Positions 1 to 62,981 of a stretch of 62,981 bases of DNA are shown piece by piece. The translations under genes and the position numbers were made by a program. Source of the stretch: Pseudomonadota bacterium (GTDB taxonomy: Bacteria; Pseudomonadota; Gammaproteobacteria; Xanthomonadales; Xanthomonadaceae); assembly GCA_030528565.1 (NCBI GenBank), contig JAUMYP010000003.1, positions 1-62,981 of the forward strand, read 5' to 3'. The stretch's first letter is position 1. Each line of letters starts with the position of its first letter. Under the pieces are notes generated by a model, which saw only the letters and a program-made list of their open reading frames with translations, ran no database searches and was not told the DNA's origin.

Positions 1-2
1 GC

Positions 3-254
3 GCCAAGGGCAAGGGCTACGTCGATGGCTGTCAGGTGCGCGCCCATGTGTCCACAGCAAGAGTGCTCAAACAGGCGCGGGGGAAAGACCTTGAAAGGCA
101 TGCTTTTAAGAGCCTGTTCAAGACAAAATCATGTGCGCAAGTATTTTCAGCGCAACAGGCGCGGTTTTCGACTGAAAATGCAGGCGCAATGGAAATTGCA
201 CACTGGCTCTCAGCCTGTTATTTACTGCTTTCCTCAAGCATGGTTGAAGCCTGA
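3..254 (+). CDS. possible 3' end of an upstream gene (partial)
   Basis: An open frame enters from the window edge and closes at a TGA at 252-254, giving about 83 residues. The first 25 (AKGKGYVDGCQVRAH...) look like ordinary protein. The rest is Cys/Phe/Ser-rich and runs across an inverted repeat (134-188), which is unusual for coding DNA. A second frame closes near 111 and is equally possible as the true gene end. I do not recognise the product. It faces the leftward gene at 218-817. Confidence 0.2.
   Translation, partial: AKGKGYVDGCQVRAHVSTARVLKQARGKDLERHAFKSLFKTKSCAQVFSAQQARFSTENAGAMEIAHWLSACYLLLSSSMVEA
134..188. repeat. imperfect inverted repeat, possible terminator
   Basis: Arms at 134-150 and 172-188 are complementary at 14 of 17 positions (core ATTTTCAG / CTGAAAAT, outer TGCGC / GCGCA) around a 21-nt loop. 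It lies where a rightward gene from outside the window probably ends and just beyond the 3' end of the leftward operon, so it could terminate either. There is no clear T-run. Confidence 0.4.
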
Positions 255-817
255 ATCCAGCGCCGCCCCAAAACAAGTTTTCGTTTGAGCAAATCTCGGC
301 GTACCAGCATGAAGGCCAAGGTATCAAATGTGGCCTGACAGTGTTCCAGAAACTCGTTTTCTGCCTGCATATCGCCCGCAAGTATGGCGTGCAATGCCGC
401 TGCGGCCAATGTGCGGGAATCATCTGTCCCGCACAACAGTGCGCGGCGCGGCACATCCAGCGATGGCGTCGCCAGGATGCACCAGCGCGTTGCCCAGCGG
501 GTAACGCGTGGCAGGCATGTTCCTGACTGCGCCACGACGCAAAGTGCTGCATGCACATGGGCGGGCAATCGCTGGGTCATATCAGGCGATGCCATCAGCT
601 TTGCAAACAGCTCCGGCTCGGGCGGGCAGGCATACAGCATGTCCGCCACTGCCGCTTGCAGCGCCTCACTCCCCGGCATTTGCATGGCGGCAGCAATACG
701 CGCCTGATGATGCGCATGAACCTCAGGCGCGGCCAGTACCCTGCGACCAGCGCGCTGGAAGGCAATACGCACAGCCTGCCCCTCAAGGTTTCCTGGGGCA
801 GGCGGTATAAGCGTCAT
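218..817 (-). CDS. hypothetical protein (199 aa), last gene of the Roadblock-PAS-PhnD-like operon
   Basis: A 199-residue protein, Ala/Leu-rich and mostly helical in appearance, with no signal peptide or membrane segment that I can see. Cysteines are scattered (YACPPEPE, CVVAQ, HCQATF) without a metal motif. The C-terminal half (LAAAALHAILAGDMQAENEFLEHCQ) looks like a helical repeat. It starts 40 nt after the stop of the PhnD-like gene on the same strand and is probably the fourth gene of that transcript. I do not recognise the family. Gene reality rests on frame length, amino-acid composition and operon position. Confidence 0.55.
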   Translation of the reverse strand: MTLIPPAPGNLEGQAVRIAFQRAGRRVLAAPEVHAHHQARIAAAMQMPGSEALQAAVADMLYACPPEPELFAKLMASPDMTQRLPAHVHAALCVVAQSGTCLPRVTRWATRWCILATPSLDVPRRALLCGTDDSRTLAAAALHAILAGDMQAENEFLEHCQATFDTLAFMLVRRDLLKRKLVLGRRWIQASTMLEESSK

Positions 818-857
818 GGCAATGGATTCAGGTCAGATTGGACAGGGATTTGCAGGC

Positions 858-1610
858 TCAGTCCAGAAGCGTATCCATGAGGTCAATCATGAATTCGGCA
901 TCTTCCCTGTCCATGGCCTCAAATCCGCCCTTGATACCCAAATCATCCAGCACCGGCTGCCCATCGGCAGAGCCTGAGAGCGACAGCAAGGCCTGCAAAA
1001 TCTTGTTGCCGGCTTCCTCATCAACCTGCTTGCCGAGCAAAATCACATGGGTGATATCGGTCAGCCTGCTTTCAATCAGCGGCTTGAGCTGGGATTGGCT
1101 CAGGCGCGATAGCGAGTGGTAAGCCTCGGCCAGAAAGAAGGAAGCATCCACCTCCCCCTTGATGGCCAGGCGCGCCGAGGCCTGATAAGTATCCACCTGC
1201 ACCCAGTTGATATCGGCTTCGGTCAAATCTGCCGCTTCCAGCAGGCGCAGGCCAATCAGCTTGACATCCTTGTTATCGGTGAGCGCGATACGGCAGCCGG
1301 GCTTGAGGTCCTGGATTTTGTTGCAGGGCGAGTTGGCAGAAGTGGCAATCACCATTTCATCGGGCTTGCCCACCGGACGGGCGATAGCCCGATAGCCCTG
1401 CTCGCGCAACATGGTCGCTGCATCAAAGGGGTTGGCATAAACCGCGCCCACCTTGCCCGAAGCAATCCATTCGGCTTGCTCCGCCGCCGAAGCCGGGGTC
1501 AGCAAATGAATCTGCATGCCGGTCTTTTTCTGCAACAGCGTATTGAGCATATGCCATCCGGCAAAACGCTCAGGGGCAAAATCCGGCGCAATCAACATAT
1601 TGAGCATCAT
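858..1610 (-). CDS. PhnD-like periplasmic-binding-fold protein without a signal peptide
   Basis: The 250 residues follow the phosphate/phosphonate substrate-binding (PhnD/SBP_bac_3-like) pattern: an N-terminal beta strand (MLNMLIAPDFAP), GKVGAVYANPFDA, a central DLKPGCRIALTDNK hinge-like stretch and VDASFFLAEAYHSL. Normal PhnD proteins are exported. This one starts directly in the fold with no signal peptide or lipobox, so it should be cytoplasmic. A strong AGGAGGTG ribosome-binding site lies inside the end of the PAS gene and the start overlaps the PAS stop (ATGA), implying coupled translation. No ABC permease or ATPase is adjacent, so a sensory ligand-binding role is inferred rather than transport. 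Confidence 0.72.
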   Translation of the reverse strand: MMLNMLIAPDFAPERFAGWHMLNTLLQKKTGMQIHLLTPASAAEQAEWIASGKVGAVYANPFDAATMLREQGYRAIARPVGKPDEMVIATSANSPCNKIQDLKPGCRIALTDNKDVKLIGLRLLEAADLTEADINWVQVDTYQASARLAIKGEVDASFFLAEAYHSLSRLSQSQLKPLIESRLTDITHVILLGKQVDEEAGNKILQALLSLSGSADGQPVLDDLGIKGGFEAMDREDAEFMIDLMDTLLD

Positions 1611-2104
1611 GCTGCACCTCCTTGCTCTGCCATGCGCATCTGCTGGTAGAGCGCGGTCATTTCTTCAATCTTGCGCCGCGAGGGCGCACGGCGTACCGAA
1701 GCAAAGCCAACCACCTTGCCATCGCGGATATTGGGCACGGCCGTGGCATACACCCAGTAGTAGCTGCCATCCTTGCAAAGGTTTTTGACATAGCCATGCC
1801 ATTTTTTGCCTGCATGCAAAGTGTCCCACAGGTCCTTGAAGGCCGCGCGCGGCATGTCCGGATGGCGCAAGATGCTATGCGGCTGTCCAATCAGTTCGCT
1901 GCGCGCATAGCCGGAAATCTCGACAAAGGCATCATTGGCATGGGTCAGGATGCCATTGAGGTCGGTTCTTGAAACAATCAAGCGCCCTTCCGGGAAAGGC
2001 AGTTCGTTATCAGTGACATAAATGGTACGGGAGCTGCCATCGGCATAGGTCCACGTATGCGCTTGTGCCGGTACTGCCGGCTGGGTCATATCGGAAAGTG
2101 CCAT
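1607..2104 (-). CDS. single PAS-domain protein, Aer-like
   Basis: 165 residues. Residues about 30-150 form one PAS domain of the aerotaxis-receptor type: FPEGRLIVSRTDLNGILTHAND, FVEISGYARSELIGQPHSILRHPDMP, DLWDTLHAGKKWHGYVKN and KDGSYYWVYATAVP. Nothing follows it except a short helix (RRKIEEMTALYQQMRMAEQ), so there is no HAMP, membrane, kinase or chemoreceptor output domain. ATG at 2104 is preferred because GGGAG lies about 10 nt upstream; the frame also opens with TTG at 2125. It probably binds flavin or haem and signals through the neighbouring Roadblock or PhnD-like protein (inference). Confidence 0.85.
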   Translation of the reverse strand: MALSDMTQPAVPAQAHTWTYADGSSRTIYVTDNELPFPEGRLIVSRTDLNGILTHANDAFVEISGYARSELIGQPHSILRHPDMPRAAFKDLWDTLHAGKKWHGYVKNLCKDGSYYWVYATAVPNIRDGKVVGFASVRRAPSRRKIEEMTALYQQMRMAEQGGAA

Positions 2105-2121
2105 GGTGAAAACACTCCCAA

Positions 2122-2484
2122 TCAAATCAGTTTGGCCAGCGCTTCGGCCGCACGCTTGATATCCAGGAACAACAGGCCGAGCTTGGCATTTTGACGCGCC
2201 AGCACAATCAGCACGGCTTCATTGCCTGCCGCACTCATGATGACGTAGCCCTTGTCGCCCTGAATCAGAACCCGTTCCAAAGCGCCACGCGCCAGCTCCT
2301 GCGCGGCGCGCTCGCCCAGCGACAGCAGTGCTGCCGACATCGCACCCACGCGGTCTTCGTCCATATCATGCGGTAGCGACGAGGCAATCATCAGCCCATC
2401 GGTCGATGTCAGCGCAGAAGCCTCAATATCCGCAGAAGAGCCGGTCAGGTCTTCCAGCAACCGTTGAAACATGTCAGTACGCAT
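2122..2484 (-). CDS. Roadblock/LC7 (MglB-like) domain protein
   Basis: 120 residues spanning one Roadblock/LC7 domain: an N-terminal helix (MFQRLLEDLTGSSADIEAS), then ALTSTDGLMIASSLP, VGAMSAALLSLGERAAQELARG, the strand pair LERVLIQGDKGYVIMSAAG and a C-terminal helix. In bacteria these dimers act as scaffolds or GAPs for small Ras-like GTPases (MglA type). No MglA-like GTPase is visible in this window. GGGGGAT lies 6 nt before the ATG. It is the first gene of a four-gene leftward operon. The 234 nt upstream, before lysS ends, must hold the promoter, which I cannot place. Confidence 0.9.
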   Translation of the reverse strand: MRTDMFQRLLEDLTGSSADIEASALTSTDGLMIASSLPHDMDEDRVGAMSAALLSLGERAAQELARGALERVLIQGDKGYVIMSAAGNEAVLIVLARQNAKLGLLFLDIKRAAEALAKLI

Positions 2485-2718
2485 TCATATCCCCCTGCTA
2501 GAACTATCGTGTGTATCAAAGTCACCCTCAGGCGCGTCTGCCGCCTGCCCCATGCGATGTATCCGCCATGACTTGCACCGCCAGGATAACGGTTGCAGGC
2601 GAGAAAAATCGCATCAAGCCTAGGATAGACCTGTAGGCGGCAGTTCGCAAAGCACAACGATAAGCTCCGGCTTTTGCCATTGCCCGGGGCTAAGAACCTT
2701 GCGCCACTATGGCGGCAA

Positions 2719-4227
2719 TCATTCTGTTTGCGGGCGCATATAGGGGAATAGCAGCACATCGCGGATGGAGTCCGAGCCGGTCAGCAGCATCACCAGCCGG
2801 TCGATGCCGATACCCAGCCCGCCGGTCGGCGGCAAACCGACTTCCAGCGCGCGGATGTAGTCGGCATCAAAGTGCATCGCCTCGTCATCGCCGGACTCTT
2901 TGGCCGCCACTTGCGCCTGGAAGCGCGCGGCCTGGTCTTCGGCATCGTTGAGCTCGGAAAAGCCGTTGGCGATTTCCTTGCCGCCGATGAACAGCTCAAA
3001 GCGGTCGGTAATGCCCGGCTCGATATCCGATTCACGTGCCAGCGGCGAGACTTCCACCGGGTAATGGGTGATGAAAGTCGGCTGGACAAGCCCGCCTTCC
3101 ACGGTTTTTTCAAAGATTTCCAGCAGCAGCTTGCCCCAGCCATAGCCGGGCTTGACCGGAATCTTCAAGCGTGCGCAGTGCGCAGCCAGGGCTTCGCGGT
3201 CACGGCAGTCGGCCTCGGAAATTTCCGGGTTCAGTTCACGTACGGCCTCATCCATGCGCCAGCGGCGGAACGGCTGGCCAAGCTCAATGGCATTGCCATC
3301 CCACACCACCCGGGTCTGGCCAACGGCTTCTTGCGCGACATGGCGAATCAGCGCCTCGGTCAGGTCCATGATTTCGTTGTAGCTGGCATAGGCCTCGTAC
3401 AACTCCAGCATGGTGAACTCAGGATTGTGGCGGGTGGAGACGCCTTCGTTGCGGAAATTGCGGTTGATTTCATACACCCGGTCAAAGCCGCCCACCACCA
3501 GGCGCTTCAGATACAGCTCCGGCGCCACGCGCAGGAACAAATCCAGGTCCAGGGCATTGTGATGGGTGACGAAGGGGCGCGCCGTGGCGCCGCCGGCGAT
3601 GTAATGCATCATCGGCGTTTCCACCTCCAGAAACTTGCGCGCATCCAGCCAGCGACGGATGTTGGAAATGATGCGCGAGCGCGCCATGAATACCTCACGG
3701 ACATCGGGATTGACTATCAAATCCAGATAGCGCTGCCGATAGCGTTGCTCGACATCGGCCAGTCCATGCCATTTGCCCGGCAACGGGCGCAGCGACTTGG
3801 TCAAAAGCCGCAGGGCCTCCACCTTGACCGACAGCTCGCCGGTCTTGGTGCGCATCAGCCTGCCTTCGGCGGCGATGATATCGCCCACATCCCAGCCCTT
3901 GAACGCCTGATACACCTCGCCCAGCGCGCCGGATTGCAGGAACAGCTGGATATCGCCGCTGCCATCGCGCAGCCCGGCAAAAGCCGCCTTGCCCATGATG
4001 CGCTTGGCCAGCATCCGCCCGGCGATTTTCACCCGGCGGCCAGTGGCTTCCAGCGCCTCGCCCGTCCATTTCTCGGCATCGGCATACTCGGCCTGCAATG
4101 CCCCGGCCTCATCGCTGCGGCGGAAGTCATTGGGAAAGGCAATGCCGCTTTCGCGTATCGCCGCCAATTTGCTGCGGCGCTCGGCAATCAGGCTGTTTTC
4201 GTCTTGCTGGACGGGGGTGTCGTTCAT
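2719..4227 (-). CDS. lysS: lysyl-tRNA synthetase, class II
   Basis: 502 residues, normal length. It charges tRNA-Lys with lysine in the cytoplasm. The N-terminal OB-fold anticodon-binding domain (about 55-160, [25 protein letters not shown]) is followed by the class II catalytic core with motif 2 ([18 protein letters not shown]) and motif 3 ([12 protein letters not shown]). Start at 4227 gives the usual [18 protein letters not shown] opening; the longer frame upstream adds 35 unrelated residues. It lies downstream of prfB on the same strand, as in E. coli, but a small gene and a hairpin separate them. Confidence 0.97.
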
Positions 4228-4312
4228 GTTCAATTTTTCTTGTAGCAAAAGGTTCGGCGCAGAGCACCTATTCACGTTTTTAGGGGTGGCCGCATTCGGC
4301 GGCCACCGGCGC

Positions 4313-4603
4313 TTACCAGTACCAAAGTGCATCGCGCGACCAGGGGCGCTGACTGAAGCCCTCCCAATCCCGGTATCGCAGATGGAGATGGCGCTGCGCC
4401 TGCCAATCCTGGCGCATCCTCTTGGTACCAGTCATGCGGCGATACCAGTGCGGCACCCCCTCCATCATATGTTGTCCATCGCGATGCGCCCTGGCCTTTG
4501 CCTTCGCCAAGGGCATATTGTCGTAATGCTGATGAAAGGGAATGTCATATTTACGGATAACCTGTCGTGATTCTGCATCCAACAGGCGATAAGTTCTGGC
4601 CAT
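4313..4603 (-). CDS. small basic aromatic-rich hypothetical protein (96 aa)
   Basis: 96 residues, strongly basic and rich in Arg, His, Trp and Tyr ([29 protein letters not shown], ending DALWYW). No membrane segment, signal peptide or cysteines. Start at 4603 is set by CAGGAG about 6 nt upstream; the longer frame from 4660 would run through the palindrome. Composition suggests nucleic-acid or phage-type binding, but I do not recognise it. It separates prfB from lysS, a pair that is usually contiguous, so it may be an insertion. Confidence 0.6.
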
Positions 4604-4611
4604 GAAGGCTC

Positions 4612-4632
4612 CTGTAGTTAAGGTAACTACAG
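4612..4632. promoter_or_regulatory. perfect palindrome in the leader of the small gene
   Basis: CTGTAGTTA-AGG-TAACTACAG: 9-bp perfect arms around 3 nt, beginning inside the Shine-Dalgarno sequence of the gene at 4313-4603 and about 9 nt from its ATG. It could be a repressor operator or an RNA hairpin hiding the ribosome-binding site. The symmetry is directly visible; the function is inferred. Confidence 0.5.
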
Positions 4633-4695
4633 CCCCCAAAAGACCCCCTTGGTACAGCAAAGCATAGTTGTCTCCATAGAGTTCACGAAAAGATT

Positions 4696-4723
4696 GAAAG
4701 CCCTGCCCTGCAGGCAGCCTTTC
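4696..4723 (-). terminator. probable terminator after prfB
   Basis: GAAAGCCCTGCC / GGCAGCCTTTC form an imperfect stem around CTGCA. On the minus strand it is followed by AATCTTTT. It begins 7 nt after the prfB stop. Confidence 0.4.
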
Positions 4724-4729
4724 ATTTAT

Positions 4730-5858
4730 TCAGGCCATATCGGCGCGCTTGGCGCCGGCATCAAGACCCGACTTCAGGCTGGCTTCAACAAATTCGTCGA
4801 GGTCGCCATCCAGCACTTTCTGGGTATCGCTGCGCTCAACGCCGGTGCGCAAATCCTTGATGCGCGACTGGTCAAGTACATAGTTGCGAATCTGGTTGCC
4901 CCAGCCAATATCGGATTTGCCCGCTTCCACCGCATCACGCTCGGCATTGCGTTTTTGCATTTCCAGCTCGTAGAGCTTGGCGGCCAGCATCTTCATCGCG
5001 GTATCGCGGTTCTGGTGCTGGCTGCGGCCGTTCTGGCAGGCCACCACGATGCCGGTCGGCACATGGGTGATGCGCACGGCAGACTCGGTCTTGTTGACGT
5101 GCTGGCCCCCGGCACCGGATGAGCGATACACATCGGTCTTGAGGTCGGCCGGATTGATTTCGATGTCGATATTGTCATCGACTTCCGGCGAGACGAATAC
5201 ACTGGTAAAGCTGGTATGGCGGCGGTTGTCGGAGTCAAACGGCGATTTGCGCACCAGGCGATGCACGCCGGTTTCGGTCTTTAGCCAGCCATAGGCATAT
5301 TCGCCCTCCACTCGGAAGGTGGCGGACTTGATGCCGGCCACGTCGCCGCCGGAGGCTTCCATCAGCTCGACCTTCCAACCGCGTGATTCGGCCCAGCGCA
5401 GGTACATGCGCAGCAGCATTTCCGCCCAATCCTGGGCTTCGGTGCCACCGGCACCGGCCTGAATATCGACAAAGGCGTTGGTATTGTCCATCTTGCCGGA
5501 GAACATGCGCTGGAACTCCAGCGCCGCCACGTCTTTTTCAAAGCGGTCAACATCGGCCAGCACCGCCAGCGCGGTGTCCTCGTCGTCTTCCATTTCGGCC
5601 AGCTCAAGCAGCTCGTTGGCGCCGTTCAAGCCATCAGTCAAATTGCGGATGCCGTTGACGTTTTTGTCCAGCGAGGAACGCTCGCGCCCCAGCGCCTGGG
5701 CTTGTTCGGGATTGTTCCAGATGTCCGGGTTTTCCAGCTCCCGTTCGACTTCTTCAAGACGCTCACGCTTGGCGTCGTAGTCAAAGAAACCCCCGGAGCG
5801 CATCCAGCCGGCCAATCAGGTCGGCGATGCGTGCTCGGATCGGATTGAGTTCGATCAT
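4730..5858 (-). CDS. prfB: peptide chain release factor 2 (programmed +1 frameshift)
   Basis: Release factor for UGA/UAA codons. Frame 0 starts at 5858 ([20 protein letters not shown]) and hits UGA as codon 26 (5783-5781). A +1 slip gives [14 protein letters not shown] and continues to 4730, total about 375 residues, the family length. Diagnostic motifs are the stop-codon recognition tripeptide SPF ([13 protein letters not shown]) and the catalytic GGQ ([15 protein letters not shown]). An annotation that ignores the slip would give a truncated 361-residue frame from 5815. It is expected to be autoregulated by its own product through the in-frame UGA. Confidence 0.97.
5780..5796 (-). promoter_or_regulatory. 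RF2 recoding site
   Basis: Reads CCGGGGG TTT CTT TGA C on the minus strand. The CUU UGA C slip site and the upstream G-rich Shine-Dalgarno-like element at the standard 3-nt spacing match the canonical RF2 frameshift signal. TGA is codon 26, as in E. coli. Confidence 0.95.
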
Positions 5859-5925
5859 GGCAATTCAAGATGGAAAGAAGGCCGCGTATTCTAAAAGCCC
5901 GCACCCCGGCTTTCCATAGCGACGT

Positions 5926-5951
5926 CCCCCGCCCGTATCAACAGGCGGGGG
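5926..5951 (-). terminator. GC-rich hairpin after the amidohydrolase gene
   Basis: CCCCCGCC (5926-5933) and GGCGGGGG (5944-5951) form a perfect 8-bp stem 12 nt beyond the stop at 5964. There is no T-run, so it may be a Rho-independent stop of low efficiency or a 3'-stabilising hairpin. It also lies upstream of prfB. Confidence 0.5.
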
Positions 5952-5963
5952 GCATCACTGTAC

Positions 5964-8900
5964 TTAGTGGTCGTGATGATGCCCATGCCCGGACTTGGGG
6001 CAGTGGCAGACGCCGGTGGGACCGTATTGTTCGCCAAAGCGCAGGCCTTCGCGGTGGCGCTGCCAGTAGAAGGTCGGCGCCGGGGCGGCGCGATGGCCGA
6101 TTTCGGCCATGTCCGCATCCACGTCAAACAGGCGACCATTGACCATCACATAGCGGGTATCGGCGGTGGCGCGGATGTCATCCAGCGGATTGCGGTTCAG
6201 TACCACCAGGTCTGCCTTTTTGCCCACTTCCAGTGAGCCCAGCTGTTTGCCAAAACCGATGGAATCCACGCCGTCGATGGTGAAGGCGCGCAGCGCCTCC
6301 CAGTTGCTGAAGCCGCCCTGCACCAGACTCCAGGCTTCCCAGTGCGGCGATAGCCCCTGCAACTGTCCGTGACCGCCGACCTGGATTTTCACCCCGGCAT
6401 CGCGCAACCGCTTCAGCGATTTGGCCACTTCAATATGGTAGTAATCCCAATCCGGTGCGGTTTCGCGGCGGATGCTGCGCGCATCCAGGGTTTCACGCGG
6501 GAAGAAGCGCGAGAGCTTGCCATCCTCCCAGACGTTATCGCGGGCATACCAGTAGTATTCGCCGGACAGCCCGCCATAGCTGACCACCAGGGTCGGCGTG
6601 TTGCGCACATCGGTGCGCCGCCACAGCTCCAGCACATCGCGGTACAGCGGCGCCACCGGCAGGTTGTGCTCGATGGTGGTGACGCCATCAAGAATCATCG
6701 GCAGGTTGTGGTTGAGCGTGGAGCCGCCCTCCTCCACCACCAGCATGCCCAGCTCGCGCGCGGCCTGATTGATTTGCTGGTGCTGCTCGCGGCGCGGCTG
6801 GTTATAGCTCTTGACGCTGAACGCGCCATGCGCCTTCATGCGGCGCAGATGCGAGCGCGCATCGTCGAGCGAATTGACCTCGGCCTTGAAGTCGCCATCG
6901 GCGCCGTACAGGATGGTGCCGGTGGAGAAAATCCGCGGCCCGACCAAAGCCCCCGCTTTCACCAATTCCGCTTGCGAAAACACCAGCTCGGTGGTCGCCG
7001 ACGGGTCATGGGTGGTGGTGATGCCAAACGCCAGATTGGCGTAGTACGCCCAGTTCTGCTGCGGCACCACGCCGTTACCGAAATGCGCCACATGGGCATG
7101 CACATCGGCATAACCGGGCACGATGGTCTTGCCGCTGGCATCAATCACCCGCGCCCCGGCCGGGATATCGACATTGGCGCCTACGGCGCGGATGGTATCG
7201 CCTTCCACCAGCACGGTGCCGTTCTCAATCACTTCCTGCTGGCGCTGGGCATCGCGCATGGTGATGATGCGGGCATGGGTGAAGGCCACCAGTTCGCGCG
7301 GGGTATCCACCGGCGCTTGCAGGCCGAGCCTGAGGCTGCGCGCGGTTTCCGGTTTGGCCGCCTGCGCAGGCGCGCCGGGCAGGAAGGTGAACACGTCCTT
7401 CAAATCCCGGCTGAAATATTCATCGCCCACCATCCAGTGCAGCGAGGCCGAATCAGCCGACCAGTGCAGATAAGAGCCAACATCGCGGCTGACCTGGGCT
7501 ACCGGCACGGCCTTGGTATCACGCGAGAGCGCAATGCTGCCGCCAGTCTGCGGCAGCGGCGCCACATAGGCATTGAACAATTCGGTAAACGCAACCCAGC
7601 GGCCATCCGGACTGATGGAAACCAGGTCCGGGTACTTCAGCGCCAGCACCTCGCGCGGTTCTTCGCCGTAGATGCCCACGCTCATCAGCTTCTTTGCAAG
7701 CCCCCCACCAGTGAAATAGAACACCCGGCTGCCATCGGCAGAGAACTGCGGGTTTTCGCCGGTTTTGGCGATACGCCGCGGCGTATTGCCATCGGCATCC
7801 AGTACATAGATGCCGACCTCATTCGCCCAGCGCGAACCAGTAGCGCCGCTGCCGCGGGTGCGGCTGAACACGATGCGGCGGCCATCGGGCGAATAACGCG
7901 GCCCGTAATAAAAGCCCGGCTCGGTATTCAGCACCCGTTCCTTGCCGCTGGCAAGCTCGCGCTCAATCAGCATCGACAGGTCAGCATCATTCCAGGTGGT
8001 GTACAGCAGCTTGCGGCCATCGGGGCTGAAACTTGGCTGGTACTCGAACACGTTTTGGTTGCTGGTAAGCCGCGTCGGCGCGCCGTTCGGCAAGCTGCGG
8101 GTATACAGATGCCCCAGCGCATGAAACACCACCTGCTGCCCGCCCGGCGCGGTGGCGACATCACGAATCATCTTCGGCGCGAACTGCCCGGCATCGAGTT
8201 TTTGCTCAAAACGCAGCGGCTCGGCCAGACGCTGCTCTACCTCGGCCGTGAACGGGATTTGCGTGGCTGCGCCGCTTTCGGCATTGACCCGCCACAGCTT
8301 GCCCTGCGCCCACACCACCAGCGCCGAGCCATCCGGCAGCCAGTTGAAATTGGCATACGGGCCGAAAATCGCCCAGGCCTCCTGCATATCGTGCGAAAGC
8401 CCATCCCATAGCGGCCGCGCATCGCCAGAAGCCAAGTCAAGCAGATGCAGCACCGACTTCTCGCGTACCCGCTTCACAAACGCCAGCCGCTTGCCATCGG
8501 GCGAAGGCTGCGGCCTGACCGCGCCCCCGGCGCTATTGATGAGCGTGCTGATTTCACCACTCTGCCGGTCAAGGCGCTTGATGGCATAGATGGTGGCATG
8601 CGGGTTTTTGTTGTACTGGAAGTATGGCCCGGGCGTGATGTCCTCGGAGAAATACACATAACGTCCATCAGGCGATACCGCAGGCTCACCCAAATCCTGC
8701 TGGTCGTTTTTCTTCTTGGTCAGTTGCAGGCCCTCATGACCGCCGCTGACGTGATACATCCACAGCTCGCCCGCGCCCAGCGAACGCTCGGCAGTGAAAT
8801 GCTTGCGGCCAATCAGATACTGCCCGTCCGGCGTCCACACCGGGTTGTTCAGAAGGCGAAACTTCTCTTTGCTGACCTGCACCGGATTGCGGCCATCCAC

Positions 8901-9251
8901 GCCGATGCGCCACAAATTGTTGCCGCCATCGCGGTCGGAGGTGAACGCCAACTGCTGGCCATCGGGCGAAAACCGCGGCTGTACATCCCAGGACGCGCCG
9001 GAAGTCAGCCGCCGCGCCCGGCCGCCGTCAATCGGCAGCAGGTAAATATCGCCCAGCATCGAAAACGCAATCTGCCGCCCGTCCGGACTGACATCCACAT
9101 CCAGCCAGGTGCCCTCGTCCGTTTCGAACTTCGCCAGCGTACTGCGCCCATGCGCCGCATTGACATCCCAACTGGCGGCTTTCTTTTCCGCTGAGACGGG
9201 CGCGGCAAACAAAGCCAGGGACAAGGCAGAACACAGGGCAAGACGACGCAT
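5964..9251 (-). CDS. secreted TolB-like beta-propeller / amidohydrolase fusion protein
   Basis: 1095 residues with a Sec signal (MRRLALCSALSLALFAAPVSA), hence periplasmic or exported. Residues about 40-620 carry repeated PD40/TolB propeller units (SPDGRQIAFSMLGDIYLLP, SPDGQQLAFTSDRDGG, SPDGKRLAFVKRV, SPDGRKLLYTTWNDAD, SPDGRRIVFSRTRG). Residues about 660-1060 are an amidohydrolase with the HxH metal motif (GYADVHAHVAHFG), later His residues (TTIEHNLPV, GGHGQLQGLSPHWEA) and the composite-domain strand KADLVVLNRNP. The C-terminus is CHCPKSGHGHHHDH, a likely metal-binding tail. This fusion occurs in many gammaproteobacteria and bacteroidetes; the substrate (peptide or cyclic amide) is not known to me. 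GGAGTC precedes the ATG. Confidence 0.9.
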   Translation of the reverse strand: MRRLALCSALSLALFAAPVSAEKKAASWDVNAAHGRSTLAKFETDEGTWLDVDVSPDGRQIAFSMLGDIYLLPIDGGRARRLTSGASWDVQPRFSPDGQQLAFTSDRDGGNNLWRIGVDGRNPVQVSKEKFRLLNNPVWTPDGQYLIGRKHFTAERSLGAGELWMYHVSGGHEGLQLTKKKNDQQDLGEPAVSPDGRYVYFSEDITPGPYFQYNKNPHATIYAIKRLDRQSGEISTLINSAGGAVRPQPSPDGKRLAFVKRVREKSVLHLLDLASGDARPLWDGLSHDMQEAWAIFGPYANFNWLPDGSALVVWAQGKLWRVNAESGAATQIPFTAEVEQRLAEPLRFEQKLDAGQFAPKMIRDVATAPGGQQVVFHALGHLYTRSLPNGAPTRLTSNQNVFEYQPSFSPDGRKLLYTTWNDADLSMLIERELASGKERVLNTEPGFYYGPRYSPDGRRIVFSRTRGSGATGSRWANEVGIYVLDADGNTPRRIAKTGENPQFSADGSRVFYFTGGGLAKKLMSVGIYGEEPREVLALKYPDLVSISPDGRWVAFTELFNAYVAPLPQTGGSIALSRDTKAVPVAQVSRDVGSYLHWSADSASLHWMVGDEYFSRDLKDVFTFLPGAPAQAAKPETARSLRLGLQAPVDTPRELVAFTHARIITMRDAQRQQEVIENGTVLVEGDTIRAVGANVDIPAGARVIDASGKTIVPGYADVHAHVAHFGNGVVPQQNWAYYANLAFGITTTHDPSATTELVFSQAELVKAGALVGPRIFSTGTILYGADGDFKAEVNSLDDARSHLRRMKAHGAFSVKSYNQPRREQHQQINQAARELGMLVVEEGGSTLNHNLPMILDGVTTIEHNLPVAPLYRDVLELWRRTDVRNTPTLVVSYGGLSGEYYWYARDNVWEDGKLSRFFPRETLDARSIRRETAPDWDYYHIEVAKSLKRLRDAGVKIQVGGHGQLQGLSPHWEAWSLVQGGFSNWEALRAFTIDGVDSIGFGKQLGSLEVGKKADLVVLNRNPLDDIRATADTRYVMVNGRLFDVDADMAEIGHRAAPAPTFYWQRHREGLRFGEQYGPTGVCHCPKSGHGHHHDH

Positions 9252-9406
9252 CGAAAGACTCCGGGGTGAAAGCCGGTAAGGATAACGCGGAACTTCACTT
9301 CGGCCTCGGCAATATCAACACTCCATTGCCAACGGCTGCCCGGCGCCTTCCGAGTCACGAACTCGCCATTTGCCAGTCTGCCATCTGCCGCAATGAGAAA
9401 GCCAGA

Positions 9407-12472
<3,066 letters not shown>

Positions 12473-12473
12473 A

Positions 12474-13685
12474 ATGGGCTTGAAATCCTGGCTGGACAAA
12501 ATGGAGCCGCATGTCCACAAGGGCGGCAAATACGAAAAGTGGTACGCCCTGTACGAGGCGGTGGATACCTTCCTGTACCGTCCCGGCAGCGTTACCCGCG
12601 CCAATGCCCATGTGCGTGACAGCATTGACCTAAAGCGCATCATGATTCTGGTGTGGCTGTGCACCTTCCCGGCGATGTTCTTCGGCATGTGGAATGCGGG
12701 CTATCAGGCCAACCTGGTGTTTGCGGCGCAGCCGGAGCTGCTGGCGGCGCAGACCGACTGGCGCTATGCGCTGATGGCATCGCTGGGGGGCTTCAACCCG
12801 GCCAGCCTTTACGACAACCTGCTGCTGGGCGCGCTGTATTTCGTGCCGATTTATGCGGTGACCTTCATCGTCGGTGGCTTCTGGGAAATCCTGTTTGCCA
12901 GCCTTCGCCGCCATGAAGTCAACGAAGGCTTCTTCGTCACCTCGGTGCTGTTTGCGCTGACCCTGCCGCCCACCATCCCCTTGTGGCAGGTGGCGCTGGG
13001 CATCAGCTTTGGCGTGGTGCTGGGCAAGGAAGTGTTTGGCGGCACCGGCAAGAATTTCATCAACCCGGCGCTGGCAGGACGCGCCTTCCTGTTCTTTGCC
13101 TATCCGGCCTCGCTCTCCGGCGATGCGGTATGGAATGTGGTCGATGGCTATGCCGGCGCCACCGCGCTCAGCCAGGTCGCCAGTGGCGGCCTGGCGGCAC
13201 TGGCAGAAAACGGCCTGAGCTGGCGCGATGCCTTCCTCGGCTTCATGCCCGGCGCCATCGGCGAAACCAGCACGCTTGCCATCCTGCTGGGCGGCATCGC
13301 CCTGCTCATCATGCGCATCGCCGCCTGGCGGATTGTGGCCGGGGTGATGCTCGGCATGGTGGCGTTCAGCCTGCTGCTGGGCGCGATTGGCTCGGATAGC
13401 AACCCGATGTTCGCCCTGCCCTGGCACTGGCATCTGGTGCTGGGCGGCTTTGCCCTGGGCATGATGTTCATGGCCACCGACCCGGTGTCGGCCGCCATGA
13501 CCAATACCGGCAAGTGGATTTTCGGCGCCTTGATTGGCGTGATGGCGGTGATGATTCGCGTCATCAACCCGGCCTTCCCGGAGGGCATGATGCTCGCCAT
13601 CCTGTTTGCCAACCTGTTCGCGCCGCTGATTGACCATTTCGTCATCCGCGCCAATATCAAACGGAGGGCCAAGCGCCATGCCTAA
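12474..13685 (+). CDS. nqrB: Na+-NQR subunit B (covalent FMN membrane subunit)
   Basis: 403 residues with about ten membrane helices. It holds a covalently bound FMN, a riboflavin site and the Na+ path. The flavinylation motif reads [11 protein letters not shown] with acceptor Thr at about 230. [24 protein letters not shown] and [20 protein letters not shown] are conserved family stretches. It overlaps nqrC by 8 nt. FMN attachment needs ApbE, encoded at 17612-18631. Confidence 0.97.
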
Positions 13686-14460
13686 TGCGCCAGAATCCAT
13701 GCGCCGCACCCTGAGCGTGGCCTTGCTGGTCTGTCTTGCCTGCTCGGTGGTGGTGGCCGGTGCCGCCGTTGGCCTCAAGCCCACCCAGGTAGCCAACCGC
13801 CAGCTCGACAAGCAACGCAATATCCTCGCCATTGCCGGGCTGGCCGATGCCGATGCCCCGGCCAGCGAAGTGCGGCAGATTTTCCAGTCCCGTATCCGGC
13901 CGCGCCTGGTGGACCTGGACAGCGGCCGCTTCAGCGATGCCTATCCGGCCGAGGGCTTCGACCCGCTGAAGGCGGCGCAAGACCCGGCGCTGAGCCAGGC
14001 ACTGCCCGGCGATGAGGACATCGCTTCGATTCGCCGCCGTGAACACTACAGCGTGGTGTATCTGGTGGAAGACACCCAGGGCAAGACCGAAACCCTGATT
14101 TTGCCGGTGCGCGGCTACGGGCTGTGGTCCACCCTGCATGGCTTTATTGCGTTGAAGAACGACTACAGCACAGTGCAGGGCTTTGGCTTCTACCAGCATG
14201 GCGAAACCCCGGGGCTGGGCGGCGAAGTGGACAACCCGCGCTGGAAGGCGCTATGGCCGGGCAAGCAGGTGTTCAATGCCGAAGGCAGCCCGGTGATTCG
14301 CGTGGCCAAGGGCAGCGCCGACCCGGCCTCGGCACATCAGGTCGATGGCCTGGCTGGCGCCACCCTGACCAGCAACGGCGTGAACAATCTGCTGGCTTTC
14401 TGGCTCGGCTCCAAGGGCTTTGGCCCGCTACTGACCCATCTGCGGACGGAAGAGATTTAA
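13678..14460 (+). CDS. nqrC: Na+-NQR subunit C (covalent FMN)
   Basis: 260 residues: an N-terminal membrane helix (about 10-33) and a periplasmic FMN-binding domain. The attachment site is [13 protein letters not shown] with acceptor Thr at about 229. [20 protein letters not shown] and [18 protein letters not shown] are the conserved FMN_bind stretches. ATG at 13678 is preceded by ACGGAGGG inside nqrB; the longer frame from 13630 is only nqrB overlap. Confidence 0.97.
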
Positions 14461-14463
14461 CCC

Positions 14464-15132
14464 ATGGCACAACCCACCATTCGGCAGGTACTTTTTGACC
14501 CCATCGTGCAGAACAACCCGATTGGCCTGCAAATCCTCGGTATTTGTTCGGCGCTGGCGGTCACCTCCAACCTGAAAACGGCGCTGGTGATGTCCATCGC
14601 GCTGACCCTGGTGGCAGGTTTTTCCAACCTGTTCATCTCCACCATCCGCATGCAGATTCCTTCCTCCATCCGCATGATTGTGCAGATGGTCATCATCGCC
14701 TCGCTGGTGATTGTGGTCGACCAGACCCTGAAAGCCTTTGCCTATTCGCTGTCCAAGCAACTTTCGGTATTTGTCGGCCTCATCATCACCAACTGCATCG
14801 TGATGGGCCGCGCCGAGGCTTTCGCCATGCAGAACCCGCCGCTGCTGTCGTTCTTTGACGGCATCGGCAATGGTCTTGGCTATAGCGCCATGCTGATTTT
14901 GCTGGGCGTGATTCGTGAGCTGTTCGGCGCGGGCAAGCTGATGGGCTATCCCGTCCTGCCCAGCGTCAATGATGGTGGCTGGTATGTGCCCAATGGCCTG
15001 CTGTTGCTGCCGCCTTCGGCGTTCTTCCTGATTGGCCTCATCATCTGGGCGCTGCGCAGCTGGAGACCTGAGCAAAAAGAAGCCCCGGCCTACCAGATGG
15101 CCGCGCATGTCTCCGAACGGGAGGGCGTGTGA
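14464..15132 (+). CDS. nqrD: Na+-NQR subunit D
   Basis: 222 residues with six membrane helices; an NqrD/RnfE-type subunit, with inverted topology to NqrE, helping hold the intramembrane iron centre. Conserved stretches are [40 protein letters not shown] and [17 protein letters not shown]. The cysteines in ICSAL and TNCIVMG match the iron-ligand positions known for this family. Starts 3 nt after nqrC; its TGA overlaps the nqrE ATG by one base. Confidence 0.97.
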
Positions 15133-15740
15133 TGGAACATTACCTCAGCCTGTTTCTGCGCGCGGTGTTCGTCGAGAACATGGCGCTGGCCTTCTTCCTT
15201 GGCATGTGTACCTTCATCGCCATCTCCAAAAAGGTGGAAACCGCCATTGGCCTTGGCATCGCCGTGGTAGTGGTGCAGGCCATCACGGTGCCCGCCAATA
15301 ACCTCATCTATACCTATCTGCTCAAAGACGGTGCGCTGGCCTGGGCAGGGCTGCCGGATGTGGACCTGAGCTTCCTGGGGCTGCTCTCCTATATCGGCGT
15401 GATTGCCGCCATCGTGCAGATTCTGGAAATGCTGCTGGATAAATACGTCCCCAGCCTGTACAACGCGCTGGGCGTGTTCCTGCCACTCATCACCGTGAAC
15501 TGCGCCATCATGGGCGGCACCCTGTTCATGGTCGAGCGCGACTACAACCTGGCCGAAAGCGCGGTGTATGGCGTCGGCTCCGGGCTGTCCTGGGCGCTGG
15601 CGATTGCGGCACTGGCCGGTATCCGCGAAAAGCTCAAATACAGTGATGTGCCCAGCGGCCTGCAAGGCCTTGGCATCACCTTCATCATCATCGGCCTGAT
15701 GGCGCTGGGCTTCATGTCGTTCTCGGGAGTGCAGCTATGA
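15132..15740 (+). CDS. nqrE: Na+-NQR subunit E
   Basis: 202 residues with six membrane helices, partner of NqrD. It has [20 protein letters not shown] and [13 protein letters not shown], whose Cys residues are the counterpart of the NqrD iron ligands. ATG at 15132 ([19 protein letters not shown]) matches the family start. The GTG three bases earlier also fits the frame but is less likely. Confidence 0.97.
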
Positions 15741-16960
15741 CCACGGAAATCCTGCTCGGCGTGGGCATGTTCACCGCCATTGTGCTGGCACTGGTGCTCA
15801 TCATCCTGTTTGCCCGTTCAAAGCTGGTGGCCAGCGGCGATGTCTCCATCGAAATCAATGGCGAGCGCACCATCACCGTGCCTGCGGGCGGCAAGCTGCT
15901 GCAAACCCTGGCGGCGCAGAACATCTTTCTTTCTTCGGCCTGCGGTGGCGGTGGCACCTGCGCGCAATGCAAATGCATCGTCAATGCAGGCGGCGGCGAA
16001 ATGCTGCCCACCGAGGAGTCGCACTTCACCCGTCGCCAGGCGGGCGAAGGCTGGCGGCTGTCCTGCCAGACCCCGGTCAAGCAGGACATGAAAATCGAAG
16101 TGCCCGAAGAAGTCTTTGGCGTGAAGAAATGGGAATGCACGGTGGAGAGCAACGACAACGTCGCCACCTTCATCAAGGAGCTGACCCTGCGCCTGCCCGA
16201 AGGCGAAAACGTCGACTTCCGCGCCGGTGGCTATGTGCAGCTGGAATGTCCGCCGCATACCGTGGCCTACAAGGATTTCGACATCCCGGAAAAATTCCGC
16301 GACGACTGGGACAAATTCGACCTGTGGCGCTTTGTTTCCAAGGTGGATGAGCCGGTAATTCGCGCCTATTCCATGGCCAATTACCCGGAAGAAAAAGGCA
16401 TCGTCAAATTCAATATCCGCGTGGCCTCGCCGCCGCCCCGCCGCGATGACCTGCCACCGGGCAAGATGTCCTCCTGGGTGTTCAACTTGAAGCCCGGCGA
16501 CAAGGTCACGGTGTATGGCCCGTTTGGTGAGTTCTTCGCCAAGGACACCGATGCGGAAATGGTGTTTATCGGTGGCGGCGCGGGCATGGCGCCGATGCGC
16601 TCGCATATCTTCGACCAGTTAAAGCGCCTGAACTCCAAGCGCAAAATCAGCTTCTGGTATGGCGCGCGCTCCCTGCGCGAAGCGTTCTATGTGGACGAAT
16701 ACGACCGGCTGGCCGAGGAAAACGAGAACTTCACCTGGCATCTGGCGCTTTCTGACCCGCTGCCCGAGGACAACTGGACCGGCTACACCGGCTTCATCCA
16801 CAACGTGCTGTACGAAAACTACCTCAAGGACCACCCGGCACCGGAGGACTGCGAGTTCTATATGTGCGGCCCGCCGATGATGAACGCCGCCGTCATCCAG
16901 ATGCTGCTTGACCTCGGCGTTGAGCGCGACAATATCTTCTTGGATGATTTTGGCGGCTAA
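15737..16960 (+). CDS. nqrF: Na+-NQR subunit F (NADH dehydrogenase, 2Fe-2S and FAD)
   Basis: 407 residues, the entry point for electrons from NADH. One N-terminal membrane helix (about 5-27) precedes a plant-type [2Fe-2S] ferredoxin domain with ligands Cys69, Cys75, Cys78 and Cys110 ([14 protein letters not shown]...LSCQ). An FAD domain follows (RAYSMANYP) and then an NADH domain ([31 protein letters not shown]). Start overlaps nqrE by 4 nt (ATGA). A strong hairpin follows the stop. Confidence 0.98.
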
Positions 16961-16978
16961 GCCAGCAAGCAACCTGCA

Positions 16979-17001
16979 AGGGCAGGCCAAGCGCCTGCCC
17001 T
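16979..17001 (+). terminator. hairpin closing nqrABCDEF
   Basis: AGGGCAGGC (16979-16987) and GCCTGCCCT (16993-17001) form a perfect 9-bp stem around CAAGC, followed by GTTTCTG. The weak T-tract suggests partial termination. It separates the pump genes from the toxin-antitoxin/apbE/nqrM block. Confidence 0.6.
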
Positions 17002-17026
17002 GTTTCTGCGGTATTTGCCAAGCAGA

Positions 17027-17048
17027 AAGTGATACTTTAGTATCACTT
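17027..17048. promoter_or_regulatory. palindromic operator of the toxin-antitoxin pair
   Basis: AAGTGATACT-TT-AGTATCACTT: perfect 10-bp arms, 2-nt spacer, ending one base before the antitoxin ATG. Type II antitoxins commonly repress their own promoter through such sites. It leaves no room for a Shine-Dalgarno sequence, so the mRNA may be leaderless or poorly translated. Confidence 0.7.
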
Positions 17049-17049
17049 C

Positions 17050-17307
17050 ATGCGTACCGAACTTGTCACCACCCTCAAACGCAAAGCCACCGAGTTGCTC
17101 TTGGAAATCGAGCGTAGCCGTGAGCCTGTGCTAATTACTCAACATGGCCTGCCCAGCGCCTATCTCATCGATGTAGAGAGCTATCAAGCGCAACAAAAGC
17201 GCATGACCTTGCTGGAGGGCATTGCCCGAGGGGAGCTTGCCATTGCTGAAGGCCGGACACTTCCGCATCAACAAGCCCAAGAGCGAATGGCACGGTGGCT
17301 GAAGTAA
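17050..17307 (+). CDS. Phd/YefM-family antitoxin
   Basis: 85 residues. The N-terminus RTELVTTLKRKATELLLEIERSREPVLITQHGLPSAYLIDVESY matches the Phd/YefM DNA-binding fold. The C-terminal helix (EGIARGELAIAEGRTLPHQQAQERMARWLK) would wrap the toxin. It should neutralise the adjacent toxin and repress the operon through the palindrome next to its start. Its end overlaps the toxin gene by 13 nt. Confidence 0.85.
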   Translation: MRTELVTTLKRKATELLLEIERSREPVLITQHGLPSAYLIDVESYQAQQKRMTLLEGIARGELAIAEGRTLPHQQAQERMARWLK

Positions 17308-17609
17308 TTTGGACCGAATCTGCACTGGCAGAGTTGGATGCAATTGCGGACTACATTGCCATTGAGAACGCAGTAGCTGCGAAAAATTTGATGCAGCGAA
17401 TATTCAAACATGTTGAGCAACTGGCTTCCCATCCAGAAAGTGGACGTTACCCGCCAGAGTTGGGCAGGCAGATGCGCTACCGGGAACTGATTGAGCCGCC
17501 TTGTCGCATTTTCTATCGCCTGGATGCATCTTTGAATGTATTCATCGTCCACATCATGCGCGGCGAACGCATATTGCCAAGCAGCAAATTTCCCCCTGTC
17601 TCGTCTTAA
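17295..17609 (+). CDS. ParE/RelE-superfamily toxin
   Basis: 104 residues with the ParE/RelE toxin pattern: EVIWTESALAELDAIADYIA, AAKNLMQRIFKHVEQLASHPESGR, RYRELIEPPCRIFYRLD and VFIVHIMRGERILP. ParE types inhibit DNA gyrase and RelE types cleave mRNA on the ribosome. The sequence alone does not decide, though the lack of an obvious RelE catalytic Lys/Arg set and the RxRILP ending favour ParE. Its TAA is only 2 nt before the apbE ATG, so apbE very likely shares the transcript. Confidence 0.85.
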   Translation: MAEVIWTESALAELDAIADYIAIENAVAAKNLMQRIFKHVEQLASHPESGRYPPELGRQMRYRELIEPPCRIFYRLDASLNVFIVHIMRGERILPSSKFPPVSS

Positions 17610-17611
17610 TC

Positions 17612-18631
17612 ATGCCTGCCCTTTCCCGCCTCTACGCCGCGGCGCTCCCCCTGCTACTCGCCGCCTGCCAGCCAGAACAGGTGGTCAAGTTTTCTGGCCC
17701 TACCATGGGCAGCAGCTACACCATCAGCTATGTGGCCAGCGGCAATGGGCAAACCGCCGCGTTGCAACAGGGCGTGGAAAAAATCCTGGCGGATATTGAC
17801 CGGGCTGTATCCACCTATCGGGATGACTCGGCGCTGGCGCGCTTCAATGCCGCAGCGCCCGGCTGCATGCAGATGCCAGAGGCCGCCATTGCGCTGGCCG
17901 CGCACGCCATGGAGCTTGCCGAAAACAGCGAAGGTGCCTTTGACATCACCCTGCTGCCGGTGGTGGATGCCTGGGGCTTTGGCCCCAAAGCCGCCGCCAA
18001 CCCGGTGGCGCAATGGTCAGCGCCCAGTGATGAGCAGCTTGCCGCATTGCGCCCGCTGATTGGCATGCAGCATTTGCGCATCGAGGGCGATACCCTGTGC
18101 AAGGATGCGCCGCTTCAAATCGACTTCAACAGCATGGCCGCCGGTTACGCCATTGACCGTATCGCCGACTATCTCGCCAGCCAGGGCATCGAGAACTTCT
18201 TGATTGATGTCACCGGCGAGATGCGCGGCGAAGGCCTGAAGCCCGGAGGCGTGCCCTGGCGCATCGGTATTGAAGCGCCGCTGGAAGATACCCGCCAGGC
18301 GCAGAAAATCATTGCCTTGAGCAGCCAGTCAATCTCCAGCTCCGGCGACTATCGGCAATACCGTGAAGTGGACGGTGAGCGCCAATCGCACCTGATTGAC
18401 CCACACAGCCTGCGCCCGGTGACACACCGGCTGGCCTCGGTCAGCGTCATCCACCCAGGCGCGATGCAGGCCGATGGCCTGTCCACCCTGCTGATGGTGC
18501 TGGGGCCTGAGCGCGGCCTTGCCTATGCCGAACAACACGCGATTGCCGCGCTGTTCATCAGTCGCAGCGATGATGGCTTCCAGACCCATGCCAGCCGCCG
18601 TTTTGCGGCACTTTATCCGGACAGAAACTGA
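17612..18631 (+). CDS. apbE: FAD:protein FMN transferase (ApbE), lipoprotein
   Basis: 339 residues. It attaches FMN from FAD to the Thr of S/AGAT motifs, here presumably in NqrB and NqrC. Lipoprotein signal MPALSRLYAAALPLLLAAC with lipobox Cys19 anchors it in the periplasm. Family motifs are GPTMGSSYTISY, DRAVSTYRDDSALARFN, GAFDITLLPVVDAWGFG, DFNSMAAGYAIDRIADYL, IDVTGEMRGEG and MQADGLSTLLMVLG. The start at 17612 gives the lipoprotein signal; the longer frame lies inside the toxin gene. Confidence 0.96.
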   Translation: MPALSRLYAAALPLLLAACQPEQVVKFSGPTMGSSYTISYVASGNGQTAALQQGVEKILADIDRAVSTYRDDSALARFNAAAPGCMQMPEAAIALAAHAMELAENSEGAFDITLLPVVDAWGFGPKAAANPVAQWSAPSDEQLAALRPLIGMQHLRIEGDTLCKDAPLQIDFNSMAAGYAIDRIADYLASQGIENFLIDVTGEMRGEGLKPGGVPWRIGIEAPLEDTRQAQKIIALSSQSISSSGDYRQYREVDGERQSHLIDPHSLRPVTHRLASVSVIHPGAMQADGLSTLLMVLGPERGLAYAEQHAIAALFISRSDDGFQTHASRRFAALYPDRN

Positions 18632-18634
18632 AGC

Positions 18635-18853
18635 ATGCTGACCTTGATTGCTACCTTTATCGTGTTGCTGCTGGTCATTGCCGGCATGGCCGTGGGCGTC
18701 ATGCTCGGGCGCAAACCCATCGCCGGCTCCTGCGGCGGCATCGCCAATCTGGGGCTGGAAAAGGAATGCGGCATCTGCGGCAATGACTTCAGCAAGTGCC
18801 GGGAAAAGCAGCCACGAAATGCGTTGCCAGTGCTGGACGACGCGGTGGATTGA
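18635..18853 (+). CDS. nqrM: Na+-NQR maturation protein NqrM
   Basis: 72 residues: one membrane helix (about 4-24) and a Cys-rich tail with Cys33, Cys45, Cys48 and Cys55 (GSCGGIANLGLEKECGICGN...KCRE), the NqrM (DUF539) signature. NqrM is needed to insert the intramembrane iron centre between NqrD and NqrE. It starts 3 nt after apbE, completing the usual nqr-apbE-nqrM order. Confidence 0.95.
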   Translation: MLTLIATFIVLLLVIAGMAVGVMLGRKPIAGSCGGIANLGLEKECGICGNDFSKCREKQPRNALPVLDDAVD

Positions 18854-18863
18854 CTCTGAACAG

Positions 18864-19634
18864 CTAGGCGCGCGCGCGCGCCAATCGCGCCATGCGCTGT
18901 GCATCGGCCAGCACACCACGCATCAGCCGTACTTCACGCGCATTCATGTCGGCACGCAGAAAAATCCGCCGCAGTTTGCGCAATGCTGATTCCGGTGTGC
19001 GCCCCTTGTGAAAATCAATGGCGTCCAGCGTGTCGCCAAGCTGAGCAAAAAAGCCTTCCAGCTCGGCATGTGAAGCGGGCAGCTCACGGGCATCCTGCGA
19101 TGCTTGCGGCGCATCGGCCATAGTCGCGGCCAATATCGCCATGCGCACCTCATAGGCCAGCACCTGCACCGCAGCAGCCAGGTTCAGCGAGCTGAAATCC
19201 GGGTCGGAGGGGATATGCACGGCGGCATGACAGAGCTGCAATTCGTGGTTATCAAGCCCGGTGCGTTCACGGCCAAATACCAGGGCGACTTCTGCCGAGG
19301 TTTGCGCGGCCTGTATCGCCCGCTTTGCGGCCATCGGTGGCGGCAGCTCCTCCAGCGCGATACGGCGGCTGCGCGCGGTACAGCCCAGTACCAATTGGCA
19401 GTCGGCCACGGCTTCTTGCAATGTGGCAAAACGCGGCGCATCAAAGACCAGCGCCTCGGCACCGGCGGCCATCGAGGCAGTCTCAAAATCCGGTGCTTTT
19501 TCAGGCGCAACCAGAACCATCCGGGCAAGCCCCATGGTTTTCATTGCGCGCGCGGCGGCGCCAAGATTGCCGGGGTGCTGGGTGCCGACCATCACGATGC
19601 GGATGCGGGCAGCGGGGTTGTGTGTCATGTCCAT
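18864..19634 (-). CDS. trmJ: tRNA (cytidine/uridine-2'-O)-methyltransferase TrmJ
   Basis: 256 residues. SPOUT/SpoU-class methyltransferase that methylates ribose 32 in the tRNA anticodon loop using AdoMet. Motif 1 is [25 protein letters not shown], motif 2 [20 protein letters not shown] and motif 3 [22 protein letters not shown], the knotted AdoMet site. The C-terminal helical extension is usual for TrmJ. Start could be 19634 (MDMTHN) or 19628 (MTHN). Divergent from suhB with 65 nt between; converges on nqrM with 10 nt between. Confidence 0.95.
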
Positions 19635-19699
19635 ATGACAATGTTAAACTGTGCAGTCGGCAACGCGGCCGAATTGTTCTTTCCAACCAGGCATTCCCC

Positions 19700-20515
19700 A
19701 TGCAGAAACCTGCCATTACCCTGATGGTCAAGGCGGCACGCGCCGCCGGCAATGTACTGATGCGCAATATCAGCCGTCTTGATGCGCTCAATGTCGTCGA
19801 AAAAGGCCGGCAGGATTACGCCAGCGAAGTGGATGCCCAGGCTGAAGAAGCCATCATCCGCGAACTCAAGCGCGCAACGCCGGACTACGCCATCCTGGGT
19901 GAAGAACACGGCCAGATTGGCAAGGGGCGCAATGTCTGGGTGATTGACCCGCTTGATGGCACCAGCAACTATCTGCGCGGCCTGCCGCATTACTGCGTTT
20001 CGATTGCGCTGGTGGAAAATGGCGAGCCCACACATGGCGTGATTTTCGACCCGTTGCGCAACGAGCTGTTTGCGGCCAGCCGGGGGAGCGGCGCGGTGCT
20101 CAATGACCGCCGCATCCGCGTGGCCGAGCGCCGTAGCCTGGAAGGCGCCCTGGTGGCGACCGGCTTTCACCCGCGTGAGCGCGAACGCACCGGTGCCCAG
20201 CTTGAGTGCACCCGCCGCCTGCTCAACCAGGCCGAGGACATCCGCCGTACCGGCTCTGCTGCGCTCGACCTGGCCTATGTGGCCTGTGGCCGGCTGGATG
20301 CCTATTTTGAAGCCGGGGTAAAACCTTGGGATATCGCCGCAGGCATGCTGATGGTGCGCGAGGCCGGCGGCAAGGTTTGCGACTTCAAGGGTGCACCCAC
20401 CGCGCCCGTGGATGCGCGCGGCATCGACAGCCGCGGCCTTGTGGCCGGTAACCTGCGCACTGCCGAAGCGCTACAAAAACTCATCCAGGACAGCGGTTAC
20501 GCTGCCAGCTTTTAA
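19700..20515 (+). CDS. suhB: inositol-1-monophosphatase family protein SuhB
   Basis: 271 residues, family length. Mg2+-dependent phosphatase; in proteobacteria SuhB also joins the rRNA antitermination complex with NusA/B/E/G. Metal-site motifs are GEEHG (E68, E69), [13 protein letters not shown] (D83, D86) and [19 protein letters not shown]. Start at 19700 matches the family ([18 protein letters not shown]); the longer frame is antisense to trmJ. Confidence 0.96.
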
Positions 20516-20542
20516 TCTCTTTATTGGGTTTGTTTCAGCCGG

Positions 20543-20567
20543 GGCGTGCCAGCACTGCTGGCACGCC
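20543..20567. terminator. perfect hairpin between suhB and bolA
   Basis: GGCGTGCCAGCA and TGCTGGCACGCC are perfect 12-bp arms around a single base. It lies between two converging genes (suhB rightward, bolA leftward) and probably acts in both directions. No T-run on either side. Confidence 0.55.
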
Positions 20568-20614
20568 AAACGCGTCTGGATTTCACCGGCCAGTCGCCAT
20601 GTATTACAGGCTGT

Positions 20615-20887
20615 TCAAGGCGTCCGGGCGTCGATAGACAGCGCGTGAATATCAGTTTGCATCAGGCTGCCCAGCGCCGCATACACCGCACGATGTCGCG
20701 CCAGCGGCAGCATCCCGGCAAATCTTTCGCTGACCAGAGCCACCTTGAAATGCCCACGCCCATCCCGTGCCCCCGCATGTCCGGCATGCTTGTGGCTTTC
20801 ATCGATAATCGTCAGCGAAACCGGGGAAAAAGCCGCCTCAAGCGCGGCTCGGATAACCGCTATGCGGTCAGATTCAACAACATTCAT
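20615..20887 (-). CDS. bolA: BolA-family protein
   Basis: 90 residues. The class II KH-like BolA fold is seen in RIAVIRAALEAAFSPVSLTIIDESHKHAGHAG, GHFKVALVSERFAGMLPLARHRAVYAAL and the C-terminal DIHALSIDA. BolA proteins partner monothiol glutaredoxins in Fe-S handling and affect cell shape and biofilms. The conserved His (HKHAGHAG, RHRAVY) are potential cluster ligands. ATG at 20887 chosen; a GTG lies one codon upstream. The 207 nt to divergent scpA hold no gene. Confidence 0.92.
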   Translation of the reverse strand: MNVVESDRIAVIRAALEAAFSPVSLTIIDESHKHAGHAGARDGRGHFKVALVSERFAGMLPLARHRAVYAALGSLMQTDIHALSIDARTP

Positions 20888-21094
20888 CACAGCTCACACT
20901 GCATGGAAATGCGCGCAAGTATCGCATCCCAGCCCTTTACATGCCCACCGGCTTTGCCCTACCCTACGCGGGCGCAAGGCTCCAGACTCTGCCGCCTGCG
21001 TCCTTCCTGCCCTTGACCGCGACCGTTCCGGCGTGAATCGCGCCATGCAGGTGCTCCAGATTTTGCCGGCCACTGCCCGGCTTTTTCCTATTAC

Positions 21095-22000
21095 ATGACC
21101 CAAGACAGCGCCCAGCCGGGCAATGCCGCCGTGATGCCCTTGCCTCCCCAGCAGCAGGAAATGCCGCTGGCGACGGTGCTTGGCCAGCCGCTGCTGGAAA
21201 TCCCGAAAGACCTGTATATCCCGCCGGATGCGCTGGAGGTCATTCTGGAGGCGTTTGAAGGCCCGCTGGACTTGCTGCTGTACCTGATTCGCCGCCAGAA
21301 TCTCGACATCCTCGACATCCCGGTCGCGGAAATCACCCGGCAGTATGTGGACTACATCCAGGCCATGCATGACATGCGCTTTGAGCTGGCCGCCGAATAT
21401 CTGGTGATGGCGGCGATTCTGGCCGAAATCAAATCGCGCATGCTGCTGCCGCGCCCGGTCAACGAAGAAGGCGTTGAAGAAGACCCGCGCGCAGACTTGG
21501 TGCGCCGCTTGCAGGAATACGAGCGTTACAAGCAGGCGGCTGAGGACCTGGATGCCCTGCCCCGCGAGGAGCGCGACACCACCAGTGCAGCGGCAGTTCA
21601 TATGCCGGACCTGAAAATCAGCCGCGCACCGCCAGAAGTTGACCTGCGCGAAATGCTGCTGGCACTGCACGATGTTTTGAAGCGCGCCGAGCTGTTCACC
21701 CAGCACGCCATCCGCCGCGATGCGCTCAGCGTGCGCCAGCGCATGAGCGAGCTGATGGAGGCGCTCACCGATGGCGCTTTTCACCGTTTTGAATCGTTGT
21801 TCAAGCCCGAAGAAGGCAAGCTCGGGGCAGTGGTGACTTTCCTTGGCCTATTGACGTTGGCCAAGGAGCAACTGGTGGAAATCGTGCAGGAAGCGCCATT
21901 TGCGCCGATTTACATCAAATCGCTGGCCAGCGGCGAAGGCGGTTTTGCGCAAATCCCCGAAAGCGAATTTGATTCCGGCGACGAGGCGGTCACCGAATAA
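21095..22000 (+). CDS. scpA: segregation and condensation protein A
   Basis: 301 residues. ScpA is the kleisin that bridges SMC heads and, with ScpB, forms the condensin complex. Kleisin pattern: FEGPLDLLLYLIRRQNLDILDIPVAEITRQYVDYI and AAEYLVMAAILAEIKSRMLLPRP near the N-terminus, with a C-terminal winged helix (FHRFESLFKPEEGKLGAVVTFLGLLTLAKE). About 45 residues precede the conserved domain. The SMC gene is not in this window. scpB begins 2 nt later. Confidence 0.95.
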   Translation: MTQDSAQPGNAAVMPLPPQQQEMPLATVLGQPLLEIPKDLYIPPDALEVILEAFEGPLDLLLYLIRRQNLDILDIPVAEITRQYVDYIQAMHDMRFELAAEYLVMAAILAEIKSRMLLPRPVNEEGVEEDPRADLVRRLQEYERYKQAAEDLDALPREERDTTSAAAVHMPDLKISRAPPEVDLREMLLALHDVLKRAELFTQHAIRRDALSVRQRMSELMEALTDGAFHRFESLFKPEEGKLGAVVTFLGLLTLAKEQLVEIVQEAPFAPIYIKSLASGEGGFAQIPESEFDSGDEAVTE

Positions 22001-22002
22001 CC

Positions 22003-22704
22003 ATGGAACAGACACTCATCAACCGCATTGTTGAAGCGGCGCTCTTGGCCTCGTCCACCCCGTTGAGCGTGGCGCAGCTCGATGCCCTGTTCACCCTGGA
22101 TGCCCCCGCCCCCAAAGGCAGCATCCAGACGGCGCTCAAACAATTGCAGGCCGAATGTGAAAACCGCGGCGTGGAGCTGGTGGAAGTCGCCAGCGGCTGG
22201 CGTTTTCAGGTCAAGCGCGATGTGCATGCCTGGGTCGCACGACTGTGGACCGAACGGCAAACCCGTTACACCCGCGCCACCCTGGAAACCCTGGCACTGA
22301 TTGCCTACCGCCAGCCCATCACCCGTGGCGAAATCGAGCAAATCCGTGGCGTCTCCACCAACAGCAATATCATCAAGGCGCTGGAGGAGCGCGACTGGAT
22401 TCGCTCGGTCGGCCATCGTGATGTCCCCGGCCGCCCGGAACTGCTCGGCACCACCAAGACGTTTCTGGACTATTTCGGCCTGAAAAAACTCGACGAGCTG
22501 CCACCGCTTTCCGAGCTGAAAGACTTTGCCGAACTGGAGCCGCAGCTACCGCTGGATGAGGCGCCGATTCCGGCCAGTGCCAACAACGCCAGCCCGCCCG
22601 AATCTGCGGGTGCTGAGATTTCCCCGCAACCCCAATCCCCTGAACCCACCGAACCACAGGACATCGCCGACGAGGCGAGGTCAGGAGCAGAAAATGAGCA
22701 ATAA
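22003..22704 (+). CDS. scpB: segregation and condensation protein B
   Basis: 233 residues. Two winged-helix domains: ETLALIAYRQPITRGEIEQIRGVSTNSNIIKALEERDWI followed by VGHRDVPGRPELLGTTKTFLDYFGL. A Pro/Glu/Ser-rich tail (about 175-233) appears disordered. Translationally coupled to rluB, whose ATG and AGGAG lie inside its last codons (11-nt overlap). Confidence 0.96.
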   Translation: MEQTLINRIVEAALLASSTPLSVAQLDALFTLDAPAPKGSIQTALKQLQAECENRGVELVEVASGWRFQVKRDVHAWVARLWTERQTRYTRATLETLALIAYRQPITRGEIEQIRGVSTNSNIIKALEERDWIRSVGHRDVPGRPELLGTTKTFLDYFGLKKLDELPPLSELKDFAELEPQLPLDEAPIPASANNASPPESAGAEISPQPQSPEPTEPQDIADEARSGAENEQ

Positions 22705-24196
22705 CGAACGCCGCACCCTTTCACTGAAACGCGGCAGCGAAAACCAAAACGACAAACTGGAAGAGCGCCTGCACAAGGTACTGGCGCAGGCCGGGCTTGG
22801 CTCGCGCCGCGCGCTGGAGCAACGCATTGCCGATGGCAAGGTGATGGTCAATGGCGAAGCGGCGCAGGTCGGCATGTCGGTCAGGGCCGGTGACAAGGTG
22901 GAACTCGATGGCCGCGCCTTTGTCGCCAGCGCGCTGACCGAAGCGCCGCGCGTTTTGATTTACAACAAGCCCGAGGGCGAAGTCACCACCCGCGAAGACC
23001 CCGAAGGCCGCCCGACCATCTTTGATGGCCTGCCGGTACTCAAAGGCTCGCGCTGGATTTCCATCGGCCGCCTCGACATCAATACCAGCGGCCTCTTGCT
23101 GCTGACCACCGATGGCGAACTGGCCAACGCGATGATGCACCCGAGTCACGAGGTCGAGCGCGAATACGTCTGCCGCGTGCGCCCACCGGAAGGCGAGGAT
23201 GAAGTCAGCGACAAGATTGTTGACCGCCTCGCCCGTGGCGTGGCGCTGGAAGACGGCCCGGCCAAGTTCGATGCCATCGAGCGCATGAGTGGCACCGATT
23301 CGCATGACTGGTTCCGGGTCACGCTGACCGAAGGCCGCAACCGTGAAGTCCGCCGCCTGTGGGAATCGCAGGGCTGCCAGGTCGCGCGCCTCAAGCGCAT
23401 CCGCTACGGCAAAATCAGCCTGCCGCAGCCGCTGTTGCGCGGCCAGTCGCAGGAGCTGTCCGACGCCCAGGTCGCTGCCCTGCAAAAATCGGTCGGCCTT
23501 GAGGACAACATCCCCGCCGCCCTCACCCTGCTGCCGGTTATCGGCCAGCGCCGCGCGCAAAAGTCCACCGTGCATGTGGCCAGTGAACGGCGCAGCCAGG
23601 GTGGCTATATCGGCGGCCACAATACCGCTGACGAAGGCCGTGAACTGCGCCGTTTCGACCATGTACGCGAAGACCGCCGTGGGCGCGCTGGCGCACGCAA
23701 GGGCGGCGGCCTGACTGTGAGTGGCGAAAATGCCGCCAAACAGGCCAACAAGGGGCTGAAAATCAAAGGCCAGCAGCGCCCCAAGGGGCAGCGCATGCGC
23801 CCGGGCGAAACCCGTGGCGGCGACAACCCCGCCGCGCTGCGCACCTGGTTTGTGCCTGATGGCGTGGCTACCGGCCCTGCTGGGCACCGCAATGCCGATG
23901 GCCGCAAACCGCGTCCGGCAGGCGGCAAATCCCCCTACGGCAGCAAGGGGCGCAGCGGCAGCCGCAATCCAGGCTCAGCCGCAGGCCATGCCGGTCGCGG
24001 CAGCCAGACCGCAGCCAAACCGCGCCACCCCTACGGCCACCCCGGCAATGCACCGAGCTTTCCGTCCGACCACGCCACCCCCGGATTCAACCCCTATGGC
24101 GAAGCCCCGCGTGGACGCAAACCCGGCGGCAATCGCCCGCCACGCGGCGCAAAACCCGCAGGCCGGCAAAACCGCCCGCCGCGTGGCCGGGACTGA
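22694..24196 (+). CDS. rluB: 23S rRNA pseudouridine(2605) synthase RluB with long basic tail
   Basis: 500 residues. An S4 RNA-binding domain (about 23-75, ERLHKVLAQAGLGSRRALEQRI) precedes the RsuA-type catalytic domain with Asp128 in GRLDINTSGLLLLTTDG. The family makes pseudouridine in the 23S rRNA peptidyl-transferase region. E. coli RluB is about 290 residues; here about 190 more follow from about residue 310. They are low-complexity and rich in Gly, Arg, Pro, Lys and Asn (RRGRAGARKGGGLT, GKSPYGSKGRSGSRNPG, GNRPPRGAKPAGRQ). The tail is probably disordered and RNA-binding. A short hairpin follows the stop. Confidence 0.94.
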   Translation: MSNNERRTLSLKRGSENQNDKLEERLHKVLAQAGLGSRRALEQRIADGKVMVNGEAAQVGMSVRAGDKVELDGRAFVASALTEAPRVLIYNKPEGEVTTREDPEGRPTIFDGLPVLKGSRWISIGRLDINTSGLLLLTTDGELANAMMHPSHEVEREYVCRVRPPEGEDEVSDKIVDRLARGVALEDGPAKFDAIERMSGTDSHDWFRVTLTEGRNREVRRLWESQGCQVARLKRIRYGKISLPQPLLRGQSQELSDAQVAALQKSVGLEDNIPAALTLLPVIGQRRAQKSTVHVASERRSQGGYIGGHNTADEGRELRRFDHVREDRRGRAGARKGGGLTVSGENAAKQANKGLKIKGQQRPKGQRMRPGETRGGDNPAALRTWFVPDGVATGPAGHRNADGRKPRPAGGKSPYGSKGRSGSRNPGSAAGHAGRGSQTAAKPRHPYGHPGNAPSFPSDHATPGFNPYGEAPRGRKPGGNRPPRGAKPAGRQNRPPRGRD

Positions 24197-24203
24197 TAAC
24201 CAA

Positions 24204-24235
24204 GCTCTGAATAAAAAGCAGCCTCAGAGCCTTTT
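24204..24235 (+). terminator. terminator after rluB
   Basis: GCTCTGA (24204-24210) pairs with TCAGAGC (24224-24230), followed by CTTTT. It lies 8 nt after the rluB stop. Confidence 0.55.
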
Positions 24236-24316
24236 CCAAGTCTCAGACTGCTGACAACCCCTGGCTTTGAACTGCCCCCAAAGTCGGACATTCCTCCAAA
24301 CTTTGGGGTGCTTTTC

Positions 24317-24440
24317 ATGGCTAAATACAGTGAGACATTCCAAGCTACGCGTAGTACAAAGCTATGCATCAGGAGAATCAGGCTTTAGATGTATAGTCCC
24401 ACGCTTTGAAGGTTCAATTTTCTCCCCCGAATGGAAGGCA
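24317..24440 (+). pseudogene. IS3-family orfA remnant
   Basis: ATG at 24317 gives MAKYSETFQA, the usual orfA opening. After a frameshift the neighbouring frame reads VVQSYASGESGFRCIVPRFE, matching the helix-turn-helix leader of IS3-type OrfA (VVQSY.SGE.GF...ARRF). Interrupted and nonfunctional. Confidence 0.65.
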
Positions 24441-24445
24441 GCCCT

Positions 24446-24597
24446 ATGGGACAAATTCTTCATGCATGCGTCACGACGACAGCAGCAACCCTTCAAGCAA
24501 TACAAGAGCCTGAGAACGCTTGCCAAGCGTTATGGCATCCCCCCAAGACAATGGCCAAGTGGAAAAACACACTTCGGCCTACCAACCCCAAGTAGCC
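24446..24597 (+). pseudogene. IS481-like transposase N-terminal fragment
   Basis: ATG at 24446 gives MGQILHACVTTTAA. A neighbouring frame gives SLRTLAKRYGIPP and the first frame resumes with KTMAKWKNT. Together these match the IS481-type N-terminus (MGQ.LH...TT...S...LAKRYG...KTVAKW). At least two frameshifts. It lies inside the IS3 remnant, so the segment is a mosaic. Confidence 0.5.
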
Positions 24598-24634
24598 GCG
24601 CTCTACCGTGCTATCTGTCAAGAAAGAGGCCGCC

Positions 24635-24757
24635 ATGGGGAGCTTCTTTGCCACCTTGGAGTCGGAGCTCTTTTACTTGAGACGCTTCGAGCGCATCAGG
24701 ACAAAACGCAAAGGCCTGAGCCTGGTGCAATACCGGACTCAGACCTCAAACCCTTAA
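24635..24757 (+). pseudogene. IS3-family orfB C-terminal remnant
   Basis: The 40 residues after the ATG begin MGSFFATLESELFYLRRFE and end KRKGLSLVQYRTQ followed by TSNP, matching the OrfB (DDE integrase) end (ESFF.TLK.EL.Y...F / K.KGLSPVQYRTQ). The tyrosine-rich middle (YI.YYN..R) is missing, so an internal deletion has joined two parts of the C-terminus. Confidence 0.65.
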
Positions 24758-24760
24758 CCA

Positions 24761-24780
24761 GTAACCCGTAACCCGTAACT
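24761..24780. repeat. heptamer tandem repeat (GTAACCC)
   Basis: GTAACCC GTAACCC GTAACT: nearly three 7-nt units directly inside the right end of the IS remnant. A similar 7-nt array (GAGTCCC) occurs at 44318-44345. Confidence 0.6.
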
Positions 24781-24852
24781 GTCCAAATTTTGGCAGCCAG
24801 TTCATTTACCGGGCCTTTCTGGCATCTTTGAAAATGCCGTGAAACGTCTATG

Positions 24853-24928
<76 letters not shown>

Positions 24929-24985
24929 GTGGGGCGGCATTATAGGAGTTTGCGCATTGATATGGCAATCAATCACTGCGGGTTT

Positions 24986-25945
24986 TCAGTCCACTAGCTT
25001 TAAGCGCAGTTCCTTGGGCAGGGCAAATACCATGTTTTCCGGTTCGCCATCCAGCTCGCGTACGCGGTTGCCTGCGCCCATTTCTTCCAGCTTCTGTAGC
25101 ACGCCTTGCACCAGGATGTCCGGGGCGGAGGCGCCGGCAGTGACGCCGATTTGCGTTTTGCCCTGCAGCCAGTCAGGGTTGATTTCGTGGGCGCCGTCGA
25201 TGAGATGGGCGCTGACGCCTTCACGCTCGGCCAGCTCGCGCAGGCGGTTGGAGTTGGAGCTGTTGGGCGAGCCGACCACCAGAATCAGGTCGCAGCGGCG
25301 GGCGAGCTCGCGCACCGCGTCCTGGCGGTTCTGGGTGGCGTAGCAGATGTCATCGTTCTTGGGGCCCTGGATGGCCGGGAAGCGTGTGCGCAGGGTGGCG
25401 ATGATGTCGCGGGTATCGTCCACCGACAGCGTGGTCTGGGTGGTGTAGGCAAGGTTCTGCGGCTGTCCCACTTGCAGGGTTTGCGCATCTTCAAGGTCTT
25501 CGACCAGATACATGCGCCCGGTGGCACCTTCGCGCTGCCACTGCCCCATGGTGCCTTCCACTTCCGGGTGGCCGCCGTGGCCGATGAGAATCATGTCGCG
25601 GCCATTGCGGCAGTGGCGGGCGACTTCCAGGTGCACCTTGGTCACCAGCGGGCAGGTAGCGTCAAAAATCTTCAGGCCGCGCCGTTCGGCCTCCTGCCAG
25701 ACGGCTTTGGAAACGCCGTGGGCGGAGAAAATCACCGTGGCGCCGTCCGGCACTTCGTCGAGTTCTTCGACAAATACCGCGCCGCGCTGGCGCAGGTCAT
25801 TGACCACGAACTTGTTGTGCACCACTTCATGGCGGACGTAAATCGGCGCCCCCAGGGTTTCGATGGCGCGCTTGACGATTTCGATGGCGCGGTCCACCCC
25901 GGCGCAGAAGCCGCGCGGGTTGGCCAGCAGGATTTCATTGCCCAT
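24986..25945 (-). CDS. ispH: 4-hydroxy-3-methylbut-2-enyl diphosphate reductase
   Basis: 319 residues. Last step of the MEP isoprenoid pathway: reduces HMBPP to IPP and DMAPP with an Fe-S cluster. The three cluster cysteines are visible: [14 protein letters not shown] (Cys14), [12 protein letters not shown] and [11 protein letters not shown]. Active-site EVVHN, THE-equivalent SNSNRL and GASAPD are present. Start at 25945 gives the canonical [17 protein letters not shown] and overlaps lspA by 11 nt, matching the usual lspA-ispH order. Confidence 0.97.
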
Positions 25946-26435
25946 CGGTTTTCTTGCCTCCGCCAATCATGCCCAGCAGCAACAGGCCAATGGCACCGCC
26001 GACAATCGCCGCATCGGCGAGGTTGAAGGCCGGCCAGACATAATCGCCCACATACCATTTGATGAAGTCGATGACATGCCCATGTTGCAGGCGGTCGATA
26101 ACATTGCCGATAGCGCCGCCGATGATGAGCGCATAGGGCAAGGCGGTTTTCCAGTCGCCGCGCGGCGTGCGGTACAGCCAGTAGCCCAGGAGTGCGCTGA
26201 TGGCAAAGGCCAGCATGCTGAAGAACCATTGCTGCCAGCCACCGGCATTGGCAAGGAAGCTGAATGCCGCGCCGGTGTTATAGGTGCGGAACCAGTTCCA
26301 GAAGCCGTCAATCACCACGATGTCGGTGTATTCGGGCAGGGCGCGCAGCACCCAGGCCTTGCTCCATTGGTCCAGCGCAATCACCAGGACGGAAACCGCA
26401 AGCCAGGGCAAGGCGTTTTTTTGCAGCCTGCTCAT
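25935..26435 (-). CDS. lspA: lipoprotein signal peptidase (SPase II)
   Basis: 166 residues with four membrane helices. Cleaves prolipoprotein signal peptides before the lipidated Cys. Both catalytic Asp motifs are present: [19 protein letters not shown] and [21 protein letters not shown] near the N-terminus is conserved. The ATG overlaps the ileS TGA by one base (TGATG), so it is translationally coupled. Confidence 0.97.
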
Positions 26436-29269
26436 CAGAACCAGCGGCGGGTTTCGCCCGCGCCCTCGATATTGTCGATGCAGCGCCCGCACAACTGCGG
26501 GTGTTCGGCATGCTGGCCGACATCGGCGCGGTGATGCCAGCAGCGCACGCATTTGTCCTTGCTGCTGACAATGGCCTCAACGCCTTCGCCGCTTTCAACA
26601 CGGACATCGCCGCTGATAAACAAGAAGCGCAGTTCATCGGCCAAAGGCGCCAGCCAGGCATGGGTGGCGGCATCCACTTTCAGGGTGATTTCCGCATCCA
26701 GCGCGGCGCCGATTTCGCCTGCGGCACGCATCGGCTCCAATACCCTAGCTACCTCGTTGCGCAGCGCAAGCAGGGTGTCGAACTGCTCGGCAGACAGTGC
26801 CGCATCTTCGGGCAAGGTATGCAGGCCGTCATACCAGGTGGCGAGCATCACGTTGGAGACGCGCTCACCCGGCAGGTGCCGCCAGATTTCATCGGCGGTG
26901 AAGGCCAGCACCGGCGCAATCCAGCGGGCATAGCTTTCGGCGATGTGATACATCGCAGTTTGCGCGCTGCGCCTGGCAGGGGCGTTTTCTTGCAGGGTGT
27001 AGAGGCGGTCCTTGGTGACATCCAGATACAGCGCGCCGAGCTCCACGCTGCTGAAATTGGCGAGCAGCTGCATCACTTCGGCAAAGTCATAGCGGGCATA
27101 GGCGGCGGTGATTTGCGTTTGCAGCAAGGCGGCGCGATGCACAATCCAGCGGTCCAGCGCCAGCATGCTTTCTGCTGGCTGCAAGTCGCGCGCCGGGTCA
27201 AAGCCGTGCAGATTGCCCAGCAGGAAGCGGGCGGTATTGCGGATACGGCGATAGGCATCGGCATTGCGCTTCAAGATTTCCTGCGATAGCGACATTTCCT
27301 GCGAATAGTCGGCCGAAGCCACCCACAGGCGCAGGATGTCGGCGCCGTATTGCTTGATGATTTCCTGCGGCTCGATGCCATTGCCCAGCGATTTGGAGAA
27401 TTTGCGTCCCTGGGCATCGACCACAAAGCCGTGGGTCAGGCATTCGCGGTAGGGCGCGGCCTTGTCGATGGCGATGGACGAGAGCAGCGAGGACTGGAAC
27501 CAGCCGCGGTGCTGGTCGGAGCCTTCCAGATACAGGTCGGCAGGCAGCGCATAGCCGCGCGCCTTCAGCACGGCCTGATGGGTGACGCCCGAGTCGAACC
27601 AGACATCGAGGATGTCCTGCACCTTGTCGTATTGCGCCGCGTCATCGCCCAGGAGTTCGGCCGCATCCAGCGCATACCAGGCGTCAATGCCGCCCTGTTC
27701 GATGCGCTGGGCAACCGTTTCCATCAGCGCCACGCTGTCCGGGTGCGGCTCGCCGCTTTCCTTGTGCACAAACAGCGCAATCGGCACGCCCCAGGTGCGC
27801 TGCCGGGAGATGGTCCAGTCCGGGCGGCCTTCCACCATGCCGTGGATGCGTGCCTGCCCCCAGCCGGGATACCACTTCACGCCGGGGATGGCCGCCAGTG
27901 CATCGCGGCGCAGCCCGGCCTGCTCCATGGAAATGAACCACTGCGGCGTGGCACGGAAGGCAATCGGCGTTTTGTGCCGCCAGCAATGCGGATAGCTGTG
28001 CTGGATGTCGTGATGCGCCAGCAGTGCGCCGCTTTGTTTCAGGCCATCGACAATCGCGGCATTGGCCTTCCAGATATGCATGCCGGCAAGCGCGGTTTCG
28101 CCGAGCGCCGGGGTGGAAGGCAGATACACGCCGCGACCGTCCACCGGGTTCAATTGCCCCAGGCTGTATTTGTCGAGAATGCCGCTGCCCTGCACGGCGA
28201 CAAAGTCCTCCTGGCCGTGGCCGGGGGCGGTATGCACCGCGCCGGTGCCGTCTTCATCGCTGACATGCTCGCCGGTCAGGGCGGGGATATCGCGCTCGGC
28301 ATAGAACGGGTGGGCAAACAGCGCGCCCTTCAGCGCCTCGCCGCTGAGCGTCTTGCCGTGCACCTGTACTTGTTCGACGCCATAGCGTGCCAGCGCCTTG
28401 TCGGCCAAACGCGCGGCCAGTACCAGCCAGCGCCGCTTGTCTGCGCGGGCGGGGCCTTCCAGCAGCTGATATTCGATTTGCGGCCCCAGCGATACCGCCA
28501 GCGAGGCCGGCAGCGTCCACGGCGTGGTGGTCCAGATGGGGATGGCGATTTCCACGCCTTCGGGCAGTGCCACGCCAAAACGCGTGGCGATATCGGCCGC
28601 ATCGCGCGCCGGATAGGCCACGTCCACCGCAGGCGAGGTTTTGTCGGCGTATTCAATCTCGGCCTCGGCCAGCGCCGAGCCGCAGTCGAAACACCAATGC
28701 ACCGGCTTGACCCCGCGCGCCAGATGGCCGTTTTCGACGATGCGCGCCAGGGCGCGTACTTCGTCGGCTTCGTATTTGAAATCCAGGGTACGGTAAGGGT
28801 TATCCCAGTCACCCAGCACGCCCAGGCGCTTGAAATCGGCTTTTTGCAGCTCGATTTGGCTCGCGGCGTAATCGCGGCAATGCTGGCGGAAAGTCGCGGC
28901 ATCAAGCTTGTCGCCGACCTTGCCGAACTTCTTTTCCACGGCAATTTCAATCGGCAGGCCGTGGCAGTCCCAGCCGGGGATATACGGCGCATCAAAGCCC
29001 GCCAGGGTCTTGCTGCGCACGATGATGTCTTTCAGCACCTTGTTGACTGCATGCCCCAGGTGAATCCGGCCATTGGCATACGGCGGGCCATCATGCAGCA
29101 TGAACAGCGGCCGCCCCTGGCTGGCGGCGCGAATCTGGCCGTAAAGGTCGCCGCTTTGCCAAGCCTCCAGCGTGGCCGGCTCGCGTTTGGGCAGGTCGCC
29201 GCGCATCGGGAAATCCGTGGCAGGCAGCAGGATGGTGTTTTTGTAGCGGTGGCCTTCGGTTTCACTCAT
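26435..29269 (-). CDS. ileS: isoleucyl-tRNA synthetase
   Basis: 944 residues, class I synthetase of normal bacterial length. HIGH motif GRIHLGH within [24 protein letters not shown] motif as [10 protein letters not shown]. The editing CP1 domain lies between ([32 protein letters not shown]). A C-terminal zinc finger follows the pattern CVRCW...CGRC. Start [20 protein letters not shown] at 29269 overlaps the end of ribF by 8 nt; the frame continues upstream only into ribF. Confidence 0.97.
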
Positions 29270-30224
29270 GAGGGTTCTCGACAACATCGGGGCTGCCCCG
29301 GGCAGCCAGTAACGAACGGGCAAGGGCTGCATCCTTGCGCATTTGCGCGCTCAGGGCATCCAGACTTGCAAATTTTTCTTCATCGCGCAGCTTGGCAACG
29401 AATTCCACTTCAAGCAACTGGCCGTACAAGTCGCCCGAAAAATCAAACAGGTGCACTTCCAGCAAGGGCGCTTCTCCGGCCACTGTCGGACGCGTTCCCA
29501 GGCTGGCTACGGCAGGCAGTGGCGCTGCCGCCACACCCCGTACCCAGACGGCATAAATCCCCTGCATCGGCGGCTGGCGGCCAAAGCGCAGGTTGGCAGT
29601 GGGAAAACCGAGCTTGCGTCCCAGCTTGCGGCCATGCAGCACGCGCCCGCTGATGCGGTAACTGCGTCCAAGGCAATGCTGCGCCAGCGCAAAATCACCT
29701 GCGGCCAATGCAGCGCGGATACGCGAGCTGGAGACACGCTCAGCTTGATACATCAGCGGGGCGATGGCATGGGCGCTAAAGCCGAGCTTTGCGCCTTCGG
29801 CTTGCAGTAATGCCAAATCGCCACGGCGCTGGTGACCGAAGTGAAATTCCGGCCCCACCCAGACTTCGCGTGCGTTGAGCCGTCCGTGCAGCACCTGCGC
29901 CACAAAATCTTCAGCCGACATGGCAGCCATGCGCGCATCAAAACGCAGCAACCCCACGCCATCCATGCCCGTCCGGGCAAAGCCTTGCAGCTTGTCGCGC
30001 GGCAGCATCAACCTGCCCGGTAGCCTGCCCTTGGCGAAGAACTCGCGCGGCAACGGCTCGAAAGACAGCGCCACCACCGGCAAGCCCAATGCCTGCGCAC
30101 GCCCCCTGGCGTGGCGCAGCAGTGCCTGATGGCCCAGATGCAGGCCATCGAATGCACCGATGCAGACCACGCTGCCTTGCGGGCATAGCGCCTCGCCTTC
30201 AGCGTCACGGAACAGGAAATTCAT
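29262..30224 (-). CDS. ribF: bifunctional riboflavin kinase / FAD synthetase
   Basis: 320 residues. The N-terminal FMN adenylyltransferase domain has [14 protein letters not shown] (HxGH nucleotidyl-transferase motif) and SSSRIRAAL. The C-terminal flavokinase domain has [16 protein letters not shown]. It makes FMN and FAD, which also feed the flavoprotein Na+-NQR encoded elsewhere in this window. The murJ-ribF-ileS-lspA-ispH order is a common proteobacterial block; the gap from murJ is 29 nt. Confidence 0.97.
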
Positions 30225-30253
30225 CAGCCGCGCAGTATAAAGGCACTCGCCAT

Positions 30254-31876
30254 TTATCGCCGTAAATCAGCGGGACGCACGCCAAGCGCAAGCAGTACCG
30301 CTGCATAGCTCAGCGCGCCACTGGCCACCATCAGCAGCAGCCAGCCCCAGCGTTTCATGGCAGGCAGCGGGGCGAAATCGCCCACCCATTCGCGCAAGCC
30401 CCAGACCACTGCCGCCATGGCCAGCGCCGCGAGCACAAGGTTGCCCAGCCAGCGCACCCAGCCCGGCTGCGGCTGGTAAATGCCGTCGCGGCGCAGCCAG
30501 CGCAGCAGCAGTGCCGCATTGAATATCCCCGCCACAGCAGTGGCGGCGGCAATGCCCACATGGGCGATGGGCGAGCCGGTTTTCCATAGCGGCGTTACCA
30601 GCCCGGCAATCAGCAGCACATTGCAGGCTACCGTCCAGATGGCCGCACGCATCGGGGTTTTGGTGTCCTTGCGCGAATAGAACGCCGAGAGCAGCACCTT
30701 GCTCAGCATGAAGGCCGGAATGCCCAGGCACATCGCCGACAGCGCATGGCCGACCATGCGGCTGTCCTCGCTGGTGAACGCGCCATAGCGGAACAGCGAA
30801 ATGGTCAGCGGCGAGGCCAGCAGAATCAATCCCACCGCCGCCGGAATGCCAAGCAGCAGCACGATACGCAAGCCCCAGTCCAGCGCCTGCGAATAACCGG
30901 CCTCATCGGCACGCGCATGGTGGCGCGAGAGCGCAGGCAAAATCACCGTGCCAATGGCGACCCCAAACAGCCCCAACGGCAATTCGGTCAGGCGGTCGGA
31001 GTAATACAGCCAGGATTGCGCAGCGGGCACCAAGAGCGAAGCAAACAGGGTGCCGACCAGCACATTCACCTGCGCCACAGACGAGGAAAAAATCGTTGGC
31101 AACATCAGCCTGAACACCCGGCGCACGCCTTCGTGCCTGAAATTGAAGGCAAAGCGTGGGCGGATGCCCAGCCGGCCCAATGCCGGCCAAAGCAGCAGCA
31201 TTTGCAAAATGCCTGCGGCCAGCACCCCCCAGGCCAGCGCCTTTTCCGGCACCTCCAGGTGTTTTGCCAGCAACAGCATCGCTGCAATCAAGGCCAGATT
31301 GTGCAGGATGGGCGCAAATGCCGACAGGCCGAACTGGCGGAAGCTGTTGAGCGCCGCACCTGCCAGCGCGGTCATCGAAATAAAGGTCAGGTACGGGAAA
31401 GTAATCCGCAGCATTTCTGCCGCCAGCGGCACGGTTTCGGTGCCTGCCGGGGCAAACAGCAAAAAGCCTTTGGCTATCCACGGCGCCGCCAGCATGCCAA
31501 GGCCACTGACCATGACCACCGCCGCCAGCAAAGCGCCAGCGATATGGTTCATGAAATCCTGCACGGCTTTTTCATCGCCTTTTTCGCGCAGCTCGGTCAG
31601 CACCGGCACAAACGCCGAAGAAAACGAGCCTTCGGCAAAAATCCGCCGCAGATAATTGGGGATGCGGTAAGCCACCACGAAGGCGCTGACCGCAGGTCCT
31701 GCGCCAAACAGGCTGGCCTGCAGCCAGTCGCGCAGATAGCCAGCGATGCGCGAGAGGAAAGTCATCGCGGTAAACACCGCAGTTGAGCGCAGCATGCCGC
31801 CGCCACGCGCCGCTTTTCCCGGCGATTTCGAGGCTGTATCCGCCTCCGCGGAAACTGTCGCATCATTCCGGCTCAT
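30254..31876 (-). CDS. murJ: lipid II flippase MurJ
   Basis: 540 residues with about 14 membrane helices; flips lipid II across the inner membrane for peptidoglycan synthesis. Conserved MVN/MATE-like features are STAVFTAMTFLSRIAGYLRD, PNYLRRIFAEGSFSSAFVPVL and LFRYGAFTSEDSRM. The 27-residue polar N-terminal extension before MLRSTAV is supported by AAGGAG 7 nt before the ATG at 31876. Confidence 0.96.
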   Translation of the reverse strand: MSRNDATVSAEADTASKSPGKAARGGGMLRSTAVFTAMTFLSRIAGYLRDWLQASLFGAGPAVSAFVVAYRIPNYLRRIFAEGSFSSAFVPVLTELREKGDEKAVQDFMNHIAGALLAAVVMVSGLGMLAAPWIAKGFLLFAPAGTETVPLAAEMLRITFPYLTFISMTALAGAALNSFRQFGLSAFAPILHNLALIAAMLLLAKHLEVPEKALAWGVLAAGILQMLLLWPALGRLGIRPRFAFNFRHEGVRRVFRLMLPTIFSSSVAQVNVLVGTLFASLLVPAAQSWLYYSDRLTELPLGLFGVAIGTVILPALSRHHARADEAGYSQALDWGLRIVLLLGIPAAVGLILLASPLTISLFRYGAFTSEDSRMVGHALSAMCLGIPAFMLSKVLLSAFYSRKDTKTPMRAAIWTVACNVLLIAGLVTPLWKTGSPIAHVGIAAATAVAGIFNAALLLRWLRRDGIYQPQPGWVRWLGNLVLAALAMAAVVWGLREWVGDFAPLPAMKRWGWLLLMVASGALSYAAVLLALGVRPADLRR

Positions 31877-31897
31877 CGCCCGACTCCTTAAGCTTTG

Positions 31898-31926
31898 TTG
31901 ACGCTTGCGCTAAAAGCCTGCATACT
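31898..31926 (+). promoter_or_regulatory. sigma-70 promoter for rpsT
   Basis: TTGACG (31898-31903), 17-nt spacer, CATACT (31921-31926). The expected start is near 31933, leaving a 5' UTR of about 50 nt. It lies in the 108-nt gap between divergent murJ and rpsT. Confidence 0.65.
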
Positions 31927-31984
31927 AACCTGCTATCGCATTCTGCGACACATTGACCCCTTCACGATTTCCAAAGGTTTTCCT

Positions 31985-32254
31985 GTGGCCAATATCAAGT
32001 CCGCCCAAAAGCGCGCCAAGCAAACCATCGTTCGCAATGCGCGTAACAACAGCCAGCGTTCCATGCTCCGCACCTCGGTCAAGAAAGTGCTGAAGGCACT
32101 GCACGCCGGTGATGCTGAAGCTGCAACCGCAGCCTTCGCTGTGGCGCAACCGCTGCTCGACCGCTTTGCCTCGCGTGGCCTTATCCACAAGAACAAGGCT
32201 GCCCGTCACAAGAGCCGCCTGAACGCCCGCATCAAGGCACTGAAGGCAGCCTGA
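31985..32254 (+). CDS. rpsT: 30S ribosomal protein S20
   Basis: 89 residues, very basic. [20 protein letters not shown] is the S20 N-terminus; [12 protein letters not shown] closes it. The start is GTG at 31985; E. coli also uses a non-ATG (UUG) start here, linked to autogenous translational control. The frame upstream to 31895 reads through the promoter and is not coding. Closed by a textbook terminator. Confidence 0.98.
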
Positions 32255-32296
32255 TTCTGTCTGCTCAAGCATTCGTCAGAATGCATTGAACAATCG

Positions 32297-32325
32297 AAAC
32301 CCCGCACTTCAATGCGGGGTTTTTT
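32297..32325 (+). terminator. rpsT intrinsic terminator
   Basis: AAACCCCGCA (32297-32306), loop CTTCAA, TGCGGGGTTT (32313-32322), then a T-run to 32325. Complete Rho-independent structure. Confidence 0.92.
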
Positions 32326-32342
32326 GATGGAAACATCCGCCA

Positions 32343-32801
32343 TCATTCATGATTAGGCCACCAGCTCCCTTGTCCCAGGGCGTAGCGGTCGGCGGCGCGC
32401 TCCAGCCGGTTGCGCGCACTGACGCCGCCAAGGGCGAAATACAGTGGCAAGAAAAACGGCCCCAGCAGCATGTATTGCCAGACATGGGCGCGCTCATGGG
32501 TGCCGATTCTGATGCGTGGCTCCTGGCACACCCCGGCGCGATGTGCATAAGTGCTGCAAAGGGTTTCAAGGTCGGCTGCGGTATTGATGATGACATTGCC
32601 CAGCGTCATCGCCCCGCCTGGCCCCCAGGGCCAGTGGTCGAATACCAGGGCAAAGTCCCTGCGGCTCAGGCGCGGCCTGGCCCCCCAGGGGATTGCCGCA
32701 ATCCCCAGCAGCAAACCCAACAGGCTGTTGGGCAAAGTCCAAATCACCCCCAGTAGCAGCAGGGTGCGCTGCAAGACCGGGTGCAGGCAATGCGTTTTCA
32801 T
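32343..32801 (-). CDS. membrane protein with HExxH motif, possible metallopeptidase
   Basis: 152 residues. A hydrophobic segment at about 10-36, then a soluble part with THERAHVWQ (His102-Glu103-x-x-His106), a second hydrophobic stretch (about 109-126) and RLERAADRYA, where Glu134 or Asp138 could be the third zinc ligand. The layout resembles small membrane-tethered gluzincins, but I do not recognise a named family. Its start overlaps the preceding gene by ATGA. It is the distal gene behind phaE-phaC. Confidence 0.7.
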   Translation of the reverse strand: MKTHCLHPVLQRTLLLLGVIWTLPNSLLGLLLGIAAIPWGARPRLSRRDFALVFDHWPWGPGGAMTLGNVIINTAADLETLCSTYAHRAGVCQEPRIRIGTHERAHVWQYMLLGPFFLPLYFALGGVSARNRLERAADRYALGQGSWWPNHE

Positions 32802-33118
32802 CCTTGCCAGTGCCGATACCAGCCGAGCAATGTTTTGGCTGCGACCTGGCTTTTCTTGCTGATAGCCTGCCCCTCCATGCCCATCTGCTCACGCGCGAGT
32901 GTGTCCAGGTATGCCGTCAGCGCCTGCGCATCCATGCCTTGCTGCAAGGCCGCGGCAACAGCAGTGACATAGCCGCAGTACTCATCCCGTACTGCGTGGA
33001 CAGCGGCCATGTCCGCCACGCCTATCGGATCCCACAGGTAAAACAAGGTCTCATCAATCGCCTTGAAAAGTGGCGCCATGCGTATCGGCACCGGGTCAGG
33101 GGCGGCTTCCGGACACAT
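32798..33118 (-). CDS. hypothetical protein (about 106 aa) after phaC
   Basis: Soluble helical protein with DETLFYLWDPIGVADM, AVRDEYCGYVTAVAAALQ and LTAYLDTLAREQMG. The WDPIGV...RDEY pattern recurs in small bacterial proteins of unknown function, as I recall. Two starts are possible: 33118 (8 nt past the phaC stop) or 33079; neither has a strong ribosome-binding site. Overlaps the HExxH gene by 4 nt, so it is probably co-transcribed with phaE-phaC. Confidence 0.65.
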   Translation of the reverse strand: MCPEAAPDPVPIRMAPLFKAIDETLFYLWDPIGVADMAAVHAVRDEYCGYVTAVAAALQQGMDAQALTAYLDTLAREQMGMEGQAISKKSQVAAKTLLGWYRHWQG

Positions 33119-33125
33119 GCTGCAA

Positions 33126-34190
33126 TCAGCGTTTGCGCAGCCAGTTGTGTATGGTGTCCGGCACTTCCTTCTGTGCGCGGCTGGAGACATAGATGCCGAT
33201 ATGCCCGCCACGGAAGCTGAGCTCGGTATAGTCCTCGCTGCCGACCAGTTTTTTCAGCGCGCGCGAGGCATCCGGCGGCACCAGATGGTCTTGCTCGGCG
33301 TAGATGTTCAGCACCGGCATATCGACAAAGCCAAGGTCGACTTCTTCATCGCCAATCCGTACGCCACCATTGATGAAGCCGTTTTGCTGGTAGAACTGCT
33401 TGATGAACTGGCGGAAGGCTTCACCGGCCTGGTCGGGCGAGTCGAAAATCCATTTTTCCATCCGCAGGAAATCTTCCATCGCCCTGGCATCGTCAAGGAT
33501 ATCCACCATGCCCACATACTTTTGCAGGTTGAGGCGGAACGGCTTGAGCATCAGGTAGGAAAAATTCATCAGGTCTGCCGGGATATTGCCCAGCGTATCG
33601 ACAAACAGGTCCACATCCAGCCCGCGTGTCCAGTTGGAAAGCATATTGTCCGGGGTCTGGAAGTCCACCGGCGTCACCATGGTGATGAGATTGCGGACTT
33701 TTTCCGGGTTGAGCGCGGCATAACACAGTGCCAGTACGCCGCCCTGGCAGATGCCGAGCAGGTTCACGGACTTTTGCCGGTGCGCCTTGCGCAGATAGTC
33801 CACCGCGCCGCCGATGAAACGCTGCACATAGTCTTCCAGGTCCAGATAGCGGTCGGAACGGTCGGGATAGCCCCAGTCCAGCACATAGATGTCTTCGCCG
33901 CGCTCAAGCAATCCTTTTACCAGCGAGCGGTTGTCTTGCAGGTCAATCATGTAGGGGCGGTTGACCAGCGCATAGCTGATGAGCAGCGGTACCTTGGCGG
34001 TGGGTTTTTTCTTGCCGACAAAGCGGTACAGCACGGTTTTGCCATCGCGCCAGACTTCCTGTTTTTCGGTGACGCCGTAATCGAAGTTGCCGACTTCACG
34101 CAGGGTTTCCAGGCCGCTGACCAGCTTGGACTGCATTTTGATGGCTTCGTTGGCAAGGTCTTCGGCTGAGAATTTCAGGGGGCTTGTCAT
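33126..34190 (-). CDS. phaC: class III poly(3-hydroxyalkanoate) synthase catalytic subunit
   Basis: 354 residues, the class III length (class I are about 590). Polymerises (R)-3-hydroxyacyl-CoA into PHA granules. Lipase-like box GICQGG with nucleophile Cys148, catalytic Asp301 (AEQDHLVPP) and His330 (RGGHIGIYV). DWGYPDRSDRYLDLEDYV and NYL-equivalent NWTRGLDVD are typical. It begins 1 nt after phaE, its obligatory partner. Confidence 0.97.
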   Translation of the reverse strand: MTSPLKFSAEDLANEAIKMQSKLVSGLETLREVGNFDYGVTEKQEVWRDGKTVLYRFVGKKKPTAKVPLLISYALVNRPYMIDLQDNRSLVKGLLERGEDIYVLDWGYPDRSDRYLDLEDYVQRFIGGAVDYLRKAHRQKSVNLLGICQGGVLALCYAALNPEKVRNLITMVTPVDFQTPDNMLSNWTRGLDVDLFVDTLGNIPADLMNFSYLMLKPFRLNLQKYVGMVDILDDARAMEDFLRMEKWIFDSPDQAGEAFRQFIKQFYQQNGFINGGVRIGDEEVDLGFVDMPVLNIYAEQDHLVPPDASRALKKLVGSEDYTELSFRGGHIGIYVSSRAQKEVPDTIHNWLRKR

Positions 34191-34191
34191 G

Positions 34192-35400
34192 TCAACGGCT
34201 CCGCTTCACGGTTTTTTTCGTGGTTTTCCGGGCTGCTTTTGAAGCCGCAGCGGCGGTCTTGGGCGGCGCGATAGCAGGAAGCCCACGCCTTGATGCCGAC
34301 TTGCTGACCGGCTTGCGGGCAGCTGTCTTGGCCGCCGCTTTCGGCGCACGTGGCGGGGCTTTTTTCGCCACCGTGCGCTTGCGCACAATGCTTGGCGGCG
34401 TGGCCTGCCCAGCATCCGTCGCTTCGCCGCCACGCATCAGGCGGCGCACCGCGCGCTCAAGCTCGGCAATCTTGCGGTGTGCGGCCTCGATTTCGGTGCG
34501 GGTGGGCATGCCGAGCACGGCGGTGGCATTTTCCACTTCTTTTTGCACATCCTGACGCAGACGCATCTGCGCATTCACCATCTGCCCATAGACCTCGCGA
34601 TAGTCACTGGAGAGCGCCATCTGCGCAAAAGCATCCTCGGCCGCATCAATCCACACATCAAACAGCGCCCGGGCGCTGGTGATTTCAAGCCCCGGCGCCT
34701 CATGCTCGGCGAGTTTTTTCTCGAAGTTTTCGTACGCCTTTTGTGCCGTCTGCATCATGGCCGCGTTATAGGCAGCGACCTTGTCCTGATAGTCCAGATG
34801 CGCACTGGCCAGTTTTTGCAGGCGCTCCTGATGCTCGCGCGCCAGTCCCATGGTCGGCAGCCCCAGCCAGCTCTTGGCCTCTTGATTGAGGCTTGCCAGC
34901 ATTGGCTGCACCGCGCTGTACCACTGCTCAAAACCATGCGCCCTGGGCGATTGCATGGCGCGAAACATTTCCAGCCAGGCGTTTTCACTGCTGTCTTCCA
35001 GCATGGCTTTCCACTTCGAGGCGATTTCTGCCGCACTGATGCTTTGCCCGGCCATTTGCGCTGCCAGTTGCTGCATGCGGCCATACCAGTCGCCCGCCTG
35101 TGCCTGGAAGCGTCCCAGGGTCTCGCCCAAGGTGTTGTCGAAGCCTGCCATTTGCGGCTGGGGTTGCGTCATCGACATCGCCATCCGGCTCCACTGCGCC
35201 AATATGTCTTGCCAGCCGCCCAGCTGCGGCATCGCGCCGAATGCGGGTGCGGAAAACCCCGGCATGGAAAACCCTTGCGGCGCGGTAAAGCCAGCCTGAC
35301 TGCCTGCCGCCTGCCGCATCATTTCATTCCAGCCTGCCCAGTATTGACGCGCCAGTGATTCAAAATCGCCCGGCCAGTTGCTTTGATTTGCCATAGTCAT
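34192..35400 (-). CDS. phaE: class III PHA synthase subunit PhaE with histone-H1-like tail
   Basis: 402 residues. Residues about 1-330 match PhaE: Gln/Met/Trp-rich helices, SENAWLEMFRAMQSP, YDQ-type coiled regions and LRQDVQKEVENATAVLGMPTRTEIEAAHRKIAELERAVRRL. The last 64 residues are Lys/Ala/Pro/Arg-rich (AKKAPPRAPKAAAKTAARKP, KAARKTTKKTVKRSR), resembling the H1-like tails of PHA-nucleoid linkers such as PhaM. Standard PhaE is about 350-370 residues, so the tail is an addition. Start at 35400 or 35394. Confidence 0.94.
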   Translation of the reverse strand: MTMANQSNWPGDFESLARQYWAGWNEMMRQAAGSQAGFTAPQGFSMPGFSAPAFGAMPQLGGWQDILAQWSRMAMSMTQPQPQMAGFDNTLGETLGRFQAQAGDWYGRMQQLAAQMAGQSISAAEIASKWKAMLEDSSENAWLEMFRAMQSPRAHGFEQWYSAVQPMLASLNQEAKSWLGLPTMGLAREHQERLQKLASAHLDYQDKVAAYNAAMMQTAQKAYENFEKKLAEHEAPGLEITSARALFDVWIDAAEDAFAQMALSSDYREVYGQMVNAQMRLRQDVQKEVENATAVLGMPTRTEIEAAHRKIAELERAVRRLMRGGEATDAGQATPPSIVRKRTVAKKAPPRAPKAAAKTAARKPVSKSASRRGLPAIAPPKTAAAASKAARKTTKKTVKRSR

Positions 35401-35453
35401 CTCCCGTTTTGCACTGATGCTAACACGCCCTCATAACCCGCCTGATAGCGCCT

Positions 35454-36071
35454 TCATGGCTTGGGGATACGCAGGGTCTTGCTAATCATCAATGCGCCGG
35501 AACATGCAAACATCAATACCAGCGGATGCAATTGCCAGGGGCCGATTTGCACCACCCCAAACCACAAATCACTGCCAATCGCGCCCTGCCAGGCTGCAAT
35601 CGCCAGCACCACAACCAGCAGCGCGCTGCTGGGAATGGGCGTGCCCTCGAAGTAACGCACCTTGCCCTGGTCACCGACCAGTTGCTCGGCAGTGACGTTG
35701 TAGCGTGCCAGGCGACTGACTCCGCAACCAACAAAGCAGCTCAGGATGAGCCAGTCCCAGCCGCCCTGCATGCCACAGGCATAGGCCAGTGCTGCCGGGG
35801 CAACGCCAAAGGAAATCACATCCGCCAGTGAGTCCAGCTCGCGCCCCAGCGTTGAGGCGACCTTGCGCCAGCGCGCAATGCGGCCATCGAGGGCATCAAA
35901 CAAAAACGCCAAGGGCACCAGCGCCATGCCGCAGAGCAGGTCGCGTACATTGCCATCTTGCAAAAAGCGCATCGCGGCGAATATCGCACCGGTGCCGCAA
36001 AACGCATTGGCCAGCGTGAACCAGTCAGCCAGATGGAAATCACGCAGCATGGAGAAATGACGTTGCTTCAT
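35454..36071 (-). CDS. pssA: CDP-diacylglycerol-serine O-phosphatidyltransferase
   Basis: 205 residues, integral membrane CDP-alcohol phosphatidyltransferase making phosphatidylserine. The family motif reads DGRIARWRK...GRELDSLADVISFG with all key Asp residues. EGTPIPSSALLVVV near the end suits PssA rather than PgsA. Start at 36071 (MKQRHFSMLRDFHLADWFTLAN). Divergent from dinB with 71 nt between. Confidence 0.93.
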   Translation of the reverse strand: MKQRHFSMLRDFHLADWFTLANAFCGTGAIFAAMRFLQDGNVRDLLCGMALVPLAFLFDALDGRIARWRKVASTLGRELDSLADVISFGVAPAALAYACGMQGGWDWLILSCFVGCGVSRLARYNVTAEQLVGDQGKVRYFEGTPIPSSALLVVVLAIAAWQGAIGSDLWFGVVQIGPWQLHPLVLMFACSGALMISKTLRIPKP

Positions 36072-36142
36072 CGCTCGGCTCCTGATGGGCTGCGCCCAGC
36101 ATACCCCTGCCATGTAAACAGCGCGTAAGTGAAAATAACCGC

Positions 36143-37225
36143 ATGCCCACGCCCCGCAAAATCATTCACGTTGACATGGATGCGTTCTATGCCTCGGTGG
36201 AGCAGCGCGATAACCCCGCGCTTGCCGGGCTGCCGGTGGTGGTGGCGCGACGCGGCGCGCGCTCGGTGGTGTGCGCGGCCAGTTACGAGGCCAGGCGCTT
36301 TGGCGTGCGCTCGGCCATGCCAGCATTGCGCGCGGAACGGCTATGCCCGGATGCGGTGTTCGTGCCGCCGGATTTCCCGCGCTACAAAGCCGTATCGCGG
36401 CAAATCCGCGAAATCTTCGCCCGTCATACCGATTTGATTGAGCCGCTATCGCTGGATGAAGCCTATCTGGATGTCACCCAGCCCAAGCAGAATCTCGGCA
36501 GCGCCACTGCCATTGCTGCACAGATTCGTGCCGCCATCCGCGATGAAACCGGATTGACTGCCTCAGCGGGTATCGCACCGAACAAATTTCTCGCCAAAAT
36601 CGCCAGCGACTGGAACAAGCCGGACGGTCAGCTCGTATTGAAACCGCATCAGGTCGAAGCCTTTCTCGCCAGCCTGCCACTCACCCGCCTGCCCGGTGTA
36701 GGCCGCGTTACCGCCGCAAAGCTGGAATCACTCGGTCTTGTCACCTGTGCCGATGTGCGCATGTTGCCGGTCGAAGCCATGGAGCACGCCCTGGGGCGCT
36801 GGGGACGGCGCTTGCACGAGCTGGCGCATGGCATTGATGAAAGCCCGGTAAAGCCCTGCCGCATCGCAAGCCAAATCAGCAGCGAAGACACCTTTGCCCA
36901 GGACCTGCCGCTGATGGCGCTGGATGATGAAATCCGGCGGCTTGCGGAGAAAACCTGGGATGCCTGGCTACGCGAGGCGCAAAAACATCCCGGCCGCATG
37001 GCGCGTACCGTGGTGCTGAAACTGAAAACCGCCGACTTCCGCATCCTGACCCGCTCCATCAGCCGCAGCGCCATGCCGCACGATGCTGCCGAACTTGCCG
37101 AAATCGCCAAAGCCTTGCGCCAGCGCGTGGACTTGCCTGCCGATACCCGCTATCGCCTGGCCGGCGTGGGCTTGGCAGGCTTTGTGGAAAAAGACGACAA
37201 GCTGCGACAGCTCGGACTTTTTTGA
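36143..37225 (+). CDS. dinB: DNA polymerase IV
   Basis: 360 residues, Y-family translesion polymerase. Catalytic carboxylates in IIHVDMDAFYASVE (Asp8) and PLSLDEAYLDVT (Asp103, Glu104); helix-hairpin-helix LPLTRLPGVGRVTAAKLESLG. The C-terminus ends RQLGLF, a beta-clamp binding motif. SOS control is expected for the family, but I see no convincing LexA box in the 71 nt upstream. Its stop is 59 nt before phaR. Confidence 0.97.
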   Translation: MPTPRKIIHVDMDAFYASVEQRDNPALAGLPVVVARRGARSVVCAASYEARRFGVRSAMPALRAERLCPDAVFVPPDFPRYKAVSRQIREIFARHTDLIEPLSLDEAYLDVTQPKQNLGSATAIAAQIRAAIRDETGLTASAGIAPNKFLAKIASDWNKPDGQLVLKPHQVEAFLASLPLTRLPGVGRVTAAKLESLGLVTCADVRMLPVEAMEHALGRWGRRLHELAHGIDESPVKPCRIASQISSEDTFAQDLPLMALDDEIRRLAEKTWDAWLREAQKHPGRMARTVVLKLKTADFRILTRSISRSAMPHDAAELAEIAKALRQRVDLPADTRYRLAGVGLAGFVEKDDKLRQLGLF

Positions 37226-37284
37226 GCAACAGTTGCACTGACTATTGCACTGCGTCATGCTGGCAGCCATCTTCAGCATTGTTC

Positions 37285-37779
37285 ATGCAGCCCACCATGC
37301 GCATCATCAAGAAATATCCCAACCGCCGCCTGTACGACACCGATATTTCCAGCTATATCACCGTGGAAGATGTGCGCCAACTCATCATGGATGGCGAAGA
37401 ATTTGAAGTGCGTGATGCCAAAAGCGGTGAAGACCTGACCCGCCAGGTCTTACTGCAAATCATCAGTGAGCAGGAACAAGGTGGCCAACCCCTGTTATCC
37501 AACCAGTTGCTAAGTCAATTGATCCGTTTCTATGGCGACTCTTTGCAAGGCTTCATGGGCAATTATCTGGAGCGTTCAATGCAGCTGTTTCTGGAGCAGC
37601 AAAACCAGTTTCGCCAGCAATTAGGCGGCATGATGGGACAAACCCCCTGGTCCATGCTGAACCAGATGACCGAACACAATATGGAAATTTGGACACAATT
37701 CCAGAAGTTCATGGCCGGTCAGGCCAGCCCAGCCTCCAAGGCTGAAACATCCGGAAAAAAACCCGGCTCTCGTCGTTAA
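37285..37779 (+). CDS. phaR: PHA synthesis repressor PhaR
   Basis: 164 residues. MRIIKKYPNRRLYDTDISSYITVEDVRQLI is the PHB/PHA accumulation regulator DNA-binding domain; RQVLLQIISEQEQGGQPLLSNQLLSQLIRFYG is the second PHB_acc domain. Gln/Met-rich helices follow. PhaR binds PHA granules and represses phasin and pha genes until polymer titrates it. Start at 37285 (MQPTMRII) or 37297; the frame upstream to 37222 overlaps dinB and is unlikely. Confidence 0.94.
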   Translation: MQPTMRIIKKYPNRRLYDTDISSYITVEDVRQLIMDGEEFEVRDAKSGEDLTRQVLLQIISEQEQGGQPLLSNQLLSQLIRFYGDSLQGFMGNYLERSMQLFLEQQNQFRQQLGGMMGQTPWSMLNQMTEHNMEIWTQFQKFMAGQASPASKAETSGKKPGSRR

Positions 37780-37781
37780 TC

Positions 37782-37814
37782 AAAAATTGGGCGGTATTGC
37801 ACCGCCCAATTTTT
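37782..37814. terminator. bidirectional terminator between phaR and argH
   Basis: AAAAATTGGGCGGT (37782-37795), loop ATTGC, ACCGCCCAATTTTT (37801-37814): perfect 14-bp arms with T-runs on both strands. Its right edge overlaps the argH stop codon (37813-37815). Confidence 0.93.
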
Positions 37815-39099
37815 ATTCCCCCTGCCAACGCTGTCGCAAAAGCCCAAGCTGCATGTCGGCAGCGCCCCCTGGCGAAACCCGTGCGGCCAGGCTTTGCTGC
37901 GGGTCGCCCGCTGCCCAGCGTTCGGGTTTGGCCGCTTCGCGGTAGGCGTCGCGGAACGGCATGCCCTGGCAGGCGAGCGTCACGGCAAGGTCGGTGGCGT
38001 ACATTGAAGGCTCCAGTGCAGCGGTGAGGTTGTCCTGCCGCCATTGCAGCGCCCGCATCAGCGCGGGCAGCAAATCAAGCGCCGCCATGCCGCGGGCAAA
38101 GCCGTGCAGCAGTGCGCCCTTGCCCGGCTGCAAATCGCGGTGATAGCCCGAGGGCAGCGACAGCAATTGCTCGATTTCGGTCTTGGCTGCGGCCACGCTG
38201 GCATAGCTGGCGCGCATGAGTTCAATCACGTCCGGGTTGCGCTTGTTGGGCATGATGGAGCTGCCGGTGGTGTATTCGGAAGGCAGGCGCACAAAGCCAA
38301 ATTCGCTGCTGGTAAACAGGCTCAAATCCCAGGCGATGCGGCGCAGGTCAAGCATGGCGCTGCCGAGCGCCTCCAGCGCGGCCAGCTCGTATTTGCCGCG
38401 CGAAAGCTGGGCGTACAGGGGCGAGACCTGCATCCTGGCAAAACCGAGTGCCTCAGTGGTATGAGCACGGTCAAGCGCCAGATTCACGCCGTAACCCGCC
38501 GCCGTACCCAGCGGATTGCTGTCGATGAGCGCCCGTGTGGCGCGGGCGCGCTCGCGGTTGTCGATAAAGGCTTCCGCCCAGCCGGCCCACCACATGCCAG
38601 TGGAGGACACCACCGCGCGCTGCAAATGGGTATAGCCCGGCATCGGCTGCCGGGCTTCGGCCTCGGCGCGCGCCAGCGCAATCCCGGCAATCTCGTGACA
38701 GCGCCTGGCAAGCGCATCCAGTTGCGCCTTCAGCCATAAGCGGGTGGCGACCAGCACCTGGTCATTGCGGCTACGCCCGGTATGGATTTTCTTGCCGGTA
38801 TCGCCAAGGCGCTCGGTCAGGCGCGCCTCGATGGCCGAGTGCATGTCCTCAAAGCGCGCATCCAGCACAAAGTCGCCGCGTTTGAAGTCTTCGGCCAGCG
38901 CGGCCAGCTCGCGTTGCAGGGCGGCGAGTTCTTCTGCACTCAGGATGCCGATGCGCTGCAAGCCTTCGGCATGAATGCGGCTGGCTTCAATGTCAAACAG
39001 CATGAATTCGCGGTCGAGGATGACATCTTCTCCGGCCAAAAAGCGCTGGATATCGGTATCGACGGCGATGCCCTGTTTTTGCCACAACAGATTGCTCAT
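37813..39099 (-). CDS. argH: argininosuccinate lyase
   Basis: 428 residues. Splits argininosuccinate into arginine and fumarate. Superfamily signature [17 protein letters not shown], with [10 protein letters not shown] and [16 protein letters not shown]. Slightly shorter than the 455-470 of E. coli-type ArgH, as in Xanthomonas. Last gene of the arg operon; ATGA overlap with argC. Confidence 0.96.
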
Positions 39100-40064
39100 G
39101 AACGCAACTCACTGGAACTGGAAGGAAAAATACCGGCCAGCTCGTCAAAGCCGAAGGCCAGGTTCAGATTTTGCATCGCCTGGGTGGCCGCGCCTTTCAA
39201 AAGATTGTCCAGCACGCTGACCACGACCAGCCGCCTGCCGCTGGCATCTACGGCAAAGCCGCCCAGCATGGCGTAATGGCGACCGGCCACGCGGCTCACC
39301 CAGGGAGCATCCGCGCTGACTGCCAGCAGCGGCTCGCCAGCATAGAACTCGCGTGTGTGCTGCAAGGCCGCTTCTGCGCTGATGGATGCTTTCAGATGCA
39401 GGTTGGCGGTAATGGTGAGGCCGCGAAAATGCGGCGCCACATGCGGCATGAATTCCACCGCTGCGGTATGGCGAGTGACTTCGCGCGCGTGCAGATGCCC
39501 GGTCAGCGCATAGGGCATCAGGTTGTCGCGCAGAAGCTCCGGGTTGTTCTTGTCACTGGGCGTAGTGCCCGCGCCGGAATAGCCGGAAACGCCAAAGCAC
39601 TGCACGGGTGCAGCCAGCTCCGCCTTGAACGGCGCGATGGCCAGCTGCATCGCCGTGGCATAGCAGCCGGGGTTGCTGATGCGGCGCTGCCCCCTGTAAT
39701 GCTGGCGGGTCAGCTCCGGCAGACCGTAATACCAGGCATCGTCAAAGCGGTAATCGGCGGACAAATCGACAATCACCGTATCCGGATTGCCCGCCTCAAT
39801 CGCCGCTACATAGTCGGCGCTCTTGCCGTTGGGCAGCGCCAACACAACGGCATCGGCACGGCGCCTGGCCAGCGCCGCAGCATCCAGATTTTCATAGCAG
39901 AGCGCGCCCTGATAGGCTGGATTGTGTGCGGCCAGCGTTTGCCCGGCCAGCTCGCGCGAGGAGACGAATGCCAACTCGAATTGCGGGTGTGTTGCGAGCA
40001 GACGAATCAATTCCGCGCCGGTATGGCCGCGTGCGCCGATGATGCCCAGGGTTTTGCTTTTCAT
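39096..40064 (-). CDS. argC: N-acetyl-gamma-glutamyl-phosphate reductase
   Basis: 322 residues. NADPH-binding start [19 protein letters not shown]; catalytic Cys in [28 protein letters not shown] follows. Reduces N-acetylglutamyl phosphate to the semialdehyde. Start at 40064 ([13 protein letters not shown]) 16 nt after the small membrane-protein gene. Confidence 0.96.
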
Positions 40065-40080
40065 GGTGTCCTCATGTCGT

Positions 40081-40578
40081 TCATTGCTGCAAAGACGAAC
40101 ACTGCGCATGTACTTCCGGGCTTAGCAACTCGCCAAACAGTACTGCCCAGGTCATATAGCCGGTGAGCGCCAGCAACACCGGCACCACCAGTATCAGCAG
40201 CAGGCGGCCGCGCCATAGCGCATAGGTTTTGCTGCGAATCGGCGTGTCTTTCCACAGCCACATGCCCGGCCACGGCCATTGCCGGTATTGCAGGCAGCGC
40301 AGGCCATCGACTGCTGCGAAAAACAGCATGGCCAGCGGAAAAATAAGCAGCGGCAAGAGCAGGATGCGAAAGCGCAGGATGCCGGTGCAGGCGTCCGTGG
40401 CGGCCTTCACCCATTCAACGCCCCTGGGCATCGCTACATATATCCAAAGCAGCATGAAGGTCACGCAGGCCAACAACAACACGCCTTGAGTGATGCGGCT
40501 GACATTGCGCGGCGCGATGCTTGCGACGTCAGCGGGCGGCGTTTCCGGGCTGATGCGGAACCCGTCCTTGCTGCTCAT
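40081..40578 (-). CDS. small membrane protein inside the arg operon
   Basis: 165 residues with three clear membrane helices (about 31-50, 70-92 and 126-148) and a polar N-terminus. Trp/Pro-rich loop [15 protein letters not shown]. No motif I recognise. It lies between argB (1-nt gap) and argC (16 nt) on the same strand, so it must be co-transcribed with arginine genes. A role in arginine transport or an unrelated passenger are both open. Confidence 0.7.
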
Positions 40579-40579
40579 G

Positions 40580-41914
40580 TCAGGCTCCCTGGTCGCTCAA
40601 GGTGGCCGGGCGGCTGCGGCATTCCAGCACGCAGCGTTCAATCTGCGCAAAATCATCCAGGCCGTACCAGAACACCGTCCACTCGCCCTGCTTGCTGCTG
40701 CCATCGGCCTCGTCAAAGTAGAAACTGTTGACCGGATTCTGCCTGCGCGAGCGCCAGTACAGCACCGGGGTTTGCGCGCGCATTTGCGCCCATAGCGCCC
40801 GCCCCAGCCCCTCGCCCTGGGCTTCGTCGAGCACCGCGAACTTGTCCAGATACAGGCCCTGCTCGGTGCGCAGCACAATCACTGCGGCGCGGTAGTTTTC
40901 GCTGACCCAGGCGCGCGCCAGTGCGCTGCGCCCGAAGTAATCAGCCGCCAGCTTGCGCCCGAAGGCCGATTCAATCAGCCCGCGCAGGCGCACAAGGTCG
41001 AACGCCTGCCAGTTATCCGCGCACAGCACGCGCTCGCCACGCCGCACCAGGGTGCCCGAACCTTTGTGGGTAAACAGTTCCTTGGCAAGCTCGGCAGGCC
41101 GGGTAATCGACACCGAGGAGGACAGCGGCACGCTGTCCAGCAGCGCCCTGATTTGCTCAATCTTGAGCCGCATGCCGCCGTTAATCCACTCGGCCTGCAT
41201 CAGCTGCTGGTAATCGCTGGAGAGGTTGATGGAGTCAATCACCTGCCCTGCCGCATCCAAGAGGCCCCCAGTGCCGGTGAGGAACACGATTTTGTCCGGC
41301 TGCACTTCGCGCACCAGCGCATTGGCGGCAAAATCGGCATTGATATTGACAATCTGCCCCTCGCGGGTTTCGCCGAGGCTGGCAATCACCGGAATCGAGC
41401 CAGCCTTCAGGCTTGCCCGCAGCGGTGTCAAATCCACCCGGCTCACATCACCTACCAGCCCGTAGGTGGCTTCATCCTTCAAGGTGGCCTCGAACACGCC
41501 GCAAACAATCGAGGTGGCGCGGGTATCCAGCGCCTGCAAGGCTTCCACCAGCCGCAGGTTCTGCGCTTGCATCACCTGGCGGACGATGGCAAGGGTGTCG
41601 GCGCCGGTCACGCGCAGGCCATTGATGGTTTGTTTTTCGATACCGGCAGCGGCAATGGCTTCGTCCAGTTGCGGCCCGGCGCCGTGGATGACAATCGGCG
41701 TCAGCCCGACATCCTGCAAAAACGCCAGCGATGAGGTCAGCGCCTCCAGGTCATCGCGCAGCACCGCGCCGCCGACCTTGACCACCGCAAAGCGGGCGGC
41801 CTCCAGTTCGGAATAACGCTTCAGGTATTGGTTGATTTCCTTGCTGCTGCCCATGCTGGAGAGCAGCCGCAGGATGGTGAGACGGGTTTGCCGGTCGTGG
41901 ACTTCAAGGTTCAT
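40580..41914 (-). CDS. argB: bifunctional N-acetylglutamate kinase/synthase
   Basis: 444 residues, a fusion. Residues about 40-290 are an amino-acid kinase domain ([60 protein letters not shown]). Residues about 300-444 are a GNAT acetyltransferase ([50 protein letters not shown]). It thus covers the first two steps, making a separate argA unnecessary. This is the Xanthomonas-type NAGS/K, resembling vertebrate NAGS; feedback inhibition by arginine is expected on the kinase domain. Confidence 0.95.
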
Positions 41915-41917
41915 GGT

Positions 41918-43003
41918 TTAGCTGCCAGAAACAAGGCGGTGGATGGATTGGGTGTATTGCTCAAGCTGCGCCAGCGCCACCCACTCATCAGCCGTGTGCG
42001 CCTGGGCGATGTCACCGGGGCCATAGACGATGGCGGTCAGGCCAGCGGCGGAAAACAGCGCGGCTTCCGTCCAGAAGTCCACCGCATCGCCTGGCGGCAA
42101 GCCCAAAGACGCGGCCAGATGCTCGGCCTCGCGGCGGCGGCTTTCGGCCTGCGCGGCATCACCTGCGGGCAGCGACGGGCCACGGAAGGTTTCCTCATAA
42201 TCCGTACCCGGCTCGGCAAAGGCCAGGAACTGCTGGTGCAACTCGTCCATGTCTTGCGAGGGCAATGGCCGGAAGCCAAAACGCACTTCGGCCTCGGGCG
42301 CGATGACATTGGCCTTGATGCCGCCCTCCACCCGGCCAATATTGAAGCGCAGCCCCTGCAAGCCGCCGAAGGCCTGCGCCGCATGTGCGTCCACATGCGC
42401 AAGCGCGCGTGCGCCCCAGCGCATCGCCTGATGCAGGGCGCTGGCCTGCATCGCCTGCGCGCCCGAGGCATGCCCTGCCCTGCCGTGAAACTGCATCCGC
42501 ACCGCACTGATGCCGCGATGCGCCAGCACTGCACGGCAGCCGGTCGGCTCGGCCACAATCACGTTCTGGAAGCCATGATTGCTGGCCAGAAAATGCGCGA
42601 TGCAGCGCGGGTCATTGGCTTCCTCGTCATTGGAAAACAGCATCGCCATATCGCCGCTTGTCGCCTGCGCCACGGCCAGCAGCCCGGCAGCCGCCCCCTT
42701 GATATCACAGGCGCCAAGGCCAATCGCGCGTCCGCCCTCCACCCGCAAAATATGCGGGTCGGCGCTCCAGGCGGGCGAGGCTGGCACGGTATCCAGATGC
42801 ACATTGAACAGCAGCGATGGCTGGCCGCGCACCGCCAGCAGCGACACTGCCCCGGCACCGTGGTCGGTGATTTGAATATCAAACCCCGGCAACTGCGCGC
42901 GCAAATAGGCAAACATCGGACTGTCGACCGACATCGCCCGCGGCGGATTGCGGCTATCAAAGGCCACCAGCGCGGCCAGATGTTTCAGCACCGCATCCAA
43001 CAT
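41918..43003 (-). CDS. argE: N-acetylcitrulline deacetylase (M20 family)
   Basis: 361 residues. M20 metallodeacetylase with NVHLDTVPAS, LGACDIKGAAAGLL, SNDEEANDP and HGRAGHASGAQ providing zinc ligands and dimer-domain contacts. In this operon, with acetylornithine carbamoyltransferase next door, the substrate should be N-acetyl-L-citrulline. Sequence alone cannot exclude acetylornithine. Start at 43003 overlaps the argG stop by one base (TAATG). Confidence 0.92.
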   Translation of the reverse strand: MLDAVLKHLAALVAFDSRNPPRAMSVDSPMFAYLRAQLPGFDIQITDHGAGAVSLLAVRGQPSLLFNVHLDTVPASPAWSADPHILRVEGGRAIGLGACDIKGAAAGLLAVAQATSGDMAMLFSNDEEANDPRCIAHFLASNHGFQNVIVAEPTGCRAVLAHRGISAVRMQFHGRAGHASGAQAMQASALHQAMRWGARALAHVDAHAAQAFGGLQGLRFNIGRVEGGIKANVIAPEAEVRFGFRPLPSQDMDELHQQFLAFAEPGTDYEETFRGPSLPAGDAAQAESRRREAEHLAASLGLPPGDAVDFWTEAALFSAAGLTAIVYGPGDIAQAHTADEWVALAQLEQYTQSIHRLVSGS

Positions 43004-44250
43004 TATTTTGCTCCGTTGACTTCCGCCCACAGCGTGCTGCTCATGCCAAACAGTTTGATGAAGCCCTCGGCCTCGGCCACGCCCCAGTCGGCTGACTGCG
43101 CATAGGTCGCGCCCTTGGCGCTCAACACATGCGGCGACTCAACGGCCACCGCATCCACGCGTCCGCCGTGGGTTTCCAGCAGCACTTCGCCATTGACTCT
43201 GCGCTGGCTGGACTGCAAGAACGCTTCCAGGTCGGTTTTCAGCGGGTCATGCCAGAAGCCCTCGTACACCAGCTCCACCCACTTGCGGGCGACTTCCGGC
43301 TTGAAGCGGTTTTGCTGCTTGGAAAGCACAGCTTCTTCCAGCGCCCGGTGCGCGGCGAGCAAGGCCGCCAGCCCCGGCGCTTCATAGACGATGCGCCCCT
43401 TGAGGCCGATGGTGGTATCGCCGGTATACAGACCGCGCCCCACGCCATAGGCGGCAAACAGGGCATTGAGCCGCGCCAGCAGCTGCGGCCCCGGCAGTGC
43501 CTCGCCATCCAGCGCCACCGCCTCGCCTTCGACAAAACGGATACGCACCCGCAGCGGCGCTTCCGGCCATTCGGCGCGCGGCTTGCACCAGCCACGAGCT
43601 TCTTCGCCCGGCGCCTGCCATTGGTCGATTTCGCCGCCGGAAAGCGTCACTCCCAACAGGTTCTCGTTGATGGTGTATTGCTGCTGCTTGGCGCGCACGG
43701 CAAAGCCGCGCTCCTCCAGATATTTCTGCTCGTAGGCGCGGGTCTGGGTGTGCTCTTTCTGGATTTCGCGGATGGGGGCAACGATGTGGTAATCGCCGCT
43801 GGCCTTCACCGCCAAATCAAAACGCACCTGGTCATTGCCCATGCCGGTGCAGCCGTGGGCAATGGCGCGCGTGCCGAGCTCACGGGCGCGCGCCAGCGCG
43901 GCATCGACAATCAGATAACGGTCGGACACCAGCAGCGGATACTGCCCCTGATAACCCTCACCCGCCCAGACGAAGGGTTTGACAAAGCCCGCCCAAATCG
44001 CAGGTCCCCCATCAATGGTGCGATGGCTGGCCGCGCCTAGCTCCGCCGCACGCTGCTCGATATAAGCGCGCTCCCCGGCATCCACCCCGCCGGTATCGGC
44101 AAACACGGTATGCACCTGCCAGCCCTGCTCACGCAGATAGGGGATGCAGAAACTGGTATCCAGCCCGCCGGAAAAAGCGAGCACGATGGTTTTTCCATCG
44201 GCACGTACGGCTTGGGATTGGGTAGCAGGCGAATAACTGGGCGATGACAT
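43003..44250 (-). CDS. argG: argininosuccinate synthase
   Basis: 415 residues. ATP-pyrophosphatase loop [35 protein letters not shown] and [15 protein letters not shown]. Joins citrulline and aspartate to argininosuccinate. Start at 44250, with AAGGAG 6 nt upstream; the longer frame to 44307 is not supported. Sixty-three nt separate it from argF'. Confidence 0.96.
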
Positions 44251-44313
44251 GAAAACTCCTTGGCACGATGGATGGCAGAACAAAGAAAAGCGCAGAACAG
44301 TACCCAAAGCGGG

Positions 44314-45342
44314 CTACGAGTCCCGAGTCCCGAGTCCCGAGTCCCGCAGCAATGCCGCCATCACCGCCTTCTGCACATGCAGGCGGTTTTCGGCCTCGTT
44401 GATGGCGATGCATTGCGGTGAGTCCATCACCGCATCGGTGGCCTTGACATTGCGGCGCAGTGGCAGGCAATGACTGAATACGCCGTTATTGGTCAGCGCC
44501 ATCTTGGCCTCATCGACGATGAAATGCCGGTGCGCATCGCGGATGGGTTTTTCCCTTTCCCACTGGCCAAAATACGGCAGCGCCCCCCAGCTCTTGGCAT
44601 ACACCACATCGGCACCGGCATAGGCGTTTTCAATGTCATGGCTGATGACAAGGCTGCCGCCGGACTCGGCCACATTCTGCGCCGCCCACTGCATATAGCG
44701 TTCATCCAGCAGGTAATCCTCGTTCGGGCACAGCAAGGTCACCTCCATCCCTAAGCGCGTGGCGATGGTCAGCGCCGAGTTCGCCACCGCAGTGTTCAGC
44801 GCCTTGGGATGATAAGTCCAGGTCAGCACGTATTTTTTACCGCGCAGGTCGCGGCTACCGAAGTGCTCCTGTAAGGCCAGCGCATGCGCCAGCTCCTGAC
44901 AGGGATGGGTAATGGTTTCCATATTGATGACCGGCACCGTGGAATAGCGGGCAAACGCCGCCAGCACCTTGTCCTGGCGGTCCTCCTGCCAGTCGATGAA
45001 CTTCGGGAAGGCGCGCACGGCAATCAGGTCCACATAGCGCGAGAGCACCCGGGCGACTTCGGCGATATGCTCCTCAGTCTCGCCCGCCATCACCGTGCCA
45101 AACTCAAACTCCACCGGCCAGGCATCCTTGCCCGGTTGCAGCACGATGGCATGCCCGCCCAGCTGGAATGCGCCCAGCTCGAAACTGGTGCGGGTACGCA
45201 TCGACGGATTGAAAAACAAGAGTGCAATCGAGCGCCCTTTCAGCGCATCGCCCCATTTGTGCTGCTTCATGCGCGCAGCCTCGGCCAATAGCGCATCCAG
45301 TTCGGCGCGGCTCCAGTCTTGCGTGTTCAAAAAATGTTTCAT
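44314..45342 (-). CDS. argF': N-acetylornithine carbamoyltransferase
   Basis: 342 residues. Transfers carbamoyl to N-acetylornithine, giving acetylcitrulline. It follows the Xanthomonas AOTCase closely: MKHFLNTQDWSRAELDALL, FFNPSMRTRTSFELGAFQLG, QPGKDAWPVEFEFGTVMAG, NMETITHPCQELAHALALQE and HCLPLRRNVKATD. Ordinary ornithine carbamoyltransferases lack the PGKDAWP stretch. The last residues (RDSGLGTRDS) are encoded by a 7-nt tandem repeat. First gene of the operon, behind the attenuator-like leader. Confidence 0.96.
   Translation of the reverse strand: MKHFLNTQDWSRAELDALLAEAARMKQHKWGDALKGRSIALLFFNPSMRTRTSFELGAFQLGGHAIVLQPGKDAWPVEFEFGTVMAGETEEHIAEVARVLSRYVDLIAVRAFPKFIDWQEDRQDKVLAAFARYSTVPVINMETITHPCQELAHALALQEHFGSRDLRGKKYVLTWTYHPKALNTAVANSALTIATRLGMEVTLLCPNEDYLLDERYMQWAAQNVAESGGSLVISHDIENAYAGADVVYAKSWGALPYFGQWEREKPIRDAHRHFIVDEAKMALTNNGVFSHCLPLRRNVKATDAVMDSPQCIAINEAENRLHVQKAVMAALLRDSGLGTRDS
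44318..44345. repeat. heptamer tandem repeat (GAGTCCC x4) at the argF' 3' end
   Basis: Four perfect GAGTCCC units immediately before the argF' stop (44316-44314). Because 7 is not a multiple of 3, each unit gained or lost shifts the frame and changes the C-terminus. Confidence 0.9.
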
Positions 45343-45366
45343 GGTGTTTTTCCGAAGGCAAAAAAC

Positions 45367-45391
45367 AAAAAACCCGGCACAAGGCCGGGCT
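45367..45391 (-). terminator. intrinsic terminator in the arg leader (attenuator)
   Basis: On the minus strand AGCCCGGC, loop CTTGT, GCCGGGTT and then TTTT, G, TTTTT: an 8-bp stem with one G-U pair and a long U-tract. It lies 24 nt upstream of the argF' ATG and 23 nt after the leader-peptide stop, so it must work inside the transcript of the operon, not at its end. CCGGCCT of its 5' arm (45388-45382) can instead pair with AGGCCGG (45426-45420) in the leader peptide gene. Confidence 0.82.
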
Positions 45392-45414
45392 GGAAAATCT
45401 GCATGCACGCAGTC

Positions 45415-45459
45415 TCACGCCGGCCTGTCAAAGCAGCGGCGGCGTGCACGCGAGGTCAT
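45415..45459 (-). CDS. arginine-rich leader peptide of the arg operon
   Basis: A 14-codon frame, MTSRARRRCFDRPA. Five of 14 residues are Arg, four of them in codons 4-8 (CGT GCA CGC CGC CGC). It ends TGA 23 nt before the leader terminator. The length, clustered codons for the pathway's end product and position ahead of alternative hairpins copy the his/trp/thr leader design. The Shine-Dalgarno is weak (GCGGGC). Translation is inferred; nothing but the sequence supports it. Confidence 0.65.
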   Translation of the reverse strand: MTSRARRRCFDRPA

Positions 45460-45559
45460 GCCCGCAGCCTGCCAGGCAGCGGACTGATAAGCGGCAGTGG
45501 AAAAGCATGCATTCATGGGCGGCTATGCTCGCATGCGCTTTGCAATTGGACAAGGGGCA

Positions 45560-45940
45560 CTACGGCCGGACTTCCGCACTCACCACCGGGGTGATACCGA
45601 TACGGATGCGCAGCCTGCGCCCGGGATTTTGCGCAATCCGCGAGCGATACTTCACGCCGCGATAGGTGTAATCCACGTCATAGGCAATCGGGCGGCGGTA
45701 CTCCAGCGGCACTCGCACCTCACGGCATTCACGCACCGCACTGCCCGGCAGTGGACGGCACTGCTCTCTTGCGGTGCTGGCGTTCAGCACCTGATAGACC
45801 GGCTGCACGCTCAATACCTGCGCATAGTCATAGCGTACCTGCTCGGCAGGCACCAGCCGCTCCTGTGCTGCAAGTGCAGCAGGCACAAGCATTACAGCAA
45901 GCAATAACCAGGTTTGCAGCAGGGGATGACGACAGAACAC
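45560..45940 (-). CDS. exported hypothetical protein (126 aa)
   Basis: Signal peptide of about 25 residues (LLQTWLLLAVMLVPAALAA). The mature part has RYDYAQVLSVQPVYQVLNAS, REQCRPLPGSAVRECREVRVP and YDVDYTYRGVKYRSRIAQNPGRRLRIRIGITP. Two Cys may form a disulphide. The YDYAQVL...V.P.Y and YDVxYxYRG...R.A..PG.R...R motifs occur in proteobacterial envelope proteins that normally carry a glycine-zipper segment, which is absent here. It ends 100 nt upstream of the arg leader peptide. Confidence 0.75.
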   Translation of the reverse strand: MFCRHPLLQTWLLLAVMLVPAALAAQERLVPAEQVRYDYAQVLSVQPVYQVLNASTAREQCRPLPGSAVRECREVRVPLEYRRPIAYDVDYTYRGVKYRSRIAQNPGRRLRIRIGITPVVSAEVRP

Positions 45941-46073
45941 GGGCAGTTCACGGCAGAAAATTTGCGGGCAAGTGTATGCGCGACAGACTGAACCCCAGCA
46001 TTAACGGCATGTTAACCACTCAGGCTGCATGCAAGCCGCTAGAATCCTTGCCCCACCTTTTGTCCTGCACGCC

Positions 46074-47450
46074 ATGACCTTGCATCTTTACAACAGCCTG
46101 ACCCGCCAGCCTGAAGCGTTTACGCCTGCCAACCCGGCCGAGGTCACGATGTATGTCTGCGGCCCCACCGTCTACAACTATGTGCATATCGGCAATGCCC
46201 GTGGCCCGGTGGTGTTTGGCGTACTGGCCGCCCTGCTGCGGCGGCGTTTTGGCGCATTGCGCTATGCCCGCAACATCACCGATGTGGATGACAAAATCAA
46301 TGCAGCGGCCAAGGAGGCAGGCACCCCCATCTCCGCCATTACCGGGCGTTTTGCCGCAGCCTACCGCGAGGATATGGCCGCGCTCGGCGTGGATGGCGCC
46401 TTCGCCCCGGATATCGAGCCTGCGGCTACCGAGCACATCCCCGACATCATCCAGATGTGTGAGCGCCTGATTGCCGAAGGGCACGCCTATGCCGCCGAAG
46501 GCCATGTGCTGTTTTCGGTGGCGAGCTTCCCCGGCTACGGCAAACTCTCACGCCGCGACCCGGAGGACATGCTGGCCGGGGCACGGGTGGAAGTCGCCCC
46601 CTACAAGCGCGATGCCGGTGACTTTGTACTGTGGAAGCCCTCCAGCGATGGCCTGCCCGGCTGGGACTCGCCCTGGGGACGGGGGCGCCCCGGCTGGCAT
46701 ATCGAATGCTCGGCGATGGCTGCGGCGCACCTGGGGCCAACCATCGACATCCACGCAGGTGGCGTGGACTTGCAGTTCCCGCATCACGAAAACGAAATCG
46801 CGCAAAGCGAATGCGCCCACGGCGGCCAAACCTTTGCCCGCTTCTGGCTGCATAACGGCATGCTGAACTTTGCCGGCGCCAAGATGAGCAAATCGCTGGG
46901 CAATATCGAACGGGTGCACGACCTGGTGCGCGCCCATCCGCCCGAAGCCCTGCGCTATGCCCTGCTCTCGGCGCATTACCGCCAACCGCTGGAATGGAGC
47001 GATGGCCTGATTGAGCAATCCATCCGCACCCTCGACCGCCTGTACGGCACGCTGCGCGACCTGGCCGATATCGAAGCCGATGCGCACATCCCGGCCAGCG
47101 TCGAAGCGGCGCTGGATGATGACCTCAATACCCCGGCGGCGCTGGCAGAAATCGCCCGCCTGGCGGGCGCTGCCCGCAAGGCCGAAGGCGACGCTGCCCG
47201 GCGCGATGCCAAGGCCGCACTGCTGGGCGCCGGGCAAGCACTCGGGCTGTTGCAACAAGCGCCTGCCGCCTGGTTTGCCCGTGGCGCTGACCAGAGTGAC
47301 GATGCCCGCATTCAAGCCCTGGTGGATGAGCGCATTGCCGCAAAAAAAGCCCGCGACTTTGCCCGCGCCGACGCCATCCGCGAGCAACTTGCCGCCGAAG
47401 GCATCATCCTGGAAGACACCCCGCAAGGCGTACGCTGGCAGCGCCGCTGA
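46074..47450 (+). CDS. cysS: cysteinyl-tRNA synthetase
   Basis: 458 residues, class [20 protein letters not shown] contains the first zinc Cys and the HIGH-type motif; WHIECSAMA and [10 protein letters not shown] supply the other zinc ligands; AKMSKSLGN is KMSKS. A DALR-like C-terminal domain ends the protein. Start at 46074 ([16 protein letters not shown]); 15 codons of open frame upstream are not conserved. Confidence 0.97.
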
Positions 47451-47505
47451 GATGGCCCCCTAGCCCCGTAGGCTGTACGCCCGTCTTATGCCTGTTCAAA
47501 GGCGC

Positions 47506-47862
47506 TTACATCGTGAAAGTAGGCTTTTCGCTTTCCATCTTGCCCGCGATCATTGTTTCGATTTTGTCTTTCAATATCGCACTCTCACGCGTGTCATCAA
47601 ACTGCACACCGACCCCCGCCGGGCGGCTCTGGACGCCAACAGGGGTCACCCAGCACACCTTGCCCGATACCGGCAGTTTTTCCGATAAGCCCGGCAAGGT
47701 CACCACCATGAATACCGGCTGTCCCAATGGCAAGCGGTTGGGCGTTGCTGCAAACAGCCCGCCGCCTTTGATAAAGGGCATATATGCGTTGTACAGCATG
47801 GTCTCGTCGCTGATATTGACCGTCAGCATGGTTTGTCTGCTTACGCCTGCAACTGCGCTCAT
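47506..47862 (-). CDS. pilZ: PilZ-domain protein, type IV pilus PilZ
   Basis: 118 residues. It follows Xanthomonas PilZ: LYNAYMPFIKGGGLFAATP, LGQPVFMVVTLPGLSEKLPVSGKVCWVTP, AGVGVQFDD and the C-terminal EKPTFTM. Like that protein it lacks the RxxxR/DxSxxG cyclic-di-GMP motif, so it should act by binding PilB/FimX rather than the nucleotide. The usual neighbours holB and tatD are not present. Confidence 0.92.
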   Translation of the reverse strand: MSAVAGVSRQTMLTVNISDETMLYNAYMPFIKGGGLFAATPNRLPLGQPVFMVVTLPGLSEKLPVSGKVCWVTPVGVQSRPAGVGVQFDDTRESAILKDKIETMIAGKMESEKPTFTM

Positions 47863-47995
47863 AAGGTTTCCCCGCGTATTGGTCTGCAAAGCATAACCCC
47901 TGCTACGGCCATTGGCGCACAACGCCTGGCAATTGCGCCCACTATCGGCGCTCCTGTCCTACACTTGCCCTCCCCTTTACACAACAAGCACAGCG

Positions 47996-48937
47996 ATGGC
48001 CTCCAGCTTTTTCGCCCTGTTCGATGACATCGCCACCATCCTCGATGATGTGGCGGCGATGACCAAACTTGCCACCAAGAAAACAGCCGGGGTGCTGGGC
48101 GATGATTTGGCGCTCAATGCCCAGCAGGTCACCGGGGTTGAGGCCAGCCGCGAGCTGCCGGTGGTCTGGGCGGTTGCCAAGGGTTCGATGGTCAACAAAG
48201 CCATTCTGGTGCCCGCTGCACTTGCCATCGCCATGTTTGAGAGCTGGCTGCACGGCCGTGGCCACAACATCCCCATCATCACCCCGCTGCTGATGGTGGG
48301 CGGTGCGTTTTTGTGCTTTGAGGGCGTGGAAAAACTCGCCCACAAGTTCTTTCACCAGGAACAGGCCGCCGCCCATGCCGAAGAACACCGCGCCCACCTT
48401 GCCGATGATTCGCTTGACCTGGTGCAACTGGAGCGCGAGAAAATCAGGGGCGCAGTGCGTACCGACTTCATTCTTTCGGCAGAAATCATCGTCATTTCAC
48501 TGGGCACGGTGGCGCTACAGGCGTTCATCAAGCAACTGGGGGTGCTGGTGGCGATTTCGCTCATCATGACCGTCGGCGTGTATGGCCTGGTGGCGCTGAT
48601 TGTGAAGCTGGATGATGCCGGGCTTGCGCTCACCGGCCACGGTCGCCGCACCCGGGGCATGGCAGCGGCTCTGGGGCGCGCCATTCTGGCCGCAGCACCG
48701 TGGCTGATGAAGTTCCTTTCCGTGGCGGGTACGGCGGCCATGTTCCTGGTGGGCGGCGGCATCCTCGCCCATGGCATCCCGGCGCTGCACCACCTGGGCC
48801 AGACGCTCGGCCAGTGGCCGGCAGGCTGGCTGTGGGAGTCGCTGTTCGGTGCGGCGGTAGGGGTTGTGGGCGGTATCGTGGTGCTGGCCGCGGTCAAACT
48901 GATAAGCCGTTTGCGCGGCAAACCCAACGGGCAATGA
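47996..48937 (+). CDS. DUF808 (YedI-like) membrane protein
   Basis: 313 residues. SSFFALFDDIATILDDVAAMTKLATKKTAGVLGDDLALNAQQV is the DUF808 N-terminus. About five to six membrane helices follow, with a charged loop (HAEEHRAHLADDSLDLVQLEREKI) in the middle. Function unknown; inner-membrane location inferred. Start at 47996; the longer frame from 47912 lies upstream of pilZ and looks non-coding. Confidence 0.88.
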   Translation: MASSFFALFDDIATILDDVAAMTKLATKKTAGVLGDDLALNAQQVTGVEASRELPVVWAVAKGSMVNKAILVPAALAIAMFESWLHGRGHNIPIITPLLMVGGAFLCFEGVEKLAHKFFHQEQAAAHAEEHRAHLADDSLDLVQLEREKIRGAVRTDFILSAEIIVISLGTVALQAFIKQLGVLVAISLIMTVGVYGLVALIVKLDDAGLALTGHGRRTRGMAAALGRAILAAAPWLMKFLSVAGTAAMFLVGGGILAHGIPALHHLGQTLGQWPAGWLWESLFGAAVGVVGGIVVLAAVKLISRLRGKPNGQ

Positions 48938-49022
48938 ACCAAAACTCAAATACCTATGATGACTGTCGCAAAATCTTGCCAGCTTCAGCTTTATCAGGCG
49001 CTTTTCGTGGCAGGATAGTCGC

Positions 49023-49583
49023 ATGGTCGCGCGCAACCGTCTCCCCCCCTGGCATGAAGAACTGACGCTCAGTAATGGGCGCAAGGTGTTGATTCGTCCG
49101 ATTCACCCGGAAGATGCCGGGCCATTGCGCGCATCATTTGCCCTGCTGGAACCGGATGAAATCCGCAATCGCTACCTGCATGCGGTACAGGGGCTTTCCG
49201 AAGCAGAGGTTCAGCGCCTGACCCATCCGGACCCGCGCAGCGAGTTCGCACTGGTGGCCGCCGAGCCGTATCCTGCCGGCGAAGCCCTGCTGGGCGCTGT
49301 CGCCAGGGTGTATCTCACCCCCAATTCCCGTGATGCCGAATATTCCATCCTGGTCAGCAAATACGTGCGCGCCATGGGGCTGGGACGGCATCTGATGGTG
49401 CGGCTGGCGCGCTGGGCGCGCACACAAAAAGTCGAGCGCCTGTACGGCGATGTGCTCGAACAGAACCACCCGATGCTCTCGCTATGCGAATCGCTGGGCT
49501 TTACCCGGCAGCGTGACCAGGACAGCCCCGGCCTGTTCCGGGTGATGCTGGACTTGCGCGAGCAATACCCGGACAAAGAGTAA
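49023..49583 (+). CDS. GNAT-family N-acetyltransferase
   Basis: 186 residues. The acetyl-CoA pyrophosphate loop is seen as VSKYVRAMGLGRHLMVRLARWA, followed by LEQNHPMLSLCESLGFTRQ. The N-terminus GRKVLIRPIHPEDAGPLRASFALLEPDEIRNRYL resembles the acetyltransferase domain at the end of Pat/YfiQ protein lysine acetyltransferases, but the CoA-ligase-like domain is absent. The substrate could be protein lysine or a small molecule. AGGATA precedes the start; mfd begins 25 nt after. Confidence 0.88.
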   Translation: MVARNRLPPWHEELTLSNGRKVLIRPIHPEDAGPLRASFALLEPDEIRNRYLHAVQGLSEAEVQRLTHPDPRSEFALVAAEPYPAGEALLGAVARVYLTPNSRDAEYSILVSKYVRAMGLGRHLMVRLARWARTQKVERLYGDVLEQNHPMLSLCESLGFTRQRDQDSPGLFRVMLDLREQYPDKE

Positions 49584-49608
49584 AGCGCGGGCTTAAAATC
49601 CGCGCCCT

Positions 49609-52600
49609 ATGTCTGCAAACACCACCGATTTCGCCGCGCTGCTGCCCGGCCACCAACACGCCCGCGCCTGGTGGCGTGCGCCTGCCACCACGTCCGGCCT
49701 TGCCTGGGCGATTGCCCAGGCCGCCCGTACACATCATGGGGTTTTGCTGGTGGTCGCCGCTGACAACCATCAGGCGCACCAGCTTGAAACCGATTTGCAT
49801 AGCCTGGCTGATGCGGCGACACGGGCGGCCATCCTGCCGTTTCCGGACTGGGAAGTGCTGCCCTATGACAGCTTCAGCCCGCATCCGGATATTGTTTCGC
49901 AGCGCCTGGCTACGCTCAGCCGCCTGCCCGCGCAGCGCCAGGCGCTGGTCATCGTGCCGGTACAGACGCTGTTACAACGGCTCCCCCCCCTGGCCCACGT
50001 GGTCGGCGGCAGTTTTCACTATGAAGTCGGGCACCGGCTGGATTTGGATGCGGAAAAGCGCCGCCTGGAAGCGGCCGGCTACCGGCATGTGCCGCAGGTG
50101 ATGGACCCGGGCGATTTCGCCGTGCGCGGCGGCCTGCTGGATGTGTACCCAATGGGCGCGGCCACGCCCTACCGGGTGGAATTGTTCGACGATGAAATCG
50201 ACACCATCCGCCTGTTTGATACCGACAGCCAGCGTTCTGCCGAGAAAGTGGAAAAAGTGGAGCTGCTGCCGGGGCGCGAGGTGCCAATGGACGAGGCCGC
50301 GCGCGAGCGTGCCATGCAGGCCCTGCGCGAGGATTTCGCCATCGACACGCGGCGCTCGGCGCTCTATCAGGACCTGAAAAACGGCCTGGCGCCAGCCGGT
50401 ATCGAAGCCTGGCTGCCGCTGTTTTTCGAAGGCCGCAAGACTTCCACATTGTTTGACTATCTGCCCACCGACACGCTGCCGGTGCTGTGCGAAGGCGTAT
50501 TCGAGGCTGCTGGCAAGTTCAGCCGGCAAACCGCCGAGCGTTACGAGCAGCGCCGCTACGACAACGAGCGCCCGTTGCTGCCCCCGGATGCGCTGTACCT
50601 GTCCGAGCAGCGATTGCGCGAAATACTCAACCAGCACCGCTGCGTGGAAGTCTGCGGCAGCGCCCATCCGCGCCATGCAAACGCCAGGCCGCTGGGCGTG
50701 CAGCCTGTACCGGCATTGCCACTCTCAGGGCCTGATGCCGCAGTTGCACTGAAGGCGTTTTTGCACAGCTACCCCGGCCAGGTGGTGATTGCCGCCGAGT
50801 CCGCCGGTCGCCGCGAAGCCCTGCGCGAGGTCCTGGCCGCCGCCGAGCTGCATCCTGAGCCGGTCAATGCGGCGCTGACTGCCGAGCGCCTGCCGCCGTT
50901 CAGCATCACCGTCGCGCCGCTGGATGATGGCTTTGCCACCGATACCCCGCTGCGCGCCATTCTCACCGAACGCCAGCTCTACCCCGAGCGCGCCACACAG
51001 CCGCGCCGCCGCAAACGCGCCGGACGTGAACCTGAAGCCATCATCCGTGACCTCGGCGAATTGAGCGAGGGCGCGCCCATCGTCCATGAAGACCACGGCG
51101 TGGGGCGCTACCGCGGCCTCATCGTGCTGGAGGCCGGTGGCGAGCGCGGCGAATTCCTGGATATCGAATACGCCAAGGGCGACCGTCTGTATGTGCCGGT
51201 GGCGCAACTGCATCTGGTCAACCGCTATTCCGGCGCTTCGCCGGAAACCGCGCCACTGCATTCGCTGGGTGGCGAGCAATGGGCCAAGGCCAAGAAAAAG
51301 GCCGCCGAAAAAGTCCGTGATGTGGCCGCCGAACTGCTGGAAATCCAGGCCAGGCGCCAGGCGCGCGCCGGGATTGCGGTGGATATCGACCGCGCCCTGT
51401 ACGAGCCGTTTGCCGCCAGTTTCCCGTTCGAGGAAACCCCCGACCAGCACGCCGCCATCGAGGCAGTGATTCGTGACCTTGGCGCCAGCCAGCCGATGGA
51501 CCGCGTGGTCTGCGGCGATGTCGGTTTTGGCAAGACCGAAGTGGCGGTGCGCGCCGCTTTTGTTGCCGCCAGCGCCGGCAAGCAGGTGGCGGTACTGGTG
51601 CCCACCACCCTCTTGGCCGAGCAGCACTACCGCACCCTGCGTGACCGCTTTGCCGACTGGCCGCTGAAAGTGGAAGTGCTCTCGCGCTTCAAGTCCGCCA
51701 AAGACATCAAGGGCGCACTGGAAAAAGTCGCCTCAGGCGAGATTGATGTCATCGTCGGCACCCACAAGCTGCTGCAACCGGATGTGAAATTCCGCGACCT
51801 GGGGCTGGTCATCGTCGATGAAGAGCAACGCTTTGGCGTGCGACAGAAAGAAGCCCTCAAAGCCCTGCGCGCCAATGTGCATCTGCTCACCCTGACCGCC
51901 ACCCCTATCCCGCGCACGCTGAACATGGCGATGGCCGGGCTGCGCGATTTGTCCATCATCGCCACGCCACCGGCCAACCGGCTGGCGGTACAAACCTTCG
52001 TCAATGTCTGGGACAACGCCCTGCTGCGCGAAGCCTTCCAGCGCGAACTCTCCCGCGGCGGCCAGTTGTATTTCCTGCACAACGATGTGGAAAGCATTGG
52101 CCGCATGCAGCGCGAGCTGGCCGAGCTGGTGCCCGAGGCGCGCATCGGCATTGCCCACGGGCAGATGCCCGAGCGCGAGCTGGAGCAGGTGATGCTGGAC
52201 TTCCACCGCCAGCGTTTCAATGTGCTGCTGGCCTCAACCATCATCGAGTCCGGCATCGACATCCCCAATGCCAATACCATCATCATCAACCGCGCCGACA
52301 AGTTCGGCCTGGCGCAACTGCACCAATTGCGTGGCCGCGTCGGCCGTTCGCACCACCGCGCCTATGCCTATCTCATCATCCCCGACCGCAAATCCATCAC
52401 CGAGGATGCCCGCAAGCGCCTGGATGCCATCGCCTCGATGGACGAGCTGGGCGCAGGCTTCACCCTCGCCACCCACGACCTGGAAATCCGCGGCGCAGGC
52501 GAATTGCTGGGCGAAGAACAAAGCGGGCAGATGGCGGCGGTGGGCTTTAGCCTGTATACCGAGCTTCTGGAGCGCGCGGTCAAATCCATCAAACAGGGCA

Positions 52601-53076
52601 AACTGCCGGATGTCGATGGCAACCAGGCGCGCGGCGCAGAAATCGAGCTGCATGTGCCCGCCCTCATCCCCGAGGACTACCTGCCCGATGTGCATACCCG
52701 CCTGACGCTGTACAAACGCATCAGCAGCGCCGCCGATGCCGATGCCCTGCGCGAAATGCAAGTGGAGATGATTGACCGCTTTGGCCTGCTGCCTGCGGCC
52801 ACGCAAAACCTGTTTGCCATCGCCGCACTCAAGCTTGAAGCCACGGCTCTTGGCATCCGCAAGATTGACCTGGGTGAAAAATCAGGCCGCATCCATTTCG
52901 AGAAAACCCCGAACATCGACCCGATGGCAGTCATCCGCCTGATACAAGGCCAGCCGCGTCATTATCAAATGGACGGCCCGGACAAACTGCGGCTGACCGA
53001 CTTCGATTTGCCCGATGCGGCATCCCGCATCAAAACCCTGCGCGGCCTGCTAATGTTGCTGAAAACCGGCGGATAA
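49609..53076 (+). CDS. mfd: transcription-repair coupling factor
   Basis: 1155 residues, full length. Removes RNA polymerase stalled at DNA lesions and recruits UvrA. N-terminal UvrB-like modules (FPDWEVLPYDSFSPHPDIVSQR) come first, then the CarD-like RNAP-interaction domain (about 480-570, DHGVGRYRGLIVLEAGGERGEFL). The SF2 translocase carries Walker A CGDVGFGKTEVAVRAAF, box VIVDEEQRFGVRQKE, LTATPIPRTLNMAM and HQLRGRVGRS, and a C-terminal TRCF domain closes the protein. Confidence 0.97.
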   Translation: MSANTTDFAALLPGHQHARAWWRAPATTSGLAWAIAQAARTHHGVLLVVAADNHQAHQLETDLHSLADAATRAAILPFPDWEVLPYDSFSPHPDIVSQRLATLSRLPAQRQALVIVPVQTLLQRLPPLAHVVGGSFHYEVGHRLDLDAEKRRLEAAGYRHVPQVMDPGDFAVRGGLLDVYPMGAATPYRVELFDDEIDTIRLFDTDSQRSAEKVEKVELLPGREVPMDEAARERAMQALREDFAIDTRRSALYQDLKNGLAPAGIEAWLPLFFEGRKTSTLFDYLPTDTLPVLCEGVFEAAGKFSRQTAERYEQRRYDNERPLLPPDALYLSEQRLREILNQHRCVEVCGSAHPRHANARPLGVQPVPALPLSGPDAAVALKAFLHSYPGQVVIAAESAGRREALREVLAAAELHPEPVNAALTAERLPPFSITVAPLDDGFATDTPLRAILTERQLYPERATQPRRRKRAGREPEAIIRDLGELSEGAPIVHEDHGVGRYRGLIVLEAGGERGEFLDIEYAKGDRLYVPVAQLHLVNRYSGASPETAPLHSLGGEQWAKAKKKAAEKVRDVAAELLEIQARRQARAGIAVDIDRALYEPFAASFPFEETPDQHAAIEAVIRDLGASQPMDRVVCGDVGFGKTEVAVRAAFVAASAGKQVAVLVPTTLLAEQHYRTLRDRFADWPLKVEVLSRFKSAKDIKGALEKVASGEIDVIVGTHKLLQPDVKFRDLGLVIVDEEQRFGVRQKEALKALRANVHLLTLTATPIPRTLNMAMAGLRDLSIIATPPANRLAVQTFVNVWDNALLREAFQRELSRGGQLYFLHNDVESIGRMQRELAELVPEARIGIAHGQMPERELEQVMLDFHRQRFNVLLASTIIESGIDIPNANTIIINRADKFGLAQLHQLRGRVGRSHHRAYAYLIIPDRKSITEDARKRLDAIASMDELGAGFTLATHDLEIRGAGELLGEEQSGQMAAVGFSLYTELLERAVKSIKQGKLPDVDGNQARGAEIELHVPALIPEDYLPDVHTRLTLYKRISSAADADALREMQVEMIDRFGLLPAATQNLFAIAALKLEATALGIRKIDLGEKSGRIHFEKTPNIDPMAVIRLIQGQPRHYQMDGPDKLRLTDFDLPDAASRIKTLRGLLMLLKTGG

Positions 53077-53099
53077 GCCATTCACTCCTGGAGAACCTG

Positions 53100-54071
53100 A
53101 TGTCCAGCCATATCCTGTTTGCACGCACGCATCTGCCCAGTGCTGAAGCCTGGCAGGCAGCGAGCGCCTCGCTGCCCGGCGATTTGCAGATGGATACCGA
53201 CATTGACACCGCCAGTTTTGAAGGCTGGCTGCCCTGCCGGTTGGGCAGCAGCACGGAAACCGGCTTTGAATATTGGCTGGATGCCCTGGGCCTTGAAGAG
53301 AGCAGCGATTTGCAAGGCATACAGCCAGAATGGGATGCCTCTGTGGCACTGGAAAATACCGACTGGGACAGCCAGCGCGCAGCCCTGATTGCCGCAGTGG
53401 CCTGGGCGATTGCCGCGCACGGCGGCGTGCTGGATGAAGACCGCAATACGCTCATCTGCGGCGAAACCGAACTGCGCGCCTGGCTATCGGCACAGCTTGC
53501 CCTGCTGGATGCAATACACTCTCAGGAGCAGCAGCATGAAGCCCGCCTTGTGCACCTGCGCCAGCAAGACCTGTACGCCGAACTGGATGCGGTGCTGGCA
53601 TCGCTGATTGGACAGCCCGTGATACTTCGCTACCAACCGATGATCGGCTTTCTTGAGCTGATGCATCAACAACAGCCGCCGCAATGGCGTCTGTTTTCGC
53701 CCATCTGGCAAGCCGAATACGGCGAGCTGAAATTCGACGGCAGCCGCGATGCCCGCCTGCAACAGCAGCAGTTGCAGAATATGCTGCAAACCTCCGACAG
53801 CGAGCAGGATTTCGAGAACTGGCAACGGGCAAGAGAGCAGGCAGAAGCCGCCGACCAGCACGACAGCGAGCAACTGGCCGCACTGCTTGCCAACCGCGAG
53901 CACTGGGTAGTGGAGCAGGCATACAGGAATGGGCAAGAGGGCCTGCACTTCGTGCTGGGGCCAGCGCCGCTCGTGCAGGTGCGCTGGCTGTCACTGGCTT
54001 CGGGCCTTTCCTTCCGCCATGACGGACTGTCATGGTCGATGAATGCCTTTCAGGGACTGGCGGTTAGCTAA
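53100..54071 (+). CDS. hypothetical acidic protein (323 aa) at the prophage edge
   Basis: 323 residues, acidic, rich in Gln, Glu, Ala and Trp. No signal peptide or membrane segment. The middle (about 140-165 and 215-270) is Gln/Glu-rich and probably coiled coil (LRQQDLYAELDAVLASLI, LQQQQLQNMLQTSDSEQD, ARLQQ repeats). CTGGAGAACCTG precedes the ATG. It follows mfd by 23 nt and may be read through from it. I do not recognise the family. It is the last ordinary chromosomal-looking gene before phage DNA. Confidence 0.75.
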   Translation: MSSHILFARTHLPSAEAWQAASASLPGDLQMDTDIDTASFEGWLPCRLGSSTETGFEYWLDALGLEESSDLQGIQPEWDASVALENTDWDSQRAALIAAVAWAIAAHGGVLDEDRNTLICGETELRAWLSAQLALLDAIHSQEQQHEARLVHLRQQDLYAELDAVLASLIGQPVILRYQPMIGFLELMHQQQPPQWRLFSPIWQAEYGELKFDGSRDARLQQQQLQNMLQTSDSEQDFENWQRAREQAEAADQHDSEQLAALLANREHWVVEQAYRNGQEGLHFVLGPAPLVQVRWLSLASGLSFRHDGLSWSMNAFQGLAVS

Positions 54072-54121
54072 AAGCCGATACCCCCCACGACAGCTGCGCC
54101 ACAGCCAAAGACAGCCAAAGA

Positions 54122-54397
54122 TTGTGTGAATCCCTGGAGCAGCAGGCCAATGCCCCGCTGCGGGTGATGACCGACATCCGCCCGCGCCTGCAAGCCCTGG
54201 CCGACAACCTTGCCAGTGTCTCCAGCCGCCACCCCAAAGCCCGTGAAGCATTGCGCGCTGCCATCGGCTCGGCGGTGCTGACAAACAAAAACGGCGTGAC
54301 CGGAGCATTGGTCACGCCATCAATACTTCTAGAAGTGGTAGCGGGGGCGGGCTACGTTCCATATATGTACGGTGAAACCTTCATCCCGCTGGCCTGA
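54122..54397 (+). pseudogene. possible serine-recombinase C-terminal remnant
   Basis: The frame is open from 54068, with TTG at 54122 the first usable start, and ends at 54397. The stretch DIRPRLQALADNLASVSSRH, then PKAREALRAAIGSAVLTNKNG and LVTPSILLEVVAGAGYVP, looks like the extreme C-terminus of large serine recombinases (helical segment, REALRALxGE, strand, LLxVVAGxGF). The catalytic and recombinase domains are missing. If right, it is a fossil integrase at the left edge of the prophage. The match is from memory and only moderate. Confidence 0.4.
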
Positions 54398-54503
54398 TAC
54401 CCCCGCTGGCCAGCCACTCGGACACTCCCCCAGAGACAGATACAGACGGACGAAGAATCATGGTCAAGCCACGCCTATTACCCTGAGAATTTTTGGCCTC
54501 GGG

Positions 54504-54786
54504 AAAAGTGTAATTTGTGTAACCTGTCCTGCCAAAATGCCCGGAAAGCCTTATGTAGCAAGGGTTATAGCGATTTCAAAAAGTGTAATTTTTTTGGGAT
54601 TTAACTGTAATCCGGTTACAGTCCAAAAGTGTAATCTTTAAATTTTTGTAAGCCCTTTGAAATCAACCAGTTATGAACTCACCGTAATCTTGGTTACAGT
54701 CAGGTTACACTTTCGGGAAACCCAAAAAATCCTTTACAAACAGACACTTAAATTTGATTCAAGGAAACCGGTTACAGAAATTACAG
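54504..54786. repeat. cluster of GTGTAA / TTACAC elements
   Basis: AAAAGTGTAATTT at 54504, GTGTAACCTG at 54517, AAAAAGTGTAATTTTTTT at 54578, the palindrome CTGTAATCCGGTTACAG at 54605-54621, AAAAGTGTAATC at 54625, GTAATCTTGGTTACAG at 54684, AGGTTACACTTT (inverted copy) at 54702, and CCGGTTACAGAAATTACAG at 54768. The segment is clearly AT-richer than its surroundings. Iteron-like: probable protein-binding array, e.g. replication origin or repressor operators. From 54790 to 55134 I see no gene; the phage cos site should lie here by analogy with P2, but I cannot point to it. Confidence 0.6.
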
Positions 54787-55134
54787 TTTTCCCGAGGCAC
54801 CCCATTCCCGGAGAAAACAACCTGCCGGGCTTTCACGCTGAACATGGTCTTTTCCTGCCCCCAAACCGGCTGGCGTGCAGGGTTCCGCAGGGCTGGACAG
54901 GGGCATACAGGCCGCTGCCCGGCCTGGCTGGGCAGGCTCTGGCGGCAGATGCAGGAGTGCAGGAAAAACGGGACGTTTAGCCCGCAGGCGCGGCGTGGGG
55001 AAAGTGGCGCGCCCTCGGTGGCACCCATTCAGCTTTGTGAAGATTGGTAACTCCGAATGCGTCAGTCGCTGGCATCGCCCAGCGTGAGCTCCTGGCAGGG
55101 ATTGCCCTGGGCTCAAGCGGAAAAAACCGGGCAC

Positions 55135-55156
55135 AAAAAAGCCGCCCGTGGGCGGC
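55135..55156 (-). terminator. terminator after portal gene
   Basis: GCCGCCC-GT-GGGCGGC (55141-55156) preceded on the plus strand by AAAAAA (55135-55140), hence a U-run on the minus strand. It ends the leftward terminase-portal transcript, 37 nt past the portal stop. Confidence 0.85.
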
Positions 55157-55193
55157 CGTTTTAGATATAATTCATGATGGGTTTTCTTTAATT

Positions 55194-56198
55194 TTAATGC
55201 CGACCACCCACAGGCAGACTGCCAGGCAGCTCACGAAAACGAATCACTTCCTCACCCAGCCAGTCATTGATGCGTGTCATGCGGGTTTGCATGGGCTTGA
55301 GCTCGTTCTCCGCCCACACTTCTGCGGCATCGCGGATGCTGCCAAAGCCGCCGGCATTGGTGGGCACGATGCCCAGCAGCTGCGGCGGGATGCGCAGGGC
55401 GGCGAGCAGGTCGTCGCGGGTCACGTTCTTGATGCCGGCGAACTCGTCCTTGGCGGCCACTTCGCTGACCGGAATGAGTTGCAGTCCGTCCTTCTTGCCG
55501 CCCGGCGCGTACATGAACAGGTTGCGAAAATTGCCGGGGCCACGGGCATTCTTCAGCGCGGCGCGCAGGGCGTCGATATCCTCGTCCTGCTGGGTGGCAT
55601 CGGTCATGTACAGGATGAACCCGGCATGCGAGCCATTGTTGTAATACTTGCGGCGGAACAGCGTGGCCGACTCATTGAGCAGGGCCGATTGCATCGCCGA
55701 GAGCCATTCCGGCAGGCCGTAGATTTCCTGGTCGATATCGGCCTCGCGCAGCTGCAAAACGCTGCCCGGGGCAAAGGCGTGTTCTTCCTTCCAGCCCCGC
55801 ACCATGAAGAACTCGCCCGGCTCAATGCCTCGACGCATGTATTTGGCCAGTACCGGGTTCAGGCCGATGGTGCGCTTGCCAATGGACTCGCGCCGCTCAA
55901 GGTAGGCCATGCCGAAGGTCACCCAGTCCAGCGCCAGTTGCTCGAACGCCTCGCGCGAGAGCCACGGATGCGGGATAAAGCTCGCCGCCAGCTGGTTGCG
56001 TTTGAACAGCAGGCCGCTGCGCAGGTACACATTGCTGCGCGGCAGGCGTGAAAGGCCGTCCAGATTCACCGGCGGCTCATACCAGCGGGCATTAATCCAG
56101 CACTCCAGATAATCCAGCAGACCGCCGCTTTCCAGCACCGGCACCGGGTCGCCAAACGAAAAGGCCTGCGCACGGGCAGGCGGGGTGGCATCGCTCAT
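55194..56198 (-). CDS. Q: phage portal protein (P2 gpQ-like)
   Basis: 334 residues, the PBSX/P2 portal family. It forms the dodecameric ring through which DNA enters the head. Characteristic stretches are AFSFGDPVPVLESGGLLDYLECW, RRKYYNNGSHAGFILYMTDA, MYAPGGKKDGLQLIPVSEVAAKDEF and PQLLGIVPTNAGGFG. The first base of its ATG overlaps the terminase stop. No frameshift seen. Confidence 0.95.
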   Translation of the reverse strand: MSDATPPARAQAFSFGDPVPVLESGGLLDYLECWINARWYEPPVNLDGLSRLPRSNVYLRSGLLFKRNQLAASFIPHPWLSREAFEQLALDWVTFGMAYLERRESIGKRTIGLNPVLAKYMRRGIEPGEFFMVRGWKEEHAFAPGSVLQLREADIDQEIYGLPEWLSAMQSALLNESATLFRRKYYNNGSHAGFILYMTDATQQDEDIDALRAALKNARGPGNFRNLFMYAPGGKKDGLQLIPVSEVAAKDEFAGIKNVTRDDLLAALRIPPQLLGIVPTNAGGFGSIRDAAEVWAENELKPMQTRMTRINDWLGEEVIRFRELPGSLPVGGRH

Positions 56199-57964
56199 CA
56201 GTTAATCTCCATGAAGCCGGTATTCCGGCGGGTTTGCCCTTCGAGGGGTTCGTTGTGCAGGGCGTGGAACAGCGCCCATGCCAGGTCGGCATGGCCGGTT
56301 TCGTCATTGCGGCCTGCCGAGTAGGTCATTTGCCGCCCGCTGGCGGTGGTGGTTTTGGTAATCGCCATCAGTGACTGCGCCATGTCCGTCCAGCCCGCAT
56401 CAAATTGCAGGCGGCCGTTTTTAATCACGTCATAGGCTTTCAGCACCAGCCGGGTTTTCACCTCCACCGAATAATTGAATACGGTGAGATTGGGAAAAAA
56501 CTGCCGCACCAATTGAGCCACGCCAGTGCCCATGCCGGTCGCATCCAGCCCGATATAGGTCACCCAATAACGCTGGGTGATTTTGTAAATAAAATCCGCC
56601 TGCGCGGCAAAATCCATGCCGCGAAACTGGTGGCGTTCCAAGACGCGGAAAGTGCCGCCGGATTTATCTGGTGGTGCCACCACCACAAGGCCGGCACTGT
56701 CGCCGGTTTCGGACGGGTCATAGCCCACCCAAACGGCGCGGTCGCCAAATGGGCGTTGGGTGAACGGCTTGTAATCGGCCTGCCACTCCACCCAGCTATC
56801 CACCATGCACGGCTGCAACAGGGCGAGCGGGAAAATGCTGGCATGGTCATCGACAAATTCGCACATCAGCAGATTGGCGAAGGCCTCGGCGCTGTATTCC
56901 AGCCGCAGCTCCTCGATATCGAACAGGTCGCAGCCACGCCGTTCGGCATCCATGATGGTGACAATCTGCCGCCAAACCCGGTCTTCACACAGCCGCCCCA
57001 TGCCCAGCGCCGCATGCGAGGTATCGAGCTGGATATGCTGCGCGGTGGGCTTGCCACGGTTGAACCATTCGCCCGTCCAAAACTTGTACGCCTCGTGCGC
57101 CATGCTGGAGGGCGTGGAAAAGTAAGTCTTGCGCCATTTTTTGTGCATGGCCATGCCGCTGGCGACCTTGTTCAATTCGTTGAACTTGTACGTCCAGAAG
57201 CATTCGTCGAAGTAAAAATTGCCGTGATAGCCCTGCGCGGTGCGTGCATTGGTGCCGAGAAAATACAGCTCCGCCCCATTACCCAAAACAATCGGGTCGC
57301 CGGAGAGTTCAACCTGCGTCACCTCACGGGCAAAGCTCAAGATGTAGCTGCGGAACAAATATGCCTGCGATTTGGAGGCCGAGAGGAAAATCTGGTTGCG
57401 CCCGGTGATGAGCGCATCCACCAGTGCCTCGCGGGCAAAGTAGTAGGTTGCGCCGATTTGGCGGCTTTTCAGAATAAACCGGGTGCGCTGGCTGCCTGCC
57501 CGGTACCAGTCCTTTTGATAATCGAAGCAGCCGTCCAGGAATGCCGTTTGCAGAAGCTCGATATGTTCCTCGGAGAATTCGTTTTTCTTCGGCTTGCTTT
57601 TAGGCGCGGCATTGCGATTGGCGATTTTGGGATTCAGGTCGGTTTCCGTACCGCCACCCTGATAACGCTGGATACGCGCCTGCCTCTCCAGTTGCCGGTG
57701 CAACAGGTCGATTTCCTTGTAATCGCCGCCGGTTTTTTCGTCTTTCAGAATCAGCTGTACCAGCCGCGCTTCCAGCGCCCCGCCGATACGCTCGACATTG
57801 TCCGCCTTGTCCCATTCATCGCGGGCTTTCCAACTGTGCAGGGTTTTCTCGTTTTCGCCGGTGGCCTCGGCAATATCCACCACCCGCCAGCCCATCCAGT
57901 ACAGGAAGCGGGCCTGGCGGCGGGTATCCATTTGCGGCAGCAGTGGCATGGCCGGATGCGTCAT
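56198..57964 (-). CDS. P: phage terminase large subunit (P2 gpP-like ATPase)
   Basis: 588 residues. Packages DNA into the prohead. The N-terminal helix-turn-helix (YWMGWRVVDIAEATGENEKTLHSWK) is typical of gpP. Walker A-like RFILKSRQIGATYYFA, Walker B HGNFYFDECFW, and nuclease-type WVGYDPSETGDSAGLVV and YIGLDATGMGTGV with the acidic residues intact. Start at 57964 (MTHPAMPLLPQMDTRRQ); ten codons further upstream are also open. Appears functional. Confidence 0.95.
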   Translation of the reverse strand: MTHPAMPLLPQMDTRRQARFLYWMGWRVVDIAEATGENEKTLHSWKARDEWDKADNVERIGGALEARLVQLILKDEKTGGDYKEIDLLHRQLERQARIQRYQGGGTETDLNPKIANRNAAPKSKPKKNEFSEEHIELLQTAFLDGCFDYQKDWYRAGSQRTRFILKSRQIGATYYFAREALVDALITGRNQIFLSASKSQAYLFRSYILSFAREVTQVELSGDPIVLGNGAELYFLGTNARTAQGYHGNFYFDECFWTYKFNELNKVASGMAMHKKWRKTYFSTPSSMAHEAYKFWTGEWFNRGKPTAQHIQLDTSHAALGMGRLCEDRVWRQIVTIMDAERRGCDLFDIEELRLEYSAEAFANLLMCEFVDDHASIFPLALLQPCMVDSWVEWQADYKPFTQRPFGDRAVWVGYDPSETGDSAGLVVVAPPDKSGGTFRVLERHQFRGMDFAAQADFIYKITQRYWVTYIGLDATGMGTGVAQLVRQFFPNLTVFNYSVEVKTRLVLKAYDVIKNGRLQFDAGWTDMAQSLMAITKTTTASGRQMTYSAGRNDETGHADLAWALFHALHNEPLEGQTRRNTGFMEIN

Positions 57965-58109
57965 GCCGGGATTTTCGTGGCCTGCGCCGGGCAAGCGCCG
58001 CCCGGCCAGCAGTCGCAGGCCGTCTTACACCGGCAACGCATTGTCGGCATGCCCGGCCAATCGCCAGCATCCCGGCATCACAACACGCCACGCGCCCCAA
58101 GGAAATCCC

Positions 58110-58952
58110 GTGAAGAAATACCGCAGCAAATGGTTCCGCGTCGCCGTTGAAGGCGCGACTACCGATGGCCGCCAAATCCAGCGCAACTGGATTGAAGAAA
58201 TGGCCGCCAATTACAACCGCGCCGTGTACGGTGCCCGCATCTGGATGGAACACCTGCGCGGCCTGTTCCCCGAATCCCCGCTGCGGGCCTATGGCGATGT
58301 CACCGCGCTGAAGGCCGAAGAAATTGACCTGGCCGGTGAAAAGCGCCTGGCGCTGTTTGCCCAGATTGAACCGACCGATGACCTGGTACACATGGTCAAT
58401 GTGCTCAAGCAAAAGGTGTACACCAGCATCGAAGTCACCGAACGCTTTGCCAGCACCGGCAAGGCGTACCTGCTGGGTCTGGCTGTAACCGACAGCCCGG
58501 CCAGCCTCGGCACCGAAATGCTCGCATTTGCCCGCCAGAACCCGGCGGCCAACCCGCTGGCAGCGCGCAAGCACTCGCCGGAAACGCTGTTTACCGAAGC
58601 TGCCGAAACTGCACTGGAGTTTGAAGAAGTGGAGAGCGCCCCCGGCATCATGGACAAGCTCTTTGCCAAGCTCGATGCGCTGCTGGCCAAAGCCCTGCCG
58701 CCTGCCCCGGCGCCCCTGCCCGCGCCGGAAGACAAGACCGCCGCCCAGGACGAGCTGGCCGCCACCTTTGCCGAGCTCAAGCAAGCGCTGGATGCGCAGT
58801 TCAGCGCCCTGCCCGCACTGAGCCAGCAAGTCACCGCGCTGGCCGCCGAAGTGAAGACTCTCACCGAGCAGTTCAACAGCCTGCCCGACCCCGCCCAACC
58901 TCCGCGCCCGCTGGCGACCGGCGCGGGTGCCCCCGAACCCACCGATTGCTAA
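58110..58952 (+). CDS. O: capsid scaffolding protein / protease (P2 gpO-like)
   Basis: 280 residues. The N-terminal domain (KYRSKWFRVAVEGATTDGRQIQRNWIEEMAANYN) is the serine-protease part; the Ala/Pro/Glu-rich C-terminal coiled coil (QDELAATFAELKQALDAQFSALP) is the scaffold. GTG start at 58110 chosen from AAGGAA about 6 nt upstream and the MKKYRSKWFRV opening of the family. The 145 nt between it and terminase carry both divergent promoters. Confidence 0.92.
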   Translation: MKKYRSKWFRVAVEGATTDGRQIQRNWIEEMAANYNRAVYGARIWMEHLRGLFPESPLRAYGDVTALKAEEIDLAGEKRLALFAQIEPTDDLVHMVNVLKQKVYTSIEVTERFASTGKAYLLGLAVTDSPASLGTEMLAFARQNPAANPLAARKHSPETLFTEAAETALEFEEVESAPGIMDKLFAKLDALLAKALPPAPAPLPAPEDKTAAQDELAATFAELKQALDAQFSALPALSQQVTALAAEVKTLTEQFNSLPDPAQPPRPLATGAGAPEPTDC

Positions 58953-58964
58953 GGAGCCGCCCCC

Positions 58965-59993
58965 ATGCGCAACGATACCCGCCTCGCTTTCAACGCCTAT
59001 ACCCAGCAACTCGCCCAGCTCTCCGGCGTGCCCTCGGCCACGCAAATGTTCTCGGTGGAACCCACCGTGCAGCAAAAGCTGGAAAAACGCATCCAGGAAT
59101 CCAGCGCCTTCCTTGGCCGCGTCAACATCATTGGCGTGGACGAGCTCAAGGGCGAAAAGGTTGGCATCGGCGTTTCCGGCACCATCGCCGGGCGCACCGA
59201 CACCAGCGGCGGCAATGCCGAGCGTGTGCCGCGCGATGTCACCGCGCTGGACGCACGCCAGTACGAATGCCACAAGACCGACTTCGACACCGCCATCCCG
59301 TATGCGCGTCTGGATACCTGGGCGAAGTTCCCCAACTTCCAGACCCTGCTGCGTGATTCCATCATCGAGCGCCAGGCGCTGGACCGCCTGATGATTGGCT
59401 TTAACGGCACCAGTGCTGCGGCCACCACCAACCGCAACAGCAACCCGCTGCTGCAGGATGTCAACATCGGCTGGCTGGAGCAGTACCGCAAGCATGCGTC
59501 TGACCGCGTACTGAAAGAAGTGGAAAGCAGCAGCGGCAAGGTCAAGGTCGGCAACAGCGTCACCGGCGCACAGGGCTACAAGAACCTCGATGCCCTGGTG
59601 TTTGATGCCGTGCAAATGCTTGACCCCTGGCACCGCAAGAACCCGGGGCTGGTGGTGGTGACCGGGCGCGAGCTGGCACACGACAAATACTTCCCACTGG
59701 TCAATGTCAACGACGGCAGCCGCGAGAAGCTCGCCACCGACATCATCCTGTCGCAAAAGCGCCTGGGCGGCCTGCCGCTGATGGAAGTGCCGTACATGCC
59801 TGACAACACCTTGCTGATTACCTCTCTGGAAAACCTCTCCATCTACTACCAGATTGGCGCCCGCCGCCGCATGGTGAAGGAGAAGCCGGAGAAAAACCGT
59901 ATCGAGAACTACGAATCCAGCAACGACGCCTACGTGGTGGAAGACTACGGCCTGGGCTGCGTGGTGGAAAACATCGAGCTGGTGGAGGGCTGA
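58965..59993 (+). CDS. N: major capsid protein (P2 gpN-like)
   Basis: 342 residues. MRNDTRLAFNAYTQQLAQLSGV, RINIIGVDELKGEKVGIGVSG-type strands, TDFDTAIPYARLDTWAKFPNF and RRRMVKEKPEKNRIENYESSNDAYVVEDYG are family hallmarks. The first residues are removed by gpO in P2. AAGGAGCC precedes the ATG. Confidence 0.95.
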   Translation: MRNDTRLAFNAYTQQLAQLSGVPSATQMFSVEPTVQQKLEKRIQESSAFLGRVNIIGVDELKGEKVGIGVSGTIAGRTDTSGGNAERVPRDVTALDARQYECHKTDFDTAIPYARLDTWAKFPNFQTLLRDSIIERQALDRLMIGFNGTSAAATTNRNSNPLLQDVNIGWLEQYRKHASDRVLKEVESSSGKVKVGNSVTGAQGYKNLDALVFDAVQMLDPWHRKNPGLVVVTGRELAHDKYFPLVNVNDGSREKLATDIILSQKRLGGLPLMEVPYMPDNTLLITSLENLSIYYQIGARRRMVKEKPEKNRIENYESSNDAYVVEDYGLGCVVENIELVEG

Positions 59994-59994
59994 T

Positions 59995-60684
59995 ATGGCC
60001 CTCTCACCCGCCCGCGCCCATCAGCAGCGCATGCGCGCTGCACAGGCCGCTGCGCACACGCCGCACGGCGAGCCGCTGCCGGATGTTGGCATCGTCGAGC
60101 AGCTGCAAATGCAGCTTGCCAACGACCGCGCCCGGCTCAAGCACATCCAGTCCACCGAGGGCAAAGTGGCACTCAAGCGCGAGCTGATTGCCGCCTACCA
60201 GCCCTATATCGATGGCGTGCTGGATGCCGGGCAAGGCGCGGAAGACCCGATTCTGGCCGAGATGCTCATCTGGCATCTGGATACCGCCGACTGGGCACGC
60301 GCCCTGCAAATCGGCCAATATCTGCTGCACTGGGGCATCAAACTGCCCGACCGCTTTGCCCGCAGCACCGGCTGCCTGATTGCCGAAGAAATCGCCGAGG
60401 CCGCGCTCACCGCGCAGCGCCTGGGCGAAGCCTTCCCGCTGCAGGCGCTGGAGCAGGCCGCCACGCTCACCGCCGAGAGCGACATGCCCGACGAAGTGCG
60501 CGCCAAGCTTCTATTGGCCACTGCCCGCACCCGCCTGGCCGATACGCAAGCCTCCCCTGAATCCCTTGAAGCGGCCATTGCCAGCCTCAAGCGCGCCATT
60601 GGCCTGCACCCGGCCTGCGGCGGAAAGAAGGATTTGGAAAAGGCCGAGCGCCTTTTGAAGAAACACGCTGCCCAGGGCAGCTAA
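59995..60684 (+). CDS. M: phage terminase small subunit (P2 gpM-like)
   Basis: 229 residues. Recognises cos DNA for packaging. LSPARAHQQRMRAAQAAAH, then GKVALKRELIAAYQPYIDGVLDAGQGAEDPILAEMLIWHLDTADW, match the gpM family. It begins 1 nt after the capsid gene stop. About 100 nt without a gene follow it. Confidence 0.93.
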   Translation: MALSPARAHQQRMRAAQAAAHTPHGEPLPDVGIVEQLQMQLANDRARLKHIQSTEGKVALKRELIAAYQPYIDGVLDAGQGAEDPILAEMLIWHLDTADWARALQIGQYLLHWGIKLPDRFARSTGCLIAEEIAEAALTAQRLGEAFPLQALEQAATLTAESDMPDEVRAKLLLATARTRLADTQASPESLEAAIASLKRAIGLHPACGGKKDLEKAERLLKKHAAQGS

Positions 60685-60787
60685 CCGAGCGTTCCCCGCG
60701 CACCCTGCCGGCCCGGGGCTGATGGCGGCCTAACTCCACCGCCTGAAAGCCCCGGCCACCGGCATTCCCCGCCGCACAGGAGCCAAC

Positions 60788-61252
60788 ATGAGTGGATTCA
60801 TCGCCCAACCTGACAGGCACACGCCGCAGCCCATCGGCGGCGATGCGTTCTGGCCAGCCATTGAGCTGGCCAGCGTGGCGCGTGACCAGCGCATCGGCGG
60901 CGAAGTCTCACCCGAGCGGCTGCGCGCCGCCCTGGTGCACGCCATCCTGAACGTCAATGACCAATTGGCCGACTGGCAGGCTCGCCAGCAGGCCGCCGGA
61001 TACGCCCGACTGGCCGATGTGCCCGCACCGCAAATCGCCGGGCAATCGCGGCTCATCACCCTGTACCAGCGCGCCGTGGCCTGCGCGGTGCTGGCGGAAA
61101 TTGCCGAGCGTTACCGCAGCTTTGATGCCAGCGCCCAGGGGCATGCCCGCGCAGACGACCTCGCCCCGAATATCGACGAAGCCCGCCGCGACCTGCGCTG
61201 GGCCATCCGTGATTTTCTGGGCCGCCCGCGCACCACCGTGGAGCTCATCTGA
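60788..61252 (+). CDS. L: head completion protein (P2 gpL-like)
   Basis: 154 residues. MSGFIAQPDRHTPQPIGGDAFWPAIELASV and VELI at the C-terminus, with the helical DDLAPNIDEARRDLRWAIRDFLGR, match gpL, which finishes the head and connects to the tail. The last base of its stop is the first base of the X gene ATG. Confidence 0.9.
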   Translation: MSGFIAQPDRHTPQPIGGDAFWPAIELASVARDQRIGGEVSPERLRAALVHAILNVNDQLADWQARQQAAGYARLADVPAPQIAGQSRLITLYQRAVACAVLAEIAERYRSFDASAQGHARADDLAPNIDEARRDLRWAIRDFLGRPRTTVELI

Positions 61253-61461
61253 TGCGTGTCCATGCAATGCAGGGCGACACGCTCGATGCGCTGTGCTGGC
61301 GGCATCTTGGCCGTACCGCAGGCGTGGTGGAAGCCACGCTTGCCCAGAACCCGGGTCTTGCCGACCTCGGCCCCGTGCTGCCGCACGGCACCCCGGTTGA
61401 ACTGGCCCTGCCCCCCTCCAGCGCCCCCGCACCCCGCCCCCTCATCCAGCTTTGGGACTGA
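61252..61461 (+). CDS. X: tail protein X (LysM-like)
   Basis: 69 residues. MRVHAMQGDTLDALCWRHLGR with LAQNPGLADLGPVLPHGTPVELALP is the phage tail X / LysM-like fold that may bind peptidoglycan during infection. Usual length about 67-70. Confidence 0.92.
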   Translation: MRVHAMQGDTLDALCWRHLGRTAGVVEATLAQNPGLADLGPVLPHGTPVELALPPSSAPAPRPLIQLWD

Positions 61462-61464
61462 CCG

Positions 61465-61854
61465 ATGCCTGAAAAACTGCCCGACCTCATCACTGCCACA
61501 TCCATCCCGGTTGTCGCCATCAATTCCTGGGCGGTGGCCGTCTCCAGCCCGTTCAGCGCACTGGGCATCGGCGCGTCCGTGCTGTTCATGGCCATGACCG
61601 GCGTGGCCGCCGGTCTCCTGCTCAACCCGCCCGGAGTGAGCCGCTGGCGGCTGTTTGCCAAGGCCTTTGCCCTGACGCTGATTTCCGGCGCACTGGCCAC
61701 CGTGTTGCCGGAGTTCAGCCTGACCGACTGGCTCAGACCTGTTGTGCCGCCCATTGCCCTGCTCATCGGCTTTTTCTCGCAAACCCTGCTGCCGGTGTTT
61801 ACCGATGCCCTGAAAACCCGTACCCGCAAATTCATTGGAGGGGAAGAACCATGA
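61465..61854 (+). CDS. putative holin-like membrane protein
   Basis: 129 residues with three to four hydrophobic segments (about 20-35, 40-50, 66-85 and 94-110). Its position between X and the lysis genes, and its size, fit the first of the two membrane proteins seen in P2-like phages of Burkholderia and xanthomonads. Overlaps the next gene by 4 nt (ATGA). Holin activity is inferred. Confidence 0.7.
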   Translation: MPEKLPDLITATSIPVVAINSWAVAVSSPFSALGIGASVLFMAMTGVAAGLLLNPPGVSRWRLFAKAFALTLISGALATVLPEFSLTDWLRPVVPPIALLIGFFSQTLLPVFTDALKTRTRKFIGGEEP

Positions 61855-62255
61855 CCACATTCATTGGCTGGCTGGCCACCCTGGTCAGCCTCATCACCGG
61901 CATTGCCATGCTCTCGGACATGTACCTGAGCGCCAACAAGCGCCAGTTCCTGCGGCAAGCCCTGCGCACTGCGGCGCGGCAACTGTGCATGCTGTCCTGG
62001 CCGTGCGGGCAAACCCGCGAAGACCTGCGCCAGGCGCTGCGCTTTGCCATCCGCGCCATCGTGCTCATCATGATTGTGGCCTGCAGCGCCGTCTGTGTCG
62101 GGCTGCCGGTCATCTCCCACGGCCTGTCCGCCAGCGGTTATGAAGTCGGCCTGCGCGTGGCACTGGCTGCGTATCTGGCCATCCAGTCGCCCTGCCCCTG
62201 GTATCGCTATATCGTGTTTGGCCGCCCGGCCAAGGGGGCGCGGCATGGTCACTGA
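61851..62255 (+). CDS. putative phage holin
   Basis: 134 residues. An N-terminal membrane helix (IGWLATLVSLITGIAMLSDMYL), an Arg-rich cytoplasmic part (RQFLRQALRTAARQL...REDLRQALRFAI) and two more helices (IVLIMIVACSAVCVGLPVI, VGLRVALAAYLAIQ). Overlaps the endolysin start by 11 nt. Likely forms the inner-membrane lesion that frees the endolysin. Confidence 0.75.
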   Translation: MTTFIGWLATLVSLITGIAMLSDMYLSANKRQFLRQALRTAARQLCMLSWPCGQTREDLRQALRFAIRAIVLIMIVACSAVCVGLPVISHGLSASGYEVGLRVALAAYLAIQSPCPWYRYIVFGRPAKGARHGH

Positions 62256-62880
62256 TGCCCAGCTCGCCGCCATCCTCAAATGCCCCCTGCCGCGTGCCGA
62301 GGCTTGGGGCACCGCACTGCGCGCCGCCATGCACAAATACGGCATCAGCACCCCGCGCCGGGTGGCGCACTTTCTGGCGCAAATCGGCCACGAATCCGCC
62401 GGGCTGCACCGCGTCAGCGAGAACCTCAACTACAGCGCCCGGCGGCTGCTGGAGGTCTTCCCGCGCCACTTCACCGCAGAGAGCGCCCGCCGCTGCGCCA
62501 ACCAGCCCGAGGCCATCGCCAACATCGTCTATGCCCGGCGCATGGGCAACGGCCAGCCCGCCAGCGGCGATGGCTGGCGCTACCGTGGCCGCAGCCCCAT
62601 CCAGCTCACCGGCCGCCACAACTACGCCCGCATGCAGCAGCTCACCGGCCTGCCGCTGCTGGCGCAGCCGGAACTGGCCGAAGGCATCGAGGCGGGCGCG
62701 GAAATCGCCGCCGCCTGGTGGCGCGACAACGGCCTCAACGCACTGGCCGATACCGATGACGTGCTGGCCGTCTCGCGCCGCATCAACCTGGGCACCACTC
62801 GCACCCACCGCATGCCGCATGGCTATGCCGACCGCGCCCAGCGCACCCGCCAGGCGCATCAGGTACTGGAGGCACGCTGA
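62245..62880 (+). CDS. GH19 chitinase-like endolysin
   Basis: 211 residues. Glycoside hydrolase family 19 / lysozyme-like domain: RVAHFLAQIGHESAGLHRVSEN with the catalytic Glu, GDGWRYRGRSPIQLTGRHNY and AAAWWRDNGLNALADTDDV. No signal peptide, so release depends on the holin. Start at 62245 (MVTDAQLAAILKCP); the longer frame upstream lies within the holin gene. Confidence 0.93.
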   Translation: MVTDAQLAAILKCPLPRAEAWGTALRAAMHKYGISTPRRVAHFLAQIGHESAGLHRVSENLNYSARRLLEVFPRHFTAESARRCANQPEAIANIVYARRMGNGQPASGDGWRYRGRSPIQLTGRHNYARMQQLTGLPLLAQPELAEGIEAGAEIAAAWWRDNGLNALADTDDVLAVSRRINLGTTRTHRMPHGYADRAQRTRQAHQVLEAR

Positions 62881-62981
62881 TGCAACGCCTCATCATCAGC
62901 CTGACGTTGCTGGCCACCCTCATCCTCGCCAGCGGCGGCTATGTGCACTGGCAAAACCTGCGCCATGCCCGCGCCATCGCC
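62880..62981 (+). CDS. probable inner-membrane spanin (Rz-like), partial
   Basis: ATG overlaps the last base of the endolysin stop. The visible part MQRLIISLTLLATLILASGG continues YVHWQNLRHARAIA and runs off the window. An N-terminal membrane anchor followed by a charged helix after the endolysin is the usual position of an i-spanin (LysB/Rz). Confidence 0.65.
   Translation, partial: MQRLIISLTLLATLILASGGYVHWQNLRHARAIA

Follow-up and report, generated by a model that had tools for sequence, protein, structure and literature searches.

The acetylcitrulline-type arginine operon found in the window (the whole stretch of 62,981 nucleotides that was analysed) is, with high probability, set by the supply of charged tRNA-Arg through a ribosome-mediated transcription attenuator, a reading that rests on sequence comparison. 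Repression by ArgR is the textbook view of arginine synthesis in bacteria, and this leader would probably let the ribosome gauge arginine directly where the arginine repressor is absent. The initial annotation of this DNA had proposed attenuation of the his/trp style for arginine, and comparison with relatives supports the proposal through the reading frame, the terminator, the pairing and the Arg-codon clusters of deeper families; the codons of the frame, its pairing potential and the lack of an ArgR match are likewise apparent from such comparison.

Organisation of the locus

The first gene of the operon is argF' (N-acetylornithine carbamoyltransferase; 44314..45342, minus strand), which scored 615 bits against NCBIfam NF003384 (cut-off 288). 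It is followed (37813..44250, minus strand) by argG, an argE-type deacetylase gene, an acetylglutamate kinase gene of the fused argA/B type (assignment from PMC1865377), a small ORF with no family, argC and argH. The genes from argF' to argH are on the same strand and overlap or are separated by small gaps, and this tight spacing suggests that they are co-transcribed. Reading along the minus strand upstream of argF' there is a promoter-like site, then a frame of 33 codons opening at ATG 45516, then an intrinsic terminator at 45391-45365, which is 22-24 nt from the argF' ATG (45342). Every sequence and coordinate named in the initial annotation was found in its place, including MTSRARRRCFDRPA at 45459-45415 with four Arg codons in five, and the terminator, given as 45391-45367 and 24 nt upstream of the argF' ATG.

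Directly upstream of the leader is a small gene (45560-45940, minus strand) for which no curated family scored above cut-off. By eye, relatives also seem to have a coding end like that of this gene ahead of their leader.

The leader peptide and its arginine codons

Leaders were compared across 121 Lysobacteraceae loci, made up of the window, the best 80 of 486 tblastn loci and 40 upstream regions hand-picked, mostly one per genus, among the matches listed in 198 genomes. All were reached via argF' and close relatives are over-represented; removal of identical stretches left 115 distinct leaders. Alignment of the leader across argF' loci of the family had been suggested as a check on the initial annotation, and it showed the Arg-rich frame to be conserved in 121/121. 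The window's leader peptide gene (45415..45516, minus strand; 33 codons and TGA, MNACFSTAAYQSAAWQAAGMTSRARRRCFDRPA) has a homologous frame in all of these loci, with the pattern [GS]-[MTI]-[TA]-S-R-[AT]-R and the core A-xx-A-x-GMTSRARR. The Arg-rich frame had thus been rightly recognised, but its start had been placed at 45459, and this part does not stand. The frame very probably opens at ATG 45516 and not at the internal Met, as judged from sequence, because the homologous frame runs further upstream in relatives, because the internal Met is Thr or Ile in 2/115 distinct leaders and because 103/115 have a −10 motif 4-12 nt ahead of the upstream start; the shorter peptide is the C-terminal part of the 33-codon frame.

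Among the 115 distinct leaders the ten core codons depart from the consensus by 241 synonymous and 9 nonsynonymous changes, against 43 and 607 in the N-terminal part and 17 and 247 in the tail, and therefore only the core is selected as a peptide. Five of its residues (Ala, Ala, Ser, Arg and Arg) never vary in the 115 leaders, a further Ala is kept in 114 of them, and Gly, Met, Thr and the third Arg are each kept in 113. The distance from core to stop codon differs among leaders. The leader peptides matched no family in NCBIfam or Pfam.

The regulatory Arg codons of the window are CGT GCA CGC CGC CGC (R-A-R-R-R; 45436..45450, minus strand), of which 45450-45442 is also the pairing strand for 45410-45402. 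Arg occupies the first two regulatory positions in 115/115 distinct leaders and the third in 113/115. The first is CGC or CGT in all 115 and the second in 114 (one has CGA), whereas 107 of the 113 leaders with Arg at the third position use CGA. Among the 79 distinct leaders for which argF' was available, 74 have CGA for the third Arg and 51 have CGG for an upstream Arg of the peptide, while CGA makes up 0.4% of the Arg codons of those argF' genes (first 990 nt per gene, the whole gene for the window). A single inosine tRNA reads CGU, CGC and CGA (PMC3711424). The constraint on CGA may come partly from RNA pairing of CGACCGG, codon and pairing effects not being separable here. The window's own third regulatory Arg codon (45441-45439) is CGC, unlike the usual rare CGA.

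Distribution across the order

A covariance model of the leader (R2) matched 249/299 genomes of the order at E 0.001, the strong matches listed being in families f1, f2, f3 and f12. All 28 of the strong matches that were opened, from these four families, lie upstream of an argF' homologue and have a core of the SRARR type. The best weak matches in five genomes of f4, f6, f7 and f10 (L184-L188) are also upstream of argF'; here the core peptide is gone and Arg clusters stay (TRRLRRP, IRRLRRP, PRRRRV, LRRRR and VVRRRPRPR). In two cases a weaker second match (L189 and L190) lies away from argF', and further weak matches were obtained in f11 genomes G216, G231 and G237. Within the window's own genome the arg leader is the sole strong match (9.9e-16). 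The next match there (L152, 4.2e-4) was rejected, having no obvious Arg cluster and a terminator-like hairpin at its end. A class-wide search outside the order (274 genomes, E 1e-5, strict filters) gave no credible match; two weak out-of-order matches (G553 and G566) each lie at the 3' end of another gene that has a terminator.

For the deeper families f4-f10, 20 loci with argF' identity of at least 60% and enough upstream sequence were counted. This leaves out L206 (argF' cut by the contig end), L216 (a fragment), L217 (35% identical), L220 (a second, 37% copy), four f11 loci, L218 and L219. An Arg-cluster frame ending 23-46 nt before a terminator was found in 17/20, with the terminators 17-125 nt upstream of argF' in those 17 loci, and the terminator scan found none in L193 (f5), L204 and L209 (f9). 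The Arg-cluster filter is permissive, as frames pass it without a terminator in L193, L204, L209, L213, L215, L216 and L217, and therefore the evidence in these families is the pair of frame and terminator. Arg-codon clusters are kept there while the flanking residues change, which bears out a conserved Arg-rich frame in the deeper families.

Promoter, transcript start and the Xoo5 RNA

The putative promoter (45525..45553, minus strand), recognised by conservation of its motifs, has a −35 element TTGTCC (45553-45548), a 17-nt spacer and an extended −10 element TGC-GAGCAT (45530-45525). The motif TGnGAnnAT is found 4-12 nt upstream of the leader start in 103/115 distinct leaders (at 6-10 nt in 102), as compared with 1/2300 shuffles, and TTG precedes it in all of these 103, with a spacer of 17 in 97 and of 18 in 6. 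A generic sigma-70 scan did not pick up the leader promoter of the window.

In X. oryzae the small RNA sRNA-Xoo5, located between PXO_00354 and PXO_00353 (N-acetylornithine carbamoyltransferase), was detected on Northern blots, and its 5' end was determined by RACE; its size was put at 124 nt from RACE and the clone and at about 130 and 100 nt from the Northern blots (PMC3039613). The Rfam model Xoo5 (RF02242) has the same length as the published RNA, 124, and its position 1 is inferred to be the RACE 5' end. This model matches the X. hortorum leader from position 931 (L042:931-1054), where the leader ATG follows 2 nt later at 933. On this analogy transcription would start within a few bases of the leader ATG and the leader mRNA would be nearly leaderless. 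A start mapping downstream of 45415, which had been named as evidence against the attenuator, is contradicted by the same analogy.

Scores above the gathering level of 50 bits were obtained with the Xoo5 covariance model in 8/20 sources (L034, L035, L036, L042, L050, L055, L098 and L144). The leader of the window scored 24.1 bits, below gathering, and over the whole window Rfam at the gathering level gave a tRNA alone. The search for an Rfam overlap, also suggested initially, was thus productive in part: most of the leader RNA is in RF02242, filed as an sRNA, but the window itself falls under the gathering level. The Xoo5 of RF02242 is the arg leader RNA, with a selected reading frame inside it. 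The family ends short of the terminator, and the predicted RNA to the terminator, 162-164 nt in three Xanthomonas relatives, is longer than the published sizes, a mismatch that counts against the attenuator; processing, a truncated clone or gel sizing could be the cause. The annotation of RF02242 as a non-coding 'Xanthomonadaceae sRNA Xoo5' looks wrong or incomplete.

The name is also applied to the leader RNA in PMC6337395, within a table of Rfam names, and among the matches listed only this paper and PMC3039613 were found to use Xoo5 for the argF' leader RNA. In the literature found on Xoo5, as far as its text was accessible, it is nowhere called an attenuator.

That Xoo5 is instead a trans-acting small RNA, as published, and located upstream of argF' by chance, is very unlikely in our view, although a discrete RNA of 124, about 130 or about 100 nt does exist in X. 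oryzae and is the basis of RF02242. Xoo5 contains a selected reading frame, its strands pair with the terminator adjacent to argF', and the strong matches opened genome-wide are before argF' in 28 of 28 cases. Seven sRNA deletion mutants were also reported to have no obvious phenotype, Xoo5 not necessarily being among them (PMC3039613). A role in trans on top of attenuation is possible, by analogy with rnTrpL of S. meliloti.

Terminator, antiterminator and ribosome position

The terminator (45365..45391, minus strand) has the form AGCCCGGC-CTTGT-GCCGGGTT followed by a T-run, and CCGGCCT (45388-45382) is included in its 5' arm and loop. A terminator lies between leader and argF' in 121/121 loci, using a permissive scan with no minimum score (weakest in L139). 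The window's lone terminator is not above chance against shuffles (1 found, 1.5 expected), and the signal above chance is the conservation of the leader frame and the terminator in 121/121 each. The antiterminator strand AGGCCGG (45420..45426, minus strand) is just upstream of the stop codon and can pair with the 5' arm of the terminator; both it and CCGGCCT are where the initial annotation had put them. Most relatives have GCTGGGT in its place at the leader stop codon, which pairs with ACCCAGC, the 5' arm of the terminator.

Both helices were scored on an alignment (A1) of 52 of 58 diverse rows, with L040, L048, L098, L119, L127 and L139 omitted for long spacers or tails. All 416 cells of the terminator stem (100%) are paired, with 31 double-change cells (0/500 shuffles as high; 52 rows). 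The antiterminator is paired in 94.5% of 364 cells and has 7 double-change cells (7/500 shuffles as high; 52 rows), the window row being out of register in this alignment; the count of antiterminator pairs with double changes was reached in 335/500 shuffles. Of the seven arm columns facing the antiterminator strand two are variable, both A/G and mostly opposite an antiterminator U. Own partners have a modest advantage over swapped ones (z about −3 for both helices), and 10 of 29 variant terminator arms paired more strongly with their own partner than with swapped ones on average. The initial suggestion to look for covarying stems is therefore answered by a terminator stem that covaries and an antiterminator whose pairing is kept in 94.5% of cells.

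The third helix is formed between the Arg-Pro codons and a stretch after the stop codon. In the window its strands are CGTGCACGC (45450-45442) over the Arg codons and GCGTGCATG (45402..45410, minus strand), which is 3' of the stop codon and complementary to the Arg-codon strand; both were confirmed in the positions first given for them. In relatives it is often a short CCGG:CCGG or CCGTT:AACGG; of 79 leaders with CCG-GA, 75 have the C predicted before CGG, and of 10 with CCG-TT, 7 have the predicted A. This is the weakest of the three helices, because the best ungapped helix varies by leader and 4/115 are without any of 4 pairs. The strand at 45402-45410 could enclose the antiterminator strand when the Arg codons are free of a ribosome.

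The effect of the ribosome was modelled by folding the RNA ahead of it only, for the 115 distinct leaders, with the antiterminator called at P>0.3. It was called in 115/115 when the third Arg codon occupied the A-site, and in 0/115 when the ribosome was placed on the stop codon. When RNA behind the ribosome was kept the figures were 80/115 and 2/115, respectively, and ribosome-free RNA passed in 63/115. Much of the antiterminator pairing is given by GC richness, since leaders with a shuffled tail passed in 385/575 (mean 0.41, against 0.69 unshuffled). The antiterminator is thus exclusive with the terminator and dependent on ribosome position in the main model, and more weakly so in other settings.

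The hairpin might also be a mere terminator of the upstream gene (45940-45560), with argF' having its own promoter that is unregulated or regulated by a protein. This gene shares the strand of the operon, its end is 168 nt upstream of the hairpin, and a lone terminator here is not above chance; yet the interval contains a conserved promoter motif and a leader frame under selection, the RACE start of Xoo5 falls between upstream gene and leader, the hairpin is complementary to the end of the leader, and the 17 deeper loci also have a terminator 17-125 nt before argF'. This explanation is the least probable of all those considered.

ArgR in the order

No match to ArgR (PF01316) was found in any of 60 genomes of the family, that of the window included, and the operon does not in this respect resemble one controlled by ArgR; as a control, PF01316 was positive in 9/14 known genomes. 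Across the order 8/298 genomes have a match, all in f11, and 290/298 do not. Of nine f11 genomes noted in the R2 search, one, G249, has no ArgR match; it is 77% complete and may lie outside the ArgR sample. Four f11 argF loci (38-40% identical) have no terminator and no leader-terminator pair, and no genome with both ArgR and the leader was found among those looked at for both. The presence of ArgR and absence of the leader in f11 is a possible replacement event. In several f11 genomes ArgR is encoded within about 1.5 kb of the distant argF homologue, on the same contig (L212-L215).

The absence of PF01316 leaves other regulators possible, and a repressor of another kind might act at the promoter and govern arginine control, the leader merely setting the basal level. 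This would leave the conservation of Arg codons across families unexplained, and we hold it to be even less likely than the chance placement of a trans-acting Xoo5.

Proposed mechanism

For the attenuator, which is the preferred reading, a leader frame in which end-product codons cluster is found in 121/121 leaders and in 17/20 deeper loci, and an intrinsic terminator precedes the first structural gene. From this arrangement we infer that the leader is translated, that ribosomes stall in it and that the operon responds to arginine. Transcription would start a few bases from the leader ATG, so that the ribosome would load on a nearly leaderless mRNA. With ample arginine it would pass the Arg codons, reach the stop codon and cover the antiterminator strand, allowing the terminator hairpin before argF' to form. 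When arginine is short the ribosome would stall on the Arg codons and leave free the antiterminator strand near the stop codon, which would then pair with the terminator's 5' arm ahead of synthesis of the 3' arm, and transcription would continue.

Classical attenuators do not require an invariant flanking peptide. The invariant core is therefore beyond what the classical mechanism needs, and may point to help from the nascent chain at the stall site; residues at that site are conserved as protein in the Lysobacteraceae leaders and not in the deeper families. If taken further, the core A-xx-A-x-GMTSRARR would arrest the ribosome from within the tunnel, with arginine or charged tRNA tuning the arrest, and codon starvation alone would not be the sensor. 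The ten core positions are conserved as protein despite free synonymous change. The length of the core is about the stretch from the peptidyl-transfer centre to the tunnel constriction when the third Arg is added. The orf34 of speF likewise has a conserved domain around its Arg codons (PMC6386406). Against this, the deeper families have Arg clusters and no core, and therefore the ancestral sensor looks like codons; arrest at the core at high arginine would free the antiterminator, which is the wrong sign for a biosynthetic operon; and the variable distance from core to stop codon argues against TnaC-like arrest at the stop codon. A sensor based on the nascent peptide is thus unlikely.

Somewhat more plausible, and put forward tentatively, is that in the Lysobacteraceae and in f2, f3 and f12 an ancestral Arg-codon attenuator has turned into a hybrid, in which the invariant A-xx-A-x-GMTSRARR peptide arrests or hyper-pauses the ribosome, mostly via the rare CGA, so that starvation and arrest would act as one sensor replacing ArgR in most of the order. 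The natural series from codon-only leaders to a frozen-peptide leader makes the origin of a nascent-chain sensor testable.

Comparison with known systems

An order that includes Xanthomonas, Stenotrophomonas and Lysobacter has a conserved switch, seemingly read by the ribosome, in place of ArgR. ArgR control of arg genes concerns the same pathway and the same signal, but is exerted by a protein repressor which in this order is confined to the few f11 genomes noted above. The attenuator reading would account for the orphan sRNA Xoo5, and would bring arginine into the set of amino acids whose synthesis is controlled by attenuation.

The initial annotation knew of no described arginine attenuator of this kind. 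For arginine biosynthesis this agrees with our literature search, in which none was found, although subscription papers may differ; as a general statement it is qualified by a precedent for a leader ORF that senses Arg codons, orf34-speF (PMC6386406). The main text of a 2010 terminator survey (PMC2965389) contains neither 'arginine' nor 'argF', and a screen for sRNAs of X. campestris (PMC7694677) was not found to mention this leader. In PMC8632094 a carA motif is described, together with leader ORFs other than this one.

The attenuators of the trp and his type resemble the arg leader in having a peptide rich in end-product codons, an antiterminator and a terminator that exclude each other and a position upstream of a biosynthetic operon, and the race logic of attenuation is as set out in PMC1183508. 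The arg leader differs from them in reading Arg codons, in being nearly leaderless, in having a third Arg that is mostly the rare CGA and in a core that, in the crown families, does not vary even outside the regulatory codons. The leader of Pseudomonas carAB also encodes a peptide with possible attenuation, before a gene common to arginine and pyrimidine synthesis; there attenuation is ascribed to pyrimidines and the effect of arginine to transcription control, and it is not an arg operon (PMC4997734). The sRNA-Xoo5 of RF02242 is the same RNA in the same place before PXO_00353, but was described as a non-coding sRNA (PMC3039613).

The nearest described relative in signal is orf34-speF of Salmonella, and the nearest in form is trpL of S. 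meliloti. In orf34-speF consecutive Arg codons slow ribosomes at low arginine and the folding of the mRNA changes, as proposed here, but it governs ornithine decarboxylase and not arginine synthesis, a Shine-Dalgarno sequence is present, and control is through Rho, RNase G and masking of the RBS with no intrinsic terminator (PMC6386406). The rnTrpL/peTrpL system of S. meliloti has a leaderless attenuator ORF whose terminated leader is an sRNA, like the arg leader; it differs in responding to tryptophan and in that functions in trans have been demonstrated in S. meliloti (PMC7298713).
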